Positions 1-64,000 of a stretch of 64,000 nucleotides of DNA are shown here, one piece after another. The number at the start of each line of letters is the position of its first letter. The stretch's first letter is position 1. This DNA is from Bacteriovoracales bacterium. Its GTDB lineage: Bacteria; Bdellovibrionota; Bacteriovoracia; Bacteriovoracales; Bacteriovoracaceae. The DNA is taken from assembly GCA_030149295.1 (NCBI GenBank), contig JASBRV010000135.1, positions 1 through 64,000 of the forward strand. Direction: 5' to 3'. The notes below the pieces were generated by a model. That model was not told where the DNA came from and ran no database searches. It saw nothing but the letters and a program-made list of their open reading frames with translations. Both the position numbers and the translations under genes were made by a program.

Positions 1-11
1 AGGAGAAACGC

Positions 12-812
12 ATGGGCAAAGGGGAATCTAGTTTACCCGTTGATAAAAAATATAAACTCTATGAAGCATCGGTTCAAAATCATATGGCCGATATCGAATT
101 CATTCAAGATGAATTCAAAGCTCTAAGAGGGAGAAAACCAAAGACTTTAAGAGAGGACTTTGGTGGAACGGGTGCCATGGCCTGTGATTGGGTTAAAGAA
201 GGGAAAGAAAATCGAGCCTGGGCAATTGATCTGGACCCTGAACCAGTTTATTACGGAAAAGAAAACCATTATACGCGTCTTAATGATGAAGAAAAAACTC
301 GCATGGAATATGTCATGGGAAATGTTCTTGATGACTATGACATGAAGAATGATGTAACTGTCGCTTTTAATTTTAGTTACTTCATTTTTAAAAAGCGGGC
401 GGAGCTTTTAAAGTATTTCCAACAAGTCAGAAAAAATCTCAATGGTGATGGAGCCTTTTTTGTTGATATCTTTGGTGGAACAGAGTGTTTCCAAGAAATG
501 GTAGAGGAAACAGAGTTCAAAAAACATAGTTATTTTTGGGATTGTGATCGATATAACCCTCTCACTAACGAAGTTCTTTATTATATTCATTTTAAAACTA
601 AAGGCGAAAAGTACGAAAAAGTTTTCACCTATGATTGGCGTCACTGGACAGTAAGAGAAATTACAGAGTTAATGGAAGAGGCTGGCTTTTCGAAAGTTGT
701 AACTTATTGGGAAGGCGAAGATGAAGATGGTGACGGAGACGGCGAATTCTTTCAATCTAATGAGGAAGAAAATTGTGAGTCTTGGGTTACCTATATCGTT
801 GGGCTAGTATAA
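12..812 (+). CDS. class I SAM-dependent methyltransferase
   Basis: Predicted cytoplasmic methyltransferase of 266 aa; the substrate is unknown. A glycine-rich SAM loop (EDFGGTGAMA, about residues 49-57) is followed by a second-strand acid in WAIDLDP, the usual order for a class I Rossmann methyltransferase. A very acidic stretch rich in E, D and G (about residues 236-246) lies before the C-terminus. The ATG is preceded by AGGAG at 1-5 with 6 nt spacing, so the start is well supported. The 3' end overlaps the convergent gene by 9 nt, and a strong terminator for this gene lies inside that neighbour. The family is clear; the role is not. Confidence 0.85.
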   Translation: MGKGESSLPVDKKYKLYEASVQNHMADIEFIQDEFKALRGRKPKTLREDFGGTGAMACDWVKEGKENRAWAIDLDPEPVYYGKENHYTRLNDEEKTRMEYVMGNVLDDYDMKNDVTVAFNFSYFIFKKRAELLKYFQQVRKNLNGDGAFFVDIFGGTECFQEMVEETEFKKHSYFWDCDRYNPLTNEVLYYIHFKTKGEKYEKVFTYDWRHWTVREITELMEEAGFSKVVTYWEGEDEDGDGDGEFFQSNEEENCESWVTYIVGLV

Positions 813-1238
813 TACAATTTCGAAATCAAAGCTTTGATTCTTTTTAATCGCTGGAACAGAAAAATGCTGAGGGTTTTGTGTTAAACACAAAACCTTTTTT
901 TTCTCTTCTCTTCTTTCTTTATGAGTCTCAATAATGCGAAAAGTTTCTTGAAGAGCATTGTTGAGGTCAGGATAGCTCTTTTCTACTTGAAGTAAGTAAA
1001 AGTTCTCATTGTAATGGTTAGCCGTTAAGAAGGACTTAGGGTTCTCTGGTAGGCTGTGGACATGCGATTCCAAAACTCCATCCATAAGATAATCGAGCCA
1101 CCAGTAAGGAAGCTCTCTTTGTGAAAGAGGCCTTTCTGATACCCATACACAAGCAAGGACCTCAGGTCCAAGCAAACGTAAGAAATCTTCTTTCGCATTA
1201 ACTTTCTTATTTTGCACGAATTCCGTCCAAAACTCCAT
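804..1238 (-). CDS. hypothetical protein downstream of nusB
   Basis: Unrecognised soluble protein of 144 aa with no signal peptide or membrane segment. It is rich in aromatic and charged residues, including a WWLDYLMDG segment. The ATG at 1238 overlaps the 3' end of nusB by 32 nt and has only a weak ribosome binding site, so translation is probably coupled to nusB; a GTG at 1217 is an alternative start. It looks like the last gene of a nrdR-nusB operon. Its C-terminal codons contain the terminator of the opposite-strand gene. No function can be given. Confidence 0.65.
   Translation of the reverse strand: MEFWTEFVQNKKVNAKEDFLRLLGPEVLACVWVSERPLSQRELPYWWLDYLMDGVLESHVHSLPENPKSFLTANHYNENFYLLQVEKSYPDLNNALQETFRIIETHKERREEKKKVLCLTQNPQHFSVPAIKKNQSFDFEIVLY
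872..902 (+). terminator. Rho-independent terminator inside the convergent gene
   Basis: An 11-bp perfect inverted repeat (872-882 with 884-894) is followed by eight T on the plus strand. It serves the methyltransferase ending at 812. It lies entirely within the coding sequence of the minus-strand gene at 804-1238. Confidence 0.85.
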
Positions 1239-1677
1239 TCACGAAGCGACCAGACTGAGCACTACCATAGATTTTAGCAAGCTCAACAAGTTCATTGATG
1301 ACGACTTGGTAGGGGGTATCAAAATAATTTAATTCTTCCGTACCAATCATGAGGACACATCGTTCAATTTTTTCAAGATGATTAAGGTTTTCTCTTTTGG
1401 TTTCTTTTTTGAGAATTTCTTCTATTTCATTTATATGCTGAGACACGCCCAGAATTAATTTATTAGCAAAGAACCAGTTGCCATCATCAATTTGGTTATT
1501 TGGGTGTTCATCATCTTGTGCGATATAACTTTCCTTGAAATCTTTAATACTTTCTTCAAGCTCAAGCTTTCCAATAGCGCCTTCAAGAAAGGAGTTTTTA
1601 AGGGATTCATTCTCTTTAATAAAGAGATGAAAAAGAAACTTAAACGCAAACTCGCGTCCAGGAGTTTTATTGTTCAC
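1207..1677 (-). CDS. nusB: transcription antitermination factor NusB
   Basis: NusB-family RNA-binding antitermination factor (156 aa), which with NusE/S10 binds boxA and supports rRNA transcription. The C-terminal half has the family pattern: an EKIERCVLMIGTEEL helix, a YQVVINELVELAKIYG segment and the terminal GRFVNGVLDGI. The N-terminus has the usual REFAFKFLFHLF helix. The GTG start at 1677 overlaps nrdR by 11 nt and lies behind AAAGGA. Adjacency to nrdR is common in proteobacteria, although ribH, often between them, is absent here. Confidence 0.93.
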   Translation of the reverse strand: MNNKTPGREFAFKFLFHLFIKENESLKNSFLEGAIGKLELEESIKDFKESYIAQDDEHPNNQIDDGNWFFANKLILGVSQHINEIEEILKKETKRENLNHLEKIERCVLMIGTEELNYFDTPYQVVINELVELAKIYGSAQSGRFVNGVLDGIRAK

Positions 1678-2170
1678 TCATGATTCCTTTATCGACCAGA
1701 GATTCTCCATCGAGTTGAGGAGGACGAATATTTTTTTCGAGGTTAAGAACGAAGTCTTCAATATCATTGAAGGTCCAGTAGAAAGAAGCGAATCTCACAT
1801 AAGAGACAGGATCTAACTTATAGAGTTCTTCCATGACGTAATTTCCAATGACGTTGGAGCTGATTTCTTTTACGGAAAGGTCTGCCATGTGTCTTTCAAG
1901 CCCATCGATTAATCCATGGATTTGGTCTCGTGAGACGGGTCGTTTTTGGCAAGCCTTAGTGAGACCTTTGATGATTTTTTCTCTATTAAAGTTTTCACGG
2001 CGCCCATCAGCTTTTACGATGGCCGGTAGTTGTTGTGTGAAATTCTCGTAGGTTGTAAATCGCTTGTCGCAATCTTCGCAGCGTCGCCTTCTTCTTACGG
2101 CCATTCCGTTTTGAAGTATTCTAGTTTCAATAACTTTAGTGTCTTGTGCGTGACAGCTTGGGCAGTGCAT
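1667..2170 (-). CDS. nrdR: transcriptional repressor NrdR
   Basis: NrdR represses ribonucleotide reductase operons in response to ATP/dATP. The 167-aa protein has the N-terminal zinc ribbon (CPSC near residue 3 and CEDC near residue 31), the conserved basic VRRRRRC segment, and an ATP-cone domain from about residue 49 containing VVKADGRRE-like and KIIKGLTKAC motifs. Length is typical. No NrdR-boxes or ribonucleotide reductase genes were recognised in the window. It is the first gene of the nrdR-nusB group. Confidence 0.96.
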   Translation of the reverse strand: MHCPSCHAQDTKVIETRILQNGMAVRRRRRCEDCDKRFTTYENFTQQLPAIVKADGRRENFNREKIIKGLTKACQKRPVSRDQIHGLIDGLERHMADLSVKEISSNVIGNYVMEELYKLDPVSYVRFASFYWTFNDIEDFVLNLEKNIRPPQLDGESLVDKGIMSEQ

Positions 2171-2272
2171 TTTTTTACCTCTGATTTTTTCTTTTTTACC
2201 TTATTGCCGATAACCTTGGCAAACCACAGGGTAATTTCAATAATATAAGGAGTGAACTTTAGGGAGGAAGTT

Positions 2273-3199
2273 ATGCGACAGTCTGTACTTTTATTGTTTT
2301 TTCTAGCATTTAACGCTGAAGCTTTTGACTTGGCGCGTTTTGAGAATGAGACCTGCTCCCAGATTATAGTAGATCGTGGAAATGGGTTTTATAGTGTACG
2401 CCCCCCTCTTATCTATCAGGCAAAGGGTGAGGACACCGTTGTTCTTCAAAAGGTAAAGGGAAGCGAGAGACCTTATTTTGAATTCTATGACAGTTTAGGT
2501 ACTTATCGCTTACAGGGGAACCTTAAAACTATTGAGGACTTCGTGGTTTACAGAGGTGACCTCTGGGTCCTTTCAGAAGGTACTCTGTTTCAATTTGATA
2601 ATGAAGGTTTTCTTCTTAACAGCTTTCGGTATCCTCAAACAGGTAAACATGAACAAGCACAAGCTCTTGATATTCGAAATGGAAAACTTATTATTGCCCA
2701 TGGAAAGCTCGGTCTTGTCAGTTTTGATATCAAAAAACAAGAGTTCAGTTTCTTATCACCCGTCAATACTTGGCAGGTTGATGGAAGAAGATCAAAAGCG
2801 GTTACTATCACGTGGCAGGGGAATCTGATTTTTGCTGCTCTTTCTGGTCTTCAAAGAGGTGCTTTTAATGGGTTGGTGATTTACGACATCGATCGTAATG
2901 AAATTATTAATGAAGCCGAATATCGAAATGGACGTGAGGGGATTGTGGATCCTCGTGCTAAAATCTACTCTCATGAAGGGAAGATTTATCTCAATAATGG
3001 GGGCTGGATTCATCACTTAAAAGTAGAAGATCTCCTTACCCGTTCCAACGCGAGACCTCGATGGCTTTCTATACCTTACCCATTTGGAGATTTAAGACGT
3101 TTTCTAACGATAAGAGGCGACTTTCTTTTCCAAAAGTCTGAGATCTTAGGATGTGCTATTAATGAGAGAAAGCCTGTTTTTGCTAGGAGATCACTCTAA
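2273..3199 (+). CDS. hypothetical secreted protein, beta-propeller-like
   Basis: Exported protein of 308 aa with an N-terminal signal peptide (MRQSVLLLFFLAFNAEA, cleavage after AEA). The mature part has repeated blade-like strands such as DFVVYRGDLWVLSEGTLFQFD and GKLIIAHGKLGLVSFD, suggesting a small beta-propeller; the fold is inference. The ATG at 2273 follows AGGGAGGAAG at 2261-2270, so it is preferred over an upstream GTG. It is divergent from nrdR, and its stop overlaps the next convergent gene by 4 nt. Function unknown. Confidence 0.75.
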   Translation: MRQSVLLLFFLAFNAEAFDLARFENETCSQIIVDRGNGFYSVRPPLIYQAKGEDTVVLQKVKGSERPYFEFYDSLGTYRLQGNLKTIEDFVVYRGDLWVLSEGTLFQFDNEGFLLNSFRYPQTGKHEQAQALDIRNGKLIIAHGKLGLVSFDIKKQEFSFLSPVNTWQVDGRRSKAVTITWQGNLIFAALSGLQRGAFNGLVIYDIDRNEIINEAEYRNGREGIVDPRAKIYSHEGKIYLNNGGWIHHLKVEDLLTRSNARPRWLSIPYPFGDLRRFLTIRGDFLFQKSEILGCAINERKPVFARRSL

Positions 3200-3384
3200 C
3201 TTCTGGAGACAGATTGAAGTTCTACTGAGCCCTCTTGATTTATGTTGTAATGGACTTCAATAGGACTACAGCAGACTTGGCAGTCCTCAATATACTTTTG
3301 ACTTCCGTAGAGAGTTTCAAAAACCATTGAGATTTCTTCAAAGCAATGAGGGCATTGAAAAAAGACTTCCTCTTCGTTGTACAT
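3196..3384 (-). CDS. CPXCG-motif cysteine-rich protein
   Basis: Small 62-aa protein with two cysteine pairs, CPHC near residue 11 and CQVC near residue 36, spaced as in the CPXCG small zinc-binding-like family of gamma- and deltaproteobacteria. The family's function is not known to me. It starts 2 nt after the stop of the secreted protein upstream and is probably cotranscribed with it. Family recognition rests on the cysteine pattern and the FFQCPHCFEEIS context. Confidence 0.8.
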   Translation of the reverse strand: MYNEEEVFFQCPHCFEEISMVFETLYGSQKYIEDCQVCCSPIEVHYNINQEGSVELQSVSRS

Positions 3385-3386
3385 TT

Positions 3387-3791
3387 CTATTCGGTCACAC
3401 GCTCACATTTGTAACGAACAGAGTAGTAGCCTTCTGGACCTGATGCACGATAATCTAGCATGCCGAATTGGGCTTCATTTACGAGATCAACATCAGCAAG
3501 AAACTTGTTAACGATAATAGTGACACCAAAGCCATCGACTCCATCGCCTATACTCGGAAAGTAGCCAATAATTTTTTTCCAACTTTTAAAGAAGGGGCTT
3601 CTCGGCGCATACGAGTCATCGATATAGGCTTGGTCTTCTCCATTAATGAGATAAGCGAGTTCATCATTTTCATAGGTAATACTTAGAGAGAAGTTGGGGC
3701 CCGTTTCTTTCGTATCACTGCAAATAAAACTATTTGCATGAATATTGGCACTAATAATCATTAGACTTACAAAAAGGGCGAAGACTTTCAT
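3387..3791 (-). CDS. hypothetical secreted protein
   Basis: Protein of 134 aa with a clear signal peptide (MKVFALFVSLMIISANIHA, cleavage near residue 19). The mature domain of about 115 aa has cysteines at the start (FICSD) and the end (RYKCERV) that may form a disulfide. The family is not recognised. It lies directly upstream of the CPXCG gene on the same strand and downstream of glyA, separated by about 95 nt. Periplasmic or extracellular location is inferred from the signal peptide. Confidence 0.7.
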   Translation of the reverse strand: MKVFALFVSLMIISANIHANSFICSDTKETGPNFSLSITYENDELAYLINGEDQAYIDDSYAPRSPFFKSWKKIIGYFPSIGDGVDGFGVTIIVNKFLADVDLVNEAQFGMLDYRASGPEGYYSVRYKCERVTE

Positions 3792-3886
3792 TTTGACTCC
3801 AAATAGCTTTTAGAAAGCAGATTGTGCATCGTTTTTCAAAAGGTATCACGCACCTTATGGAAAAAGAATGCGTGTGGCTTTTTTAC

Positions 3887-5137
3887 TTAGTAGACAGGGA
3901 AGTCACGGCATAAGGCCTTGACTTCATTGCCAATTTTTTGGATTTCGTCAGGATTATCTTTATTTTTAAAGACTCGGCTGATCCACGTCGCAATCATTTC
4001 CATATGCTTTTCAGTCATTCCTCTTGTCGTAATCGCTGGTGTTCCTAACCGCACCCCAGAGGTAACAAAGGGAGATCTTTTGTCTCCTGGGATCATATTT
4101 TTGTTACAAGTAATATGAGCGGCTTCGAGAACCTTTTCAGCCTCTTTACCTGTGAGTCCAGCAGAGTCAACATTGACGAGAACAAGGTGATTGTCTGTTC
4201 CACCGGAGACGATCTTGATTCCTTCTTTTTGAAGAGAAGTGGCCAAGTGTTTAGCATTCTTCACCACTTGTTCTTGATACGCTTTGAACTCTGGTTGCAG
4301 GGCTTCAAGAAAAGCAACAGCTTTAGCGGCAATGACATGCTCCAAAGGTCCGCCCTGGATACCAGGAAAGATATTAAAATTCATTTTTTTAGCGAGCTCT
4401 TCATCATTAGTGAGAATAATACCGCCACGAGGACCTCTAAGGGTTTTGTGAGTCGTTGAGGTAACATAGTGAGCGTGAGGCACTGGGGAAGGATGAACTC
4501 CTGCTGCCACCAGGCCTGAAATATGGGCCATATCCACAAGCAAGTAAGCTCCTACCTCATCAGCAATTTCACGAAACTTCTCAAAATCAATCGTTCTTGA
4601 GTAAGCACTCGCACCGGCCACAATCATTTTTGGCTTTTCTTTTTTTGCCTGTTCTCTAATAGCATCGTAGTCGAGCTCCTCGCGTTCTGTGTCGAGTCCG
4701 TAAGAGACGACGTCATATAATTTTCCAGAGAAGTTTACAGGTGAGCCATGGGTGAGGTGCCCACCTTGAGCAAGGTCCATTCCCATGATCTTGTCACCTG
4801 GTTCAAGAAGGGCAAAGTAACAGGCCATATTCGCCTGTGAACCAGAGTGTGGTTGAACGTTGGCAAACTTTGCACCATAGAGTTCACAAAGGCGATCAAT
4901 CGCTAATTGCTCTGCTGAATCGACAAATTCACAACCACCGTAGTAGCGCTTCTTTGGATAACCTTCTGCATATTTATTGGTAAGGATTGAGCCTTGTGCT
5001 TGCATGACGGCAGAGCTAGCATAGTTTTCTGAGGCAATAAGCTCAAGTCCCTCTTCTTGTCTTTTTCTTTCAAGGTCGACAAGTTCAGCAATTTGGGGGT
5101 CCATCGCAGACACTGATTTTGAGTTGGGGTGAAACAC
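3887..5137 (-). CDS. glyA: serine hydroxymethyltransferase
   Basis: PLP enzyme interconverting serine and glycine with tetrahydrofolate, the main source of one-carbon units. The 416-aa protein has the LIASENYAS motif near residue 32, the PLP-lysine region [15 protein letters not shown], and the C-terminal [10 protein letters not shown] segment. The start is set at GTG 5137: AAGGAG lies 6 nt upstream inside the end of fabF, 1 nt separates it from the fabF stop, and the N-terminal length matches the family. A longer in-frame reading into fabF is not family-like; ATG 5104 is a shorter alternative. Probably translationally coupled to fabF. Confidence 0.96.
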
Positions 5138-5138
5138 T

Positions 5139-6389
5139 TTAGGCTCCTTCTCTTTTGAGGATAAGTGAACAGTTTGTTCCTCCAAAGCCGAAGCTATTAT
5201 TGAGGACGTAATCCACTTTCTTTTCAATGGGTTTATTAGGGACGTAGTTGAGATCACATTCAGGATCTTGGTCATCAAGATTAATCGTCGGAGGTAGCAT
5301 GCCCGTGTGTAAGGCCATGGCACAGAAAACACTTTCAATACCACCGGCGGCGCCAAGAAGATGGCCCGTCATCGACTTGGTTGAAGAGACGTGAAGGTCA
5401 TAAGCGTGTTTACCAAAAGTCTTTTTGATGGCGTTGGTTTCTCCAACATCTCCAAGTGGAGTAGAGGTCCCATGGGCATTGATGTAACCTACTTGTTCAG
5501 GCTTAATTCCGGCCATGGCAAGAGAGGCTTCCATACATTGACCAGCACCCACTCCCTCTGGATGAGGAGCCGTAATGTGATAGGCATCTGAACTTGAAGC
5601 GTGACCGACAACTTCGGCGTAAATTTTAGCGCCACGTTTTTTTGCTGATTCATAATCTTCTAGAATGAGAATTCCTGCTCCCTCGCCCATAACGAAGCCA
5701 TCTCTTCCTGTATCAAAAGGGCGAGACGCTTTTGCAGGTTCATCATTACGACGAGAAAGAGCTTTCATATTGGCAAAGCCTGAAAGGGTCATATCCGAGA
5801 TCACAGACTCGGTTCCACCAGTAATGACGACGTCTTGTTTTCCAAGCATGATTTCTGTCGCAGCAGTGGAAATAGCGTGGGCCGCTGATGCACAGGCCGA
5901 AGCGACAGTGTAGTTAATGCCTTTGAGCTCGTACTGAATAGAAATAAGACCAGAGGCCATATTGGGAATAATAGAAGGAATGAAAAAAGGAGAGACTCTT
6001 CTTGGTCCTTTTTCGAGATACATTTTGTGTTGGCCTTCAATAAAGGGGAAACCACCCATTCCTACACCAAGAATGCATCCTACTTTTTCAGGGGCATAGG
6101 ATCCCCAATTTTTAGGAGTAAATCCAGCATCGCGAATGGCTTCATCTGTGCAGTGAAGTCCGAGATGAATAAAGCGATCGTAACGGGAGTGTTCTTTTTC
6201 AGGAAGAATGTCACTGGAGAGTTCAAAGTTCTTTACTTCGCCTGCAATTTTTACGGCAAGGTTTTCAGTATCAATTTGTTCGATGTGGGTGATACCAGGT
6301 TTACCTTCCATGGCATTGCCCCAAACTTCTTTAAGGTTTTTGCCAAGTCCACAGGTAATGCCCATTCCGGTAATAGCGACTCTTCTCAT
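5139..6389 (-). CDS. fabF: beta-ketoacyl-ACP synthase II
   Basis: Condensing enzyme of fatty-acid elongation (416 aa, typical length). The active-site cysteine sits in [11 protein letters not shown] (about residue 168), and the two catalytic histidines in [11 protein letters not shown] and [15 protein letters not shown]. The C-terminus has [13 protein letters not shown]. It lies downstream of acpP, but a terminator separates the two, so it probably has its own promoter at about 6425-6454 and forms a unit with glyA. Confidence 0.97.
5144..5149 (-). promoter_or_regulatory. ribosome binding site deciding the glyA start
   Basis: AAGGAG on the minus strand, inside the last codons of fabF, lies 6 nt before GTG 5137. 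It supports the GTG start over the upstream in-frame extension. Confidence 0.75.
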
Positions 6390-6424
6390 AGTGATCCTAC
6401 CTAATGTTTAGAATTTTCGCCCAG

Positions 6425-6454
6425 AGTATAGCGTGAACAATCTTATAAAGTCCA
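6425..6454 (-). promoter_or_regulatory. candidate promoter for fabF-glyA
   Basis: On the minus strand, TGGACT (6449-6454) and TATACT (6425-6430) are separated by 18 nt, upstream of fabF and downstream of the acpP terminator. Four of six bases match at -35 and five of six at -10. Found by eye only. Confidence 0.4.
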
Positions 6455-6491
6455 CGTCACTAGCGTCTGCTGTACTGTTCATCATGGACAT

Positions 6492-6520
6492 AAAAAAGGC
6501 TCCTTTTTAGGAGCCTTTTA
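6492..6520 (-). terminator. Rho-independent terminator after acpP
   Basis: The stem AAAGGCTCCT/AGGAGCCTTT with a 4-nt loop is followed on the minus strand by six T. It ends the fabH-fabD-fabG-acpP transcript before fabF. Confidence 0.85.
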
Positions 6521-6542
6521 TTCTTTTTATTGTGCTTTGTGC

Positions 6543-6767
6543 TTATTGCTTAGTTTCAAGGTACTTAACAACGTCGCTTACTTTTTTAAGACCTTCAGCA
6601 TCTTCCTCAGGAATTTCAATGCCAAATTCGTCTTCCATTTTCATCATAAGCTCTACGATGTCGAGTGAGTCAAGGTTAAGATCGTCTACAAAGCTTGTAT
6701 TAGTAGAGATTTTTCCCATATCAACTTTAGTAGCGTCGCTAATAAGTTTGATGACTTTTTCTTCCAT
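6543..6767 (-). CDS. acpP: acyl carrier protein
   Basis: Acidic 74-aa carrier of fatty-acyl chains. The phosphopantetheine attachment serine is Ser34 in the LNLDSLDIVEL motif. Length and acidity are typical. AGGAG precedes the ATG. It lies 58 nt downstream of fabG and is followed by a terminator, as expected for a highly expressed gene at the end of the fab transcript. Confidence 0.97.
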   Translation of the reverse strand: MEEKVIKLISDATKVDMGKISTNTSFVDDLNLDSLDIVELMMKMEDEFGIEIPEEDAEGLKKVSDVVKYLETKQ

Positions 6768-6825
6768 TTTCGTCTCCTAGTGTTCTCACATGCACTATGT
6801 ATGCGTTTAATTTAAAATGACCTAA

Positions 6826-7590
6826 TTAAATATAAAGTCCACCGTCAATTTTTATCGTTTCACCAGTAATATAACTACTCGCCTTGCTTAGCAAGAAGTT
6901 TACTAAATTCGCTACTTCTTGCGTTGTGCCAAAACGCTTCATTGGAATTCCAGAGAGATAGCTCTCCTTTGTTTCTTCCTTTAGGGCTTCCGTCATGTCA
7001 GTATCGATAAATCCAGGGCATATAGCGTTACAGCGCACATTCTTTGCCCCAAGTTCCTTGGCCATGGATTTGGTAAGACCAACCATACCTGCCTTTGACG
7101 CGGCGTATGCTATCTGGCCAGGATTTCCCATTAATCCAACGATGGAGGAAATATTGACCACGCTGGCATTCTCAGCTCTTAAAAAGCCACGGCTAAGCAC
7201 TTGGCTTACCATAATGGCACCTTTGAGGTTTGTATTAAGGGTGGCCTCGACATCTTCCTCTTTCATTCTTAAAACGAGTTGGTCTCGAGAAATACCGGCA
7301 TTATTCACAAGCCCCTCAATTGCTCCATGCTCTTTAGCGAAAGCATCGAGAGAGTTTTTAATTTGTTCTGTGTTGGTAACGTCAAACATTACCGGGCTAG
7401 CTTCGCTTGCCCCTAAGCTTTTAAGATGAGTTTTCATTTCTTCTGCGACACTTTCTTTACCTTCACGAAAATTAAAGACAACATGCGCGCCCTGTTCGGC
7501 TAAGGATTCAGCGATAGCGCGGCCGATGCCACGGGTTGCTCCAGTCACGAGAACTTTTTTTCCTTTTAGATCTTCAAATTGTGCTTTCAT
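6826..7590 (-). CDS. fabG: 3-oxoacyl-ACP reductase
   Basis: NADPH-dependent short-chain dehydrogenase reducing beta-ketoacyl-ACP (254 aa). The nucleotide-binding [12 protein letters not shown] is near residue 17, the NNAG motif is in VNNAGISRD, the catalytic serine is in NISSIVG, and YxxxK is in YAASKAG. Its ATG overlaps the fabD stop (ATGA), indicating coupled translation. Confidence 0.96.
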
Positions 7591-8540
7591 GAGAGTAGCT
7601 CCTCAAGTTCCTCAAAGGCACCCTCTTTGTCGAGAGAGATGACTTTTATGTTGCGATTAATTTTTCTGATTAAGCCCATAAGGACGCGGCCTGGACCCAC
7701 TTCAAGACAAATCGTGTCGTCTGGTAAGGCTTGAATACTTTGAGTCCAGCGAACTGAGCCATCGACTTGTTCGATAAGATTTTGTTTAATGACCTCCCCT
7801 GAGGTATCGGCAGGGTATTCCACAGCATCAATATTGGCGACGTAGGGAACAAAGCTAGGACGAAACTCGATAGTGTTGAGATGCTCCGCGAGTTTTTCCC
7901 TGGCCGGTTTCATAAGACTAGAATGAAATGGCGCCGAAACATTGAGTTCCACACAGCGATACGGGTCCGTCATATTTTCTTCAAACCACTTAACTGCTCG
8001 ATCACAAGCTTCTGCGTGACCGGAGATCACAGTTTGATTGGGCTCATTAAAATTGGCAGGCATGACTTCATTGTCTGGCTGGCTTACGGCCTTACAGCAC
8101 TCTTCTATTTTTTCCATGGGAACTTTCATGACAGCGATCATTTTGCCTTTGCCCGAAGGAACGGCTTCTTGCATATACTGGCCACGAAGGTTGACGGCTT
8201 TGACGGCATCTTCAAAGCTGATCACTTTTGCTGCACAAAGAGCAGCATACTCACCAACAGAGTGGCCTAGAACACGATCTATTTTGACTCCTTTATTAAG
8301 GAGGATTTCCCAGGCCTTATCAAAAAGGGCTACAGAATGAGTGAGAATGGCCGGTTGAGTGTTCGCTGTTAGCTTAAGCTCTTCATCGGGTCCTTCTAAC
8401 ATCATAGTTTTGAGATCAAAGCCAACTGCTTGATTAGCTTTTTCTAAAAACTGAAAAGAAGCATGGCCTTCTAAGCTTTTACCCATGCCAACGTACTGAG
8501 CACCTTGTCCGGGAAATACGAGGGTTACTGATTTCGTCAT
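7587..8540 (-). CDS. fabD: malonyl-CoA:ACP transacylase
   Basis: Loads malonyl groups onto ACP (317 aa, typical length). The family start [15 protein letters not shown] fits the ATG at 8540; an in-frame extension into fabH is not family-like. The nucleophile motif is [10 protein letters not shown], and the catalytic histidine is probably in [11 protein letters not shown]. It follows fabH by 13 nt and overlaps fabG by 4 nt. Confidence 0.96.
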
Positions 8541-8553
8541 AATAACTCCAGGA

Positions 8554-9552
8554 TTAGTAAGTGAGGAGAGTTGCCCCAAAAGTAAGACCAGCTCCAAAGG
8601 CATCAAAGAGAACGGTATCACCACGCTTAATTCGCCCATCTTCAATGGCCTCGTGAAAGGCAATGGGAACAGTGGCAGCAGAAGTGTTACCGTAATGTTC
8701 GATATTGACGATCATTTTTTCCATAGGGGCTTTAAGAAGTTTTGCTGTAGTTTCAATAATTCTAATATTGGCTTGATGGGGAACAATCCAGTCCACATCA
8801 TTAAGAGTCATACCTGCTTTATCGAGGCAGACCTTCGCATTGTTCGCGAGAGTTCTTGTGGCCACTTTAAACATTTCACCACCTTTCATGCGCATATAAT
8901 GAGATTCTTCTTTAAGGTGATGTTCTTCTATTGGTGTAACGGCCCCACCAATAGGTTGGTCGAAAAACTCAGCCCCTGAGCCATCAGTGCCGAGGTGAGT
9001 GGAATGAATGGTGGATTTTTCACCTTCTTCCGCTTGGCCAAGAATGGCCACACCACATCCGTCACCAAAGAGAATGCATATGGAGCGGTCTTTCCAATTC
9101 ACTTCTCGAGAGAGCATTTCAGATCCAACCACCAAAACATTCTTTGCCATGCCCGTCTTGATAAAACTATCCGCCATATTCACTCCGTAAACGAAGCCAG
9201 AGCAGGCCGTGGCAATATCAAAGGCGGTACACTTATTAGTAATTCCTAATTTTTGCTGAAGCACAGAAGCAGAGTTGGGAAGTTTGTAGTCAGGAGTCAC
9301 AGAAGCAAAAATGATCATGTCGATGTCATTAGGTTCCATCCCAGCTGTTCTGAGGGCTTGCCATGTGGCCTTTTCGGCCATGTCAGTGGGGTATTCACCA
9401 CCGTCTGGATTACAAATGCGACGCGCTTTAATGCCGGTTCTCTCGTAGATCCATTCATCATTTGTATCGACCATTTTTTCGAGATCAAAATTGGTCATTA
9501 TTCTTTCAGGAAGGTAGATACCTGTGCCTTTAATTTTACTGTTGTAGCTCAT
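8554..9552 (-). CDS. fabH: beta-ketoacyl-ACP synthase III
   Basis: Initiates fatty-acid synthesis by condensing acetyl-CoA with malonyl-ACP (332 aa). The catalytic triad is visible: Cys in ATACSGFVYG, His in VPHQANIRI and Asn in EHYGNTSAAT. The ATG at 9552 (MSYNSKIKGTG) gives a normal N-terminus and lies behind GGGGAAG; upstream in-frame starts at 9582 and 9594 are less likely. It is the first gene of the fabH-fabD-fabG-acpP unit. plsX, the usual neighbour between rpmF and fabH, is absent. Confidence 0.96.
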   Translation of the reverse strand: MSYNSKIKGTGIYLPERIMTNFDLEKMVDTNDEWIYERTGIKARRICNPDGGEYPTDMAEKATWQALRTAGMEPNDIDMIIFASVTPDYKLPNSASVLQQKLGITNKCTAFDIATACSGFVYGVNMADSFIKTGMAKNVLVVGSEMLSREVNWKDRSICILFGDGCGVAILGQAEEGEKSTIHSTHLGTDGSGAEFFDQPIGGAVTPIEEHHLKEESHYMRMKGGEMFKVATRTLANNAKVCLDKAGMTLNDVDWIVPHQANIRIIETTAKLLKAPMEKMIVNIEHYGNTSAATVPIAFHEAIEDGRIKRGDTVLFDAFGAGLTFGATLLTY

Positions 9553-9620
9553 ATCTTCCCCAATGGTTTGCGGAGCTTTCATAAAACCAGTCACGGTTTA
9601 TTCAGAAATTTTTAGGTTGT

Positions 9621-9649
9621 ATTCAAAAGGACTTATGTCTATTTGACAA
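9621..9649 (-). promoter_or_regulatory. candidate promoter for the fabH operon
   Basis: On the minus strand TTGTCA (9644-9649) and TTGAAT (9621-9626) are 17 nt apart, downstream of the rpmF terminator and about 70 nt upstream of the fabH ATG. The -35 is good and the -10 matches four of six. Unverified. Confidence 0.4.
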
Positions 9650-9693
9650 GGGGCTCAGCAAGGCTAAATTCCCATTTCGTGAGTATAAAACGT

Positions 9694-9719
9694 AAAAAGG
9701 CTTCCCACCAGGAAGCCTT
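9694..9719 (-). terminator. Rho-independent terminator after rpmF
   Basis: The stem AAGGCTTCC/GGAAGCCTT with a short loop is followed on the minus strand by a T-run. It separates rpmF from fabH. Confidence 0.85.
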
Positions 9720-9747
9720 CAAAATTCTTTGATTCTGTTTTATTCGA

Positions 9748-9960
9748 TTACTCTTCTGTTGCTTCTTCTTCGTCAGCTACAGATACTGCAAGGTATTCTT
9801 TCCCTTTGTAGTGTCCGCAAGCTGGGCAAACAGTATGAGGAAGAACGTGAGAACCACAGTTTGAGCAAGACATAGGGTGCTTGCGGTATAGTTTGTGGTG
9901 CTGTCCAGCTCTTCTGAGACCTTTACGAGATATAGATGTTTTTTTCTTAGGTACGGCCAT
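9748..9960 (-). CDS. rpmF: 50S ribosomal protein L32
   Basis: Zinc-type L32 of 70 aa. The N-terminus MAVPKKKTSISRKGLRRA is the family signature, and CSNC/CPAC form the zinc site. The C-terminus is a short acidic tail. GGAG lies upstream of the ATG. The gene is monocistronic here, with its own terminator. yceD, normally its upstream partner, lies about 3 kb away at 12868-13440. Confidence 0.96.
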   Translation of the reverse strand: MAVPKKKTSISRKGLRRAGQHHKLYRKHPMSCSNCGSHVLPHTVCPACGHYKGKEYLAVSVADEEEATEE

Positions 9961-10112
9961 TTCCGACTCCGAATATGTTCAACTTTCACTATTTTTGGCT
10001 AATAAGACCTAGGTTTTTACTAAAAATGGGGCCCTACGACAAGCATTTTCTTAGTTATTACCTTTTTTCATAGGCTTAAAGCAATATTATCTTTAACGTT
10101 TATACTGAGTAA

Positions 10113-10325
10113 ATGACGAATGCCTGTCGGAAGATCCACTTAAAAGAGCCAGAAAAGAGACTTCTTGAAGCCCTCAATGAGAGTAAAAAACTCAATTGGT
10201 GCCAAGTCCTTGAAATAACAAATTACAAACCTGAACAGTTGAAGAAGAGATTGAAGGCCATGCATCGAGAGAAAATGCTTCGATTTAGTGAAGCCAGAAA
10301 GACTTTGTTCCTTTATGAGAAATGA
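10113..10325 (+). CDS. hypothetical small protein
   Basis: Unrecognised basic 70-aa protein. Its predicted helices (EPEKRLLEALNESKK, KPEQLKKRLKAMHREK) resemble a small winged-helix or MarR-like core in layout, but this is a weak inference. There is no strong Shine-Dalgarno sequence before the ATG. It lies upstream of a small membrane protein gene in the same orientation, 15 nt apart. Confidence 0.5.
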   Translation: MTNACRKIHLKEPEKRLLEALNESKKLNWCQVLEITNYKPEQLKKRLKAMHREKMLRFSEARKTLFLYEK

Positions 10326-10340
10326 AATAAAGTTTTTTTT

Positions 10341-10796
10341 ATGACTATTTTTCTCATGATTCTTCACGTTCTTTTGATCAATGTAGACGAACATTATTTT
10401 AATAGGAAAAGGCCCCATAGTAAGCTTGAGATCTGGAGTATTATTACGGATGGCCTTTTCTTTTTGATTCCCATTAGTATTGCTACCTTTATAAAGTTTG
10501 ACCCCAAATGGATTTTCCTCTACAAGGCGCTCGCAGCACTTTCAATGATTTCCATTATTAAAAACGAGTACTTTTATAAAGGACTAGACCGTTGGGAGCG
10601 TCTAACTCATGCCTGTCTTTATGTTCTCCATCCCATCATTCTTTTTAACTTCTATGAATCTTGGCAGAATAACTATTTTCAAAATAACTCCAATTTTTGG
10701 ATGATCCAATTGCTTTACGTAGGTCTTGGGGTAAAGACTCTGACCTACCAACTCATTTATTGGAATTATATCCATGAAGATAAAGTCCATTCATAA
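10341..10796 (+). CDS. hypothetical integral membrane protein
   Basis: Protein of 151 aa with about four hydrophobic segments (near residues 2-15, 32-48, 57-72 and 87-103) and possibly a fifth at 121-138. The family is not recognised. The ATG follows a T-rich stretch without a clear ribosome binding site, so the exact start is uncertain. Probably inner membrane. Confidence 0.6.
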   Translation: MTIFLMILHVLLINVDEHYFNRKRPHSKLEIWSIITDGLFFLIPISIATFIKFDPKWIFLYKALAALSMISIIKNEYFYKGLDRWERLTHACLYVLHPIILFNFYESWQNNYFQNNSNFWMIQLLYVGLGVKTLTYQLIYWNYIHEDKVHS

Positions 10797-10903
10797 AGGT
10801 TGAGGGCCCTTCGTGCACTTGTCCGGTAAAAAATCTACACTTACTAGGGAAAGGGTTTTTGCCATGATAGCTTGGTCAAAAACTTAGATTGGAGTGGATC
10901 AAT

Positions 10904-11410
10904 ATGAAGTTTCTAATGGGAGCTCTGCTCTTAGTTTGTCATCTGTCTTTAAATGCCCAAGGGCTTAATCTTGATATCGAAGCTAATGTAAAAGAAGCCT
11001 TTCTTTTACAACTCAATGATATGAACTCTGCTATTAGACTAAAAGTGGAGCAATTTAGGGAAGATAATCAAGATGGCCGCAATATGGATGGAGGCTTTCC
11101 AACCCAGTTTAGTGAAGCAGAAATTAAAGTGACTCTGATATCACGATATGAGAACAGAAGAATTCGTTGTTCTATCGATGGAGACCGTTTGAATTGTCTT
11201 GGAACTTCCGAGGATCATACCTATCTTGTGAGCATTTCTCAGAGCTTCTGTCATAATTCTGGTTGTGACGAAACTTCAGAAGACTTTCTTTATCTTGTTA
11301 AAGCAGGTTATTCCAGTGTTTGTGAGGGAACTGCAGATCAAGATCCCTACACAGATGATATCTGTCGCTACAAAGAATTTGTCGGACAATTTCAAGAAAC
11401 TCAGCTCTAA
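10904..11410 (+). CDS. hypothetical secreted protein
   Basis: Protein of 168 aa with a signal peptide (MKFLMGALLLVCHLSLNAQG, cleavage after LNA). The mature part contains several cysteines (RIRCS, LNCLG, SFCHNSGCDET, SVCEG, DICRY), which suggests disulfide bonding outside the cytoplasm. The ATG at 10904 follows GGAG at 10891-10894; an in-frame TTG at 10889 is rejected because it spoils the signal peptide. Family unknown. It converges with the next gene. Confidence 0.7.
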   Translation: MKFLMGALLLVCHLSLNAQGLNLDIEANVKEAFLLQLNDMNSAIRLKVEQFREDNQDGRNMDGGFPTQFSEAEIKVTLISRYENRRIRCSIDGDRLNCLGTSEDHTYLVSISQSFCHNSGCDETSEDFLYLVKAGYSSVCEGTADQDPYTDDICRYKEFVGQFQETQL

Positions 11411-11415
11411 AGACC

Positions 11416-11967
11416 TTAGTCCCAAGTAATCATAAGCTTGGGACGTCTTTTTGTACCTTTGTGGTCTATCTCAAATTCACCAATTCTTAAATCTTTCATA
11501 GTGTGAACGTTGAATTTTTCAGCTTTTTGGAGAAACTCTTGAGTGCAAGCTTGTGATCGAGCCTCTCCATTGGGAAGTCCAAGGGAGTCAGGTAAGAAAC
11601 GAAAAGCTTTTGCAAAAAGAGCGTCAAGAACAGCCCCTGAGGCAAAAAAGTTGCTGAAGTTGGCATTGGATTCATACACACTTTGTGAGTGGGACTTAAA
11701 GAGGACCACGCGCTCGTTTATGCACACGTAATCTAACATCTCAATGGAATTGTGAGAGAGAGCTGAAGTGTTGAGAAAACTATGAGTGGTTGCTATCTTT
11801 TTCGTTTTTCTATCCATCTTCACTCTAGGAAGGCTTATTTCTAGTTCACCTGAACTTTGACCATTATTAATTTTGATCTCTGAAGAATAATTGGTCTCAT
11901 ATCCAATATATCCAGCTGAGAGAGAAGAGGAAATAAGAGTGAGAAATAGAAGATTAAGTGCTTTCAT
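11416..11967 (-). CDS. hypothetical secreted protein
   Basis: Protein of 183 aa with a signal peptide (MKALNLLFLTLISSSLSAG). The mature region has two cysteines (YVCINERV and SQACTQEF) and no motif that I recognise. It is monocistronic on the minus strand and converges with the secreted protein gene ending at 11410 (5-nt gap). A periplasmic or outer-surface role is possible, but nothing specific can be said. Confidence 0.65.
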   Translation of the reverse strand: MKALNLLFLTLISSSLSAGYIGYETNYSSEIKINNGQSSGELEISLPRVKMDRKTKKIATTHSFLNTSALSHNSIEMLDYVCINERVVLFKSHSQSVYESNANFSNFFASGAVLDALFAKAFRFLPDSLGLPNGEARSQACTQEFLQKAEKFNVHTMKDLRIGEFEIDHKGTKRRPKLMITWD

Positions 11968-12184
11968 GCCGCGATCATGTCATGGGCAAGGTATGGGGTG
12001 GCGTGGAATGTAACCTTTTCTAGGCACGTCTAGTAATTAGACAGGGAGAAGGCGACTAGATGGGCTTAAAACCTTGGAATCTATAATGTATAGAGGCTGA
12101 AAAATCTTCAACAGTCTCTACATCCGGTGAGCCGATTGGTAAGCCTAGGCATTCAAATCATAATCTCGGTCCGAAGGAATTTGT
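11968..12184. other. intergenic region with a small palindrome
   Basis: This divergent intergenic region of 217 nt holds the promoters of both flanking genes. GTCTAGTAATTAGAC (near 12028-12042) is a 5-bp-arm inverted repeat that could be an operator. No riboswitch or RNA gene could be recognised. Confidence 0.3.
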
Positions 12185-12862
12185 GTGCGTCTTTTATCGC
12201 TTACGATAGTGCTCTTATTTTTATCTTTAAAGATTCAGGCTCATGTCCTGTATTCCACTCGACTCGAGCCCAAGTTTAAACCGGAATTTTACATCCAAGA
12301 ATCTCTCAAATATTTTGATACGATTGATAGCTTTGCACCTCGTGATTCTAAACCAAAGTATGGGAAACGAGTGATTCGCTGGGAGTGGTTGCCCTGGCTT
12401 TACTTAACGGGATATCGCCGTGCCAGTATGAAGTTGGATATCGTCCTTACTTGGTATCCAACAAAGGTGATCAATCGTGATTGTCGATTCTTTAAAGTTC
12501 AACCCTTTGGCCGTTGTCGAGTAACCTTTCATTATTTAAAGCCTGATGTTTTGATCGATATCTACGAAGAGTTCACCTTTAATGATCAAGGGGAGATCAC
12601 TTTTATAGAGGCTTGGACAGATGAGCCCCATCGCCTCCCTAAAGATGATCCGAGTGATCCATGGTTTGAAGGAAAAAATGTAAAAAGGCTTTCCACCAAA
12701 GTTCCAGGCCTTGGCTCCTGGAATGGACGCTTAAATAGAAAGGCTCTTCGCCAATTGTCTCGCATTGACGATGAACTCATGAACCTAAGAAAGCGACTCA
12801 ATCTACCGATCACTTTCTGGGTTAAGGAAGGGGTTCGCTTTTTGATCAAAGGATATGAGTAA
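12185..12862 (+). CDS. hypothetical secreted protein
   Basis: Protein of 225 aa that starts at GTG behind AAGGAA and has a signal peptide (MRLLSLTIVLLFLSLKIQAH). The mature region is rich in aromatic and basic residues, with segments such as RWEWLPWLYLTGYRR and YEEFTFNDQGEITFIEAW, which recall a lipocalin- or NTF2-like barrel; this is inference. Family unknown. It converges with yceD. Confidence 0.65.
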   Translation: MRLLSLTIVLLFLSLKIQAHVLYSTRLEPKFKPEFYIQESLKYFDTIDSFAPRDSKPKYGKRVIRWEWLPWLYLTGYRRASMKLDIVLTWYPTKVINRDCRFFKVQPFGRCRVTFHYLKPDVLIDIYEEFTFNDQGEITFIEAWTDEPHRLPKDDPSDPWFEGKNVKRLSTKVPGLGSWNGRLNRKALRQLSRIDDELMNLRKRLNLPITFWVKEGVRFLIKGYE

Positions 12863-12867
12863 AATCC

Positions 12868-13440
12868 CTACTGTTTCTTATGATGTTTGCAGAGACCCTC
12901 GTTAAGGTTTTGACCACACTCGTGGCAAAGACCGAGACAGTTTTCATCATGAAGGGGGAAATGATCGATATTCATAAAGAGGTTTTCATGAACCATCTCT
13001 GCGATATCGGCATTTCCTTTAGTGTGAAAATAGAGACCATACTCTTCATTTTCAGTGAAAATATCGTCGAGTTCTTCAAATTCAGGCTCTTTTTCTAAAT
13101 GATGAGGGATAAAACATGCTTGGAAATCTGCATCGACATTTTGCTTTGTAAGGGTAAGGCAGCGTACACATGGGGTCATATAAGCCGCTTTGATATTTCC
13201 TTTGACCAGAAGGTGATCTCCAAAGGGTTTGCCCGATTTTCTTTTTAAGGTGAGATGACAAGAAATCATTCCCTTTTTGTAATCGGGTTCATCTCTATCC
13301 GTTTGCTCTTCGAGCTCATCAAAAAGAGCTTTTACCCAATCACAGGATTCACCTAAATCATATTCGGAGGTTTCATCAAATACATAGGATCCTAATTTGA
13401 TAACTCCTTCTATGTCTTCTTGAATATATTCGTTACTCAT
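12868..13440 (-). CDS. yceD: YceD/DUF177 family protein
   Basis: Cytoplasmic 190-aa protein of the YceD family, which in E. coli and plants supports 23S rRNA accumulation. Seen here are the family cysteines in TPCVRCL and the C-terminal CLGLCHECGQNLNE segment. ATG 13440 follows AAGGAAG closely. It is the second gene of a pair with a cNMP-binding protein. In most bacteria yceD sits directly upstream of rpmF; that link is broken here. Confidence 0.85.
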   Translation of the reverse strand: MSNEYIQEDIEGVIKLGSYVFDETSEYDLGESCDWVKALFDELEEQTDRDEPDYKKGMISCHLTLKRKSGKPFGDHLLVKGNIKAAYMTPCVRCLTLTKQNVDADFQACFIPHHLEKEPEFEELDDIFTENEEYGLYFHTKGNADIAEMVHENLFMNIDHFPLHDENCLGLCHECGQNLNEGLCKHHKKQ

Positions 13441-13448
13441 AGACTTCC

Positions 13449-13961
13449 TTATGAAGAGTGGGCCTCTTCCCACTCTAGTGCTTCTTCTTTTGCGATCGGA
13501 TTCTTCTCAAAGTAGTTTTGAAGAGCTTGGTAAACTTCTCTTTGCTTTTCAATCGTAAGGGGCTTAATAGACTCAACATTTTGACGTCTAATACCTTTTT
13601 GACGAATAAGCTCCGAACTCTTTCTCAATTTGGAAGTAATGGACCTTGCAATGGTAACAAGCCACGGGGGAAACTGCTTGTCAATTTCAGAAACAGGAAT
13701 TTGAATGAGAGTAGAATCTTTTACACTAATGACATGAGCTGATCGAAACTCATTATCAAAAAAACTTAGTTCCCCCAAATATTCACCGGCTTTTATATAA
13801 GCTAGGGGAGTAACCTTCGTGCCCTCAGTAACAAAAACCATGAGCTCTCCAGAATGGACAATGAATAAGTCTGAGCTTTTCTCACCGGCAGCGCAAATGA
13901 TTTGGCCTTGAGGTGCTTGTAGTGTAAGAGGCCCTGATAAGGGAGCCCGTTTCTCTGTCAT
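13449..13961 (-). CDS. cyclic nucleotide-binding domain protein
   Basis: Protein of 170 aa dominated by one cNMP-binding fold (about residues 10-115) with the hallmark glycines (SGELMVFV, KAGEYLGELSFFD) and a phosphate-binding-cassette-like segment ending in FRSAHVIS. No DNA-binding helix-turn-helix is obvious in the short C-terminal helical region, so it is not a typical Crp. It lies 8 nt upstream of yceD. It is related in layout to the protein at 32561-33625. The ligand is not known. Confidence 0.85.
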   Translation of the reverse strand: MTEKRAPLSGPLTLQAPQGQIICAAGEKSSDLFIVHSGELMVFVTEGTKVTPLAYIKAGEYLGELSFFDNEFRSAHVISVKDSTLIQIPVSEIDKQFPPWLVTIARSITSKLRKSSELIRQKGIRRQNVESIKPLTIEKQREVYQALQNYFEKNPIAKEEALEWEEAHSS

Positions 13962-14072
13962 GGTTCTCTTCCTTTTGTTTAGCTCAATTTTAAACTATTC
14001 TGAGCCTAAAATCTTCCTCTAGGGCATAATATTTGGAAGAAGTGATGTCTAAAAAAACAAAGGTGGCGACGA

Positions 14073-14597
14073 ATGAATTTAATCCTAACGGGATTCATGG
14101 GCAGCGGCAAAACAACATTATTAGAGTTGTGGAGAGAGGATTTTCCCGGGAGGACCTGCGACTTGGATGCTGAGATTGCAAAATCTTTAAACATAAAGCC
14201 TGAGAATCTAGGGGAGTGGATTGAGAATGAGGGCTTTGAAAAGTTTCGTGCTGTGGAGTCAGAAATATTGGAAGACCTTTTAAAAGAATCAAACCATCTC
14301 CTTTTGTCTTTAGGGGGTGGCGCTTATCATCAAAAGAACCGCTCGTTGATGAAAAAATATGGTCCTTCTAAATCTCTATGGCTTAAGGCCTGTCCAGCAA
14401 CGTTATGGGAGCGAGTAAAAAATGATCAAAACCGACCTCTTGTTAAACTGGGGAGATTGGCTTTTGACGACCTGCATTCTCAGAGACTAAGTGATTATAA
14501 TGAGGCGGATTTCATCTTACATGGAGAGTCTCCTTTTCCGCTTTTTTCTCATTGGTTAAAAACCCAACCAGAGATCGCGTCATTATTGGACGTTTAG
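14073..14597 (+). CDS. aroK: shikimate kinase
   Basis: Phosphorylates shikimate in aromatic amino acid synthesis (174 aa, typical). The Walker A is GFMGSGKTT (about residues 7-15), the substrate-binding aspartates are in DLDAEI, the F/R-x-x-E motif is in FEKFRAVESE, and the glycine motif is LSLGGGAYH. The lid region contains NRPLVK. The ATG follows GGCGACGA. It is the first gene of a plus-strand run that includes alr and mla. Confidence 0.93.
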   Translation: MNLILTGFMGSGKTTLLELWREDFPGRTCDLDAEIAKSLNIKPENLGEWIENEGFEKFRAVESEILEDLLKESNHLLLSLGGGAYHQKNRSLMKKYGPSKSLWLKACPATLWERVKNDQNRPLVKLGRLAFDDLHSQRLSDYNEADFILHGESPFPLFSHWLKTQPEIASLLDV

Positions 14598-14633
14598 TTC
14601 TTTTGTGGGGCATAATTTAAAGGCGAGGAGCCT

Positions 14634-16091
14634 ATGAAGACTGATGAACAAATTGTCGTAGCCATTCTGTGTCAAAATTTAAATTTGGCAAAAAATCTAT
14701 CTGATATCTTTAAAAAGGTAGGAGTCTTGCCCTATGTTTGTACCAGTCTTGAGGACTTTTGGCAGCAAACTCTCGAAGAAACTCCTCACTTAAGTGTTGT
14801 TGATGTGAAATCGACTCACGAAAAGGATCTTCTTTTTAAGAATCATCCCAAAATAAAAACAGAAGAAATGCCAGTGGCCTTCGTTTATGAGGCCGAAAGT
14901 GTGCCTCTTCTCTATGCAACCTATGAAGTTTTAAATCTCGGTCTTATTGATGCAAGAGCGAGTCTCACGGGACAAGTGAAGTCTGTTTTAAAGCGCTACA
15001 ATCGTTTTCAGGGATGGCAATCGAAAGCCCTCCTTGCAGAGAATTACGAAAGAGAGCTCGATAGGAAACTCACAAGAGTCGTCGAGAAAACTGAGGAACT
15101 TAAGGAGCAAAACTTCTATCACAGTTTACTTAAGAGTCTCCAAGGGAGACTTGAAGAGCAAAAGGATGCGGAAGATTTTGAGACTGGTGTCGCTAGAGTT
15201 TTCAGTCACGTTAAAGAGTTTAAAAACTTCACTTTCTTAGAATTAAATGGATCTGGACAAAAACTTATTTCTCCTCAATTTCACTTCGATAAATACATCC
15301 ATATTCCTAGTCTCTGGTTGGGAAAAACTTGCGAACAGGGAATAGAGTTTTTTGCTCAAAATATGGCGAGCCAAATATGCCTTGAGCTTATGGGTGGAGA
15401 ACTCATGAGTTTACTTATTCGTGGAAAAAAAGATCAGCCAGATATGATGATCTTTATCCGTGTCGAGGGTGAGGAGTTCCTCAGTCAGTTTGATTGGGAA
15501 TCCATGGAGCGCTACTTAAGTGGTCTCTATTGTTATTTTGATTTACGCTCTCTTGGCAGTGAAAAATCAACTCAAGGTATGGGTCTCAGTTGGGAGCTTT
15601 ATCAGCTTCTTGATGAGATCAAGTTTGGTGCTCTTCCCGAATCCAGAATTGAAGGTGGATATGAGCGCTACTCTCTTATTTCTATTAACTTTAATGACTT
15701 ATTTAATAAGGCCCTAGGTCAAAATGAAATGCGCTTTTTTTGGCAAAACTTCTATCGTGATTTTATCAACGGTCTTGATACCCAAAAGGGCGTGGAGTTT
15801 AGACCCTTTTATCATAGTCCAAGAAACACCTTCTTCCTTGTAGAAAAAGAAAGTTTGGATAGAGACTTGGTGTCCATTAAAAATTACTGCACTCGTTTTC
15901 CTTTTTGGCGATATTTCGAAGATGCAGATGTGGTGTTAGGCGCAAGTCTTAAGCCAGAAGTGAGAATCGTTCCCATGACGGCACAGGCAATTGAAAGATT
16001 AATTACAGAGGAGTCTCCCTCTCGTGATGAGGTTGCAAGTGATCATGTAGGCAACACTCTCTTTCGTCCTGGGCCACAAGTGACAATGTAA
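14634..16091 (+). CDS. pseudo-receiver and coiled-coil protein
   Basis: Protein of 485 aa. Residues 1-125 look like a response-regulator receiver fold, with a possible acceptor aspartate in LSVVDVKS, but the acidic pair normally ending strand 1 is replaced (VAILCQN). A helical, probably coiled-coil segment follows (about residues 130-185, ELDRKLTRVVEKTEELKEQ). The remaining 300 aa are unrecognised and contain no histidine-kinase or GGDEF motifs. GAGGAG precedes the ATG. It ends 2 nt before alr. The function is probably regulatory, but this is not proven. Confidence 0.7.
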   Translation: MKTDEQIVVAILCQNLNLAKNLSDIFKKVGVLPYVCTSLEDFWQQTLEETPHLSVVDVKSTHEKDLLFKNHPKIKTEEMPVAFVYEAESVPLLYATYEVLNLGLIDARASLTGQVKSVLKRYNRFQGWQSKALLAENYERELDRKLTRVVEKTEELKEQNFYHSLLKSLQGRLEEQKDAEDFETGVARVFSHVKEFKNFTFLELNGSGQKLISPQFHFDKYIHIPSLWLGKTCEQGIEFFAQNMASQICLELMGGELMSLLIRGKKDQPDMMIFIRVEGEEFLSQFDWESMERYLSGLYCYFDLRSLGSEKSTQGMGLSWELYQLLDEIKFGALPESRIEGGYERYSLISINFNDLFNKALGQNEMRFFWQNFYRDFINGLDTQKGVEFRPFYHSPRNTFFLVEKESLDRDLVSIKNYCTRFPFWRYFEDADVVLGASLKPEVRIVPMTAQAIERLITEESPSRDEVASDHVGNTLFRPGPQVTM

Positions 16092-16093
16092 TT

Positions 16094-17230
16094 ATGTTTC
16101 CTGCGCGACTTGGTAGTCATCTTTTGGTCAAAATGGACCGATTCAAAAAAAATATTGAGAAATTAAAGTCTCATTGCCCTGGGAATAAAATACTTCTCAT
16201 GGTCAAGGCGGATGCCTATGGTCATGGTCTCTCTGAAATTGTGGAGTTCTCTTTTGATCAATTAGAAATAAAAGAATTTGGGGTGGCCACACTTGGTGAA
16301 GCCCTTACTTTAAGAAAAAACTTTCCCGATAAGACCTTTGAGGTCTATGTTTTTAGTGATCTTCAGTTTCAGCATAAGGAACTTCGAAAGCAATATCTTG
16401 AAAATCGCCTAATCCCTGTTCTTAGTCATAAAGATGATTTAGTTGAAGTGCTCTCTGATAAAAGCTTTTCACAAATGCCTCTTTGCTTAAAGTTTAATAC
16501 GGGAATGAATCGTTTAGGTATTCATCATGAAGATACTGGGGAAGTGATCGAGCTTTTAAAGTCTCGCGGAAGAAATCATGTTTTTCATTTAATGACTCAT
16601 ATGGCGAATGCTTCTATGCCAATGGAGTCGAATAATCGAAATATTTGGCAAAGGGAGAGGTTTTCTGGGATAAAGGAAGCTTTTAAAAAAGCTGGTATTG
16701 AGGTTGAAGGTACTTCTCTTGGAAACTCCGGCACGGTGGAGCAATCTTATAGTCTGGATGAGACCCATATTCGACCCGGCCTAATGGCTTATGGCCCAAC
16801 TTCACTCGCCCCTCAACACCGAGATAAAGGATGGTGGCATGGTGAAATTATCTCGGAATTGAAAACAAAGGTATTAAATACTTTTGAAGTCAAAAAGGGA
16901 GACCCTTTAGGATATTCCTCCGTTCCTGCACCTGATTCAGGTGTCATTGCCATTCTTGCCTTGGGTTATGGAGATGGCATATCCACTCATTACAGTGGTG
17001 CTCACCTTTTCCACAAAGGTGTTAAGGGAAAAATTGTCGGGCGAGTTTGTATGGATATGACCTATGTTCTTTTTCCCAAAGGCACCAAAATTGAAAGGGG
17101 TGAGCCCTTTGTGGTTTGGAATGAGGAGGTTGATAAATTTATGGAACTTGCAAAAGAGACAAATACGCTACCTTATGAGTTGGTTATTCAATTAACTGCA
17201 AGAGTTCCTAGAATCTATCAATTAGTTTAG
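16094..17230 (+). CDS. alr: alanine racemase
   Basis: PLP enzyme making D-alanine for peptidoglycan (378 aa). The PLP lysine is Lys38 in MVKADAYGHG. The HLMTHMANAS and GNSGTVEQ regions and the C-terminal domain with ILALGYGDG, whose tyrosine region matches the family's second base, are present. RVCMDMT is a further signature. It starts 2 nt after the preceding gene and ends 10 nt before mlaE. Confidence 0.95.
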   Translation: MFPARLGSHLLVKMDRFKKNIEKLKSHCPGNKILLMVKADAYGHGLSEIVEFSFDQLEIKEFGVATLGEALTLRKNFPDKTFEVYVFSDLQFQHKELRKQYLENRLIPVLSHKDDLVEVLSDKSFSQMPLCLKFNTGMNRLGIHHEDTGEVIELLKSRGRNHVFHLMTHMANASMPMESNNRNIWQRERFSGIKEAFKKAGIEVEGTSLGNSGTVEQSYSLDETHIRPGLMAYGPTSLAPQHRDKGWWHGEIISELKTKVLNTFEVKKGDPLGYSSVPAPDSGVIAILALGYGDGISTHYSGAHLFHKGVKGKIVGRVCMDMTYVLFPKGTKIERGEPFVVWNEEVDKFMELAKETNTLPYELVIQLTARVPRIYQLV

Positions 17231-17240
17231 ACTTTAAGAT

Positions 17241-18050
17241 ATGTCAGAAAAAGCGGCCAATATTCCCTTTTATTTAAAACCTGTAGAATCTCTCGGTGCC
17301 TTTGTCCTTGAGAGTATTGGCGGTCTAGGGGAGTTTATCACTTTCATAAGCAAAGCCTTTTTCTGGTTTGTTCGCCCTCCCTTTAGATGGCGTCTTTACT
17401 TTGAACAGCTCTATTTTGTCGGTAATAAGAGTATTTTTATTGTCCTTCTTTCAGGTTCTTTTACTGGAATGGTGATGGCCTACCAAACCTACTTTGGTTT
17501 TAAGCTCATTAGTGTTGACTCTCTTGTTGGACCTGTCACTGCACTTACCTTGGCGAAGGAATTGGCGCCCGTTCTCACTGGTCTTATCGTTGCTGGTCGC
17601 GCTGGTGCGGCCATGACGGCACAAATCGGCTCCATGAAAGTCACTGAACAAGTCGATGCTCTAGAAGTGATGGGGATCAATTCTATCCAATACCTTGCTG
17701 TTCCTCGTATTATTGCGGGAACGATTTCACTTCCCATGCTCTCTGCCATTTTTCTTTTTATTGGTAATGTTGGTTCTTATATTGTTGGAACAAAGTTCTT
17801 AAGTATTGATGAAGCGATTTACCTTTCGAAACTTGGGGACTTTATGTTCCTCACGGATATCTGGCAGGGACTTATTAAGGCAACCTTTTTCGGTTTTACT
17901 ATTTCCTGTATCGGGACTTATTTTGGTTTCCATGTCACCAAAGGAGCTGAAGGAGTTGGTCGTTCAACAAATCTCTCAGTGGTTTGGGGCATGATCATGG
18001 TATTGATTTCTGATTACTTTTTAACTAGCTTTCTCATTCACGTTTTATAA
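17241..18050 (+). CDS. mlaE: MlaE-family ABC transporter permease
   Basis: Inner-membrane permease of the Mla phospholipid transport system, which moves lipids between inner and outer membranes (269 aa). It has five to six hydrophobic segments and the MlaE signature GRAGAAMTAQIGSMKVTEQ near residues 117-135, followed by DALEVMG. It is the first gene of mlaE-mlaF-mlaD, with only 2 nt to mlaF. Confidence 0.95.
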   Translation: MSEKAANIPFYLKPVESLGAFVLESIGGLGEFITFISKAFFWFVRPPFRWRLYFEQLYFVGNKSIFIVLLSGSFTGMVMAYQTYFGFKLISVDSLVGPVTALTLAKELAPVLTGLIVAGRAGAAMTAQIGSMKVTEQVDALEVMGINSIQYLAVPRIIAGTISLPMLSAIFLFIGNVGSYIVGTKFLSIDEAIYLSKLGDFMFLTDIWQGLIKATFFGFTISCIGTYFGFHVTKGAEGVGRSTNLSVVWGMIMVLISDYFLTSFLIHVL

Positions 18051-18052
18051 CT

Positions 18053-18805
18053 ATGTTAAGTTTCGAAAACCCTGCTGTTCGTATCGAAAATCTCACTAAA
18101 ACCTTTGGTGATCATACGGTTTTAAATGATCTTAATTTTGATATTCCTCGTGGGAAGATTGTCACGATCTTGGGCTTTTCAGGCGCAGGAAAATCGACTC
18201 TTTTAAAACACATTTTAGGATTAATGCATCCAACTTCAGGCACGATTAGTGTTTTGGGTGAAAATTTGGCCAATCTCAGTAATGTGAGCTTGAGAGAATT
18301 TCGCCAAAATTTTGGAATGCTTTTTCAATATGCAGCCCTTTTTGATTCACTTTCTGCTTTAGAAAATGTTGCCTTCCCCCTAAAGGAATTCACAAAGTTG
18401 AGTAAGGCGGAAATTGAAGCCAAGTGTCATGCTTTGCTTGATAGCGTGGGCATTCAGGAAATTTCTCATAACAAGCTTCCCTCTGAGCTATCGGGTGGAA
18501 TGAGAAAAAGGGTCGGCCTTGCTCGTGCTCTGGCGCTGGAGCCGCAAATCATGCTCTATGACGAACCAACTACAGGTCTCGATCCTATTACAACTCACAT
18601 GGTAAATGACCTCATCTCTTCTACTTCACAAAGAAATAAAGACAGAGGGATGACGTCTATTATTATTTCTCACGATGTGAAAGCTACTTTGAGAATTTCT
18701 GACTTTGTTGCTTTTCTCGATCGTGGTAATATTGTTGAGTACTTACCGGCTAAGGATTTCGCTAATTCCACTAATGAATTGGTTCAGGAGTTTGTAAACC
18801 TGTAA
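18053..18805 (+). CDS. mlaF: MlaF-family ABC transporter ATPase
   Basis: ATPase subunit that powers the MlaE permease (250 aa). Walker A GFSGAGKST is near residue 42, the Q-loop is in MLFQYAALFDSL, the ABC signature is ELSGGMRKRVGLARAL, Walker B is IMLYDEPTTGLDP, and the H-switch is in IISHDVKAT. It is tightly linked to mlaE and followed by mlaD. No mlaA, mlaB or mlaC was found nearby. Confidence 0.95.
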   Translation: MLSFENPAVRIENLTKTFGDHTVLNDLNFDIPRGKIVTILGFSGAGKSTLLKHILGLMHPTSGTISVLGENLANLSNVSLREFRQNFGMLFQYAALFDSLSALENVAFPLKEFTKLSKAEIEAKCHALLDSVGIQEISHNKLPSELSGGMRKRVGLARALALEPQIMLYDEPTTGLDPITTHMVNDLISSTSQRNKDRGMTSIIISHDVKATLRISDFVAFLDRGNIVEYLPAKDFANSTNELVQEFVNL

Positions 18806-18862
18806 GTATTTTGTCCCAGGAAGGGGATGGTGAACACAATTTTGGAAGTGTGGTAATTCTTA

Positions 18863-20245
18863 ATGAATGAAATAAAAGTAGGCTTATTAACCTTAGCGAC
18901 ACTCGCGATTGTCGTTTTCATGTCAATTAAAGTCACTTCCAATCAATCTGGTTTCGGAGAGTATATTCAATACCGAACCATTATCAGAGATGCTTCTGGA
19001 ATATTTCCGAAAACCCCTATTAGAGTTGCTGGTATTAATGCCGGTCGGATCAAAGATATCTCTCTCGCTGATAATAATGCTGTTATTACCTTTGAGGTCC
19101 TAAAAGATGTAACTGTCACCAAGGGCTCTAAACTTAAAATTAAAACGGTTGGATTTTTGGGGGATAAATACCTTGAGATTCAAACTTCAAAAGACGAAGA
19201 AAGGCTTGGAGAAAATGCCTTTATCCCCGCTTTAGAGGGAGGAGGGATTGAAGACCTGGTCAAAGATGCTTCAACAGTGCTGAAAGATGTGAAAATCATT
19301 GTGGCTAGTATAAAAGAATCATTGGCTCCTCCTGGTGAAGATCCACCAATGCAACAAATCCTAGCAGATGTGAAAGACCTCGTTGCCAACACGAAAGTTG
19401 CTACTGAATCTCTAAAGAGAATCATGACAGGTAATGAAGAGCGCATCAACGAGATCATCGCTAACCTTGATGAGTTTTCAGAGGATATCGCTTATCAGGT
19501 AAATAACACCAATGAAGATTCAGCAATGGCAGATGTCAAAGAAATCTTGGGTAATGCAAAAAAGATTTCTGCAGATCTTGAAAAAGTTATGGCCGACCTC
19601 AAGGCCGGCAAAGGAACGATGGGGAAACTTCTTGTCGAAGAGCAAATCGCAGATGAAGTGAGACAAACTCTTAGCGGCGTAAGGCAACTTGTCACAAGAG
19701 TGAATAATTTGAGAACGGAAATGGAAGTTTATACGGGGGCTAATACCAACTTTGGAAGTGAGTCTCAATTTGGTCTGCGCCTCTATCCTTCTCCAGAACG
19801 TTTTTATGAGCTAGGTGTTGTGACGAGTGAATTTGGCGTTGAAGATAAATCAATTATCACTTCAGATATAAACGGGAATACGTCAACAGAAACGAGAACT
19901 GTACAAGATCAAGATACCTATCGTTTTAATATCATGATGGGGCGTCATATTCATAACTGGGTTATTCGTGGGGGTCTCATACAATCTACGGGTGGTATCG
20001 GTGTTGATTATGAGCTTAACGATTGGGGCTCTAAATTTTCTCTTGATGTATATGACTACAGAGATGAAATTGGACCAAATGTTAGGTTCTCTATGGAGCA
20101 TCAGCTTTACAATGTTCTTTACGGAAGAATACGTGCCGAAGATTTACTTGAGAGTGACACAAGAAGTGCAACTTTCAGTTTAGGGATTAAGTTTACTGAT
20201 GAGGACATAAGGGGACTACTTGCCCTCTTCCTCGGAGGAAATTAA
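18863..20245 (+). CDS. mlaD: MlaD-family MCE protein with extended C-terminus
   Basis: Membrane-anchored lipid-binding subunit (460 aa, against about 180 aa for E. coli MlaD). An N-terminal membrane segment (residues 5-22) leads into one MCE domain (about 36-115; IRVAGINAGRIKDI, VGFLGDKYLEI). A long helical region (about 130-285) with NLRTEMEVYTG at its end follows. The last 150 residues alternate polar and aromatic residues in short strands (TYRFNIMMGRHIHNWVIRGG, GVDYEL, SFSLGIKF), like an outer-membrane beta-barrel or sheet domain; this last reading is inference. Confidence 0.9.
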   Translation: MNEIKVGLLTLATLAIVVFMSIKVTSNQSGFGEYIQYRTIIRDASGIFPKTPIRVAGINAGRIKDISLADNNAVITFEVLKDVTVTKGSKLKIKTVGFLGDKYLEIQTSKDEERLGENAFIPALEGGGIEDLVKDASTVLKDVKIIVASIKESLAPPGEDPPMQQILADVKDLVANTKVATESLKRIMTGNEERINEIIANLDEFSEDIAYQVNNTNEDSAMADVKEILGNAKKISADLEKVMADLKAGKGTMGKLLVEEQIADEVRQTLSGVRQLVTRVNNLRTEMEVYTGANTNFGSESQFGLRLYPSPERFYELGVVTSEFGVEDKSIITSDINGNTSTETRTVQDQDTYRFNIMMGRHIHNWVIRGGLIQSTGGIGVDYELNDWGSKFSLDVYDYRDEIGPNVRFSMEHQLYNVLYGRIRAEDLLESDTRSATFSLGIKFTDEDIRGLLALFLGGN

Positions 20246-20248
20246 ATT

Positions 20249-21358
20249 TTGGCTGAAAAGAACTGGCTCATAAGAACAAAAAATAAACAAATCCTTGGTC
20301 CTGCGACCAAACAAAAGGTTATTGATCTCATAGAAAAAGGTTCTCTTACTTCAGAGGATGAAATCTCTTGTGGTAATGGTTATTGGTTTTGGATTCGTGA
20401 AAGAGACCTGATTGATAAATACCTTTATGGAGACCTGCCTCAAAGTTTTAACCCTATTACGGAAGCTGAGGATGTTCTTACGGCAAAAAATACTCCAGAT
20501 GGGATCACAGCATCGGTAACAGAATCTCCTGCTCCCAAACAAGTAAGAGAAGAGCCTAGTCCTTCTGATAATATCATTCCTTCAGATGATGACCTTCTTT
20601 ATCCAGACGAAGCAGACCTCGATTATCCTGATATGGGGGATATTGGCAACTCTTCCTCTGAGCCAGTTCTTGAAGCCCATAATGATGCTCACGCTGATAT
20701 TCAAACTGAAGAGCCAATAGCGTCAAGTCATGCCACTGCAGAGGTCGAAGTCAACTTTGACCAAAACTCTACAGTGGAAGTTGAAGTACCTTCACCTTCA
20801 GGAGCTATTCATCAGGAAACCTCTGATGAACTACAGGCTTATACAGAAGACGGTGAGAACTTTCTTTATCCCAGTGAGGCTGACCTTGAATATCCAGAAA
20901 CACTAGAGGTCGCCAAAGAAGAGGAAGCTGAACCTGAAGATGTTACTGATCCCAATGTGGAAATCCCTGATTTAGAGGCGAATGAAATTGAAATGGCGCC
21001 AGCTGAAGAGGTGCAACTCCATCCTGCACCAGAAAATGAACCAGTAGAAGCGCAAGAATCTGAGCCTGAATCAGAGCAGGAACCGGTCGTAAAGGCAAAG
21101 AGTAGTGAAACAACAGGAAGGCATGCCTTACCAAAAGGAAAGAGTAAAAAGAAAAAGACTAAGAAAAAAAAGAGAAAGCTTGTGACCGAGAGAAAAGGTA
21201 ATGATCGCTACCTCTTTATTATTGTCTTTTTAATTGTTGCGGCGATTGGCGTCGTCTTTTATTACTATAAAGAGGTTCTCAATAAGCCTTTTCCTGTTCT
21301 TGGAATCCATGAGGTCCACGCCCAGAGTTTGCAAAGTTTAAGTAAAAAAAAAAGTTAA
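20249..21358 (+). CDS. GYF_2-domain, single-pass membrane protein
   Basis: Protein of 369 aa starting at TTG behind GGAGGAA. Residues 3-55 form a GYF_2/DUF4339-like domain (WLIRTKNKQILGPATKQKV, ending WIRERDL). A long acidic low-complexity linker contains two copies of LYPxEADLxYP (near residues 115-125 and 208-218). A Lys-rich stretch (about 297-315) precedes one membrane helix (about 320-340). The C-terminal tail of about 29 aa would lie in the periplasm. The reading frame ends directly after a run of ten A; the next gene is open in the -1 frame across this run, so a fusion is possible. Confidence 0.75.
   Translation: MAEKNWLIRTKNKQILGPATKQKVIDLIEKGSLTSEDEISCGNGYWFWIRERDLIDKYLYGDLPQSFNPITEAEDVLTAKNTPDGITASVTESPAPKQVREEPSPSDNIIPSDDDLLYPDEADLDYPDMGDIGNSSSEPVLEAHNDAHADIQTEEPIASSHATAEVEVNFDQNSTVEVEVPSPSGAIHQETSDELQAYTEDGENFLYPSEADLEYPETLEVAKEEEAEPEDVTDPNVEIPDLEANEIEMAPAEEVQLHPAPENEPVEAQESEPESEQEPVVKAKSSETTGRHALPKGKSKKKKTKKKKRKLVTERKGNDRYLFIIVFLIVAAIGVVFYYYKEVLNKPFPVLGIHEVHAQSLQSLSKKKS
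21344..21353 (+). repeat. A10 homopolymer at a gene junction
   Basis: Ten consecutive A at the 3' end of the GYF_2 gene, three codons plus one base before its stop. Moving to the -1 frame here joins it in frame to the following gene (codon AAG at 21352, then TTA ATC). Confidence 0.9.
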
Positions 21359-21387
21359 TCACTTACAATGAATTAGACAGTCAATTC

Positions 21388-22590
21388 GTGACAATACCCA
21401 TGTCTCTAACCGTCAATGGTATGAGATTTAAAAAACCTGAGTACAAGACCCTAGAAGATTGTAATGCTCTTGAGGATTACCTTTTTCAAATGGCCATCAT
21501 TATTGACGTGAGACGAGGGAAGCGAGAGATTTTTAAAAATCTTTTTCTAAAGTGTCAGCAAAAAATTAGTAAAGAATTTAGTACCATTTTATATTTCCCC
21601 TTCTTATCAAACTTAGAAGAAGTAAAAACGTATCTAAAAGAAAATGGATTAAGTCTAAAGGAAAGGCTAAAAATACAAAGTTCATTTTATCGCAAGCAAA
21701 AGATAAAAGAGATTAAAAATAAGATCATTGATCTCATAGATGTATTAGCGAGTGAAGAGAGCTTGAACTCCCCAGAGAAGCGTCATGAAATTCTCCTTAA
21801 AGTTAAGATGATTCCAATTCTTTGGTGGGAAAGACTTTTCTCATTACTCATTGCCACTGAAGCTAAGAACAGACCATGGAGTTTAGAATTAAAAAGGGAG
21901 CTTGCTAAATCATCTCCTTATGTTTTCCTTATAAAGGGGATACCTTTCGATGAAATTGAAATGGTCAAAATAAGAGAGTTTATTTTAAAAGTACTGACCC
22001 GATATAAGGATGAATTTAATGATATTGAAGGGGTAAAGATTCTCGCTGATCGTTTTAATGGATCATTAGAAAGTGGTGACTTTAAAACCATAAAAGAGAA
22101 AGTTGATGCCGACTGGTCGCTTTCAGAGTTAAGAGAAAAATTCGATAATCCATTATTAAGGTCAGAGTTCTTTGATTTCTGGTACATGGTTATGATGAAT
22201 CGAACTTCAGATTCAGAGCTAAGAAGTCGAATACGAAAAGCCCTTTCTTATCGGGCCCTCAACAGTGCACAGTACAGTCAGTTGTGGGTTTTAGAATACT
22301 TTCTTCCTGTTGATGAAAAAATGCGAAAATTAATTGTTCGGCAACTTTCAAAGATGTGGGTGAGCAACAGTCTTGTTCATCAATATACGGTACTTAGGGC
22401 GTCACGAAATCAACCCTTGAAAAAAATTCTGAGTCAAAGCTCCAAAGAATTTGAAAAACCTGACTTCAAAATAGTCAGAGAATACTTTGATAAACTTCTC
22501 AATAGTGGCTATTCCACTCATTTCGCTCTTTATGAACTCTATTATCTTGGTGATAAAAACCCTGAAAATTTGTGGTGGCTTATATTATAG
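21388..22590 (+). CDS. hypothetical protein, possible C-terminal part of a frameshifted fusion
   Basis: Unrecognised 400-aa helical protein, rich in Lys, Leu and Glu, with two N-terminal cysteines (EDCNALE and FLKCQQ). No signal peptide is seen. The first candidate start is GTG 21388, with no convincing ribosome binding site. The same frame is open without a start codon back to a stop at 21343-21345, so the true protein may be made by -1 slippage from the gene upstream, which would supply its membrane anchor. It overlaps the following methyltransferase gene by 19 nt. Function unknown. Confidence 0.65.
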   Translation: MTIPMSLTVNGMRFKKPEYKTLEDCNALEDYLFQMAIIIDVRRGKREIFKNLFLKCQQKISKEFSTILYFPFLSNLEEVKTYLKENGLSLKERLKIQSSFYRKQKIKEIKNKIIDLIDVLASEESLNSPEKRHEILLKVKMIPILWWERLFSLLIATEAKNRPWSLELKRELAKSSPYVFLIKGIPFDEIEMVKIREFILKVLTRYKDEFNDIEGVKILADRFNGSLESGDFKTIKEKVDADWSLSELREKFDNPLLRSEFFDFWYMVMMNRTSDSELRSRIRKALSYRALNSAQYSQLWVLEYFLPVDEKMRKLIVRQLSKMWVSNSLVHQYTVLRASRNQPLKKILSQSSKEFEKPDFKIVREYFDKLLNSGYSTHFALYELYYLGDKNPENLWWLIL

Positions 22591-23135
22591 AGGAAGATTA
22601 TCATCAGCCAGACTTTTATCATTTTACTCAAGATAGTCTTGAGTTAGTCCGCTTTATTGAAGAAAAAGAAAATTCATGGGAGAGTGCACTTGAGGTCGGA
22701 TCTGGCTGTGGGGTTATTACTGGTGAATTGGCCAAAACCTTCTCTTCTGGTAAGTTCTTGGTATTAGAAAAGTTAAAAGAATTCCGGCCTTATCTGGAAA
22801 AAAACCTCTCCTCATACCCTCATGTTCAAATGAAAATGACTGATTTCTTAAAGTTTGAGACAGATAAGTCTTTTGACCTTATTTACTTCAATCCGCCTTA
22901 TTTTTATGAGGAATCCTCTCGCCCTTCACTAAACCAATTAAAGAATCAATGCCGACAGATTAAGAGTGAGTTATTTCAACAATGGATTATTCACGCAAAG
23001 AAGATGTTGTCTTCTCGGGGACGGCTCTACTTTTGTCACAGAGACAAGCATATCATTGCTGAAGATTGGGGTTTTAAGTTGAAAGAAAAACGAGAAAAAA
23101 AAGGTTGTATACTTTACTCTTGGGCCTTGTTTTGA
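22572..23135 (+). CDS. class I methyltransferase with NPPY motif (TrmN6-like)
   Basis: Protein of 187 aa with SAM loop ALEVGSGCGVITGELA (about residues 39-54) and the NPPYFYEESS motif (near 115), as in methyltransferases acting on planar nitrogen of adenine or glutamine. The N-terminal QDSLELVRFI region is as in the TrmN6/YfiC and PrmC groups. The substrate is therefore probably tRNA A37 or another RNA/protein nitrogen, but it is not determined. The start is taken at GTG 22572, overlapping the previous gene; no clear ribosome binding site. The 3' end overlaps the convergent gene by 22 nt. Confidence 0.75.
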   Translation: MVAYIIEEDYHQPDFYHFTQDSLELVRFIEEKENSWESALEVGSGCGVITGELAKTFSSGKFLVLEKLKEFRPYLEKNLSSYPHVQMKMTDFLKFETDKSFDLIYFNPPYFYEESSRPSLNQLKNQCRQIKSELFQQWIIHAKKMLSSRGRLYFCHRDKHIIAEDWGFKLKEKREKKGCILYSWALF

Positions 23136-23638
23136 ATGTAGAGGGAAATCATTTGCTCTAAAAGATCTCCCTCCATTCCTTCAAATTCCTTTAGGGCCTC
23201 TTGCCTTAAGGCTTTATAGCGAGGACTTTGGGGGTGAAGAAGATGTTGTTTTTTTTCTTTTAGCACCTCTTGATTGCCAATATTAGCTCTTTTGAGAAGA
23301 TCTTTTCTTTGTTCGTCAAAGTGTTGGCTACTAACTTGAAATTTAAAAAATTGTACTTTCCCTCTAAGTTCGGGAAAGGTTTTGATAATTTTCGCTTTTA
23401 AAGTCTCTTCCAACATGCTCAAACTTTGGGAATAGGCCGAGTGGTTGGTTAAGATGGTGAGCGTCTTTCCTTGGTTTTTTAAAGGCACTGTAACTTTGGA
23501 AAGTTTAGGCCCAACAATCTCTTCCCACCTGGCGATGAGGTCAAGAAAGTTAAAAAGTTCTGAATTCTTTGAGCGCCCGGAGAATTTGGACTTTGAATAG
23601 TGGGATTGACCCAGTAGGTCAGAGACTTTTTTAAACAT
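23114..23638 (-). CDS. DciA-like (DUF721) protein
   Basis: Protein of 174 aa. Residues 30-105 match the DUF721/DciA pattern: a tryptophan in LIARWEEIVGPKLSKVTVPL and then strands TLTILTNHSAYSQSLSML with a helix ending in FPELRG. DciA is the ancestral loader of the DnaB replicative helicase, so a role in replication initiation is likely by family. The C-terminal 70 residues are helical and less conserved. Transcribed divergently from lptE. Confidence 0.75.
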   Translation of the reverse strand: MFKKVSDLLGQSHYSKSKFSGRSKNSELFNFLDLIARWEEIVGPKLSKVTVPLKNQGKTLTILTNHSAYSQSLSMLEETLKAKIIKTFPELRGKVQFFKFQVSSQHFDEQRKDLLKRANIGNQEVLKEKKQHLLHPQSPRYKALRQEALKEFEGMEGDLLEQMISLYIQNKAQE

Positions 23639-23665
23639 TCTTCATTCCAAACTTATAGCGGTTCT

Positions 23666-23694
23666 TTGGCAAGTTGCGCTGAATTAGATAGTAT
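23666..23694 (+). promoter_or_regulatory. candidate promoter for lptE
   Basis: TTGGCA (23666-23671) and TAGTAT (23689-23694) are 17 nt apart. The predicted transcription start would fall at or next to the ATG at 23701, so the message may have almost no leader. Confidence 0.35.
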
Positions 23695-23700
23695 CGGGGA

Positions 23701-24378
23701 ATGAAAAGAATCGCCTATTTTACACCTCTTTTGATCCTCGTAGGGCTGCTGATAAATTCTTGCTCAGGATATAGGGTCCGCAATAAAAGTAATCCTTTTG
23801 AGGAAGATCAAATCAGAGTGTTGGCCGTTCCTATTTTTGTCAATAAGTCGATCTATCCAGGTGTAGGTCCGGCTTTTACTAGAGAACTTACGAAAATGCT
23901 CTCCACTTATTCCGGCTTAAAAATTCAAACAACGCCAGATGCTAAAACCGATGGCGTGCTGTTGGGAATTATCTCTTCACCGCAGCGCTATCGTGATGCT
24001 TATAAAGTAGGCTCCACAACTCTAACATCAGGTGCTCTCAAGGAATCTATTGGGAATAGGGCAGAATTTAATATACCAACAAATGCTCAATATAAAATTG
24101 GCGTTCGTCTTGCGCTTATTAAAAATCCTACTACTGAGGAGAAAAAACTACTCCTTTCCCAAATGGGAGATAAAATTCTTAAAAGCCCACGAATTATTTT
24201 TAATCAAAGCTTAGCCTTCCAAGGGTCCTTTAACTTAGAGTCCCGTGATACTATTGGTCCTGATAGCGGGGGGGTGGTGAATTACACTAAGACCAAACGC
24301 TTTTTTCACCAAACAATTGAAAACCTTGCAGAGGCGGCTGCGACTAATTTTGAGACGCTGGTTATTAATGTATTCTAA
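23701..24378 (+). CDS. lptE: LptE-like LPS-assembly lipoprotein
   Basis: Lipoprotein of 225 aa with lipobox LINSC (lipidated Cys21). The layout GYRV...IRVLAVPIFVNKS...FTRELTKML is that of the LptE family, which plugs LptD and helps place LPS in the outer membrane. The C-terminus, with FHQTIENLAEAAATNFETLV, also fits. lptE next to holA is a conserved order, supporting the call. The ATG has GGGGA directly before it with no proper spacing, possibly indicating leaderless translation. Confidence 0.85.
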   Translation: MKRIAYFTPLLILVGLLINSCSGYRVRNKSNPFEEDQIRVLAVPIFVNKSIYPGVGPAFTRELTKMLSTYSGLKIQTTPDAKTDGVLLGIISSPQRYRDAYKVGSTTLTSGALKESIGNRAEFNIPTNAQYKIGVRLALIKNPTTEEKKLLLSQMGDKILKSPRIIFNQSLAFQGSFNLESRDTIGPDSGGVVNYTKTKRFFHQTIENLAEAAATNFETLVINVF

Positions 24379-25318
24379 TTTTAATCCATGGGAATTTAAG
24401 CAAAATTATCCCCACCTTTTGACTGAGGGGAATTATGGTCTATACGCCTTGTCTTGCTATGATCCCTATATTGAAAAGCTGTTTTTGAATCTCGTTCCTC
24501 ATCACTTTATTGATGGGGGATGGAAAGTGATTTCTGGGCCTGAGGTGACTGTGGCCTGGCTGGAGGATCATCTTTCAACCTTAGACTTCTTTTCTGCCAA
24601 TCAAAGCTTCAAAGTTTTGATGTGCGAACAAATGCCTCAAAAAGCAAAAGACTTCCTTCTTAATGAGAAAATAGAGTGGGGTAATCGTTACTTTCTTTTA
24701 AGCTTTTTAAAAGAGGATAAATTTTTTGATAAGTGTAAAAAACGGAAGGATTTTTATTCTTTAAAAATCAATGAGCCAAAATTCTGGGAGCAAGGGAAAC
24801 TTATTAAATTTCTCTGTGAGACGACAGGTATTTACCTCCCTTTAAATGTCCAAAATACAATTTTGGAACTTGTACCCAATGAGCCCGGTGAGCTTATTCT
24901 TGCGATGAAGAAATTAGCCCTCTTAACAGGTAATCCTCAAAAGGTAACTGTTACTCAGGCTAAAGAAGTTTTAGGTTTGAACCGCATTGATCAATTTGAA
25001 ATGGCCAGAGTTTGGGGAGAGAGACGCTTCAGCGATTTCTATAAGGACCTTCTTCAACTGTCAGGGGATTTTGATGGTCTTATCGTATTTTTTCGCTTTA
25101 TGCAGGGTCATATTATAAAAATGATTGATCCTAGTTACATGAGAGAAAAAAACAAGCTTTCAAAATATGATAAGCAAATTGAATCTCAGGGGCGCCTATG
25201 GAGTCGTGCCGAGCTTACTGATGAATTGCGTTTTTTCAGTGAGTGTGAAATTTTGGCTAAAGGAAAGAGCAAAGATCTCACAAATCAGTTGAGACTTAAG
25301 GTTCTTGCTAGTTTCTAA
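24368..25318 (+). CDS. holA: DNA polymerase III delta subunit (HolA-like)
   Basis: Clamp-loader delta subunit, which opens the beta clamp (316 aa). Sequence identity to the family is low by eye, but the ordered features fit: N-terminal LYALSCYDPYIEK, the middle FWEQGKLIKFLCETTGIYL, PNEPGELILAMKKLALL, and a C-terminal helical part with GLIVFFRFMQGHIIKM. ATG 24368 overlaps lptE by 11 nt, and the order lptE-holA-rpsT is conserved in proteobacteria. Confidence 0.85.
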   Translation: MYSNFNPWEFKQNYPHLLTEGNYGLYALSCYDPYIEKLFLNLVPHHFIDGGWKVISGPEVTVAWLEDHLSTLDFFSANQSFKVLMCEQMPQKAKDFLLNEKIEWGNRYFLLSFLKEDKFFDKCKKRKDFYSLKINEPKFWEQGKLIKFLCETTGIYLPLNVQNTILELVPNEPGELILAMKKLALLTGNPQKVTVTQAKEVLGLNRIDQFEMARVWGERRFSDFYKDLLQLSGDFDGLIVFFRFMQGHIIKMIDPSYMREKNKLSKYDKQIESQGRLWSRAELTDELRFFSECEILAKGKSKDLTNQLRLKVLASF

Positions 25319-25320
25319 AA

Positions 25321-25347
25321 CAGAAAAGCCCATCACTAGGATGGGCT
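25321..25347 (-). terminator. Rho-independent terminator after rpsT
   Basis: The 8-bp stem AGCCCATC/GATGGGCT with a 5-nt loop is followed by TTTTCTG on the minus strand. It lies between the convergent holA and rpsT and mainly serves rpsT. Confidence 0.75.
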
Positions 25348-25371
25348 AATAAAAACATTTTTTAAAAAGTC

Positions 25372-25632
25372 TTAAGCTTTCGCTACAAACTTAGTAAGAC
25401 GACTTGTCTTTCTTGCTGCAGTGTTAGGCTTAATAACACCTGTTTTAGCAAGACGAGCAAAAAGGCTTTGAGCTTGAACAAGAAGCTTAGAAGCTCCGTC
25501 CTTATCTCCAGCTTCAACTGCAGTACGAATTTTCTTCTCTGCAGATCTCGCCATAGTCGTTTTTACTTTGTTTCTTTGGGTACGAGTAGCAGTTTGTCTT
25601 ACTCTTTTCTTTGCTGATTTATGATGTGGCAC
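25372..25632 (-). CDS. rpsT: 30S ribosomal protein S20
   Basis: Basic 86-aa 16S rRNA-binding protein. The family N-terminus HHKSAKKRVRQT and the C-terminal KTGVIKPNTAARKTSRLTKFV are visible. The start is GTG 25632 because AGGAG lies 6 nt upstream; an in-frame TTG at 25638 is too close to it. A rare start codon is a known feature of rpsT in some bacteria. Confidence 0.95.
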   Translation of the reverse strand: MPHHKSAKKRVRQTATRTQRNKVKTTMARSAEKKIRTAVEAGDKDGASKLLVQAQSLFARLAKTGVIKPNTAARKTSRLTKFVAKA

Positions 25633-25816
25633 GAACAACTCCTGCGTTACTTATAATGCGCTAGTCCAATCATCTGAAATTAGAGTTAGATTTGTAATTC
25701 ATAAGGACGATCATGGCAAGGTTTTATTTGATAAACTTGCTCCCTCTCAGTATGATCGACCAAAAATTTCACGGTATTAGGCTCGTTCTGGGCATATATA
25801 GGCAAGGGGAGAGGTC

Positions 25817-26674
25817 ATGACAACAATAAAGTCAATTGGCGTGGTAGGAGCTGGTCAGATGGGAAGAGGCATCGCCCAGGTCGCGGCCATGAGTGATTAT
25901 AAGGTGCAACTCTTTGATATTTCTAAGGAATCCCTTGATTTCGCCATGAACTTTATCGAAAAACAGCTTAAAAGAGGTGTTGAGAAAGGAAAGTGGGACA
26001 ACTCCTTTGTTGAGAAGACTCTCTCTAACCTCAATCCAGTAACAGACATGAAGGAGTTGGGAAGTGATGATCTTCTGATTGAAGCGGCGACAGAAAATAA
26101 AGAGATAAAGTTCAAAATTTTTAAAGACTTAGACTCGGTTGCCAAAGAAGGGGCTATTCTTGCTACCAACACTTCCTCAATTTCTATCACTGAGATTGCT
26201 GCTGTTACGGGGAGACCTGATAAAGTAGCAGGCATGCACTTTATGAATCCAGTTCCCGTCATGAAATTAGTCGAAGGAATTAGAGGTCTCGAGACAAGCG
26301 ATGAGACTTTTTTGGCAGTTGAAAAAGCAGCTGAGCAAATGGGAAAAACTTTTATAAAAGTGAATGACGTTGCAGGTTTTGCTATCAATAGAATTCTTAT
26401 GCCCATGATTAATGAAGCGATTTATGCTCACTACGAAGGGGTGGCCAGCTGTGAGGATATTGATACAGGCATGAAACTGGGAACCAATCAACCTATGGGT
26501 CCTTTTGAGTTAGCGGACTTCATTGGCCTTGATACTTGTTTGGCGATTATGGAAGTTCTTCATGAAGGCCTTGGGGATACAAAATACCGACCGTGCCCAC
26601 TTTTGAAAAAATATGTTCTTGCCGGAAGAATGGGGCGCAAGTCAGGGAGAGGTTTTTATGTATATAACAGGTAA
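25817..26674 (+). CDS. hbd: 3-hydroxybutyryl-CoA dehydrogenase
   Basis: NAD(P)-dependent oxidation of 3-hydroxyacyl-CoA (285 aa, the length of stand-alone enzymes). The Rossmann motif is [14 protein letters not shown] (residues 8-21), the acyl-CoA/catalytic region is [12 protein letters not shown] and [17 protein letters not shown], and the C-terminal domain has [14 protein letters not shown]. It overlaps the enoyl-CoA hydratase gene by 17 nt, and both belong to a beta-oxidation or butyrate-type operon with the acyl-CoA dehydrogenase downstream. Confidence 0.94.
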
Positions 26675-27464
26675 TTACGAGACGATTGCTTTCGAACTTA
26701 AAGAGAATATAGGCTATTTGACCATCAATAGAGAGAAAAAGCTCAATGCGCTTAACTCTCAAGTTTTAAGTGAATTGAAAACTTTGCTCACTCATTTTAT
26801 CGAAGAGGATAAAGGGCAAACAATAAAAGGCGTCATTATCACTGGTGCTGGAGAAAAAGCCTTTATTGCTGGCGCCGACATTGCCCAGATGCAAAATATG
26901 AGTGTTGAAGAGGCAAGAGATTTTGGTGCTTTAGGACAAGAAGTCTCTCTTCTTTTTGAAAAGCTTCCTATGCCCATTATAGCTTGTGTCAATGGATTTG
27001 CCCTCGGTGGTGGTTGTGAAATGGCCATGAGCTGTGACTTTATTTATGCCACAGAGAGTGCTGTCTTTGGCCAGCCAGAAGTAAAGCTCGGCTTGATTCC
27101 TGGTTTTGGAGGTACGCAAAGACTTTCAAAAATTGTAGGAAGAAATCGTGCCAAAGAGATTATCTATACTGGTCGCAATGTGAAAGCTGAAGAGGCCTTA
27201 AGTATTGGCCTTGCCATCAAACTTTTTCCTACTAAAGAAGAAATGATTGCTGGGGCACTTAAGACTTTTAGTTACATGCTCTCAAATAGCCCCAATGCGA
27301 TTAAGATCTCAAAAAAGGTCATGAATGAAGGCAACGATTTGACGGTGACCCAAGGTCTTACTTGCGAGCTCGAACAGTTCGCTGCGGTTTTTTCCTCAGA
27401 GGATATGCAAGAAGGAACAAAGGCTTTTATTGAAAAGAGAGCCCCCAACTTTACTGGTAATTAA
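26658..27464 (+). CDS. enoyl-CoA hydratase
   Basis: Crotonase-family enzyme hydrating 2-enoyl-CoA (268 aa). The oxyanion-hole motifs are [10 protein letters not shown] and [18 protein letters not shown], and catalytic glutamates are in [22 protein letters not shown] 26658 follows GGGAGAGG within hbd and gives the normal N-terminus. Gene order hbd, hydratase, acyl-CoA dehydrogenase suggests a short-chain acyl-CoA cycle. The exact chain length is not determinable. Confidence 0.93.
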
Positions 27465-27484
27465 AGACAAAATAAGAGGATTTT

Positions 27485-28624
27485 ATGATTTTAGATGATT
27501 ACAAAGAAATAAGAGAGATGATCGCGAAGTTTAGTGACTCTGAAGTAGCCCCTCTCGCAGCAGAAATCGATGAGAAAGGAAAAATTCCTACCTCTTTAGT
27601 GGCAAAAATCGCTGAGAATGGCTTTATGGGAAGTTACATTCCTGAAGAATATGGCGGCGCTGGCATGGACTACATGAGTTACTCCCTTATTATTGAGGAA
27701 ATCTCTCGCTCTTGTGCTTCAACGGGAGTTTTGATCTCTGCCCATACTTCGTTAGCTGTTTGGCCGATCCTTCAATATGGAAGCGAAGAGCAGAAGAAAA
27801 AATATCTTCCCAAAATGGCAAGTGGCGAATGGCTCGGTTGTTTTTGTCTCTCTGAACCAAATGCAGGCTCTGATGCAGGATCACTAACAACATATGCTGA
27901 AGATAAGGGAGACCATTACATTCTCAATGGCTCTAAGAACTGGATCACTAACGGTGCCGAGGCCGATATTGCTATCGTTTTTGCGAAAACAGAAAAGACG
28001 GACAATCACAAAGGTATGTCGACTTTTATCGTCGAGACAGCTTGGGATGGTTTTGAAGTTCAAAAGAAAGAAGACAAGCTGGGAATCCGCGGTAGTTCAA
28101 CCACTGCGATTGCTATTGAAAACTTAAAGGTCCCTAAAGAAAACTTACTGGGTAAAGAAAAGAAAGGTTTTAGCATTGGTCTTGCGACTCTTGATGGTGG
28201 GCGAATTGGTATTGCTGCTCAGGCACTAGGGATTGCAGAAGCTGCTTTTCGTTATGCTAAGAAATATTCTCTAGAGAGAGTTCAGTTTGGTAAGCCAATT
28301 GCTGATCTTCAAGCCATTCAATTTATTCTAGCAGATATGAGCACCAAAATCGCTGCATCACGTCTACTCATTGCTGAGGCGAGTCGTTTAAAGGATTTAG
28401 GCCAGCCATATTCAAAAGAAGCGGCTCAAGCAAAAGTTTTTGCCGCTGAAACGGCCATGTGGACTACGACGAAGGCAATTCAGGTCCTTGGTGGTAATGG
28501 CTATGTTAAAGAGTATCCAGTAGAGCGATATTTCAGAGATGCGAAAATTACAGAAATTTATGAGGGCACTTCGGAGGTTCAGCGACTAGTCATAGCTGCT
28601 AATGAACTTAAAGACTTACGCTAA
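27485..28624 (+). CDS. acyl-CoA dehydrogenase (short-chain/butyryl type)
   Basis: FAD enzyme introducing the 2,3-double bond in acyl-CoA (379 aa). FAD-binding segments CFCLSEPNAGSDAGS and NWITNGAEAD are present. The catalytic base is the C-terminal glutamate in IYEGTSEVQRLV, as in short- and medium-chain enzymes. It lies 20 nt after the hydratase gene with AAGAGGA upstream, closing the operon. Electron transfer to an ETF is expected, but no etf genes are in the window. Confidence 0.93.
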   Translation: MILDDYKEIREMIAKFSDSEVAPLAAEIDEKGKIPTSLVAKIAENGFMGSYIPEEYGGAGMDYMSYSLIIEEISRSCASTGVLISAHTSLAVWPILQYGSEEQKKKYLPKMASGEWLGCFCLSEPNAGSDAGSLTTYAEDKGDHYILNGSKNWITNGAEADIAIVFAKTEKTDNHKGMSTFIVETAWDGFEVQKKEDKLGIRGSSTTAIAIENLKVPKENLLGKEKKGFSIGLATLDGGRIGIAAQALGIAEAAFRYAKKYSLERVQFGKPIADLQAIQFILADMSTKIAASRLLIAEASRLKDLGQPYSKEAAQAKVFAAETAMWTTTKAIQVLGGNGYVKEYPVERYFRDAKITEIYEGTSEVQRLVIAANELKDLR

Positions 28625-28738
28625 TAAAAGACGTGAATTCTTTTGCCTAAGGCTAGCTTAAGTGCTACCAATGGAGATTAGACTCAAAAGCCATTTGGAG
28701 TTTACGTGGTTTTAAAACGAATTTTGGAGAAAGTAGGT

Positions 28739-29806
28739 ATGGCAAAGAAAAAGACTGCTAAAAAAGCCGCCAAGAAAGTAACAAAGAAAAAGACTGCTAA
28801 AAAAGCTGCTAAGAAAGTAGCGAAGAAGTCGACAGCTTCAAAGAAGAAAACTTCTAAAAAGACGGCTAAGAAGGTTACTAAGAAAAAATCGACAGCCTCA
28901 AAGAAGAAAACTTCTAAAAAAACTGCAAAGAAAACTGCCAAAAAAACCGCAAAGAAAAAAACCACGGCCTCCAAAAAGAAAACGGCTAAAAAGGTAACGA
29001 AAAAAGCCGCCAAGAAAGTAACGAAGAAAAAAACAGCAAAAAAGAAAGTCGCGAAAAAAACAGCTAAAAAAGTTACCAAGAAGACGGCAAAGAAAGTAGC
29101 TAAAAAGGCGGCGAAAAAGGTGGCTAAGAAAACGACTGCTGCGAAAAAGAAAGCATCAAGTAAAGTCACGAAAAAGGCTGCGCCTAAAGCAGAAAAGAAA
29201 ACAACTGCTGCCAAAAAGGCAACTGCTAAAAAAGCGGCACCTAAAAAAGAAAGTACCAAGACCGCCAAGGGGTCATCGAAAAAAACTATTAAAGCCGATG
29301 ATTCAGACCAATTGGATCTTGACCTTACAAAAGCTGAGAAGAAAACCATTTCCTCTGAGGCCAAAGAGAAAATTTCCGAAAGTATTTCGGATCTTAATAA
29401 CGAATACTCCCTCAAAGAGATTTTCGGGGCTATTAGAACTTTAGAGTTTTACACATCTGATAGTGATGAGTGTCTTGCCAGAGGTTGTGAAAACCCTGCG
29501 ACAACTTCAGGTTTCTGTCGTTTTCACTATATTGCTGGATGGAAAGACATTAAAAAGAAACAAAGGATTCTAGAGGAAGGGCAGCTTCAAGAGTATATTG
29601 AAAATCTTGTTGAAAAATATCCCATTAAATTCATTGAAAGTCTTGTCAGTGACTTAACTGACGAGAAGTCTTTCTTCGCTATTTTAAAAGAGATGGATAT
29701 CGATGCAGACGAAGAGTCTTATGAAGATATCGAAGAGGGCGATGATGATGATCAAGACATCGCTTTTGAGACCAAAGGTTCGGCCTCACCGCGTTTTGAT
29801 GACTAA
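28739..29806 (+). CDS. histone H1-like Lys/Ala-rich protein with C-terminal zinc-knuckle domain
   Basis: Protein of 355 aa. Residues 2 to about 195 are almost only Lys, Ala, Thr and Val in KKTAKKAAKK-type repeats, as in bacterial H1-like nucleoid proteins (Hc1, AlgP). After an acidic linker, residues 225-330 form a globular domain with a CX4CX9CX2H cluster (Cys245, Cys250, Cys260, His263), then a helical region and a very acidic tail (EEGDDDDQD). ATG 28739 is preferred over the in-frame GTG 28706 because GGAGAAAG lies just upstream. Nucleoid or RNA binding is inferred from composition. Confidence 0.85.
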   Translation: MAKKKTAKKAAKKVTKKKTAKKAAKKVAKKSTASKKKTSKKTAKKVTKKKSTASKKKTSKKTAKKTAKKTAKKKTTASKKKTAKKVTKKAAKKVTKKKTAKKKVAKKTAKKVTKKTAKKVAKKAAKKVAKKTTAAKKKASSKVTKKAAPKAEKKTTAAKKATAKKAAPKKESTKTAKGSSKKTIKADDSDQLDLDLTKAEKKTISSEAKEKISESISDLNNEYSLKEIFGAIRTLEFYTSDSDECLARGCENPATTSGFCRFHYIAGWKDIKKKQRILEEGQLQEYIENLVEKYPIKFIESLVSDLTDEKSFFAILKEMDIDADEESYEDIEEGDDDDQDIAFETKGSASPRFDD

Positions 29807-29819
29807 TTTAAAGTAATCT

Positions 29820-30488
29820 TTACTTGAGCTTGATGTGGCTGGCTTTGCCAAGGGCCACATTGATCTCAATAAGGTGGCCATCTTTTTTGTCTTCAAATTC
29901 ATTTTTTCCAGGACCTACAGCTGTTGTTATAACAGAGGTGATCTTTTCATCTGGGGGACTTGTTAAAGAGACATTTCCTGTGGCTACATTGATGAGAGAC
30001 TTTCCTGACTCTGGGAAACGGGCATTTTTAAAATTTACATTTCCTGCTGATACTTGAATGGCGAGAGGGTTATTTGAGTCAACCCATTCGAGATTTCCCG
30101 CAGCTAGGTCAACCTTTAGATTTTTTAATGTTCCTTTGCCGGAGATAGTGCCTGCATCTTGGGCGAGGGTAAGTTCAACTTGGGGACTGACTGTTAAATT
30201 CCAAATGAGTTCACAGCCATTACTACCTGTAAAAGAGGTGTTCTCAACCATAATTTTTAAAGTACCATTGTCATCTTTAGTGTTGAGAATACACCACTCT
30301 TTCCAACGTTTTTTTTGATAAGTAATTTGATTTTTTTCTCCATTGATGATGGAGATCTTTCCCAATTCATTATTAAGCAGGATGACTTGGGAGTCAGAGA
30401 AAATAGTTTCTTTTTTTATCAGATCATCATTTTCTTTTTGGCAGGAGAAAAGAAGAAAACCTAATATAAAGAGAGTTATTGATTTAAT
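29820..30488 (-). CDS. putative lipoprotein starting at ATT
   Basis: Predicted 222-aa lipoprotein. From ATT 30488 the reading gives a textbook lipoprotein signal (KSITLFILGFLLFSC, Cys16). No ATG, GTG or TTG exists in this frame upstream of the signal. GGCGGAGG lies 4 nt upstream of the ATT. The first ordinary start, TTG 30365, would remove the export signal. The mature part is rich in short beta strands (LKVDLAAGNLEWVD, VSAGNVNFKNA, NVATGNVSL) in a repeating pattern, as in adhesin-like or DUF4097-like beta-solenoids. It overlaps the upstream gene by 13 nt. Function unknown. Confidence 0.7.
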   Translation of the reverse strand: MKSITLFILGFLLFSCQKENDDLIKKETIFSDSQVILLNNELGKISIINGEKNQITYQKKRWKEWCILNTKDDNGTLKIMVENTSFTGSNGCELIWNLTVSPQVELTLAQDAGTISGKGTLKNLKVDLAAGNLEWVDSNNPLAIQVSAGNVNFKNARFPESGKSLINVATGNVSLTSPPDEKITSVITTAVGPGKNEFEDKKDGHLIEINVALGKASHIKLK

Positions 30489-30928
30489 AAGGCCTCCGCC
30501 TGAATCGTTAGTGCGACATTTTCACGGCTAACTTTGTAATGAAAACTAAGATCTTTGTAACTCGCCTCAGTCCATCTACTATTGTAATCATTCCAGTCTG
30601 GATTACCAAAATAGGAGTCAAAAAAGACACCCATTGAATCGATAAGGGTATCGAGATACTTTTCTGGGTCTTTGGCTTCTTTATTTTTTGGATCGTCTAT
30701 ATCAAGACTTACAATATAAGTTGTGGGAGCTTCTTCGAGCCTTTTTGGGTTGTAGAGGCCAACGGCAAGGTAGAATTCGTCTGGATAAGTGAGACCATGG
30801 ACCTGAAAAGCAAGGTTTCTTGCGTCGCATTGATCTTGATAAACTTTGTAAAGAACAGTTTCGATTTTATTACGCCAGTTTTCTGGCAGAAGGATGCCTG
30901 GTTTTTCTTGGTTCTTTCTTGAGAGCAT
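30476..30928 (-). CDS. hypothetical cytoplasmic protein
   Basis: Unrecognised 150-aa protein without signal peptide or membrane segment. It shows a mixed alpha/beta pattern with aromatic-rich segments (DEFYLAVGLYNPKRL, FFDSYFGNPDWNDYNSRW). It is probably cotranscribed and coupled with the lipoprotein gene that overlaps its end by 13 nt. It is divergent from a small gene at 30994. No function can be proposed. Confidence 0.65.
   Translation of the reverse strand: MLSRKNQEKPGILLPENWRNKIETVLYKVYQDQCDARNLAFQVHGLTYPDEFYLAVGLYNPKRLEEAPTTYIVSLDIDDPKNKEAKDPEKYLDTLIDSMGVFFDSYFGNPDWNDYNSRWTEASYKDLSFHYKVSRENVALTIQAEALLNQ
30493..30500 (-). promoter_or_regulatory. strong ribosome binding site before an ATT codon
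   Basis: GGCGGAGG on the minus strand lies 4 nt before ATT 30488, inside the 3' end of the preceding gene. It supports non-canonical initiation of the lipoprotein. Confidence 0.6.
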
Positions 30929-30947
30929 TTTGCTTCCTTTTCCGTGT

Positions 30948-30953
30948 TATAAT
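30948..30953 (+). promoter_or_regulatory. candidate -10 box
   Basis: A perfect TATAAT about 41 nt upstream of the GTG start at 30994. No good -35 hexamer was seen at 16-18 nt, so an activator or extended element would be needed. Confidence 0.35.
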
Positions 30954-30993
30954 GATGGCCGAAGATACACCAGAGTTAAGGAGGAGGCAAAAG

Positions 30994-31305
30994 GTGGACT
31001 ATAAGCCCGTTCTTGAAAAAACTAAGTTCCTCTTTGATTGGGGTGATCAGCCTCAAAGCCCTGAATTAAAAGTTTTTAATTTTGGTGACAAGCAGCTTCA
31101 CTTTAATGGAGAGGTCTCAAACTCCTTTAAAGCACCAAAGCTTATCGTAAGCATCAGACTAGGTCAGCGATGGCACGACCACATTTTTGAGCGCACTGAA
31201 TGGGCCTATGATGAGAAAGGAGAGGTCACAGGACTTTATTACCATGACGATGGCAGGGCCGATGGTGAGTTAAAGAAAAGTCTCGAATTGGGGCTCTGCG
31301 TTTAA
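30994..31305 (+). CDS. hypothetical small protein
   Basis: Unrecognised 103-aa protein. The start is set at GTG 30994 because AAGGAGGAGG (30978-30987) lies 6 nt upstream; in-frame ATGs at 30952/30955 fall inside a -10-like TATAAT and have no ribosome binding site. The protein has conserved-looking aromatic segments (KTKFLFDWGDQP, FERTEWAYDEKGEVTGLYYH) and no signal peptide. It stands alone between a divergent gene and the thiolase gene. Confidence 0.6.
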   Translation: MDYKPVLEKTKFLFDWGDQPQSPELKVFNFGDKQLHFNGEVSNSFKAPKLIVSIRLGQRWHDHIFERTEWAYDEKGEVTGLYYHDDGRADGELKKSLELGLCV

Positions 31306-31376
31306 CCCGTCTCTCCTATGCCTTTTCTCTTGTTTGTGGTTAAATTCAGCCGCTATTTAAGTGAAAAGGAGTATTT

Positions 31377-32537
31377 ATGGCAGTCTATCTTATTTCTGGA
31401 AGTCGTACCCCAAGCGGCTCTTTTCTTGGATCTCTTTCAACAGTACCCGCACCTGAATTAGGTGGGGCAGCGATTAAAGGTGCTCTCGATAAGGTAGGAA
31501 TGCCTAAAGATAAAGTTGATGAAGTCTTTATGGGAAATGTTGTTCAGGCGGGAATCGGTCAAGCACCTGCTCGTCAGGCGACTATTGCAGCAGGTCTATC
31601 TGAAGCTGTTCCTTCCACGACAGTGAATAAGGTTTGTGGCTCGGGCCTTCAAACAATTATAATGGGGGCTCAATCTATTGCCGCGGGAGACAATTCCTTA
31701 GTTGTTGCAGGTGGGATGGAAAATATGAGTCTTGCTCCTCATTTACTTCCAAATTCTAGAACGGGAGCAAAATTTGGTCAGACGATTATGAGAGATGCCA
31801 TGCAATGGGACGGTCTTTGGGATGTCTATTCTGATCGCCCCATGGGAAATTGTGCTGAAGAATGTGCCCGCAAATATAATTTTACCAGAGAAGAGCAAGA
31901 CGGCTTTTCTATTGAATCCTTTAAGCGTGCCCAAAAAGCTATTGAAGAGGGAATTTTTGCCAAAGAAATCACTCCCGTCACAGTAAAAGGAAGAAAAGGT
32001 GATACTGTCGTCGATCAAGATGAAGGCCCTTTTAAGGCCAATTTTGAAAAAATTCCTAAACTAAGACCTGCCTTTGAAAAGGACGGAACGATTACTGCCG
32101 CGAATGCCTCGACTATTAATGATGGTGCCGCTGCAGTGGTAATGGGAGGAGATGCTTATAAAGATCAAGCCTCTTTTCGAGTTGTCTCTTATGCTAAGCA
32201 TGCCCAAAATCCCACTTGGTTTACCACAGCTCCCGTAGAAGCCATGAGAAAATGTGCAGAAAAAGGTGGAGTGAATTTAACTGATATCGACCTCTTTGAA
32301 ATCAATGAGGCCTTCGCTGTTGTTCCTATGGCGGCGATGAAAGAATTAGAACTCCCAAAAGACCGAGTGAATATCTATGGTGGTGGAGTCAGTCTTGGTC
32401 ACCCTATTGGCTGTTCAGGCACGAGAATTGTTGTCACCCTTATGAATGCACTGGAGCACACAAAGGGTAGGTACGGAATGGCCTCTATTTGCATCGGAGG
32501 CGGAGAAGCCTTAGCATTATTAATAGAAAAAATTTAA
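31377..32537 (+). CDS. acetyl-CoA acetyltransferase (thiolase)
   Basis: Thiolase of 386 aa that forms or cleaves acetoacetyl-CoA. The acyl-accepting cysteine is in NKVCGSGLQT (about residue 88), the catalytic histidine and second cysteine are in GGVSLGHPIGCSGTR, and the NEAFAV motif is present. AAAAGGAG precedes the ATG. It completes the enzyme set encoded at 25.8-28.6 kb, although it is separated by 2.7 kb. Biosynthetic versus degradative direction is not determined. Confidence 0.93.
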   Translation: MAVYLISGSRTPSGSFLGSLSTVPAPELGGAAIKGALDKVGMPKDKVDEVFMGNVVQAGIGQAPARQATIAAGLSEAVPSTTVNKVCGSGLQTIIMGAQSIAAGDNSLVVAGGMENMSLAPHLLPNSRTGAKFGQTIMRDAMQWDGLWDVYSDRPMGNCAEECARKYNFTREEQDGFSIESFKRAQKAIEEGIFAKEITPVTVKGRKGDTVVDQDEGPFKANFEKIPKLRPAFEKDGTITAANASTINDGAAAVVMGGDAYKDQASFRVVSYAKHAQNPTWFTTAPVEAMRKCAEKGGVNLTDIDLFEINEAFAVVPMAAMKELELPKDRVNIYGGGVSLGHPIGCSGTRIVVTLMNALEHTKGRYGMASICIGGGEALALLIEKI

Positions 32538-32560
32538 TTCTTATTTGTTAAGAGGATAGG

Positions 32561-33625
32561 ATGTCCCAAGCAGCCCAGACGCAAAAGAAATCGGGTATTA
32601 GAACATTTACCCCCGGAGAAGTTCTCTTTAAAGAGAATGATCCAGCGAACTCCCTTTACATTATTCAAAAGGGTCAAATACGCCTTTACCGCCCTAAAGG
32701 TAAGGGCTTTGTTGATCTAGCGATTTTAAGGTCTGGGGAAGTTATCGGTGAAATGGCTTACTTTGATGAAAAGTCGACACGTCGATCTTGCTCAGCTGCG
32801 GCCATCGTCACCACCGACGTCATTGAAATTTCTTTTGTTGCCTTTGCCAAAACCATGGAGGGCTTGAACCCTTGGTTTAAGACTATTATTAATACGCTTG
32901 CCGATCGTCTGCGTAAGACCAATGAGAAAGTTAAAGAATTAGAATCAAACTCTGTTGGTTTTGGTGCGGGCGGGAAAGTTGCCGACTATGTTTTCTTTCA
33001 TAATAGTGACATCATTCGCGCTCTTTCCACTTTTTTTTTGGTCTATACCGCTCATGGGGAAAAACTTGAAAACGGGGCAACTCAAGTTCATTTGAACAAA
33101 CTACGTTTTTATCTATTCGACGTTTATAATTTCCCAGAGATTAAATTTGAAGAGTTTTTAAATCTTTTAAAAGAAGCTGGCATGGTGGAGATGGTGAAAG
33201 ACGACGATGGTCTTCCCAAAAATATTCGCACCCAAAATGTCACTCAGTTTCGATCAATTGCCGTTTTTATGAATCAACAGCGATTGGTTGATGATGCCAA
33301 GAAAATTACGATTTCCTCAAAATGTGAAAGGTTCCTTAGTCGCGTTCTCCTTCAACTGAAGTCCGCAGATAAACCTCAGGCCATGGCCGATATCAGTGCC
33401 ATATTAAATCATTTTAAAGAAGGAAATGTTCCCATCACTGATGAAGACTTTCAGGATGCCATTAAAAGTGGTCTTGCTGAAGATGTGTTAGTCGGTGAGG
33501 GGAATAAATTAACTTCCGTCGTTCATATTGAAAAACTTCGAATGGTTTATCCGGCCCTTGTTATGCAAAATGCTGTTAAAAAGATCAATGAAAGCAAGGC
33601 AAAACAAGGCCAAAAAGGTTACTAA
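32561..33625 (+). CDS. cyclic nucleotide-binding domain protein
   Basis: Protein of 354 aa. Residues 12-125 are a cNMP-binding fold (TPGEVLFKENDPANSLYIIQ, SGEVIGEMAYFDEKSTRRS), followed by a helix with NTLADRLRKTNEKVKEL. The C-terminal 200 aa are unrecognised and include a region resembling a winged helix (FEEFLNLLKEAGMVEMVKDDD). The last 17 codons (from 33575) are duplicated at 37691-37741, where they form the right boundary of an island. The stop would originally have overlapped the convergent gene now at 37738. Confidence 0.88.
   Translation: MSQAAQTQKKSGIRTFTPGEVLFKENDPANSLYIIQKGQIRLYRPKGKGFVDLAILRSGEVIGEMAYFDEKSTRRSCSAAAIVTTDVIEISFVAFAKTMEGLNPWFKTIINTLADRLRKTNEKVKELESNSVGFGAGGKVADYVFFHNSDIIRALSTFFLVYTAHGEKLENGATQVHLNKLRFYLFDVYNFPEIKFEEFLNLLKEAGMVEMVKDDDGLPKNIRTQNVTQFRSIAVFMNQQRLVDDAKKITISSKCERFLSRVLLQLKSADKPQAMADISAILNHFKEGNVPITDEDFQDAIKSGLAEDVLVGEGNKLTSVVHIEKLRMVYPALVMQNAVKKINESKAKQGQKGY
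33575..33625 (+). repeat. 51-bp direct repeat, left copy (att-like)
   Basis: The 3' end of the cNMP-binding gene, encoding its last 16 residues plus stop. It is repeated at 37691-37741 with one mismatch (the sixth base, A here and G there, synonymous). Sequence similarity stops abruptly at both ends. Confidence 0.9.
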
Positions 33626-33790
33626 GTAACCTGTGAGAGAGATTTTTCTTAGCATTTAAGGTACTAATTTACTTGTAGCGAATTAATAATTTCCTAAAAT
33701 CACGTTTGGTGGTACAAGAAGTTCCTTTTCACAATCAAGACAGAACTCGTGGCTTAACTTTTTCTCAGTAATAATACCTCAAGAGTTATT

Positions 33791-34564
33791 ATGGAATATT
33801 ATAGACAAGTACTTAAACAAGACTACGAAAAACGCCTCGCAAAAAATAATGCGTTCTCTATTCGGTCTTATTCTCGTTATTTAAACATACCTCAGAGTAC
33901 ATTACTTGGGGTGTTAAACAACAAACGTGACTTGCCGCTCCGCTATGTAGACTTACTTATAAATAAGATGGAATTAGCTCCAAGTGAAAAAGGACTTTTT
34001 GAAAAAAGTGTTCGTCTTAGTAAGCAAAACTTAAAAGAAATCGGCTCGGTGAAAATTGATAATTCAGATGAACGAGTTTTTGATGAGCAGATTGATTTTG
34101 ATATAATTTCTAGTTGGAAGTATCTCGCTTTTTTAAATCTATTTAAACTAACGGATAATCAATTTGATCCAGAGAACTTTTCAAAGCGATTGGGAATTTC
34201 CGTGCAAGAAGTAGAGAAGCTTAAAAGTGACCTTTTATTAAGAGAGTATATACAGGAAAGAGACGGTCGATATTTTCGTTCAAATACAAAGTTCTCTAGT
34301 ACCCAAGATATTAAATCAAAAGCACTAAAATATGCACATCTAGATATTTTAGATTTGGCAAAAGATAAAATTGACTCTGTGGACATTGAAGATCGATTTT
34401 ACTCTTCAACTATTTTTCCTGTAAAAAAAGAAAAAATCGTTCAAGCAAAAAAAATAATTAGAGAATTTAGAGATAAGCTTTCCGACTTTCTTTCGGATAA
34501 TCCTAGTGATGAAGTTTATAATTTAAGTGTTCAATTATTTCCTCTAACTGAGAATAAGGAATAA
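33791..34564 (+). CDS. TIGR02147-family putative regulator
   Basis: Protein of 257 aa that fits the TIGR02147 family, which is expanded in Fibrobacter and Bdellovibrio-like bacteria and often sits next to secreted protein genes. The N-terminal region (about residues 18-50, RSYSRYLNIPQSTLLGVLNN) reads as a helix-turn-helix, followed by LPLRYVDLLINKMEL and a middle winged-helix-like region (FSKRLGISVQEVEKLKSDLL). The C-terminal part has FYSSTIFPVKKEKIVQAKKI, a typical ending. The stop overlaps the next ATG by 1 nt (TAATG). It is likely the regulator of the island's secreted proteins. Confidence 0.8.
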   Translation: MEYYRQVLKQDYEKRLAKNNAFSIRSYSRYLNIPQSTLLGVLNNKRDLPLRYVDLLINKMELAPSEKGLFEKSVRLSKQNLKEIGSVKIDNSDERVFDEQIDFDIISSWKYLAFLNLFKLTDNQFDPENFSKRLGISVQEVEKLKSDLLLREYIQERDGRYFRSNTKFSSTQDIKSKALKYAHLDILDLAKDKIDSVDIEDRFYSSTIFPVKKEKIVQAKKIIREFRDKLSDFLSDNPSDEVYNLSVQLFPLTENKE

Positions 34565-35223
34565 TGATGTTAAAGATATTAATAGCCTTTTTATTAGTCT
34601 CAACTTCTTATGCTAATAAACTTAACTTTGATAATAATCTTGTCGACTTTAAATCGTTAGGTGATGATCGTGATAATGGAGGAGACGGTATTATCTTGAA
34701 GGATGGAAGTATTATTCTCAGAGAGCTATCTTATAAACAAGATCAAATTTTCATTGGAAAAGAGATTTATAATATCGTTCCCGATTATTCTCATCTAGTT
34801 GAAAAAATTGGAAAAATTCATCCTAAATTAGCCCGAAAACTTTTGAATACAACGAGAAAACTTCGTTTTGTTTTTTTAGAGAGGCCGTTACCCGAATTGA
34901 AGCTAAAGGATACTTCTTTTGAAAAACCAAAAGGCCAGGTGATCCAATTGGCGATTCACAGAGAAAATAAGTTTGTATTCTTATATAAAAATGCATTCGA
35001 GAGACTTCGTGATCCCGAATTTTTAATTCTCCATGAAGTTCTTCATTCCCTTGTTTCAAGGTTTACAAGTAACTCTAAACAATTAAACCATCTTCAAGTT
35101 AGAGGTCTAACTAATTTTATCTATCATAATATTGATAAAAACCTCTCAAAAAGGGATCTTGTCAAGGCCATTCGTAAATATCAGATAGTCTTTTTTAAAA
35201 AAGGTATTAATAAATACGACTGA
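34564..35223 (+). CDS. secreted HExxH putative metallopeptidase
   Basis: Protein of 219 aa with a signal peptide (MMLKILIAFLLVSTSYA; start at 34564 or at the adjacent ATG 34567). The zinc motif is H157-E158-V-L-H161 in LILHEVLHSLV. The GGDGIILKDGSIILRELS segment near the mature N-terminus recalls small secreted Bdellovibrio proteins of this kind, which is from memory. A third zinc ligand could not be assigned. It is translationally coupled to the TIGR02147 gene. Peptidase activity is inferred from the motif only. Confidence 0.7.
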   Translation: MMLKILIAFLLVSTSYANKLNFDNNLVDFKSLGDDRDNGGDGIILKDGSIILRELSYKQDQIFIGKEIYNIVPDYSHLVEKIGKIHPKLARKLLNTTRKLRFVFLERPLPELKLKDTSFEKPKGQVIQLAIHRENKFVFLYKNAFERLRDPEFLILHEVLHSLVSRFTSNSKQLNHLQVRGLTNFIYHNIDKNLSKRDLVKAIRKYQIVFFKKGINKYD

Positions 35224-35281
35224 TCTAATCCAGTGATCCAAATCCTTTGACTCAGAAATCTCTGTAAATCAAATGAATTTA

Positions 35282-35309
35282 TTGTTTGTTATTAATTTGT
35301 TCCTACAAT
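35282..35309 (+). promoter_or_regulatory. candidate promoter for the CxxCH protein
   Basis: TTGTTT (35282-35287) and TACAAT (35304-35309) are 16 nt apart, 33 nt upstream of the ATG at 35343. The -10 matches five of six and the -35 is weak. Confidence 0.4.
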
Positions 35310-35342
35310 GATCGATAAAAACAGATGAAAAGGAGAAAGGTT

Positions 35343-37352
35343 ATGAAAGTTTTAAATTTTCTAATATTTACCTTAGCGATAAATTTATCGGTCCAAGGAA
35401 ATATTAATAGTAAGTCTGATATCAAAGAACATAAATCCGTTATGATTCGCGATACTGAGATTGTAGAAGATAATGAGTATATTCGTTATCATTTTAATAT
35501 GGGGAAGCTTCTAGGAGATATTGCCTTAAGAGAGCTTAAGGGTTCCGGGGGATCTAGAAGTTCTACAATTTATCAAGGTTTTTGTTCCGGAAATATTGGT
35601 GACGACGATTGTCCTAGCGGCTATACGGTTGGATATTATGTTCAACGTATTTTTAATATGGCCAATGAAGAACAAGCCGATTTTATCGCCACTGGTAATA
35701 CATTAAACGGTGTAACAAGAACAAAAGTTTCAACTAATGCTGGTTTGTTTGATTCTGGTCGTAGAATGAATGATATTTTCAAAAATTGGCATAAGCTTAA
35801 TTGGAATAGTAGTGCAGCCGTTGGTCAAAGATTAACTGTTACAAGTAATACGATTGCTCAAACAAACTCTGGTCATTCTGGCGATGAGATTGAAAAGGCT
35901 CGTAATTATCTAAAAAAGAAAAATAGTTCAGCCTGGATGGCCTCGTCTCGCTTTAAGTTACTTGCAATCGCAAATAGGTTAGATCTTGCAGATAATTATG
36001 ACGCCCGTATTACTGGAACAGCCTCTATCCACCCTAGTTATTATGGAGAAGTTCATCTAATTTTTGGGATACAAGATGATACGATGGAAGCGTCTGGAAA
36101 TGCATTCCCTATGACTTTTTCTATGTCGTTTAGAAATCCACTTATCTCTAATAATGACTTCAATATAAGTGGCACCAATGAAGCTAATTATAATTTAACT
36201 CTTTCTAATCCATCGGATAAAAACCAGCCTAGTGATGCTAATTGGAAAACTTATATCAAAAGATGGTCAAAGAAATGGTCTAAACTTTCAGATTATAATA
36301 TTACTAGTAACAATTATCAGAATCGTTTAATAGCGATTTTAAATACAATTGTTAAACCGGAAAATTTTATTGGCCTTAGAAGTAATACCCAAATTTCAAG
36401 CAATGAGTATGAAATTCGTGAATGGTATATTTTTAGAAGTGCAATTGTTCGAAATAATAATAATAGTTTAAACAGAGGCCAGTTAATTCCAAGAAAACCT
36501 AAAAATCAGCCTTATGAATGTTTAAATAAATCAAATGCCCTTACAAATCTTGTTTTAGATAATTGGGATAGTACTAATGGTGATTTAAAAGTTAAACATA
36601 TATTAGGTCAGGGAATGACTTATAATGTAAACCGTGATCCTTATTATGAAGAAACCCGAGCCGGTTATGCTGTCCTTAGAGAAAAAGATGATCGTCCATT
36701 CTTTTTAAAAGCTTCCTCTGCCCATGACTGGGATTATGATACGAATTTTGTAAGTTATAATTCAACTGGTGAAGTTAGTTCGTCTGAAGCAACAAATTAT
36801 TGGAAATTTGCTAGTGGTGTAAGTGGATCTTGTGGTGATACTTACGAAACAATGCCTTTCTATATGCTAACGGGAGAAGGGAGAAATGATGGCCCATGGG
36901 ATAGGTCAACTGGCTCATACAGCACAGACCCTTTAACTACTACCCATGGCTACGCAACGAAAAAAACGAGAGCGGCGAAAAATCAATTAATGATGCTCGC
37001 TCCTTTTGGGCGCGTTCGTAAGATTAATAGCAAATGGGGTTATGTTTGGCAGAAAAGATCTGCTTGGTCAGAAGGACAAAGGCATGCTTTTGCGATCAGA
37101 ACATGTACTGGTTGTCATTCGCAAGAAGGCGCCGCCGATCAAGCTTTCCACGTAAAACCAAGAGTTGATGGATCTGCTTCTAAACTTTCTCCTTTCCTTG
37201 AGGGAGGAAGTGGTTCTAGCTTTAGCAGAAATAGTGCGACTTATAATTATGATGTCCTTCAATGGAGAGTCGATTTTCTTTGGGATACACACCCGAATAA
37301 ACCATCCGTAAATCCGGTTCGGTACGATAATTTGAGAAGACCTGAGTTATAA
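35343..37352 (+). CDS. large secreted CxxCH-motif protein
   Basis: Protein of 669 aa, exported by a signal peptide (MKVLNFLIFTLAINLSVQG). AAGGAGAAAG precedes ATG 35343. It contains FKLLAIANRLDLADN with GEVHLIFG and MTFSMSF further on, and a single c-type-heme-like motif TCTGCH (Cys588, Cys591, His592) followed by AFHVKPR. From memory this order matches a family of myxobacterial and Bdellovibrio secreted proteins of unknown function. It is Asn/Ser-rich. A single CxxCH could bind heme or be structural. It is the largest island gene and is followed by a strong hairpin. Confidence 0.8.
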   Translation: MKVLNFLIFTLAINLSVQGNINSKSDIKEHKSVMIRDTEIVEDNEYIRYHFNMGKLLGDIALRELKGSGGSRSSTIYQGFCSGNIGDDDCPSGYTVGYYVQRIFNMANEEQADFIATGNTLNGVTRTKVSTNAGLFDSGRRMNDIFKNWHKLNWNSSAAVGQRLTVTSNTIAQTNSGHSGDEIEKARNYLKKKNSSAWMASSRFKLLAIANRLDLADNYDARITGTASIHPSYYGEVHLIFGIQDDTMEASGNAFPMTFSMSFRNPLISNNDFNISGTNEANYNLTLSNPSDKNQPSDANWKTYIKRWSKKWSKLSDYNITSNNYQNRLIAILNTIVKPENFIGLRSNTQISSNEYEIREWYIFRSAIVRNNNNSLNRGQLIPRKPKNQPYECLNKSNALTNLVLDNWDSTNGDLKVKHILGQGMTYNVNRDPYYEETRAGYAVLREKDDRPFFLKASSAHDWDYDTNFVSYNSTGEVSSSEATNYWKFASGVSGSCGDTYETMPFYMLTGEGRNDGPWDRSTGSYSTDPLTTTHGYATKKTRAAKNQLMMLAPFGRVRKINSKWGYVWQKRSAWSEGQRHAFAIRTCTGCHSQEGAADQAFHVKPRVDGSASKLSPFLEGGSGSSFSRNSATYNYDVLQWRVDFLWDTHPNKPSVNPVRYDNLRRPEL

Positions 37353-37360
37353 TCTCATAT

Positions 37361-37385
37361 AGGAGACTAGTTTCGCTAGTCTCCT
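37361..37385 (+). terminator. hairpin after the CxxCH gene
   Basis: A 10-bp perfect stem, AGGAGACTAG/CTAGTCTCCT, with a TTTCG loop, 8 nt after the stop. The downstream T-run is poor (TTGACTC), so termination may be partial or need Rho. Confidence 0.65.
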
Positions 37386-37690
37386 TGACTCATACCCTAC
37401 CTCTTGAAATAAAATTCTATATGAGAAATATAGAAAGAGAACCTAGGTTTTTTTAATTTAAACCCTTAATGAATTTACTTCTACTCATTTTGCAAAAAGA
37501 GAGAAGCGAAGAAACGATTATTGCTCTCTTTCCACTTGTGATGTCGGGACTAAGATTAGTTATTTCTTCTATCGTAGCGCGCTCATCTCGCTGGGTGTGG
37601 CCTTCGGCTTAAAAGTAGGTATGTCCACACTTTTGGGACTAAAAGCATTAAACGCATCAAGTCCCAAGATTATCCACGTACCTTAAGCGC
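37386..37690. other. non-coding, hairpin-rich right end of the island
   Basis: About 305 nt without a convincing gene. It contains inverted repeats AAAGAGAG/CTCTCTTT (37496-37503 and 37524-37531), GTGTGG/CCACAC (37595-37600 and 37625-37630) and TTGGGACT/AGTCCCAA (37633-37640 and 37660-37667). A 46-codon reading from 37469 has no ribosome binding site. It may be a structured RNA, a recombination site or gene debris. Confidence 0.45.
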
Positions 37691-37741
37691 GTTAAGAAGA
37701 TCAATGAAAGCAAGGCAAAACAAGGCCAAAAAGGTTACTAA
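37691..37741 (+). repeat. 51-bp direct repeat, right copy (att-like)
   Basis: A second copy of the 3' end of the cNMP-binding gene, still in an open frame ending in the same stop. Its last bases overlap the stop codon of the convergent membrane protein gene at 37738, which suggests this is the original chromosomal gene end. Confidence 0.9.
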
Positions 37742-38244
37742 TCTTTTTTCACTTCGTAGTCAGCTTCAAAAACGTCCCCCTCAGAGACATTATAATGAGC
37801 GCGAGTTTCCTGCCCGGAGTAAGATTCACTTGATTCTGGTCGATCACCATAAGCGCGGCCATTGATAATAACAGTTTTTTTAAAGCGAAAGGGATGCTTT
37901 CTATTAAAGACCACTGTCTTTTCAGATGTTTCACCCCCGAGGGCCACAAGCCAAGAAATGACGACGAGTATGGGGTTGCTCTGCCAATAGGCGATTGTCG
38001 CCAATACGGCCACAAGAAGACGGGGACTAAAGAGCCAAGCAAGCCACCATAAAAAACCACCAGAGGCGACGGAGCTAAAGAGAAGAGTGAGGCGAGGAAA
38101 GAGAGTCACAAAAAAAAGAAAAAAGACGCCTCTTGTCTCCCAGTAATTATCAACACCAAACTCAATATCAAAGACGTTCATCAGGATGGTTGAGCCACCA
38201 GTGATGCAGAGAAATATAATAAAAATTTTAAAAAGCTCTTTCAT
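37738..38244 (-). CDS. hypothetical membrane protein
   Basis: Protein of 168 aa with an N-terminal hydrophobic helix (residues 4-22) and two or three more (about 37-55, 60-75 and 78-100), followed by a polar C-terminus of about 65 aa likely in the cytoplasm or periplasm (KKTVIINGRAYGDRP...). Family not recognised. Its stop overlaps the right copy of the direct repeat, so it was the ancestral convergent neighbour of the cNMP-binding gene. Confidence 0.65.
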   Translation of the reverse strand: MKELFKIFIIFLCITGGSTILMNVFDIEFGVDNYWETRGVFFLFFVTLFPRLTLLFSSVASGGFLWWLAWLFSPRLLVAVLATIAYWQSNPILVVISWLVALGGETSEKTVVFNRKHPFRFKKTVIINGRAYGDRPESSESYSGQETRAHYNVSEGDVFEADYEVKKD

Positions 38245-38349
38245 AAGATATCCCTAAAGCATAGGGGCCTTTTTAGCAATTATGTTACAAAGGATAAAGT
38301 TAAAAAAAGAGGTAAGTAACTGAAAAAAGGAAGTTGAAACTGTCCTTTC

Positions 38350-39057
38350 CTAAAAAGAAGCATCCTTCCAGGTTTTTGTCGCCCAGTCGTAGATTTGATA
38401 GGGGAGAAACTGATTCTTATAACTCATGCTTTGATTTTCTTTGATAAAAAAACCAAGGTAGTAATACTTTTTCCCCTTATTCTTTGTGTATTCAATTTCC
38501 TTGAGGGCACCAAAAACCCCTAAGCTCCTTTTTGCGTAGTCAGGGTCGTAGATGAAGTACACGCTACTTGTAGCCTCTTGAGATGTGTCAAGAAAGCCCA
38601 CGGCGATAAGTTTTCCTTCAAGGTAGAACTCACTGAGAAGACTACTTGTGGTGGGAGTAAAATGGGTTTGAATAAACTCCTCTCTGGCATTGTTGTGACT
38701 TTCATCTTGACCGAAACGAATGTGTGAGTGTTTTACGAAAATTTCAAAAATCTCCTCTCGATAGATCAAAGGTTTAAAAAGAACTGTGATGTCCTTATTC
38801 TTTTTTAAGACTCTTTTTTGACTCTTACTGGGGGTGAATTCCCTCGCTTTAACCCTAAGAGGTAGGCATTCACTACAATGCCTGCAATTGGGACGAAAGA
38901 AGTAGATGCCAAATTTACGAAACCCCTGAGTAAGGACTTCATCGAATTCTTCATCACTCAAGTCCTGAGCGAGAAAGAACTCATGGCGCGATTGTCTATT
39001 CGGGAGGTAGGGACACTTCTCTTCCGGGGATAACCTAGGTGGACTTAGAAGTTTCAT
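38350..39057 (-). CDS. bpt: aspartate/glutamate leucyltransferase (Bpt)
   Basis: Transfers leucine from Leu-tRNA to N-terminal Asp/Glu of proteins, marking them for ClpS/ClpAP degradation (235 aa). The N-terminal CPYLPNRQSRHEF, the cysteine cluster FFRPNCRHCSECLPLRV, SKSQKRVLKKN and the C-terminal YYLGFFIKENQSMSYKNQF match the Bpt/Ate family. No clpS or clpA is in the window. It is followed on the same strand, upstream, by a VWA lipoprotein. Confidence 0.92.
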   Translation of the reverse strand: MKLLSPPRLSPEEKCPYLPNRQSRHEFFLAQDLSDEEFDEVLTQGFRKFGIYFFRPNCRHCSECLPLRVKAREFTPSKSQKRVLKKNKDITVLFKPLIYREEIFEIFVKHSHIRFGQDESHNNAREEFIQTHFTPTTSSLLSEFYLEGKLIAVGFLDTSQEATSSVYFIYDPDYAKRSLGVFGALKEIEYTKNKGKKYYYLGFFIKENQSMSYKNQFLPYQIYDWATKTWKDASF

Positions 39058-39068
39058 AGCGCTCTAAC

Positions 39069-40616
39069 TTAGGCACTAGGGTCATAAATAACTTCAATAG
39101 TGGCACCATTGGAATAAATGGCATTCCCATTGAGTTTTAAGAAGTAGCCCGACTTATTAACTGCGGGAGTATCCTCACAATAAGTACTTGAATTAGAAGG
39201 ACAGAACTGACCGGGTCCTCTAATTTTAATATTCTTGGAGGGAAAGTACTGAGGTTGCCCACCTGATTTAACCAGCTCCCAGCCATTTGTCGCCGATTTT
39301 GCTACTGATTGTCCGTTGATTTCAAGTTTAATGGAAGATTCAACGGGCTTAGTTTGGAGGTTAACATAACCAAAGTATTCTTTTGGTGTTTGGGTTTGCA
39401 CTCTTAAACACTCAGGATAAGTAACAACAGCATCACCGTAAAGTCTAATCAGGTAACCCTCAAAGGCTTCACCGGGAGTAGGCTCAAAACGAGTGAAAAC
39501 ATTTTGAACGCTATTATTATAAACAAATCCCGACGCGTTCATAGGAATGGGGTTCGTTAGGCGTTGGATTTCTTCGCCATCTTTAAAGACACGAATATTT
39601 TCTGGGTCAATGGGTGGATCACCTTGTTTGGCCACCGGCCAGTAATTATATTTATGTCTCAGAATTGTATCTCTTATTGATGAATTAATTCCCTCAAAGA
39701 TTTTAGAGAAGTCGGATTGACTACAAATATCGTAGGAATCATACATTCCGTCAGCTCTTAGATTTTGATCCGATTGACGGGATTCATTTTTATTATTAAC
39801 AAAGTAGGGTTCTTGATAAACGGCTTTTGAGAATTTTTGATAAGTATCCCCTTTGTCCCATGAGCTTACTCCCGGGCAAGAGCCACCATCTTGAAAAGCG
39901 GTGATGGACATAAAACGCATCTCAAGAGCATTGAGATTCGCTCCACTACAAGAGCCAGTTTGTGGGTTGTAATTTCCTCTCAAGCAGAGAAATTCTTTGG
40001 TTTTATCGCGAAGATAATTTTGTTGATCATTAGGAGAAGGGGGGAAGTCTACTGCCCAGCTTGAGTCATCTTGGTTGGACATTAAAACCACATAGGTATA
40101 ACTATTGGCCCTGAAGACTCCATTATTGATATTGGCCTTTATAAGATCAATGGATCTATCAATGCCCTCTTCTTTGGAGCCAGAGCTATAACTGAAATTT
40201 AAGCTTTGAGCGGCAAGACTGGCATCAATTTTCATAGCAAGTGCACTATTATTTAAACCATCTGGGCTTTCTGTAATAATCTTGGCTTCAAAGTTAATAG
40301 GATCACTATCGCGGACAATGAGTGGAGCTAGCATGATGTGATAATCAAAGCGATCTGAAATAGAATATATAACGTTATTTAGGGCCTCTTTAGTCTTTGA
40401 GTTGATAAAGGTTGTACTGGTTGAATTGTCCCAGAGAAAAAGAAAATCGACCTTTGGCTTTATTTGGGTGTAAGAAGAACAGCTACTTATTGTAACCTTG
40501 GTAACAGCATTAGAGACAGCAGTGTCTTTATTGGCAATTGGGTCAAAAACCTCTTTACCACATGAGCTTAGCAGCATGAGGAAGAGGATTGAGTAAAACG
40601 CACAACTATTTTTCAT
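39069..40616 (-). CDS. VWA-domain lipoprotein
   Basis: Predicted surface or periplasmic lipoprotein of 515 aa; lipobox LLSSC with Cys19. A von Willebrand A-like domain begins at about residue 55 with the metal-ion-dependent adhesion site D63-x-S65-x-S67 (WDNSTST) and an alternating strand/helix pattern up to about residue 290 (YTYVVLMSNQDDSS). The last 200 aa are beta-rich with cysteines near the end (FCPSNSSTYCEDT). ATG 40616 gives the signal peptide. It may act in adhesion or binding; this is inferred from the domain. Confidence 0.75.
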   Translation of the reverse strand: MKNSCAFYSILFLMLLSSCGKEVFDPIANKDTAVSNAVTKVTISSCSSYTQIKPKVDFLFLWDNSTSTTFINSKTKEALNNVIYSISDRFDYHIMLAPLIVRDSDPINFEAKIITESPDGLNNSALAMKIDASLAAQSLNFSYSSGSKEEGIDRSIDLIKANINNGVFRANSYTYVVLMSNQDDSSWAVDFPPSPNDQQNYLRDKTKEFLCLRGNYNPQTGSCSGANLNALEMRFMSITAFQDGGSCPGVSSWDKGDTYQKFSKAVYQEPYFVNNKNESRQSDQNLRADGMYDSYDICSQSDFSKIFEGINSSIRDTILRHKYNYWPVAKQGDPPIDPENIRVFKDGEEIQRLTNPIPMNASGFVYNNSVQNVFTRFEPTPGEAFEGYLIRLYGDAVVTYPECLRVQTQTPKEYFGYVNLQTKPVESSIKLEINGQSVAKSATNGWELVKSGGQPQYFPSKNIKIRGPGQFCPSNSSTYCEDTPAVNKSGYFLKLNGNAIYSNGATIEVIYDPSA

Positions 40617-40772
40617 AATGATTTTCCAAGTTTTATACCTTTCTCCTATGGCTTTTCGGCAAATTCTCAAATTCCCTTTAGTTTTGGGGGATATAATTGC
40701 CCTCTAGGGGAGAGGGGATGACCCCGTTAAAATGGATAAAGTATTGTAATCATTTAAGAGGGAGTAAGTATC

Positions 40773-41609
40773 GTGGCAACCCAATGGTATTACGTTCAAG
40801 GTAGTGAAAGGATTGGACCCATCGAGCAGCAAGATTTGGATGGCCTTTATCAGCAAGGAACAATCACTGATGATTCCTATATTTGGCGTAAGGGTTTTGA
40901 TAATTGGCAACATCTCAAAAATGTAGATGAGCTCTCTTACCTGCAGAATTCTAAAAGTGCTGAAAATTCTGATTTTGATGAGGAAGATGATATCCAAGAA
41001 ATTCCTCAAATGGGAGAAAACTCCTCTCCTCACTCTGAGTTGGATAAAGCTCCTGCTTTTGATCTTAGTCGCATTAGTGCAGATGAAAAGGTTTTCACTA
41101 TTAAGATTGGCTATGATCGCGGTGGTCAAGAGAATGAATACGGGCCTTTTTCAATAAATCAACTGACTCGCGCCTTTAGCGAAGAAAGAATCAATGAGAA
41201 AACCTTTATTTTTACCCCCGGAATGTCTACATGGGTTCTCCTTGGTGATTTCGATCGTTTTGATGAGATCGCGGGAGGATTGCCACCCCAAATTAGTGAA
41301 ATGGATCGTAGAGTTAATGTAAGAAAGCCTTTTGTCGCAAGACTCTTTTTTCATAATAACGAAAAGGTTTTTGAAGGAATTTGTCGAGACATCTCTGTTG
41401 GTGGTTTACAAATTCTCGTATCGGCTTTTCCATGTAAAGTTGGTGATGATGTTTCTTTAAACGTTCATCCTGATAATTCTGATTATCACTTTACTGCCAG
41501 TGGTGTGGTGGTGAGAAAACTCGAAGGAGATGCGGGATTTTCTTTACGCTTTAAAGATCTTAACGAAGAAGCAAAAGAATCGATTCAAAAATATATTCAT
41601 GACAACTAA
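40773..41609 (+). CDS. GYF_2-GYF_2-PilZ protein
   Basis: Cytoplasmic 278-aa protein that starts at GTG behind GAGGGAG. It has two GYF_2/DUF4339 domains (residues 4-58, WYYVQGSERIGPIEQQDL; and about 108-165, NEYGPFSINQL), then a PilZ domain (about 178-278). Both c-di-GMP-binding motifs are present: RVNVR and DISVGG. It is therefore likely a c-di-GMP effector with peptide-binding modules. A second GYF_2 protein lies at 20249. It overlaps the next gene by 11 nt. Confidence 0.88.
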   Translation: MATQWYYVQGSERIGPIEQQDLDGLYQQGTITDDSYIWRKGFDNWQHLKNVDELSYLQNSKSAENSDFDEEDDIQEIPQMGENSSPHSELDKAPAFDLSRISADEKVFTIKIGYDRGGQENEYGPFSINQLTRAFSEERINEKTFIFTPGMSTWVLLGDFDRFDEIAGGLPPQISEMDRRVNVRKPFVARLFFHNNEKVFEGICRDISVGGLQILVSAFPCKVGDDVSLNVHPDNSDYHFTASGVVVRKLEGDAGFSLRFKDLNEEAKESIQKYIHDN

Positions 41610-42537
41610 GAATCCCCATGGTCTTTTTAACGAGGCCGTCATTGAAGAGGGGAAGGTCTTTCAGGTCAACTCTCTTACCCATGAAGATACCAATGGAAAA
41701 AGTTTTCTCTATGGAAGGCGCTATTTTCAAAAAAATGAGCCCAAATGGAGAATGGTTTTTCTCCATGATATTGGCGAGCATAGTAACCGTTATCATGATT
41801 ATTTTCTCAATTTTCTGAAATACTTCTCTAAGAAAAATGCTCCTGCTTTTGAGATTGTTTCCTTTGATTTTAAAGGACATGGAAAAAGCGGTGGGACACG
41901 GGGTCACTTAGATTCTATTGATGATCTTTGTTTGGATACCATCATGGCCCTTAACGAACCTGGAAAGGGTGAATTACCGACAATTATGATGGGTTTGGGG
42001 CTTGGTTGTATTGTTTCGTTAAAAATTTATCATCACTATTTTTCCAAGCTTAATTCTAGTATTGATGCTCTCGTTTTAATCAATCCAGGGCTGAAATTAA
42101 ATTGGACGATTCCATCAAGTATTGAGTCAATTGCGAGAGGCGGCTCACTCCTGTTTTCTAAACTTAAACTTCCATTTCAGTTGGAAGGGCGGCTTTTTGC
42201 AGGGGAGTCTTTAGTCGCCGAAGAGTTTGATTGTGATCCACTCGTTAATCATACGATGACCCTTGGTAGTCTTTTTGAGCTACAGCACAATGCTTCTGTA
42301 ATGAGAACCTCTGCTTATTATCTCGATATTCCAGTATTTATTGGAATTTCAGGTCAAGGACGACTTTACTCAAAAACAATAACCGAGTTATTCGCTAAGG
42401 GAATCGTCCATAGTCATGTGCAGCACTTTCCTGATGCAGAACATGACCTCTTTCATCACTTTGACTGTGAAAACTTCAACCATAGTGTTTATAATTGGTT
42501 AAAGAAGCACAAATTTCTTTCAAAAGGTTCTTCCTAA
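41599..42537 (+). CDS. alpha/beta-hydrolase-like protein lacking the nucleophile
   Basis: Protein of 312 aa resembling lysophospholipase/monoacylglycerol lipase: FLHDIGEHSNRYHDYF, FDFKGHGKSGGTRGH and a late histidine in PDAEHDLFHH (His282). The expected GxSxG elbow reads GLGLGC with Gly134 in place of the catalytic Ser, and the acid position (GISGQGRLY) also lacks the usual Asp. It is likely a non-catalytic member or one with changed chemistry. ATG 41599 overlaps the PilZ gene by 11 nt. Context with PilZ suggests a signalling or envelope role; this is inference. Confidence 0.75.
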   Translation: MTTKNPHGLFNEAVIEEGKVFQVNSLTHEDTNGKSFLYGRRYFQKNEPKWRMVFLHDIGEHSNRYHDYFLNFLKYFSKKNAPAFEIVSFDFKGHGKSGGTRGHLDSIDDLCLDTIMALNEPGKGELPTIMMGLGLGCIVSLKIYHHYFSKLNSSIDALVLINPGLKLNWTIPSSIESIARGGSLLFSKLKLPFQLEGRLFAGESLVAEEFDCDPLVNHTMTLGSLFELQHNASVMRTSAYYLDIPVFIGISGQGRLYSKTITELFAKGIVHSHVQHFPDAEHDLFHHFDCENFNHSVYNWLKKHKFLSKGSS

Positions 42538-43064
42538 TGAAAATGCAGACTATAAGATTTCTTTTATTTTTTCTCTCAGTTTTTGCTCTGTCTTGTTCTA
42601 CTCTGAATAAGAATATGACAAAGAAAGGTTCCTACACCTTGGGAGGAGGGGTTTACAAAGACCAGAGATGGAGTGATGATTTGGACTTCACGAGAGTCTC
42701 TTGGTTTAAAGAACTCACTTTAACTTTTGATATTTTCTACACTAAGATAGAAAAATCGAGCCCCTTTTATCAATGGTTTTCAGATGATGAAAAAAAAATG
42801 GTTGAGAGCTGTCTTGATAATTATGTGATTCTTACTTATGCATGGGATCCCATGCAGATTTCCCGTGAAGGCTTCTTTGCCGAGATTGAAAAGAAAGGTT
42901 ATGAGAGGCTTTCCATTCCCAATTTTCATCAAAATGTAAAAATGCACCCAAACTTTGCGCGCATCAATGTCTATCTTTATAAAACAAACCTTATTTGTAG
43001 AAGAGGACTAAAAAAAGAGGAATTGGTCATCTCTTTTCCTGGGTTTAACTCTTTAAAATTATAA
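42537..43064 (+). CDS. hypothetical lipoprotein
   Basis: Lipoprotein of 175 aa with lipobox FALSC (Cys20). The mature region has segments SWFKELTLTFDIFYTKIE and VILTYAWDPMQISREGFFAEIEKKGY, unrecognised. Its ATG overlaps the stop of the hydrolase gene (TAATG), and it is followed by the kinase gene after 64 nt, so the three plus the PilZ gene may form an operon. Function unknown. Confidence 0.7.
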   Translation: MKMQTIRFLLFFLSVFALSCSTLNKNMTKKGSYTLGGGVYKDQRWSDDLDFTRVSWFKELTLTFDIFYTKIEKSSPFYQWFSDDEKKMVESCLDNYVILTYAWDPMQISREGFFAEIEKKGYERLSIPNFHQNVKMHPNFARINVYLYKTNLICRRGLKKEELVISFPGFNSLKL

Positions 43065-43128
43065 GAACTCACTTTTCTCTCAAACTTTCTTAGGTTTTCA
43101 CCGATAAGAGTTATGGAGATAAGTTTAT

Positions 43129-45150
43129 ATGGCCAAAAGCAAAGAAAGATTTGGAAGGTATTTAATTTTGGATCACCTCGTCGACGGTGGTATGGCCAAA
43201 ATTTGTCGTGCTCGCTTTTTAGGTGAGCAAGCCGATAAAGTCGTGGCCATTAAAATGATCCAACCTCAGTATTCCTCAGATGAGTCGTTTAAAACGATGT
43301 TTATGGATGAAATAAAGGTTACCTTTGGTCTTCTTCACCCAAATATTGTTCAGACTTACGATTATGGTCTTCACAAAGAGCAGCTCTTTGTCGCGATGGA
43401 ATACTGTGATGGAAGAAATCTTAAAGAATACCTTGATCGATTAAGACAAAAGAAATTCGTCTTTCCTGTTGAGATTAGTGTTTATATTATTTCTCAGGTT
43501 TGTCAGGGTCTCCACTATGCTCACACTTTTACCGATAAATTAACGGGCAAGGCCGCGCAAATCGTTCATCGCGATATATCACCTCATAATATTATGCTTA
43601 CCTATGATGGTGCAGTTAAAGTCATCGACTTTGGTATTGCAAAGGCGAATAGTAATTCAGAAGCCACGCAAGCGGGAACAATTAAAGGGAAGCTCAGCTA
43701 CCTAGCACCAGAATATCTTGATGGACTCAATTTAGATCCTCGTTACGATATGTTTGCCGTTGGAATCACCTTATGGGAAATGCTCTGTAGTCGAAAGCTC
43801 TTTAAAGCGGCTAATGACCTTGCTGTTTTGAAGAAAATTCAAGAATGCAAGATACCACCACCTTCGAAAATTAATCCAAATGTCCCTAAAGAGCTAGACG
43901 ATATAGTTTTGAGGGCCTTGAGGAAAGATCGCAATAAGCGCTACGAGAATATGGATCAGCTAAACCGTGCTTTGATTAAGTTTCTCTATGCCAATTATCC
44001 AGACTTTAATTCATCTGATTTATCATACTTTGCCAAAGAGCTTTTTAAAGAAGAAATTAAAAAAGATCGTGAAAAGCTTTTTGAATTTGGAAAGATTGAT
44101 ATCAAACCCTACATTGATGATTGGAAAGAAGAGCAGGAAGGGGGAATTGGCAAAGATAAAGCTTCAGAGGCACAAGAGAATACTTCTACTAAGACCTCAA
44201 CTTCGAGAAAAGAAGAAAATGTTTTAGATTTCGGTTTCGAGGAGCAATCTAATACTCACACAGGTCTAGCGAAAAGAAAACGTGCCGCCAAAAATAAAGA
44301 AACTGGTGGAGCTAAAAAGATTGATGGCGACAATTTAAAAATGTCCGCGCCACCTGCAAAAAAGAAAAGAGAGCAAACCTTCAAGTCCCAAGGAACACGC
44401 ACTCGTGCCGGAAGAGGAGGAGGCAAGTCTAAAGGAAAAGGAACCTCAACTCAAACGGGTGTGATCGATTCAAAAAACCTAAAGAAAGATAATATAAAGA
44501 AATTGATTATCATGACTGGAGTCTTGGCCGCAGTTGCCTACTTCGGAAAGGATACCTGGCTTCCGATGATTACGCCCAAAGAGCAAGTGGAGGTAAGGAA
44601 ACCAGCAGGAAATGAGGAAGATGATGTCGGTCCAGGCACAGAAGCTGTCACCAAGCATATGTCTAATGGCATTAGGATCTCTAATTATGATTCTCAAAGT
44701 CACAAGGTTTTTATTGATGGTGAAGAAGTCAAACCAGACTACCTCAAGAAAGTTCCCATTAAAACCAATCAAGAAGTTTTCTTAAGAGTTGAAAGGGTCG
44801 GCTATCGACCTTACACAGAGCGATTAAAGGTGCCCAAGGGAAAATTTTATACAGTGAAAATACCTCCAATGCCTGCTGAATCTTTCGGCTACATATACCT
44901 CTCCCGAGGCTGTAAGATGTATGGCACTCTTTCTTTTGAACTTTATGGAGAAAAAAGAGTTGAGACTATACCGTTTTCATCTCCCGTTGGGATTGCTTTT
45001 CCTATCCAGGGCGATGGGCGCCATCCTGCTGCGGAAAATGGAAATGCTCAATTTACGGTTTTTTATAGAAAACCAAAAGAAAAAGTAGAAAGAAAAATGA
45101 CCTTTTCATTTGATAAAGATGGGCAAAGAATTAATATTTGTGACCTTTAA
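43129..45150 (+). CDS. eukaryote-like Ser/Thr protein kinase with PEGA-like domain
   Basis: Membrane kinase of 673 aa. Catalytic domain about residues 8-280: glycine loop DGGMAKICRA, Lys42, HRD with Asp149 and Asn154, DFG at 167-169, and LAPEYL. All key residues are present, so it should be active. A polar, Lys-rich linker (about 315-455) follows, then one membrane helix (about 460-478) and an external part with a PEGA-like module (HKVFIDGEEVKPDYLKKVPI, residues about 525-590). GGAGATA lies upstream. It ends 4 nt into the convergent regulator gene. Confidence 0.93.
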   Translation: MAKSKERFGRYLILDHLVDGGMAKICRARFLGEQADKVVAIKMIQPQYSSDESFKTMFMDEIKVTFGLLHPNIVQTYDYGLHKEQLFVAMEYCDGRNLKEYLDRLRQKKFVFPVEISVYIISQVCQGLHYAHTFTDKLTGKAAQIVHRDISPHNIMLTYDGAVKVIDFGIAKANSNSEATQAGTIKGKLSYLAPEYLDGLNLDPRYDMFAVGITLWEMLCSRKLFKAANDLAVLKKIQECKIPPPSKINPNVPKELDDIVLRALRKDRNKRYENMDQLNRALIKFLYANYPDFNSSDLSYFAKELFKEEIKKDREKLFEFGKIDIKPYIDDWKEEQEGGIGKDKASEAQENTSTKTSTSRKEENVLDFGFEEQSNTHTGLAKRKRAAKNKETGGAKKIDGDNLKMSAPPAKKKREQTFKSQGTRTRAGRGGGKSKGKGTSTQTGVIDSKNLKKDNIKKLIIMTGVLAAVAYFGKDTWLPMITPKEQVEVRKPAGNEEDDVGPGTEAVTKHMSNGIRISNYDSQSHKVFIDGEEVKPDYLKKVPIKTNQEVFLRVERVGYRPYTERLKVPKGKFYTVKIPPMPAESFGYIYLSRGCKMYGTLSFELYGEKRVETIPFSSPVGIAFPIQGDGRHPAAENGNAQFTVFYRKPKEKVERKMTFSFDKDGQRINICDL

Positions 45151-46001
45151 GACTCTTCCCTTTTTTGCTTAAAGATATTATTTTTTCTCATGTTGATAAG
45201 GCGAAGAATATCAGCGGCCGTCTCTTCAAGAGCTTTATCTGTAACATTGAAGACAGGCCAACGTTTATTTTCTTTAAAAATAGAATTTGCCCATTCCAGC
45301 TCTTCAATAACCTTTGCCTCATTAGCATAATCACCAGTTACATCAGCAGCACCAAGACGAGAGAGTCGATTCGTGCGAATATGCTTTAGAGCTTCAGGGT
45401 TTATTGTTAAAGCAAAAATCTTTCTCTGGTCTACTTTAAATAGTTCTTCTGGAAGTTTTGTTCCCAGAACGAGAGGAACATTCATGACCTTTAAGCCGTG
45501 AAGACTAAGGTAAACTGATAGTGGCGTTTTTGAGGTTCTAGAAATACCAACTAAGATGACATCGGCGAGGTGGAGAGATCTTAGGTTGCGACCATCATCA
45601 TGATTAAGGGTGAACTCCATCGCCTCAACCCTTTTGTAATAATCATCATTGACTTGATGGAGAAGGCCTGGTTCATTTGTTGGCTCTTGGTCAAAATAAT
45701 TTGAAAATGTTGTCAGAGCAGGTCCTAAGACATCCAAAGTTCTGACATGCTTTACTCTGGCAACCTCGGCGATATACTCTCGCAGGTTAGCATCAACAAG
45801 AGTGTAAATGACGAGGTCATGGTGAACAGCGGCCTCAGCAAAGATTGTGTCAATTTGTTCATGGGTTCTGACTGATTTGTAGCGAGTAAAGTACACATCC
45901 CTATCTTGAAATTGGGTCATAACGGCACGACTAATTGCCGTTGCGGTCTCACCCGTTCCATCAGAAATGATTACAATTTTGAGTCTTTTTCTTTTACTCA
46001 T
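45147..46001 (-). CDS. pyruvate,phosphate dikinase / PEP synthase regulatory protein
   Basis: Bifunctional kinase-phosphorylase of the DUF299 family, which uses ADP and Pi to switch PEP synthase or PPDK off and on (284 aa). The N-terminal SDGTGETA and the P-loop-like GISRTSKTPLSVYL (about residue 155) are family signatures. Which target enzyme is used cannot be told from this sequence. It is the last gene of an operon with miaA (8-nt overlap), mutL and a diguanylate cyclase gene. Confidence 0.92.
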   Translation of the reverse strand: MSKRKRLKIVIISDGTGETATAISRAVMTQFQDRDVYFTRYKSVRTHEQIDTIFAEAAVHHDLVIYTLVDANLREYIAEVARVKHVRTLDVLGPALTTFSNYFDQEPTNEPGLLHQVNDDYYKRVEAMEFTLNHDDGRNLRSLHLADVILVGISRTSKTPLSVYLSLHGLKVMNVPLVLGTKLPEELFKVDQRKIFALTINPEALKHIRTNRLSRLGAADVTGDYANEAKVIEELEWANSIFKENKRWPVFNVTDKALEETAADILRLINMRKNNIFKQKREES

Positions 46002-46974
46002 AAAACCCGTCTATAAAAGCTTTAATTTCTTTCATTATAACGTCTTCTTCTTGAATTGGGTGGCGGGTAAGTTTTGGTTCTATTTTTTTGAAAAAGGTCT
46101 TTTGGGACTTTGAAAGCCGTCGAGTGTTTATAAAGATACGCTCTACGAGTTCGTTCTCTGAGAGCCTTCCTTCAAGAAAATCAATTGTTTCTTTATAACC
46201 AATGCTTTGCAAAGGTTTAAGGCTTGGAGAGAAGCCCTTTTCCAGAAGACCTCTTACTTCATCAATAAGACCATTTTTGAGCATTTCCCGAGTTCTTTTC
46301 TCCATAATTTCCCAATGAAAATCTTTGGGAAGAAGCAAATAATGGTGATGAAGACGCCAGGCTTTATTTTGAAGAGAGTTAAAGTTATAAGGCCCATCCT
46401 CATCTTTTTCCTCTTTGGCCTTACTGTAAGGTCTGTCATGAGTCATTGAATACTCTAGCGCCCTAATCGTACGGTAGCGGTCGTTAGAATGAATTCTTTT
46501 CTCTGATTCTGGGTCTAGTTCAGCGAGCTTTTTTCTGATTCCCGTCCAACCTTCTTTTTTTTCAATAGATTGAATTAGGAAAGATATCTCCGCTGGAGTT
46601 TCACCACTCTCATACATTCCCTTCATTAACGCCCTAATATAAAAAGCACTTCCGCCAACGATGAGGGGAATAGTTTCTTTGTTGTGTAGGTTTTTAATTA
46701 TTGGCAACGCTCTAGAGACATAATCACTAGCATTTAATGGTTGCTCAATAGTAGTACAATCAATGAGATGATGAGGCACAAATGATCGTTCTTCAGGTGA
46801 GGGCTTCGCCGTACCAATATTAAGCTCTGGATAAAAAAGAAGACTATCAGCGTTGATGATTTCTACTTTATGTCCGTTTTTTTTGAGAAAATCACAAACA
46901 CGCAGACTTATTTGAGTTTTCCCTGTGGCAGTGGCTCCTGTGATAAGAATAAGTGGAAGTTTAGGAGAGCTCAT
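45994..46974 (-). CDS. miaA: tRNA dimethylallyltransferase
   Basis: Adds a dimethylallyl group to A37 of tRNAs reading UNN codons (326 aa). P-loop ITGATATGKTQ (family consensus GPTASGKT, here slightly changed), NADSLLFYPELNIGTAKPSPEE, and YRTIRALEYSM are recognisable. Substitution in the DSMQVY motif (SLLFY) is unusual. It overlaps mutL by 4 nt, as is common (mutL-miaA). Confidence 0.92.
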   Translation of the reverse strand: MSSPKLPLILITGATATGKTQISLRVCDFLKKNGHKVEIINADSLLFYPELNIGTAKPSPEERSFVPHHLIDCTTIEQPLNASDYVSRALPIIKNLHNKETIPLIVGGSAFYIRALMKGMYESGETPAEISFLIQSIEKKEGWTGIRKKLAELDPESEKRIHSNDRYRTIRALEYSMTHDRPYSKAKEEKDEDGPYNFNSLQNKAWRLHHHYLLLPKDFHWEIMEKRTREMLKNGLIDEVRGLLEKGFSPSLKPLQSIGYKETIDFLEGRLSENELVERIFINTRRLSKSQKTFFKKIEPKLTRHPIQEEDVIMKEIKAFIDGFYE

Positions 46975-48608
46975 AGTGAGAAGTGCTGTTTAATGAAGTT
47001 CTCATCTAGAGGAAGAATAAATTGGTTGGAATGATCCCCAAAGAGGTCACGGACTTTCATGACCCAATTTGTTGTGAAAGAAAAGGAGTGAATATTTAGT
47101 TCATCACCTGTTTGAATTTCTCGACAAATAGCCTGTGCCAGAAGGTGAATATTTCCTAAGCCAGAATAAACTTGATGATAACCTCTGAGAGTTAAACTGG
47201 ATTCATCTAAAAACTCACAAAGAAAGCCTCTTTTTTCTAGAGTTTCCAGTAACTCCTGCTGAGAGAAATTTGAAGGTACGGTTTCTAAGGGTTCACAAAT
47301 AAGAAGAGGGATAAAATCTGTATCACTGATTTCCTCCATGTTTTGGAGATAGGAATAAAGGGTATGGATAAGTTTTTCTTTGTGAAGTAGGTAAGGAGGA
47401 TGCGAATTAATCAATTGAAAGAGACCCGTAGTTTGTCGAAGGAATGCATCTTGAGGGGACGGACTTGAAAGAGGGCTTTGGTTAAAGAGAGGGCTTGAAT
47501 CTACAGATGTATTGGTAGGCCGTGGAGAAGGACTGTTTTCTTTATTTTCTCTTTCATTTCCCCAAAAATGGCTTTGTTCACCTTGCTGAGTTGAAATTTT
47601 TTTTATTTCACTAGAGAGGAGGGCCGTAATAACTGAGAGCTTGAAGAACTTGATTTGAGTCTTATTTGGATGCACATTGACGTCAATGAGTGACTCTGGC
47701 ACATCGATAAAGACACAATAGTGACCACTTTCTCCTATGGGATAATGGCCTTCTGCACTTCTTAAAATCGTTTGGTGGATTTGACGGTCAGTAAAAAGAC
47801 GAGAATTTCCAAAAAGAAAATTTTTCTTATGAGCATTACCTCTTGTAGAGTTTTGAGAGAGGTAGCCATAAACTTTGTGCCCCTCATATTGTCCTGAAAA
47901 CTCCCAAACCTCTGGATTCTTTTTGCGAGGATTAAAAAGCTTGGCAACTCTTTCTCTTGGATTATTTGTAGCAGGGTAAACGACTTTATCTTCGTCATCC
48001 CACTTTATAATAAATTTGACTAGTGGATTGGCAATAATGAAAGAGTCAATGACTCTTTTAATAGCGTTTTTCTCAGACTGGGCTGACTTAATAAACTTCA
48101 ATCGTGCCGGAGTATTAAAGAAGAGGTCTTTGATAAAAAGGGAGGTCCCTTTTCTTAAGTTCTCCTGCCTTTCATGGGCTTTTTCTCGGCCAGCTTGGAA
48201 AACAATCTTACCCCCATCTTTGTCATCTTCTTTTTTCGCCGAAGAGCAGGTGACTTTAGCAATGGAGGCAATTGAGGCAAGGGCTTCACCTCTAAATCCG
48301 AAGCTTTTTAAGCTATACAGATCCTCAAACCGAGAAATCTTTGAGGTCGCATGCCGACAAAAAGCGTAGGGAAGGTCTTCAAAGCTCATCCCATTACCAT
48401 TATCTTCTAAGGAGATGAGGTCGAGGCCATTATTGATAAGATGAAGTTCTATTTGGGTAGATTCAGCATCGAGAGAGTTTTCGATAATTTCTTTGATAAG
48501 ACTTGCTGGTCTTTCAATAACCTCCCCGGCCTTAATTTGGTCAACAAGGTGTTCGGGGAGTAGCTTTATATGATTTGAAGTATTTTCAAGAGAAGAACCA
48601 GTTATCAT
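46971..48608 (-). CDS. mutL: DNA mismatch repair protein MutL
   Basis: Mismatch-repair ATPase that couples MutS to strand removal (545 aa). The N-terminal GHKL motifs are present: EIIENSLDAESTQIEL, DNGNGMSFEDL, and GFRGEALASIASI. The linker (about 340-400) is Ser/Pro-rich. The C-terminal domain is short and shows no DQHAxxExxxxE metal motif, so it should lack the latent endonuclease; if so, a MutH or another nuclease is needed, not seen here. The ATG overlaps the GGDEF gene by 4 nt. Confidence 0.95.
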   Translation of the reverse strand: MITGSSLENTSNHIKLLPEHLVDQIKAGEVIERPASLIKEIIENSLDAESTQIELHLINNGLDLISLEDNGNGMSFEDLPYAFCRHATSKISRFEDLYSLKSFGFRGEALASIASIAKVTCSSAKKEDDKDGGKIVFQAGREKAHERQENLRKGTSLFIKDLFFNTPARLKFIKSAQSEKNAIKRVIDSFIIANPLVKFIIKWDDEDKVVYPATNNPRERVAKLFNPRKKNPEVWEFSGQYEGHKVYGYLSQNSTRGNAHKKNFLFGNSRLFTDRQIHQTILRSAEGHYPIGESGHYCVFIDVPESLIDVNVHPNKTQIKFFKLSVITALLSSEIKKISTQQGEQSHFWGNERENKENSPSPRPTNTSVDSSPLFNQSPLSSPSPQDAFLRQTTGLFQLINSHPPYLLHKEKLIHTLYSYLQNMEEISDTDFIPLLICEPLETVPSNFSQQELLETLEKRGFLCEFLDESSLTLRGYHQVYSGLGNIHLLAQAICREIQTGDELNIHSFSFTTNWVMKVRDLFGDHSNQFILPLDENFIKQHFSL

Positions 48609-49519
48609 TTTGCTCGGTAAAAATTCACCTGGTTTCTTCCTCCTTGTTTAGACTTATAAACGGCTTCATCAGCGCGTTTGAATAGGTCAGTCCCTGTCGC
48701 CACTCCTTGGCGATAGTCGGCAACGCCAATCGAAGCCGTCACTGGTAATCGTTTTTCATCGTAGATAAATTCGTGGCTTTCTACTAGTTTTCTTAGCCTT
48801 TCCGCAATTTCAAAAGATTGCTTGAGATTTGTTTTAGGCAAAAGAATGACAAATTCTTCACCACCGTAGCGAGCGAAAATATCTTGCTCTCTCACACCAT
48901 TCTTTCTGATGATTCCTGCCATTTCTTTGAGAACAAAGTCTCCAGCATCGTGACCGTAACCATCATTGAGTTTTTTGAAATGGTCCAAGTCAAAAACAAT
49001 AAGAGAAAGTGGTGTTCCCGTTACCTTTGACTTTTTTACCTCGAGATCGAGAGCATTATTAAAGTAGCCTTTGTTGTAACAACCTGTGTGCTTATCAGTA
49101 TTGGCTTCATGCTGAAGCTTATCATACGTCAATCTTTCAGGATCACCCTTTGGCAGATACTTTAAAGCAATGTTACCAAGCTTAATCATATCGCCTTTGT
49201 TGAGCTGCTCTGATCCTTCTATTTTCTTGTTATTGAGGAAAGTCCCATTTCGAGAGCCAGCATCCTCAACCATGTGGGTGTTTCCATCATTTGATGTGAC
49301 TTTAAAGTGGTAGCGAGAAATGCCGTTAAATTCTAAAGGAATAGTATTGTCCGGATTTCTTCCGCAAGAAACTTCATTTTCCTTTAGATCAAAAATTGTA
49401 CCGTTAAGGTCTCCACCAACAACGAGTAGTGCTGCTGGTTTTTCAGCGGCCTCATTTTCTGCAGCAGCTAGAGCTGCTTTTATGTCTGTTAAAACGACGG
49501 TCGAATCGTCACCGGCCAT
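48605..49519 (-). CDS. FHA-GGDEF diguanylate cyclase
   Basis: Protein of 304 aa. An FHA phosphothreonine-binding domain (about residues 30-110; SCGRNPDNTIPLEFNGISRYH, GSRNGTFLNNKKI) is followed by a GGDEF domain with an intact active site (ARYGGEEFVILL) and an inhibitory I-site RxxD (REQD) five residues before it. It likely makes c-di-GMP, perhaps controlled by Ser/Thr phosphorylation such as by the kinase encoded at 43129. It is the first gene of an operon with mutL, miaA and the PEP-synthase regulator gene. Confidence 0.93.
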   Translation of the reverse strand: MAGDDSTVVLTDIKAALAAAENEAAEKPAALLVVGGDLNGTIFDLKENEVSCGRNPDNTIPLEFNGISRYHFKVTSNDGNTHMVEDAGSRNGTFLNNKKIEGSEQLNKGDMIKLGNIALKYLPKGDPERLTYDKLQHEANTDKHTGCYNKGYFNNALDLEVKKSKVTGTPLSLIVFDLDHFKKLNDGYGHDAGDFVLKEMAGIIRKNGVREQDIFARYGGEEFVILLPKTNLKQSFEIAERLRKLVESHEFIYDEKRLPVTASIGVADYRQGVATGTDLFKRADEAVYKSKQGGRNQVNFYRAK

Positions 49520-49570
49520 TTGGCATTCCTTGTGTTTTTTAAAGTGAAACCTTCAAAAATAATGTCAATT

Positions 49571-50851
49571 TTATCCCTTAGGACCATTCTTTTCAACTAG
49601 GTATAACCATTCAAAAGCAAAGCGTTTTCCAGCCTCTACTCCTGGTTGGTCAAAGGGATTGATGTTAAGCATAAGACCGACAAGAGCAGTCAGTGATTCA
49701 AAATAAAGAATCATCTGGCCCATATGGTGAGGGTCGAGGCCATCAATTGTTAGGTGCATATAAGGTCTTTGTGCTTCTGAGAGGGCTTTTAGCGTGCCAT
49801 TAAATTCTGCTTTCATAAGTTGAGAAAGATTATAGGGGCTCAGCTTTTGAAGGGAGCCCGTTTCCAGATCATTGGCCAAGCTAAAGTCATGAGCCGGTTT
49901 TTCAATTTCAAGCATAAGACACACCTTGTCAGGCGGGCCTTCCATGAAAAGTTGCACCTGGGAGTGTTGATCTGTCGCACCATAAGCGGGCACAGGTGTT
50001 AGGCCGACACTTTTACCCTCTTGTGTCTTCTTGCCAAGAGATTCTGCCCATAACTGGACAAACCAAAAACTTAGGTCTCTTAAGCGGGAGGAGTAAGGCA
50101 TAAGAACTGTTTGATTGAATCCCTCTTCATTGAGAGAAAGTAAGTACTGGGCAGATTGAATGAGAATATTTTCATTGAGATCAGTATTGAGAAGAAATTT
50201 TTTACTTTCCTGAGCTCCTTCTAAAAGCTCAGTGGTGTTGATACCTGCAAAAAGAGCTGGGAGTAGCCCTACTGGCGTCAAAACACTAAAGCGACCACCA
50301 ACGTTTGAAGGAACTTCTAAGCAGGTGACTCCCCATTTTTTAGAGAGTTCTAAAAAATCACTTTTGACTGGATCAGTGGCAAAGACAAAATAATTTTTAA
50401 AATCTTTTTCCTCAATTCCCTTGTCCTTTAACCACTGACAAATAATTGCCAAGCAAGCATTTGTTTCTGCAGTTCCCCCGCTTTTAGAAACAAAATAAAA
50501 GAGGGCTTTTTGCGGTTCAATCTGACTGAGTTGATCGTGAAGCTTTTCAGCATCAATATTGTTTATAAAGGTGAAGTTTCTTTTATTGTTTCCTAGGGCG
50601 GACACGAGCATCTCTGGTCCTAGAGAAGAACCACCAATTCCCACTTGAATAAAATGGGTTCTGCTTTGAAATTTTTCATAGATTTCCATGCAGCTATGGA
50701 GAAGCTCTTTTCTCAGGTTAACGTGAAAGAATCCAATTTCGTCACTATTAATTGTCTGAAGAAATTTTTTCCAGGACTCCTGAACAAAAGAAGCCTCTGT
50801 CAAGGCAGGCTTAATTCGATCAGTGTGATCAAAGGATATTGAAAAACTCAT
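49571..50851 (-). CDS. pgi: glucose-6-phosphate isomerase
   Basis: Glycolytic isomerase of 426 aa, of the shorter bacterial type. VGIGGSSLGPEML near residue 72, the signature NVGGRFSVLTPVGLLPA and the C-terminal FDQPGVEAGKRFA with a catalytic lysine are present. It starts 1 nt after the stop of an acyl-CoA dehydrogenase gene, an unusual operon partner. Confidence 0.95.
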   Translation of the reverse strand: MSFSISFDHTDRIKPALTEASFVQESWKKFLQTINSDEIGFFHVNLRKELLHSCMEIYEKFQSRTHFIQVGIGGSSLGPEMLVSALGNNKRNFTFINNIDAEKLHDQLSQIEPQKALFYFVSKSGGTAETNACLAIICQWLKDKGIEEKDFKNYFVFATDPVKSDFLELSKKWGVTCLEVPSNVGGRFSVLTPVGLLPALFAGINTTELLEGAQESKKFLLNTDLNENILIQSAQYLLSLNEEGFNQTVLMPYSSRLRDLSFWFVQLWAESLGKKTQEGKSVGLTPVPAYGATDQHSQVQLFMEGPPDKVCLMLEIEKPAHDFSLANDLETGSLQKLSPYNLSQLMKAEFNGTLKALSEAQRPYMHLTIDGLDPHHMGQMILYFESLTALVGLMLNINPFDQPGVEAGKRFAFEWLYLVEKNGPKG

Positions 50852-50852
50852 T

Positions 50853-51980
50853 TTAATACTCTTTCTTTAGTTGTCTGGCGATAACAACTCTTTGAATTTG
50901 GTTGGTACCTTCAACAATTTGCAGAACTTTTGCATCCCTCATCATTCTCTCTACTGGGTACTCGCTGGTGTATCCAACACCACCATGTATTTGAACTGAG
51001 TCTGTCGTGACTTTCATGGCCACATCTGTAGCCTTTAATTTAGCCATGGAGCAAAGCTTTGAGTTAATGATTCCTTTATCAAGAAGTTCAGCCCCTCTTT
51101 CCACGAGAAGTCTTGAAGCTTCTAATTCAGTGGCCATGTCTGCCATCATGAACTGAAGACCTTGAAAATTGAAAATAGGCTGATCAAATTGATTTCTTTC
51201 GAGGGAGTATTTAACGGCTTCATCGAGGGCGCGCTCTGTGAGTCCAACGGCAATGGCGCCGATGGTGACTCGTCCTGCATCTAATCCTCCGAGGGCAACT
51301 TTAAAACCTTCACCCTCAGCACCGATTCGATTTTCTTCTGGCACAAGACAGTTTTGAAAAAGAATTTCTCGGGTGGGAGAAGCTTTCCAGCCCATTTTTT
51401 TCTCTTTTTTCCCGTAAGTGAATCCTTCAGTACCATCTTCAACGATGAAGGCGCTGACACCACTTGAGCCTTCACCACCCGTGCGGGCCATAACGATATA
51501 AGTCTTTGCAATGCCACCGGATGTGATCCACATTTTTGAACCATTAAGGAGGTAACCACCTTCAGTCTTTTTGGCGGTTGTCTTCATGGCCTTAGCATCA
51601 CTACCTGAACTGGACTCAGAAAGGCAAAAGGCTCCAATTTGCTGACCGGCGCTCAATTCGGGTAGGTACTTCTTCTTTTGATCTTCGTTACCAAAGCGTT
51701 CAATAATTCCTTGGACCATGGTCGAGACACTTACTGTAACGGCATAAGAAACAGAAGATTTGGCTATTTCTTGAAGGGCAATGCAGAAATCACTATAACC
51801 TAAGCCTGCTCCACCATACTCCTCTGAAACGGTCATACCACAAAAACCCAGATTTCCTAGTTCTTTGAAAACATCCATTCGAAAATGTTCATTGGCATCA
51901 TCTTCTTCAGCAAAAGGTTCTATTTTAGCGAGTCTAAATTTTTCAAGTTGTGATTTGAGTTCCTGTTGCAGTTCATTCAT
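50853..51980 (-). CDS. acyl-CoA dehydrogenase (short-chain type)
   Basis: FAD flavoenzyme of 375 aa. The FAD/substrate segment AFCLSESSSGSDAKA and KMWITSGGIAK are present. The catalytic glutamate is at the canonical C-terminal position (VEGTNQIQRVVIA), and the alternate position reads GLDAGRVT, without Glu. This is as in butyryl/short-chain enzymes. It lies 8 nt after the second dehydrogenase gene and 1 nt before pgi. Confidence 0.92.
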   Translation of the reverse strand: MNELQQELKSQLEKFRLAKIEPFAEEDDANEHFRMDVFKELGNLGFCGMTVSEEYGGAGLGYSDFCIALQEIAKSSVSYAVTVSVSTMVQGIIERFGNEDQKKKYLPELSAGQQIGAFCLSESSSGSDAKAMKTTAKKTEGGYLLNGSKMWITSGGIAKTYIVMARTGGEGSSGVSAFIVEDGTEGFTYGKKEKKMGWKASPTREILFQNCLVPEENRIGAEGEGFKVALGGLDAGRVTIGAIAVGLTERALDEAVKYSLERNQFDQPIFNFQGLQFMMADMATELEASRLLVERGAELLDKGIINSKLCSMAKLKATDVAMKVTTDSVQIHGGVGYTSEYPVERMMRDAKVLQIVEGTNQIQRVVIARQLKKEY

Positions 51981-51988
51981 ACGTTTTC

Positions 51989-53131
51989 CTATTGGGCCGC
52001 TTCTTTGAGGAGATTCTTGGCGATAATCATGATCATAACTTCATTTGTTCCTGCACCAATTTCATTGAGTTTGTTATCTCTCATAAGTCTTTCAACAGGA
52101 AACTCGCGAGAATATCCGTATCCACCATGAAGTTGAATGGCATCAAGTGCAATCTTTGTGGCCATTTTAGGAATTTGAAGCTTTGCCATAGCGGCGGTAA
52201 CGGGACCTCTTTCGCCTTGGTCGTAGCGATAACAAAGGTTGTAGAGAAAATTTCTCATCATCTCTGTTTCAGTTGCCATTTCAGCAATCATTTTTTGAAT
52301 GAGTTGAAATTCGCCAATATTCTTACCAAATTGCTTTCTTTCATTGGCATATCTTACACATTGATCGACACAAGCTTGAGCCACTCCAAGTGAGATGCCT
52401 GAAATGGTCAGCCTCTCAATATCGAGGTTTTTCATCATGTGATAAACAGAGTCACCTTCTTTACCTACAAGATGCTCAGAGGAGACTTTGACATTGTCAA
52501 AAATGAGCTCTCCCGTGGGGGAGGCGCGCATCCCCATTTTGTGAATAGGTTTTCCTACATCGTAATGACCCTTTTCTTTTTCCAATATAAAGGTAGAGAG
52601 GTTTTTACGTTCATCACCAGTTCTTGTGTAGACATAGGCAATATCGGAATATTGGGCATTGGTAATCCACATCTTGGTGCCGTTAACAATATAATGATCA
52701 CCTTTATTGGTGGCGCGAGTTTGTAGGCCCACCGCATCTGAACCGTGTTCAGGTTCACTCATGCCCATGCAACCAATATGTTCTCCCGTAATGAGCTTTG
52801 GCAGATATTTTGCTTTTTGTTCAGCAGAGGCGTTCGCTTCAATATTGTTCACGGCCAAAATGGCGTGGGCAAGATAGCTGAGAGTAAGACCGGGACATGC
52901 TTTTCCAAATTCTTCCATAACAATGGTCGCGGCTAAGCAGCCCATTCCTGCTCCACCAAACTCTGGATCAGCGGTAATTCCAAGAATTCCTAGCTCTCCC
53001 ATTTTTTTAAATGCTTCCAGATTAAAAGTTTCATCTGTATCGTGTTTTTCAGCGTGAGGGGCAATTTCATTGCGTGCAAAGTCCTTACAGACCTCTTGGA
53101 GTTGTTTCTCTTCATCGGTGAAGTACCACAT
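51989..53131 (-). CDS. isovaleryl-CoA dehydrogenase-like enzyme
   Basis: Acyl-CoA dehydrogenase of 380 aa. FAD-binding CMGMSEPEHGSDAVG and KMWITNAQYSD are present. The usual C-terminal catalytic Glu is replaced (NEIGAGTNEVMI), while Glu occurs in NLDIERLTISG. This is the arrangement in isovaleryl-CoA dehydrogenase, so leucine degradation is a plausible role; no methylcrotonyl-CoA carboxylase genes are in the window. It is the first gene of a three-gene unit with the second dehydrogenase and pgi. Confidence 0.9.
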   Translation of the reverse strand: MWYFTDEEKQLQEVCKDFARNEIAPHAEKHDTDETFNLEAFKKMGELGILGITADPEFGGAGMGCLAATIVMEEFGKACPGLTLSYLAHAILAVNNIEANASAEQKAKYLPKLITGEHIGCMGMSEPEHGSDAVGLQTRATNKGDHYIVNGTKMWITNAQYSDIAYVYTRTGDERKNLSTFILEKEKGHYDVGKPIHKMGMRASPTGELIFDNVKVSSEHLVGKEGDSVYHMMKNLDIERLTISGISLGVAQACVDQCVRYANERKQFGKNIGEFQLIQKMIAEMATETEMMRNFLYNLCYRYDQGERGPVTAAMAKLQIPKMATKIALDAIQLHGGYGYSREFPVERLMRDNKLNEIGAGTNEVMIMIIAKNLLKEAAQ

Positions 53132-53238
53132 GAGGGGAGTCCTTGGTTGTGCATGACATTATAAAGATAAAGGATATTAGCAAAGCCCTTGAAAACATGA
53201 CAAGTAATACGGCACAATTAGATTATGGATGTCTATAA

Positions 53239-54990
53239 GTGTTAAACGAGGTTGAATTGTCATTAACTACGCCCGTCATCAGAGACGAAGATGCCGTCTT
53301 TCCTGGGGAGAATTGGTTCTTTTATTGGAAAACATCGGCTTCTCTATGGAGAAGTAAGCTTGAAAGTCTTGTTGGGGTGAGTCAAGTTATGGTCCCAATT
53401 AACTGGGCCTTTCACAGTGAAACGGGTGATTCTTATGATTTTGCCCAAGAAAAGCCGGAAACGGATTTAAAAAAATTGGTCGCCTTGGCTGAAGAGTTTG
53501 GAAAAGAAATTGTTTTCCTCGTACCTATGAGTCCATGTCCTTTTCTTCCCAATGGTGGTCTCCCTTCATTGCTCGCTCGAACACCGATGTTGGATGTAAA
53601 GGGAAAGACACAGGCCTTTGTGGATCAAGAAGGCTCCCTTCATAAGATGTATAGTTATTTTGACCCAAGAGTTTTTAAAGCTTATGGAAAATTCACTCAT
53701 GCCCTTGGCCATTATATTTCTCAGAATGGATTAGCTTGCGATGTCTGGGGAATGGACTGTGGTCATGTCAGTGCGGAAGGTTTTCAAAGCACCATTAAAG
53801 ATTATTCTTTAGTTTACGAGCAGGGATTTTCTCGTTTTCTTATGGCGAAAAGAGAAGAGATGCCTGAGCTTGAAGAGGTGATGACTCCAGAACAAGAGCA
53901 TATTCTTCATCAAGAATTTCTTGAAATGATCAAAGGGATCTACGCGGATGCCTGTCAAAGTGGAATTTCTGGTAATTGGGAAGGTGTATTTCGAGTCGGT
54001 TTTATCGGTGGGTCTGAAGACGACTTTTTTCGCCGAGTAAATCAGGTCGATAGCATCTCTTCTTATAGTTATGACTTATTAGAATGCCTTTCATTAGATG
54101 CTCTTCCTTCAAGTGTTCTTTTACCAACTCGCTTAAAGAAAGGGGTCTTGGGAAGGATGTTTGATCAACTGGTGAATAAATCCTTTAGTGATTATCTTTT
54201 TACTCACACGAGCTTTGAAGATGATGGAAATGTGAACTTCAGACCCAAGAGATTTTTTGAAGTTTATGACCTAGGAGCAGAAATTAGTCCTGATACTGTT
54301 GGTTGGGCCGATCTCGGCCTATGGGACTATTTACAAAAAACTTATTCTTGGTGCTATTCAGATAAAGGAGAGCTGCCTTTTTCTTGGAATGAAGAAGAGG
54401 ACATGGATAAAATATATTTTTTCCATGGCATTAATATGGATAAGTCTCTTTTTCATAATATTCTTAAAACTTTTATGAGTGGAGGAAAGGTTATTCTGAA
54501 TCGTTCTGGTTTGGAAAAAGAGTACTTGAAAAAACTTGAAGCCTTCTTCTTAGAAAATAATCTGGAAGTGGAAAAAGTAAAAGTCACCACAACTTTATTT
54601 AATGCAAGTCTCGGAGAGGGGCGTTTCCTCCTTTTTGAAGGAGATGACCTTTTAGAGCTTGATGATAAAAAGCTTCAAGACTTTTGGCACAAAGTTCTTC
54701 GTACTTTTAAAACGAATCATCTTATGGTTCCTCCTCCGGAGGGGGTTCAAATTGCATGGCGAGTTCGTTCTTGTAACTCAAGCGAACTTTCATACGAGGA
54801 AGTAAGGAGAATGGATATTTATAATCCCAGTTCCTACAAGCGTAAGTTTAGTTTTCAAATTCCCCATAACTTTCGTCTTCTCAAAGTCGTTGATGAGGAG
54901 AAGGTTGCCTTTAAGCATGGACAAAAAGAGGTTGAGATTGAACTTCTTCCCGAAGGGTCTATGTCATTAGATTTTGGAGTGTTTTCATGA
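53239..54990 (+). CDS. glycoside hydrolase-like protein (beta-galactosidase TIM-barrel type)
   Basis: Protein of 583 aa without a signal peptide. The first 250 residues resemble GH35/GH42 barrels: VMVPINWAFHSETGDSYDF, then LAEEFGKEIVFLVPMSPCPF and NGGLPSLLAR. Catalytic acids could not be assigned with confidence; GISGNWEGVFRVGFIGG and GAEISPDTVGWADLG are candidate regions. The start may be GTG 53239 or TTG 53257, the latter with GAGG close upstream. It overlaps the next gene by 4 nt. The family call is by pattern and moderate; it could be a non-enzymatic relative. Confidence 0.65.
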   Translation: MLNEVELSLTTPVIRDEDAVFPGENWFFYWKTSASLWRSKLESLVGVSQVMVPINWAFHSETGDSYDFAQEKPETDLKKLVALAEEFGKEIVFLVPMSPCPFLPNGGLPSLLARTPMLDVKGKTQAFVDQEGSLHKMYSYFDPRVFKAYGKFTHALGHYISQNGLACDVWGMDCGHVSAEGFQSTIKDYSLVYEQGFSRFLMAKREEMPELEEVMTPEQEHILHQEFLEMIKGIYADACQSGISGNWEGVFRVGFIGGSEDDFFRRVNQVDSISSYSYDLLECLSLDALPSSVLLPTRLKKGVLGRMFDQLVNKSFSDYLFTHTSFEDDGNVNFRPKRFFEVYDLGAEISPDTVGWADLGLWDYLQKTYSWCYSDKGELPFSWNEEEDMDKIYFFHGINMDKSLFHNILKTFMSGGKVILNRSGLEKEYLKKLEAFFLENNLEVEKVKVTTTLFNASLGEGRFLLFEGDDLLELDDKKLQDFWHKVLRTFKTNHLMVPPPEGVQIAWRVRSCNSSELSYEEVRRMDIYNPSSYKRKFSFQIPHNFRLLKVVDEEKVAFKHGQKEVEIELLPEGSMSLDFGVFS

Positions 54991-55391
54991 GTGATGCTCT
55001 GTCGCCTTTAACAGTCGTATATGGCCCTCACAGAAAAGGTGGGCAAATGAATGGTCAAGAACTTATGGCCATCTTTAACGAGAAAGGTCTTGTCGATGAA
55101 GGTCAGCTTGAAGAAGGTTATGTGGAACTGATCGGTCATGCTCCTGAGTTGGTTGGCGAGGGGACGATTGGCCCCTTTGATGATCTTGAGCAAATTCAAA
55201 AGTATTGTTTTAATCTTTGCCAAGGATTTGGAAACTCTGGAGTTTCTTTGGTTTCGCTTGAAAAGTATAATGAAATTCTTATCGAGTCCTTTAAAGTTGA
55301 AGATTTAAGAAGTCGCTTAGAAAGAGAAGGCAACTTTATTAAAAATCCAGATGCTCAAAAGGGTGGCTTCTTTAATAAAATCTTTAACTAA
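54987..55391 (+). CDS. hypothetical protein
   Basis: Unrecognised 134-aa acidic cytoplasmic protein, coupled to the glycoside-hydrolase-like gene by an ATGA overlap. Segments VELIGHAPELVGEGTIGPF and CFNLCQGFGNSGVSLV stand out. It has no known motif; it may be a partner or regulator of the gene upstream. The 3' end overlaps the convergent phosphatase-family gene by 4 nt. Confidence 0.65.
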   Translation: MSDALSPLTVVYGPHRKGGQMNGQELMAIFNEKGLVDEGQLEEGYVELIGHAPELVGEGTIGPFDDLEQIQKYCFNLCQGFGNSGVSLVSLEKYNEILIESFKVEDLRSRLEREGNFIKNPDAQKGGFFNKIFN

Positions 55392-56203
55392 TTCTCGACT
55401 CTTTCAAAAACGACTTCCATGGGATTGTGGTCTGAAAGGTTCTCAAGTTTCATGACCTCAGCACTTCTGAGTTTTAAACCTTTGGCCAGGACGTAATCAA
55501 CAATAGCGTCATCAAAGCGAGTGCGATTGTCATTTTTAAATACCACCTCTTGTAATTGATGAGACTTAATCAACTCTTTAAAAATTTTCCTTCTTTCTTT
55601 GTTCCAAGTATTGAAGTCTCCGGCCAAAACGACGAATTCTTTATTGATCGTTTTAGCGAATATTTCTTTCATGCTTTCATGCCAAGTTTGAGTGGTGACA
55701 AAATTAATGGCATGAACGTTTATAATTCTAAGGTCATTGAAGTCAGCAACAATAAAACTTTTAGGAGTGGCAACAATAGGCTCTTTTTGTTTGGTCTGCC
55801 ATCCTTGTATTTTTGTCGGCTTATACTTTGAATAAAAAGAACTTCCATGAAGGACCTCTTTCATTTTAAATGTGGGCATGAGAAAACCCCAGCTACTTTT
55901 TGTGAAAGATTTTTTATGGATTTTACTTTTAGGTAAGTAGTCCTCTTGTATAAGAGCAAAGTCATAATCGACGGGAGAGAAGGGGAGAGGGTGTTTTGGG
56001 AACCTTTGACCTTTATATATATTCCAGACAAGCATACTAAACTTTTGAGGTTGTACTTTTCTGCCTACCCCCTGATTCACTGTTATAATAAGACTTGGAA
56101 CTTCATTAATGGAATAAAAAAAGCGCGTGAGTGGAGTGAGTAACAGCAGCGATGCTAACAAAAGGCTAACAGCGAAGAGATAAATTTTAGACTTTTGTTT
56201 CAT
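55388..56203 (-). CDS. membrane-anchored endonuclease/exonuclease/phosphatase family protein
   Basis: Protein of 271 aa: an N-terminal hydrophobic anchor (about residues 7-25), then an EEP fold with SMLVWNIYKG, LIQEDYL, a HAINFVTTQ histidine, AGDFNTWNKE and the terminal SDHNPM. These give the metal and catalytic residues, so it is probably active as a phosphodiesterase or nuclease outside the cytoplasm; the substrate is unknown. ATG 56203 has a distant GGAG; TTG 56212 and GTG 56224 are alternatives. It is a paralogue of the divergent gene at 56297. Confidence 0.85.
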   Translation of the reverse strand: MKQKSKIYLFAVSLLLASLLLLTPLTRFFYSINEVPSLIITVNQGVGRKVQPQKFSMLVWNIYKGQRFPKHPLPFSPVDYDFALIQEDYLPKSKIHKKSFTKSSWGFLMPTFKMKEVLHGSSFYSKYKPTKIQGWQTKQKEPIVATPKSFIVADFNDLRIINVHAINFVTTQTWHESMKEIFAKTINKEFVVLAGDFNTWNKERRKIFKELIKSHQLQEVVFKNDNRTRFDDAIVDYVLAKGLKLRSAEVMKLENLSDHNPMEVVFERVEN

Positions 56204-56296
56204 TAGCGACAATTCACTCCTCACTTGTTTTACAAGTTAATTAATTAACAACGATAATATTAACAAATAAATCTAAAATTTAGGAAAGGAACACGG

Positions 56297-57148
56297 ATGT
56301 TTCACCTTAAAACTCTGACGGTGCTGATTTTTTCAGTTTTTACAATGACTCTAACCCATGCCGATGAAAATAAAGCACTGCGCTTTCTTATTCCTGAAGA
56401 TGACGATGTTATTTTTCAAATCAATGAAGGTCAAAACCTTCCCTCCCTCCCCAGAGACAATTTCAATGTACTGGTTTGGAATATGTATAAAGGGGCTGAA
56501 GACTCTTGGGCACCTGACTATAAAAAGCTCATTCAGGGTCAAGACATCCTTATGCTTCAAGAGCTGTTAACGGATGAAAATATGATGAATGTGTTTGAAG
56601 TCGACCAGGGAAGAAGTTATTACATGGCCACATCATTCTTTGATCAGTGGAATGATAATGCGCGCTCTGGTGTTGCGACTGCTTCTCAATACGAAGCCAT
56701 TAAAGTTGACTGGCAAAGAAGCCGCCATCGTGAGCCTGTGGTAAGAACGCCTAAAATGAGTAGTGTCGTAACGTATGCCCTTGCAGACTCCGAGAAAACA
56801 CTGTTAACGATAAATATTCATGCGATTAATTTTGTCTCAGCAAGAAAACTCTTTCATATGGTTAATCAAGGTCTAGAAGCGGCCAAGGCCCATGATGGAC
56901 CGGTCATTTTTGCTGGAGACTTTAATACTTGGTCCAATAGCAAGCTTGATGGTGTCGATGAAATGTTTAAAAAAGCAGGTTTTCAAGCGGTTGAATTTGA
57001 GGATGACACTCGAATGAGGACCTTTGGTAATATTCTAGATCATATCTATGTCAGAGGTCTCAAAATCAATTCTTCACGTGTTTACGGGGAGATAATGGGT
57101 GCTGATCATAAGGCCATGGAAGTGAACCTTTCCTATGAAGGAAAATAA
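56297..57148 (+). CDS. secreted endonuclease/exonuclease/phosphatase family protein
   Basis: Protein of 283 aa with a cleavable signal peptide (MFHLKTLTVLIFSVFTMTLTHA). The EEP motifs match its head-to-head paralogue: VLVWNMYKG, LMLQELL, INIHAINFVSAR, FAGDFNTWSN and GADHKAM (His in place of the usual SDH context). It is therefore probably a periplasmic or secreted metal-dependent phosphodiesterase. AGGAAAGGA lies upstream of the ATG. It is transcribed divergently from the membrane-anchored copy. Confidence 0.88.
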   Translation: MFHLKTLTVLIFSVFTMTLTHADENKALRFLIPEDDDVIFQINEGQNLPSLPRDNFNVLVWNMYKGAEDSWAPDYKKLIQGQDILMLQELLTDENMMNVFEVDQGRSYYMATSFFDQWNDNARSGVATASQYEAIKVDWQRSRHREPVVRTPKMSSVVTYALADSEKTLLTINIHAINFVSARKLFHMVNQGLEAAKAHDGPVIFAGDFNTWSNSKLDGVDEMFKKAGFQAVEFEDDTRMRTFGNILDHIYVRGLKINSSRVYGEIMGADHKAMEVNLSYEGK

Positions 57149-57216
57149 TCTCAGGGCAATTGTCATTTAGTGTTCAATAAGGGATGAAACTCCAAAACTA
57201 ATCATTGGAGAAACCC

Positions 57217-57531
57217 ATGAGATTTACCATATTCCTTATCACCCTATGTTATTCCCTAAACCCTTTTGCCCATACTCTTTCTCAAGATGTGCTATTAAAG
57301 CTGGTTAAAGAGGATATTCGTGCTTATGAGGGCCGAATGTTGGGAGTCCGTTATGTTGATTCTCTCGACTTGGTCTCTTGTGAGGCTGATAAGTGCCTGT
57401 TTCAATATTCTTACCAGACTGATGGATGTCATTATGACTATTGTTATGATCTCACGTGTACGGGAACTCTTGAGTTTGACCTTCACACCATTGAGACAGA
57501 GCCCAAAAAGCAAGAATGCATCGATAACTAG
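57217..57531 (+). CDS. small secreted cysteine-rich protein
   Basis: Protein of 104 aa with a signal peptide (MRFTIFLITLCYSLNPFAH). The mature part has seven cysteines clustered in SCEADKCLF and GCHYDYCYDLTCTG plus ECIDN, suggesting disulfides. ATG 57217 follows GGAG by 6 nt; an in-frame TTG at 57205 is rejected. Family unknown. Confidence 0.65.
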   Translation: MRFTIFLITLCYSLNPFAHTLSQDVLLKLVKEDIRAYEGRMLGVRYVDSLDLVSCEADKCLFQYSYQTDGCHYDYCYDLTCTGTLEFDLHTIETEPKKQECIDN

Positions 57532-57610
57532 AAGTTTATGTTTTTACGTATCTTAGGCTAGTTTTTATAAGCACCCTTGTATTTAATCGTAATATTCGAT
57601 AGATAGAGGC

Positions 57611-58678
57611 ATGGATTCTCATTTGAAACCTTCTCTATTCTCTTTCAGCTATCCTGAACTTCAAGACTATTTTCAGGAAAGAGGATTTCCAAAATTTGCT
57701 GCAAAGCAAGTGTTCAATTGGCTTTACCAAAACTGGGAAATGGATCCTGAAAAGTGGACGAATATATCTAAAAAGCTAAAGGCTCATATTGAAAATGAAA
57801 TGGATATGTCTCTTCCCAAGGTTGTTTGGCATGGCCTTTCTAAAGATGGGACGAGAAAATTCTTAGTGGGAATGAAGGATCAGCAAACGGTGGAGACCGT
57901 TGCCATTGCCGCTAGAGATCGTCTGACTTTGTGTGTGAGTTCTCAAGTCGGTTGCGCCATTGGATGTACCTTTTGTCATACGGGTACGATGGGTTTGAAA
58001 AGGCACTTAGGGCCCGATGAAATCGTTGGTCAATTTATTGCTGTCTCTCTCTTTCTCCAAAAAGAGGGAGCAGAGAATGAGCGACTTACTAATATTGTTT
58101 ATATGGGACAAGGTGAGCCTCTTCATAATTTTGATAATGTGAAAACGGCGACCGAGATTTTCTTAGAACCAAATGGTCTTGGGCTTAGTCAAAGAAAAGT
58201 GACTCTTTCCACCTCAGGTCTCGTGCCACAGATAAAGAAACTTTGGGACTTTCCTCCCGTAAATATAGCGATTAGTCTCCACGCTGCCCATAACGATATA
58301 AGAACGGAGCTGATGCCTATTAATAAGGCCTTTGATTTAGAAAGACTCTTTGGGGCTATTAAAGAGATTCCGCTCAAGGCCCATCGTAGAATTACCTATG
58401 AATATATTTTGATTCATGACTTTAATGACCGCCAAGAAGATATCGATGGTCTTTTGAGTTTATTAGATAAAAGAGAGTCAAAGATTAATATCATTCCTTT
58501 TAATGATTATCCTGGCTCCCGCTTTAAAAGACCAAGTGATCAAAAGATTAAATGGTTCATGGAAAGTCTCAATAGAGCGGGTTGTGTGACCACAGTAAGG
58601 GCGACGAAAGGCGATGATATACTTGCAGCTTGTGGTCAGCTAAAGTCCATGGAAGATAAGCTTAACCTCTGGGAATAA
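57611..58678 (+). CDS. rlmN: dual-specificity RNA methyltransferase RlmN
   Basis: Radical-SAM methylase of A2503 in 23S rRNA and A37 of tRNA (355 aa). The iron-sulfur cysteines are Cys115, Cys119 and Cys122 (GCAIGCTFC). NIVYMGQGEPLHN, VTLSTSGLVP and the C-terminal DDILAACGQL (catalytic Cys) are present. It is apparently a single-gene unit. Confidence 0.96.
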   Translation: MDSHLKPSLFSFSYPELQDYFQERGFPKFAAKQVFNWLYQNWEMDPEKWTNISKKLKAHIENEMDMSLPKVVWHGLSKDGTRKFLVGMKDQQTVETVAIAARDRLTLCVSSQVGCAIGCTFCHTGTMGLKRHLGPDEIVGQFIAVSLFLQKEGAENERLTNIVYMGQGEPLHNFDNVKTATEIFLEPNGLGLSQRKVTLSTSGLVPQIKKLWDFPPVNIAISLHAAHNDIRTELMPINKAFDLERLFGAIKEIPLKAHRRITYEYILIHDFNDRQEDIDGLLSLLDKRESKINIIPFNDYPGSRFKRPSDQKIKWFMESLNRAGCVTTVRATKGDDILAACGQLKSMEDKLNLWE

Positions 58679-58753
58679 ACCCTTTTAGCCAGTTAAGGCC
58701 GGAAGAATATTCTCCAGCTATCAATCTCCTTATAAAGATTTAGAATAGAGTTT

Positions 58754-59125
58754 ATGAAAAATGCTCTTATTCTAATAATGACTCTAAGTTCTTTCTCTAT
58801 CTTTGGGCTCGCCTTTGAGTTTGGCTACAACGGCTATAATGCGAAAGTCTCAGCGACCAACCCCACAGTCTATGACCTTAAAAGTATTAGGGTGATTAAA
58901 GGTGGAGGAATGCTTAAGCGTTGTAAGGATAAAGGGGAAATTGTCATGAATGTGATTAAAGATCGCCCCGGTGAAGTGGGTGATGCTTGCCCTGAAGTTC
59001 TTAAAATGATGAAAAAAGAAGTTTTTAAGGTAAGCGGAGACACTCTCGTTATTACCTCCATGGCAGGCAATTGCATGGGGGAAGTTAACGGCCATAGCTA
59101 TAAATGTATGGTCGACAATATTTAA
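58754..59125 (+). CDS. hypothetical secreted protein
   Basis: Protein of 123 aa with an N-terminal signal (MKNALILIMTLSSFSIFGLA). The mature part has four cysteines (KRCKDKG, DACPEV, GNCMGEV, YKCMV). Unrecognised. It converges with a small secreted protein gene (7-nt gap). The start ATG lacks a strong ribosome binding site, but the signal peptide supports it. Confidence 0.65.
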   Translation: MKNALILIMTLSSFSIFGLAFEFGYNGYNAKVSATNPTVYDLKSIRVIKGGGMLKRCKDKGEIVMNVIKDRPGEVGDACPEVLKMMKKEVFKVSGDTLVITSMAGNCMGEVNGHSYKCMVDNI

Positions 59126-59132
59126 ATGCTTC

Positions 59133-59468
59133 TTATTTGTGATACTTCCAAGATCTTGGGCTTGGTACTGGCTTGAAATTCTCCACTTCAGGTTGTTGAG
59201 GGCCTTCTTCTTGCACTTTCGTTGATGAAGGATCACGACTTTTCTTCTTATCTTCCGAAGCAATCTCTCTTTCCTTGTAGGGATTTTCTTGGACTCGGTA
59301 TTTATTTTCGCCGTAGTCTTTGAAATCTTCCGCTTGGACAGCACGTGGGGTGGGGATTGAGCGAGACTTATTCCATTTAAATTTAGGTGCTTTGTACTCT
59401 TCAGCACGAGTATTGAGAGCAAAAACACTCATGAGAAAAATGACAGGTAAAGCGTGAACAAGTTTCAT
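59133..59468 (-). CDS. hypothetical secreted low-complexity protein
   Basis: Protein of 111 aa with a signal peptide (MKLVHALPVIFLMSVFALNTRA). The mature part is highly charged and Pro/Lys/Glu-rich, probably disordered, and ends with PSPRSWKYHK. GGAGG lies just upstream of ATG 59468; an upstream in-frame ATG at 59513 is rejected. It is divergent from sppA. Function unknown. Confidence 0.6.
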   Translation of the reverse strand: MKLVHALPVIFLMSVFALNTRAEEYKAPKFKWNKSRSIPTPRAVQAEDFKDYGENKYRVQENPYKEREIASEDKKKSRDPSSTKVQEEGPQQPEVENFKPVPSPRSWKYHK

Positions 59469-59651
59469 TTTTTCCTCCAGGGTCTCATTTTTCTTTAGAC
59501 CTCGCCTATTCATCGGTCTTTTGAGCTTATTCTTTAGATGTGAGTGGATTTTATTTAAAATATTTGACCGAGCAAAATGGACAGGTAAAAAGAGCGCTAG
59601 TTTACGAGAAATCGATAATTTGGGAGACTATTAGGGACTTTAATGACTATT

Positions 59652-59659
59652 GGAAGGAG
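59652..59659 (+). promoter_or_regulatory. ribosome binding site deciding the sppA start
   Basis: GGAAGGAG lies 6 nt before GTG 59666. It supports this start over GTG 59540, which has no Shine-Dalgarno sequence. Confidence 0.6.
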
Positions 59660-59665
59660 TCTTCA

Positions 59666-60619
59666 GTGACCCAAAAAAAGAATAAGGCGGTAATGGGTAT
59701 CCTTATCGTTGTTTTCCTCTCATTTGTTTTACTTATGATCTTTGCCTCTTACACCATGAAAAATATTTCACAGGCTGGTGGAAGTTTCGGAGCTGCAAGC
59801 TTTAGCAGTGAGGGCACAGTTGCCGTCGTTGAAGTGAATGGCGTTATCATGGAATCTAAAGATTTGATTGAACTTATTCATAAAGCGGAAAAAGATAAAT
59901 CGACTAAGGCTATCATCTTGCGCATTAATAGTCCTGGAGGAGCTGTCGGCCCTACTCAGGAGATTTATGAAGAAATTCGCCGCATTGATTCTCAATACGA
60001 AACAACTGAAGGTAAAGAAGGGAAGCCCGTTTACGCGAGTTTTGGAAGTATTGCTGCTAGTGGTGGTTATTACCTAGGATCAGCGACTCGAAGAATTTAT
60101 ACGAACAAAGGTACGATTACAGGATCGATTGGCGTTATTATGCAGTTTATGGATCTTTCTAAATTATTTGATTGGGCCATGGTGAAACAAGAAAATATAA
60201 AAGCTGGTCGCTATAAAGACATAGGGCAACCGAATCGTTCTATGACTCAAGAAGAGAGAGACCTGCTCAATAAAATGATCTCAGGGGTACATGATCAGTT
60301 TATTGAAGACATCATGAGGACTCGTGAAGGTAGAGTAAAAGGAAATATTAAAGAGCTTGCCCAAGGACAGATATTTAGTGGAGAGCAAGCCGTAGAATTG
60401 GGACTTGCTGACGCTGTGGGAAGTTTATGGCAAGCGGGAAGAGAAATTCATAAAGAGTTGGGAATTGAAAAAGATTTCAAGCTTAAGTTCATTGAAAAGA
60501 AAAAGAAGACTGGGTTATGGGCTTTTATGGATAATTTAGATGAAGCAGTGACCGATTTGAGATTAGTTCTCAACAAAGCCAATGTTCTCAATGAAGGCCC
60601 AACACTTAATTATCGCTAG
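59666..60619 (+). CDS. sppA: signal peptide peptidase SppA (S49 family)
   Basis: Membrane-bound serine protease that degrades cleaved signal peptides (317 aa, single S49 domain). The membrane anchor is residues 9-30 (MGILIVVFLSFVLLMIFASY). The nucleophile is in SFGSIAASGGYYL, the general-base lysine in NIKAGRYKDIG, and INSPGGAVGPT marks the oxyanion side. The GTG 59666 start has a strong ribosome binding site; a longer form from GTG 59540 would add 42 residues and cannot be excluded. It is followed 8 nt later by lapB. Confidence 0.9.
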   Translation: MTQKKNKAVMGILIVVFLSFVLLMIFASYTMKNISQAGGSFGAASFSSEGTVAVVEVNGVIMESKDLIELIHKAEKDKSTKAIILRINSPGGAVGPTQEIYEEIRRIDSQYETTEGKEGKPVYASFGSIAASGGYYLGSATRRIYTNKGTITGSIGVIMQFMDLSKLFDWAMVKQENIKAGRYKDIGQPNRSMTQEERDLLNKMISGVHDQFIEDIMRTREGRVKGNIKELAQGQIFSGEQAVELGLADAVGSLWQAGREIHKELGIEKDFKLKFIEKKKKTGLWAFMDNLDEAVTDLRLVLNKANVLNEGPTLNYR

Positions 60620-60627
60620 GAATAACT

Positions 60628-61863
60628 ATGTCGGTAGATGTCTACCTCAATTGGTTTCAGGATCACATGTTAGCCACTGTTGCTGTGGGGCTAACGATGA
60701 TTCTCATTTATCATTATCTGACAGAGAGAGATACAGGGGTTAAGCTTTCAAAACGTTACAGAAACTCTATTTTTGAGGCTCAGTCTAAAGTTTTCCTCAA
60801 TGCTACTCAATATCTTATCTCTGGAAATAAAGACCTGGCGATTAAAGAGTTTTTGAGCGCAGTTGATATTAACCGTGAAACTATTGAGACCTACTTCGCC
60901 CTCGGTGGACTTTTTCGTAGTAACGGAGAAATTGAAAAGGCAATCTCAATTCATCGTAGCCTTATCGCCAGAGAAAATATCAGCGAATCTGATAGATTAA
61001 GATCCTTAAAAGAATTGGCCATTGATTTTGATAAAGGTGGTTTTGTCGATAAAGCGATTGAAACTTATAAAGATGTTCTTAAAATAAATCGAGACCAGTT
61101 TGAAGTGATTCAATCCTTATGTCGTATCTTTGAAGACGTTGAGGATTGGGATCAAGCCTATAACTATAGAATCATGCTATCAAAAGTTGGTCATGAGAAT
61201 CAGGCAGAAACCATTAGCCATATACTTGTGCAAAAAGCGAAATCCCTCTTTGAAAAGGGAGAGTTCGCCCGCTGTAATGAGGATCTCGAGGACGCCTTTC
61301 GTTTTGCGCCTTCTGTGTCCGCAAAGATTCTGAGATTAAGGCTCCATTTGACGACAGGAAATTTAGATCAGGCGAAGGATCTGTTGATTGAGCTCCTTAA
61401 AGAACATCCCATGTACACTTCTTTTATCTTTGAGTCCCTGAGTGAAGGCTTCAAGGGGAATGAAGATGTGAAAAACTCTTATCAAGCACGCTTTGATATG
61501 CTTAAGGAGTTTTTCTTGGATATGGATGATAGTGAGCTAGATGTATCTCCAAGTGTTGTATTGACTAAAGTACGTCTTTTAAAGCATGCGAGTAGGCAAG
61601 AGGATGCTTACACCATAATGAAAAAGTTCATGGAATCGAATCAAAGTCCCTCTGACGTCATCAAGAGTGAGTATATCAAGCTTTTGATCCAGCTAGGAAA
61701 GAGAGATGAAGTAGTTGATCAGGTCGAAGGAATGCTTGAAAATTACCATCAGTCTTTAACAAAACACTATTGTAATAATTGTGGTTTTAACTCCGACGAT
61801 ATTTTTTGGCGTTGTCCACAATGTCACGAATGGGAGACCATTCAGTTTAGATGGAAGGTGTGA
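60628..61863 (+). CDS. lapB: lipopolysaccharide assembly protein LapB
   Basis: Inner-membrane TPR protein that with FtsH controls LpxC and so LPS synthesis (411 aa). The N-terminal membrane helix (about residues 12-30) is followed by TPR-like repeats with the ETYFALGGLFRSNGEIEKAI pattern, and a C-terminal rubredoxin-like domain with CNNCGF and CPQCHEW. It is linked to sppA, and its stop overlaps the next ATG (TGATG). Confidence 0.93.
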   Translation: MSVDVYLNWFQDHMLATVAVGLTMILIYHYLTERDTGVKLSKRYRNSIFEAQSKVFLNATQYLISGNKDLAIKEFLSAVDINRETIETYFALGGLFRSNGEIEKAISIHRSLIARENISESDRLRSLKELAIDFDKGGFVDKAIETYKDVLKINRDQFEVIQSLCRIFEDVEDWDQAYNYRIMLSKVGHENQAETISHILVQKAKSLFEKGEFARCNEDLEDAFRFAPSVSAKILRLRLHLTTGNLDQAKDLLIELLKEHPMYTSFIFESLSEGFKGNEDVKNSYQARFDMLKEFFLDMDDSELDVSPSVVLTKVRLLKHASRQEDAYTIMKKFMESNQSPSDVIKSEYIKLLIQLGKRDEVVDQVEGMLENYHQSLTKHYCNNCGFNSDDIFWRCPQCHEWETIQFRWKV

Positions 61864-62255
61864 TGGTAAAGTACATGCTCCTACTATCATTGTTTCTATC
61901 ACCTCTTCAGGCTAAAGAAAAAAGAGTCAGAGTCGCTTACTATAATCATCTCTTTGGTCATATTCATAAGAATCCTTCCCGTTATTCCATTTCTCTCTCT
62001 ACCATTAGTTGTGGCCATCCCATTTCGATCTTGGGAAAGAAAGGGAAGGAAATTAAAAGTGGTCAATTTTATAAAGTTAAGGTAGGTCCCTATGTTGGGT
62101 TTATTTCAGAGAAGTATTTGAATCGCAAAAAACCAACTTGTTTTCAAGATAAGTATTCTCGATTTTTCGACAATCTTGAACTCAGCCTTACGGATATGTA
62201 CTACTGGGGAAAACTCTATGATCAATATGTCTATGGGAGGTCAACAGTTCAATGA
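61863..62255 (+). CDS. secreted SH3-like protein
   Basis: Protein of 130 aa with a signal peptide (MVKYMLLLSLFLSPLQAKE). Residues about 20-90 resemble a bacterial SH3 fold (VRVAYYNHLFGHIHKNPSRY, then ISILGKKG, KVKVGPYVGFISEKYL), a fold often used to bind cell wall. It is coupled to lapB (1-nt overlap) and to the next gene (4-nt overlap). Function inferred only in general terms. Confidence 0.65.
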   Translation: MVKYMLLLSLFLSPLQAKEKRVRVAYYNHLFGHIHKNPSRYSISLSTISCGHPISILGKKGKEIKSGQFYKVKVGPYVGFISEKYLNRKKPTCFQDKYSRFFDNLELSLTDMYYWGKLYDQYVYGRSTVQ

Positions 62256-63148
62256 AGATGTTACCTTTTATCATATTGATCTTTTGTTCTGTAGCCTATA
62301 CGGCGCCAGAGGATGTTTCCCAAAAGGAATCTCAAGACTTAGAGCCTATGGTAGCGCCTATCGAATTTGATAAGATCAAAGAGGTCATAAAAAAAGATCG
62401 TCTCGATGGAACGGTACAAAAGAAAAAACAAAAAATCGTCAAAAAAACGAATGAAAGACGCCAGAGAAAAATCGACCTTTATAATATTCCTGGTGAAAAG
62501 GACTTTTGGAGTTTCTTTTCAGAGTACTGGCTAGTTAAAAATGTCACGATTCTTAAGTGGGACTTTAAAAAACCTGATTACGGTTTAGATATTTCCTTTA
62601 AAAACTTTTTAGAGGATCTAGGTATTTTCGAGGTGAAATATAAGATTTTACTCGTCAACACACCTGACATAAGCCACTTTGCTCTACCTAGTGATGATGG
62701 GGAAATTCTTTTCCTTCTTTCTGTGCCCTTCATTCGAACACTTGATTTAAGTAAATTGGAGATCTCGATTCTTCTCTTAGAAGATTACTTAAGGGTGAAG
62801 GAGGGGTACTTTAAAGAATTTGTCTCCGTAAAGGGGCTAAAAGAATTTATGGGGGGGAACTTTCATAATAAAGATCTTAATACCCAAATCCTAAAGAAGG
62901 TCGCTGAAAAATATGATGATATTATCTTTGATAAGGGATTTAATTTTCAGCAGCAATTCAATGTGACGAATAAAATGAATGCCATGCTTAAAAGTAATCT
63001 GAAATGGTGGAATGGTTATTTTCTTCTTTTGGGGAAGATTGATAACCTCGTTAAGACAAATATTCTTTACCAAAAGTATCTTAAAATCTATCCTAGCCCC
63101 GAGCTACAAATTGGTTGGCTAAAGCCTCAAAAGAAGAAAGTACTTTAA
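62252..63148 (+). CDS. hypothetical secreted protein, possible degenerate M48-like peptidase
   Basis: Protein of 298 aa with a signal peptide (MKMLPFIILIFCSVAYTAPE). After a Lys-rich segment (residues 35-75), the stretch HFALPSDDGEILFLLSVPFI with a following ISILLLEDYLRVKEGYF resembles the M48 metallopeptidase core, in which a segment AFALPGG...GLL is followed by HExxH; here the zinc motif reads LLEDYLR, so activity would be lost. This similarity is by eye and weak. It is coupled to the SH3-like gene. Function unknown. Confidence 0.6.
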   Translation: MKMLPFIILIFCSVAYTAPEDVSQKESQDLEPMVAPIEFDKIKEVIKKDRLDGTVQKKKQKIVKKTNERRQRKIDLYNIPGEKDFWSFFSEYWLVKNVTILKWDFKKPDYGLDISFKNFLEDLGIFEVKYKILLVNTPDISHFALPSDDGEILFLLSVPFIRTLDLSKLEISILLLEDYLRVKEGYFKEFVSVKGLKEFMGGNFHNKDLNTQILKKVAEKYDDIIFDKGFNFQQQFNVTNKMNAMLKSNLKWWNGYFLLLGKIDNLVKTNILYQKYLKIYPSPELQIGWLKPQKKKVL

Positions 63149-63970
63149 ATGGTCAAAGCGACATTTTTCACAACAAATCTTTCCCGACATTTTTATTACT
63201 TTTTTGGCTTTCAATTTATTAATGCGATAGTCCATCTCGTTATTTTATCGATCATCTCATTTTTTCATTTTCTCTTAGATCACCGTATGGCGGATATTCA
63301 GGATTGGGTTTTCTTCCATGGTTGGGAAGTTTTGGCTTTGGGAAAAATTATTGCATTGGTTGCTATTTTTAGGTTCCTAGGAATTCTCTCTTTCGAGAGA
63401 AAACCTCTTCTTCATTTGCTTGCTTTTAATCGGGGGTTTTGGCGCAAGGAACTCTTTATATGTATATCATTTAGTCTTATTGGGATTCTTTTTTTGGGTT
63501 CTCCCATCCAGGATGAGACCTATGAATTTAATCTTTATAGATTCATTGTTAATCTCATCGGCGTTTCCTCATTTTATTTGGGTGAAGGACTTCTCGTTTT
63601 AGCTCTGAACAAATGGCTTCCCCTAAAAAGAGGACAATTTTCCATTGAGGTTGTTTGCTTTAGTCTTATCTCTTTTCTTATTCATAAAAACCTCTTTGTT
63701 TACGGACAGGGGTGGAATGGGGTAATTATTTTTCATTTAATCATGGTCTTTTCTCTTTTAAAGATGAGAGGAGATTTTTCTTGGCTTCACAGTTTTCTTT
63801 GGACTCTCTTATTTCTCGTACCACTTGCTATCGGTTTTGGAATGGACCCGATATGGACTGACCAATTTAGTCCTTTTGAGTTTCTCAATGAAATGACAGG
63901 AATTGAGGTGGGAGTTTTCACTTTGTTGACACTTTTTTACGTCAGACGTCGTAAGCTAGGTGGTATTTAA
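63149..63970 (+). CDS. hypothetical polytopic membrane protein
   Basis: Protein of 273 aa with about seven hydrophobic segments (near residues 12-33, 55-75, 96-114, 126-147, 160-175, 185-198 and 205-225, then 245-262). No conserved signature is recognised. It starts immediately after the stop of the preceding gene, so it is the last member of the lapB-SH3-peptidase-like operon. Likely inner membrane. Confidence 0.65.
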   Translation: MVKATFFTTNLSRHFYYFFGFQFINAIVHLVILSIISFFHFLLDHRMADIQDWVFFHGWEVLALGKIIALVAIFRFLGILSFERKPLLHLLAFNRGFWRKELFICISFSLIGILFLGSPIQDETYEFNLYRFIVNLIGVSSFYLGEGLLVLALNKWLPLKRGQFSIEVVCFSLISFLIHKNLFVYGQGWNGVIIFHLIMVFSLLKMRGDFSWLHSFLWTLLFLVPLAIGFGMDPIWTDQFSPFEFLNEMTGIEVGVFTLLTLFYVRRRKLGGI

Positions 63971-64000
63971 ACCAACTTTATTCCTCGGGAAAAAGGTTTA

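Follow-up and report, generated by a model that had tools for sequence, protein, structure and literature searches.

The duplicated end of a cNMP-binding gene

How the end of a cNMP-binding gene came to stand twice, on either side of a 4.1-kb segment with three genes, is the question raised by this locus. It lies in the window, by which we mean the whole 64,000-nucleotide stretch of DNA that was analysed, from the draft genome of a Bacteriovoracales bacterium (G000). The site itself comprises the following features:

32561..33625, + strand: host gene for a cNMP-binding-domain protein, 354 aa (PF00027, 66.5 bits); its last 51 bp are the left repeat
33575..33625, + strand: left copy of the 51-bp direct repeat, attL-like (repeat comparison)
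37691..37741, + strand: right copy of the 51-bp repeat, attR-like, which gives the convergent gene its stop (repeat comparison, ORF list)
37738..38244, - strand: convergent host gene, 168 aa, membrane-like by eye, which adjoins the cNMP gene in six of six congeners

The direct repeat of 51 nt (33575-33625 and 37691-37741) has its copies 4116 bp apart, and these agree at 50 of 51 bases (98%), with a longest shared exact run of 45 bp. The lone mismatch is AAA against AAG; both encode Lys, so that the difference is synonymous in the frame of the cNMP gene, and the stop of the ORF at 37738-38244 falls within the right copy. An earlier note on this DNA had described the repeat and its overlap with that stop in the same way. 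In 26 other genomes, the sequence downstream of this gene was searched for the best match to its final 51 bp; these genomes were 20 family members (about 12 kb downstream, about 5 kb in one of them) and six congeners (1.5 kb). A chance origin of the repeat is excluded, because these matches reached only 23-29 of 51 bases, with a shuffled maximum of 25-29 in the 20 of the 26 genomes for which shuffles were made. Within 419 kb of this genome, a chosen and non-random sample, the window repeat was the sole repeat at an ORF 3′ end that passed the scan thresholds (at least 20 bp, 90% identity, spacing of 600-20,000 bp); the list from that scan does not include the copies of a tRNA end on contig C53 that are described below.

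A duplication created by the assembly is highly unlikely. It would suit a draft assembly that comprises 140 contigs and has an estimated contamination of 5.01, but the site lies inside the 248,940-bp contig C12. Moreover, the ends of two other contigs share exactly 141 bp; the word size used in the assembly was thus probably 141, far above the length of the 51-bp repeat.

The empty site in relatives and the age of the insertion

Searches with the cNMP protein gave a match at E ≤ 0.001 in 48 of 59 genomes, including its own, some of these matches being to the cNMP domain only. In all six congeners the cNMP gene and the convergent gene are directly adjacent and the island is absent; none of the three island proteins had a match within 1.5 kb on either side of the gene at these loci. 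The stops of the two genes overlap tail to tail by 4 bp in the nearest congener, and the same overlap appears in the window once 33626-37741 is removed. Given this overlap, DNA inserted here without duplicating a gene end would damage one gene or the other; in the window, the neighbour takes its stop from the right copy. The proposal that the segment entered at a gene 3′ end and left the gene restored was borne out by these relatives, as none of the six that have both flanking genes carries the island.

Compared with the nearest congener, the host gene is identical at 775 of 1065 positions, i.e., 290 positions differ; 151 of 355 third codon positions agree, and in the repeat region itself 33 of 51 bases match. 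The copies in the window are alike at all bases but one while the host gene has diverged this much, so the insertion is much younger than the species split, unless gene conversion homogenises the two 51-bp copies. The comparison shows that the insertion is derived, precise and recent, and it provides one clean case, recent relative to the species split, in which an insertion at two overlapping convergent genes left the genes intact. The opposite history, in which the island is ancestral and was precisely deleted in the relatives, is hardly credible; direct repeats permit precise deletion, but the loss would be needed in six of six congeners, and the 51-bp copies should then have diverged like the rest of the gene.

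The composition of the segment was also described as AT-rich and unlike the flanks, which proved accurate. The GC content of the island is 0.343 against 0.401 for the remaining window, lower than in all 259 sampled non-island stretches of equal size (minimum 0.373). The GC3 values of its three genes (0.236, 0.259 and 0.250, or 0.24-0.26) fall below the minimum of 0.29 among the 57 other ORFs of the window, for which the mean is 0.365. The 4.1-kb segment is a compositional outlier and looks foreign. Relatives carrying the island and a flank-like composition were the two findings that the earlier note had named as counting against its claim, and in both respects the outcome favoured the claim.

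A proposed integration without a recombinase of its own

Three ORFs of at least 80 aa occupy the segment:

33791..34564, + strand: regulator, TIGR02147/DUF4423, 257 aa (TIGR02147, 91.4 bits against a cut-off of 50; PF14394, 137.5 bits against a cut-off of 30)
34564..35223, + strand: "sec1", 219 aa, with a signal-peptide-like start by eye and an HEVLH motif
35325..37352, + strand: "sec2", 675 aa, with a signal-peptide-like start by eye and one CxxCH (CTGCH), as in c-type haem proteins

The regulator gene passes the curated score cut-offs for TIGR02147/DUF4423, and the signal-peptide-like starts of sec1 and sec2 are judgements by eye. Among these ORFs no match to a recombinase family was found in Pfam or NCBIfam, nor any match to a transfer family. 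The content is therefore as first described, that is, a TIGR02147 regulator, two proteins with secretion-like starts and no recombinase match. A DDE transposon or insertion sequence was rejected, as there was no transposase match and the flanking duplication is 51 bp; no inverted pair of at least 18 bp joining the two ends of the island was present among the 12 pairs listed. An integrative mobilizable element (IME) or autonomous integrase island was also set aside, since the ORFs and the Pfam and NCBIfam searches gave no integrase of its own near one end.

We consider, with moderate confidence, that the segment is a recently acquired, recombinase-less site-specific island and that the duplicated gene end represents attL and attR. 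An incoming DNA molecule carrying a copy of about 51 bp from the very end of the cNMP gene would recombine with the 3′ end of that gene; this would restore the gene as well as the convergent neighbour that overlaps it, and the repeat would then flank the insert. We infer a site-specific crossover of the att type, catalysed by a recombinase that came from elsewhere or has since been lost. The confidence is only moderate because the repeat has no inverted-repeat core, no recombinase has been connected with the site, and duplication of the gene end is seen in none of the 26 other genomes. The inverted-repeat score within the 51 bp was 0, and 500 of 500 shuffles scored at least as well; a short inverted repeat matching at 7 of 8 positions, a figure that stands without a shuffle comparison, covers the left junction and 15 bp of the island. 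The gene end is also poorly conserved among the 26 genomes. On the same grounds, and with no partner recombinase identified, the suggestion that the island moved in trans was not sustained.

These observations bear on a serious rival, homology-assisted capture, which we consider unlikely on the whole. By homologous or homology-assisted illegitimate recombination, DNA from a relative, bearing both the island and a duplicate of the gene end, would have been joined by a single crossover or a template switch, without any site-specific enzyme. A 51-bp stretch without an inverted-repeat core, a segment without a recombinase and the missing duplications in the 26 genomes would all be expected of such an event, and the noncoding ends of the island are mosaics of dispersed repeats of the same genome, like DNA shuffled within the accessory genome. 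However, the boundary of the repeat coincides with the stop codon and both overlapping genes are restored, and a donor arranged in this way needs explaining.

Under site-specific integration, possible helpers are available in this genome, which has 13 Phage_integrase matches, 12 of them above the cut-off, and also an island at tRNA-Ser with its own integrase, described below. Six recombinase proteins out of these 13 matches, used as queries, gave no matches in the stretches downstream of the cNMP gene in 20 relatives. A 28-bp piece of the 51-bp repeat was absent from the viral_contigs collection, where the regulator also had no confirmed relative, and no related autonomous element turned up in the searches made, which spanned only part of the ICEs and IMEs.

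Dispersed repeats at the noncoding ends

Outside the three genes, the island ends are composed as follows:

33626..33790, + strand: left noncoding end, containing the dispersed repeat 33658-33729, palindromic by eye
37468..37613, + strand: first ~146 bp of a dispersed element, which reaches about 340-400 bp on contigs C35 and C42
37612..37690, no strand assigned: REP-like palindrome that cuts the dispersed element short, with copies on C95 (two), C44, C136 and C41 and also in congener G004

The left-end repeat at 33658-33729 has two copies on contig C42 of this genome (91-95%) and a 35-bp match on C53. Matches to the dispersed element were obtained in 9 of 39 genomes, including its own. These repeats, which may resemble dif and attC sites, mark the segment as accessory DNA.

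The repeats could also be the working ends of a cassette system, in which modules of a regulator and exported proteins would be moved by a dedicated enzyme that recognises 33658-33729 and 37468-37690, and not the 51 bp. We regard this as improbable. In its favour, C42 has further copies of both island-end repeats close to toxin-antitoxin-like genes, and C53 has part of the left one next to another TIGR02147 module. The motif TTTACTT[GC]TA occurs a single time in either end of the island and nowhere else in the 64-kb window. Relatives of these DUF4423 regulators are also present near the element at L112 and L114 (about 3.8 and 0.8 kb away), 2 of the 11 other element loci fetched, but they were not found at the remaining nine. 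Furthermore, the motif was picked post hoc, and with one mismatch allowed it occurs 19 times in the window against a shuffled mean of 16.5, and exact flanking repeats are missing at 8 of 10 DUF4423 loci. A copy of the dispersed element does lie about 1.3 kb from a recombinase gene on contig C27. This recombinase was rejected as an integron integrase, as it scored 36.9 bits against the TIGR02249 cut-off of 265 and below every other listed NCBIfam cut-off. It was also set aside as evidence for an in-trans integrase, on account of these scores and because 38 of 39 genomes have similar recombinases (the best non-self matches being 33-39% identical). Integron gene cassettes are recombinase-free modules, and the island shares this property; in contrast, it is a single insertion with a 51-bp coding repeat, which does not look cassette-like.

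Self-comparison of the element stretches L110-L114, which come from other genomes, revealed no repeat arrays like those on C53, and the dispersed repeats were dropped as candidate cassette ends. An ORF beside the element in L066, guessed by eye to be a regulator, was not supported on search. The two Rfam matches (E 0.13 and 0.45) lie below the gathering score and were put down to chance.

Other DUF4423 loci of the genome

Ten DUF4423 matches were obtained in this genome, the window regulator included, and exact flanking repeats of at least 16 bp were present at only two of these loci; the other eight, several of which sit on short contigs, had none. Contig C53 carries a module downstream of tRNA-Phe in which two related signal-peptide-like proteins enclose a TIGR02147/DUF4423 regulator (177 and 87.5 bits), and this module is flanked by 16-25-bp copies of the tRNA-Phe 3′ end. 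The copies sit within repeated units about 376 bp long and may therefore be parts of dispersed repeats and not att sites. The module is absent downstream of tRNA-Phe in four congeners (8.6 kb covered in G006 and about 1.5 kb in G001, G002 and G003); the G005 contig stops at tRNA-Phe, and G004 gave no match to the query.

With the window and the C53 module as examples, one might propose that TIGR02147/DUF4423 regulators and exported partners travel family-wide as recombinase-free cassettes at gene 3′ ends, copying the gene end and using a host or phage recombinase in trans. We find this generalisation improbable.

Comparison with known mobile islands

CIMEs (cis-mobilizable elements), as outlined in PMC5704250, keep att-type repeats and have lost the genes for integration and transfer. 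The island resembles them in its att-like direct repeats at a specific site, a gene 3′ end that is empty in six of six congeners, and in its three ORFs of at least 80 aa without integration or transfer family matches. It differs in having just three genes and in that no integrase-bearing related element was found for the site. With two of four listed CIME features present, we provisionally class it as CIME-like; the other two are an origin from an ICE or IME by loss of genes and mobilisation by a related element, and for this island both would be putative. The same review gives repeats of 8-60 bp for tyrosine-recombinase elements, with which the length of the window repeat and its target, the 3′ end of a protein gene, agree.

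Among the ssrA islands of Dehalococcoides, 15 without an integration module are reported in PMC3146451. They are likewise bounded by gene-3′-end repeats; according to the same paper, a likely ssrA-specific serine recombinase is encoded on sister islands, and the tmRNA site has been used many times, unlike the window site, for which a single use was seen. As both kinds of element are described in PMC5704250 and PMC3146451, calling the island an undescribed system, as had been proposed, was too strong. It looks like a small passive mobile island of an already known kind. A further comparison is provided by the tRNA-Ser island on contig C111 of this genome, 5.15 kb long, which is also compact and has a direct repeat (26 bp) from a gene 3′ end; it carries its own integrase, whereas the window island has none.

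Should the 51-bp copies function as att sites, three genes could pass between strains as a unit that has no enzyme of its own. This would, if true, show the spread of the little-studied TIGR02147/DUF4423 regulator family together with exported partners.

Predicted cargo

The cargo is probably an accessory trait. From their adjacency, we infer that the regulator may control one or both of the predicted exported proteins. A DUF4423 protein, Bd3700, is listed in PMC12546842 among the proteins raised in Bdellovibrio during growth in prey.

The sec1 protein is possibly metalloprotease-like. H157 and E158 are kept in six of six rows of its alignment and the second His in four of six; two of these rows were picked as regulator neighbours and three are partial weak matches. 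It belongs to no Pfam or NCBIfam family. In sec2, C594, C597 and H598 are kept in three of three aligned rows, and no Pfam family was assigned. Matches to sec2 were limited to 2 of 59 genomes, and its profile matched in 3 of 129 family genomes, the third match being short and weak; both counts include its own genome. The plasmids collection contained no match, and a PDB profile search with sec2 gave three matches (E 0.37-0.58), taken as chance. A second copy of sec2 lies on contig C43 of this genome, on which there is no DUF4423 gene, and this paralogue has a Cytochrom_C match under the cut-off (11.5 bits, E 0.81). Predicted structures had a mean pLDDT of 36.5 for sec1 and 27.5 for sec2, and both are unusable.

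On contig C15 of congener G005, a sec2 relative is found together with a regulator and a sec1-like gene, in an arrangement that differs from the window. The regulators are 32% identical and the sec2 proteins 55%, and the G005 module has no flanking direct repeats of at least 25 bp. With Pfam opened up to E 5, only sub-cut-off matches were obtained, including PhageMetallopep (13 bits, E 0.11) for the sec1-like protein of G005. The PHROGs search of the island proteins gave no matches. The G005 module may itself be a second insertion; at four loci of dhs, its neighbour gene (G002, G006 and two in G000), no YaiI gene was present over about 1.5 kb or less on each side. A PADLOC search with the regulator returned a single weak match (19.5 bits, E 1.2e-4), to part of a type I specificity subunit.

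Surroundings of DUF4423 regulators

Inspection by eye of the regions beside DUF4423 regulators revealed genes for signal-peptide-like proteins at the fetched loci L123, L124 and L039 and at 34564-35223 of the window, and a GNGGD-like motif was seen near the start of the protein at all 4 places. Three further loci, one of them in the window's own genome (G000), carry such regulators or their relatives:

L129 (G000, contig C120), 1722-9806: phage-type integrase and DUF4423-plus-exported-protein module
L112, 11168-11935: DUF4423 regulator relative near the dispersed element
L114, 11004-11768: DUF4423 regulator relative near the dispersed element

The module of L129 lies ~5 kb away from the integrase. 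In L112 and L114, from two other genomes, the dispersed-element copy is ~3.8 kb and ~0.8 kb, respectively, from the regulator relative.

tRNA loci and repeats

L115 (G000, contig C53), 1695-5640: tRNA-Phe, repeat units and TIGR02147 module
L160 (G000, contig C111), 6115-11294: 5.15-kb island at tRNA-Ser
L057 (G000, contig C42), 1-7000: exported-protein-like ORFs and toxin-antitoxin-like pairs

Downstream of tRNA-Phe, ~376-bp units each repeat the tRNA 3' end, and two of them flank the TIGR02147 module. By eye, the units contain long imperfect hairpins, whose stems vary from copy to copy with matching changes. The tRNA-Ser island has a 26-bp repeat and carries a tyrosine integrase gene of its own. 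In L057, 2 exported-protein-like ORFs and three toxin-antitoxin-like pairs (weak YafQ/HTH-like, HI1419/HI1420-like and HipA/HipB-like) lie amid the same dispersed repeats as those at the ends of the window's 4.1-kb island.

Copies of the REP-like palindrome in L060, L062, L064 and L065 appeared on inspection to be bordered by short local duplications of junction sequence. In L058 (G000, contig C35), the 3' part of a gene judged by eye to be transposase-like is partly duplicated (7275-9557). L040 (G000, contig C43) holds a 51-nt repeat, apparently palindromic by eye, whose copies at 13214 and 18510 are 76% alike.
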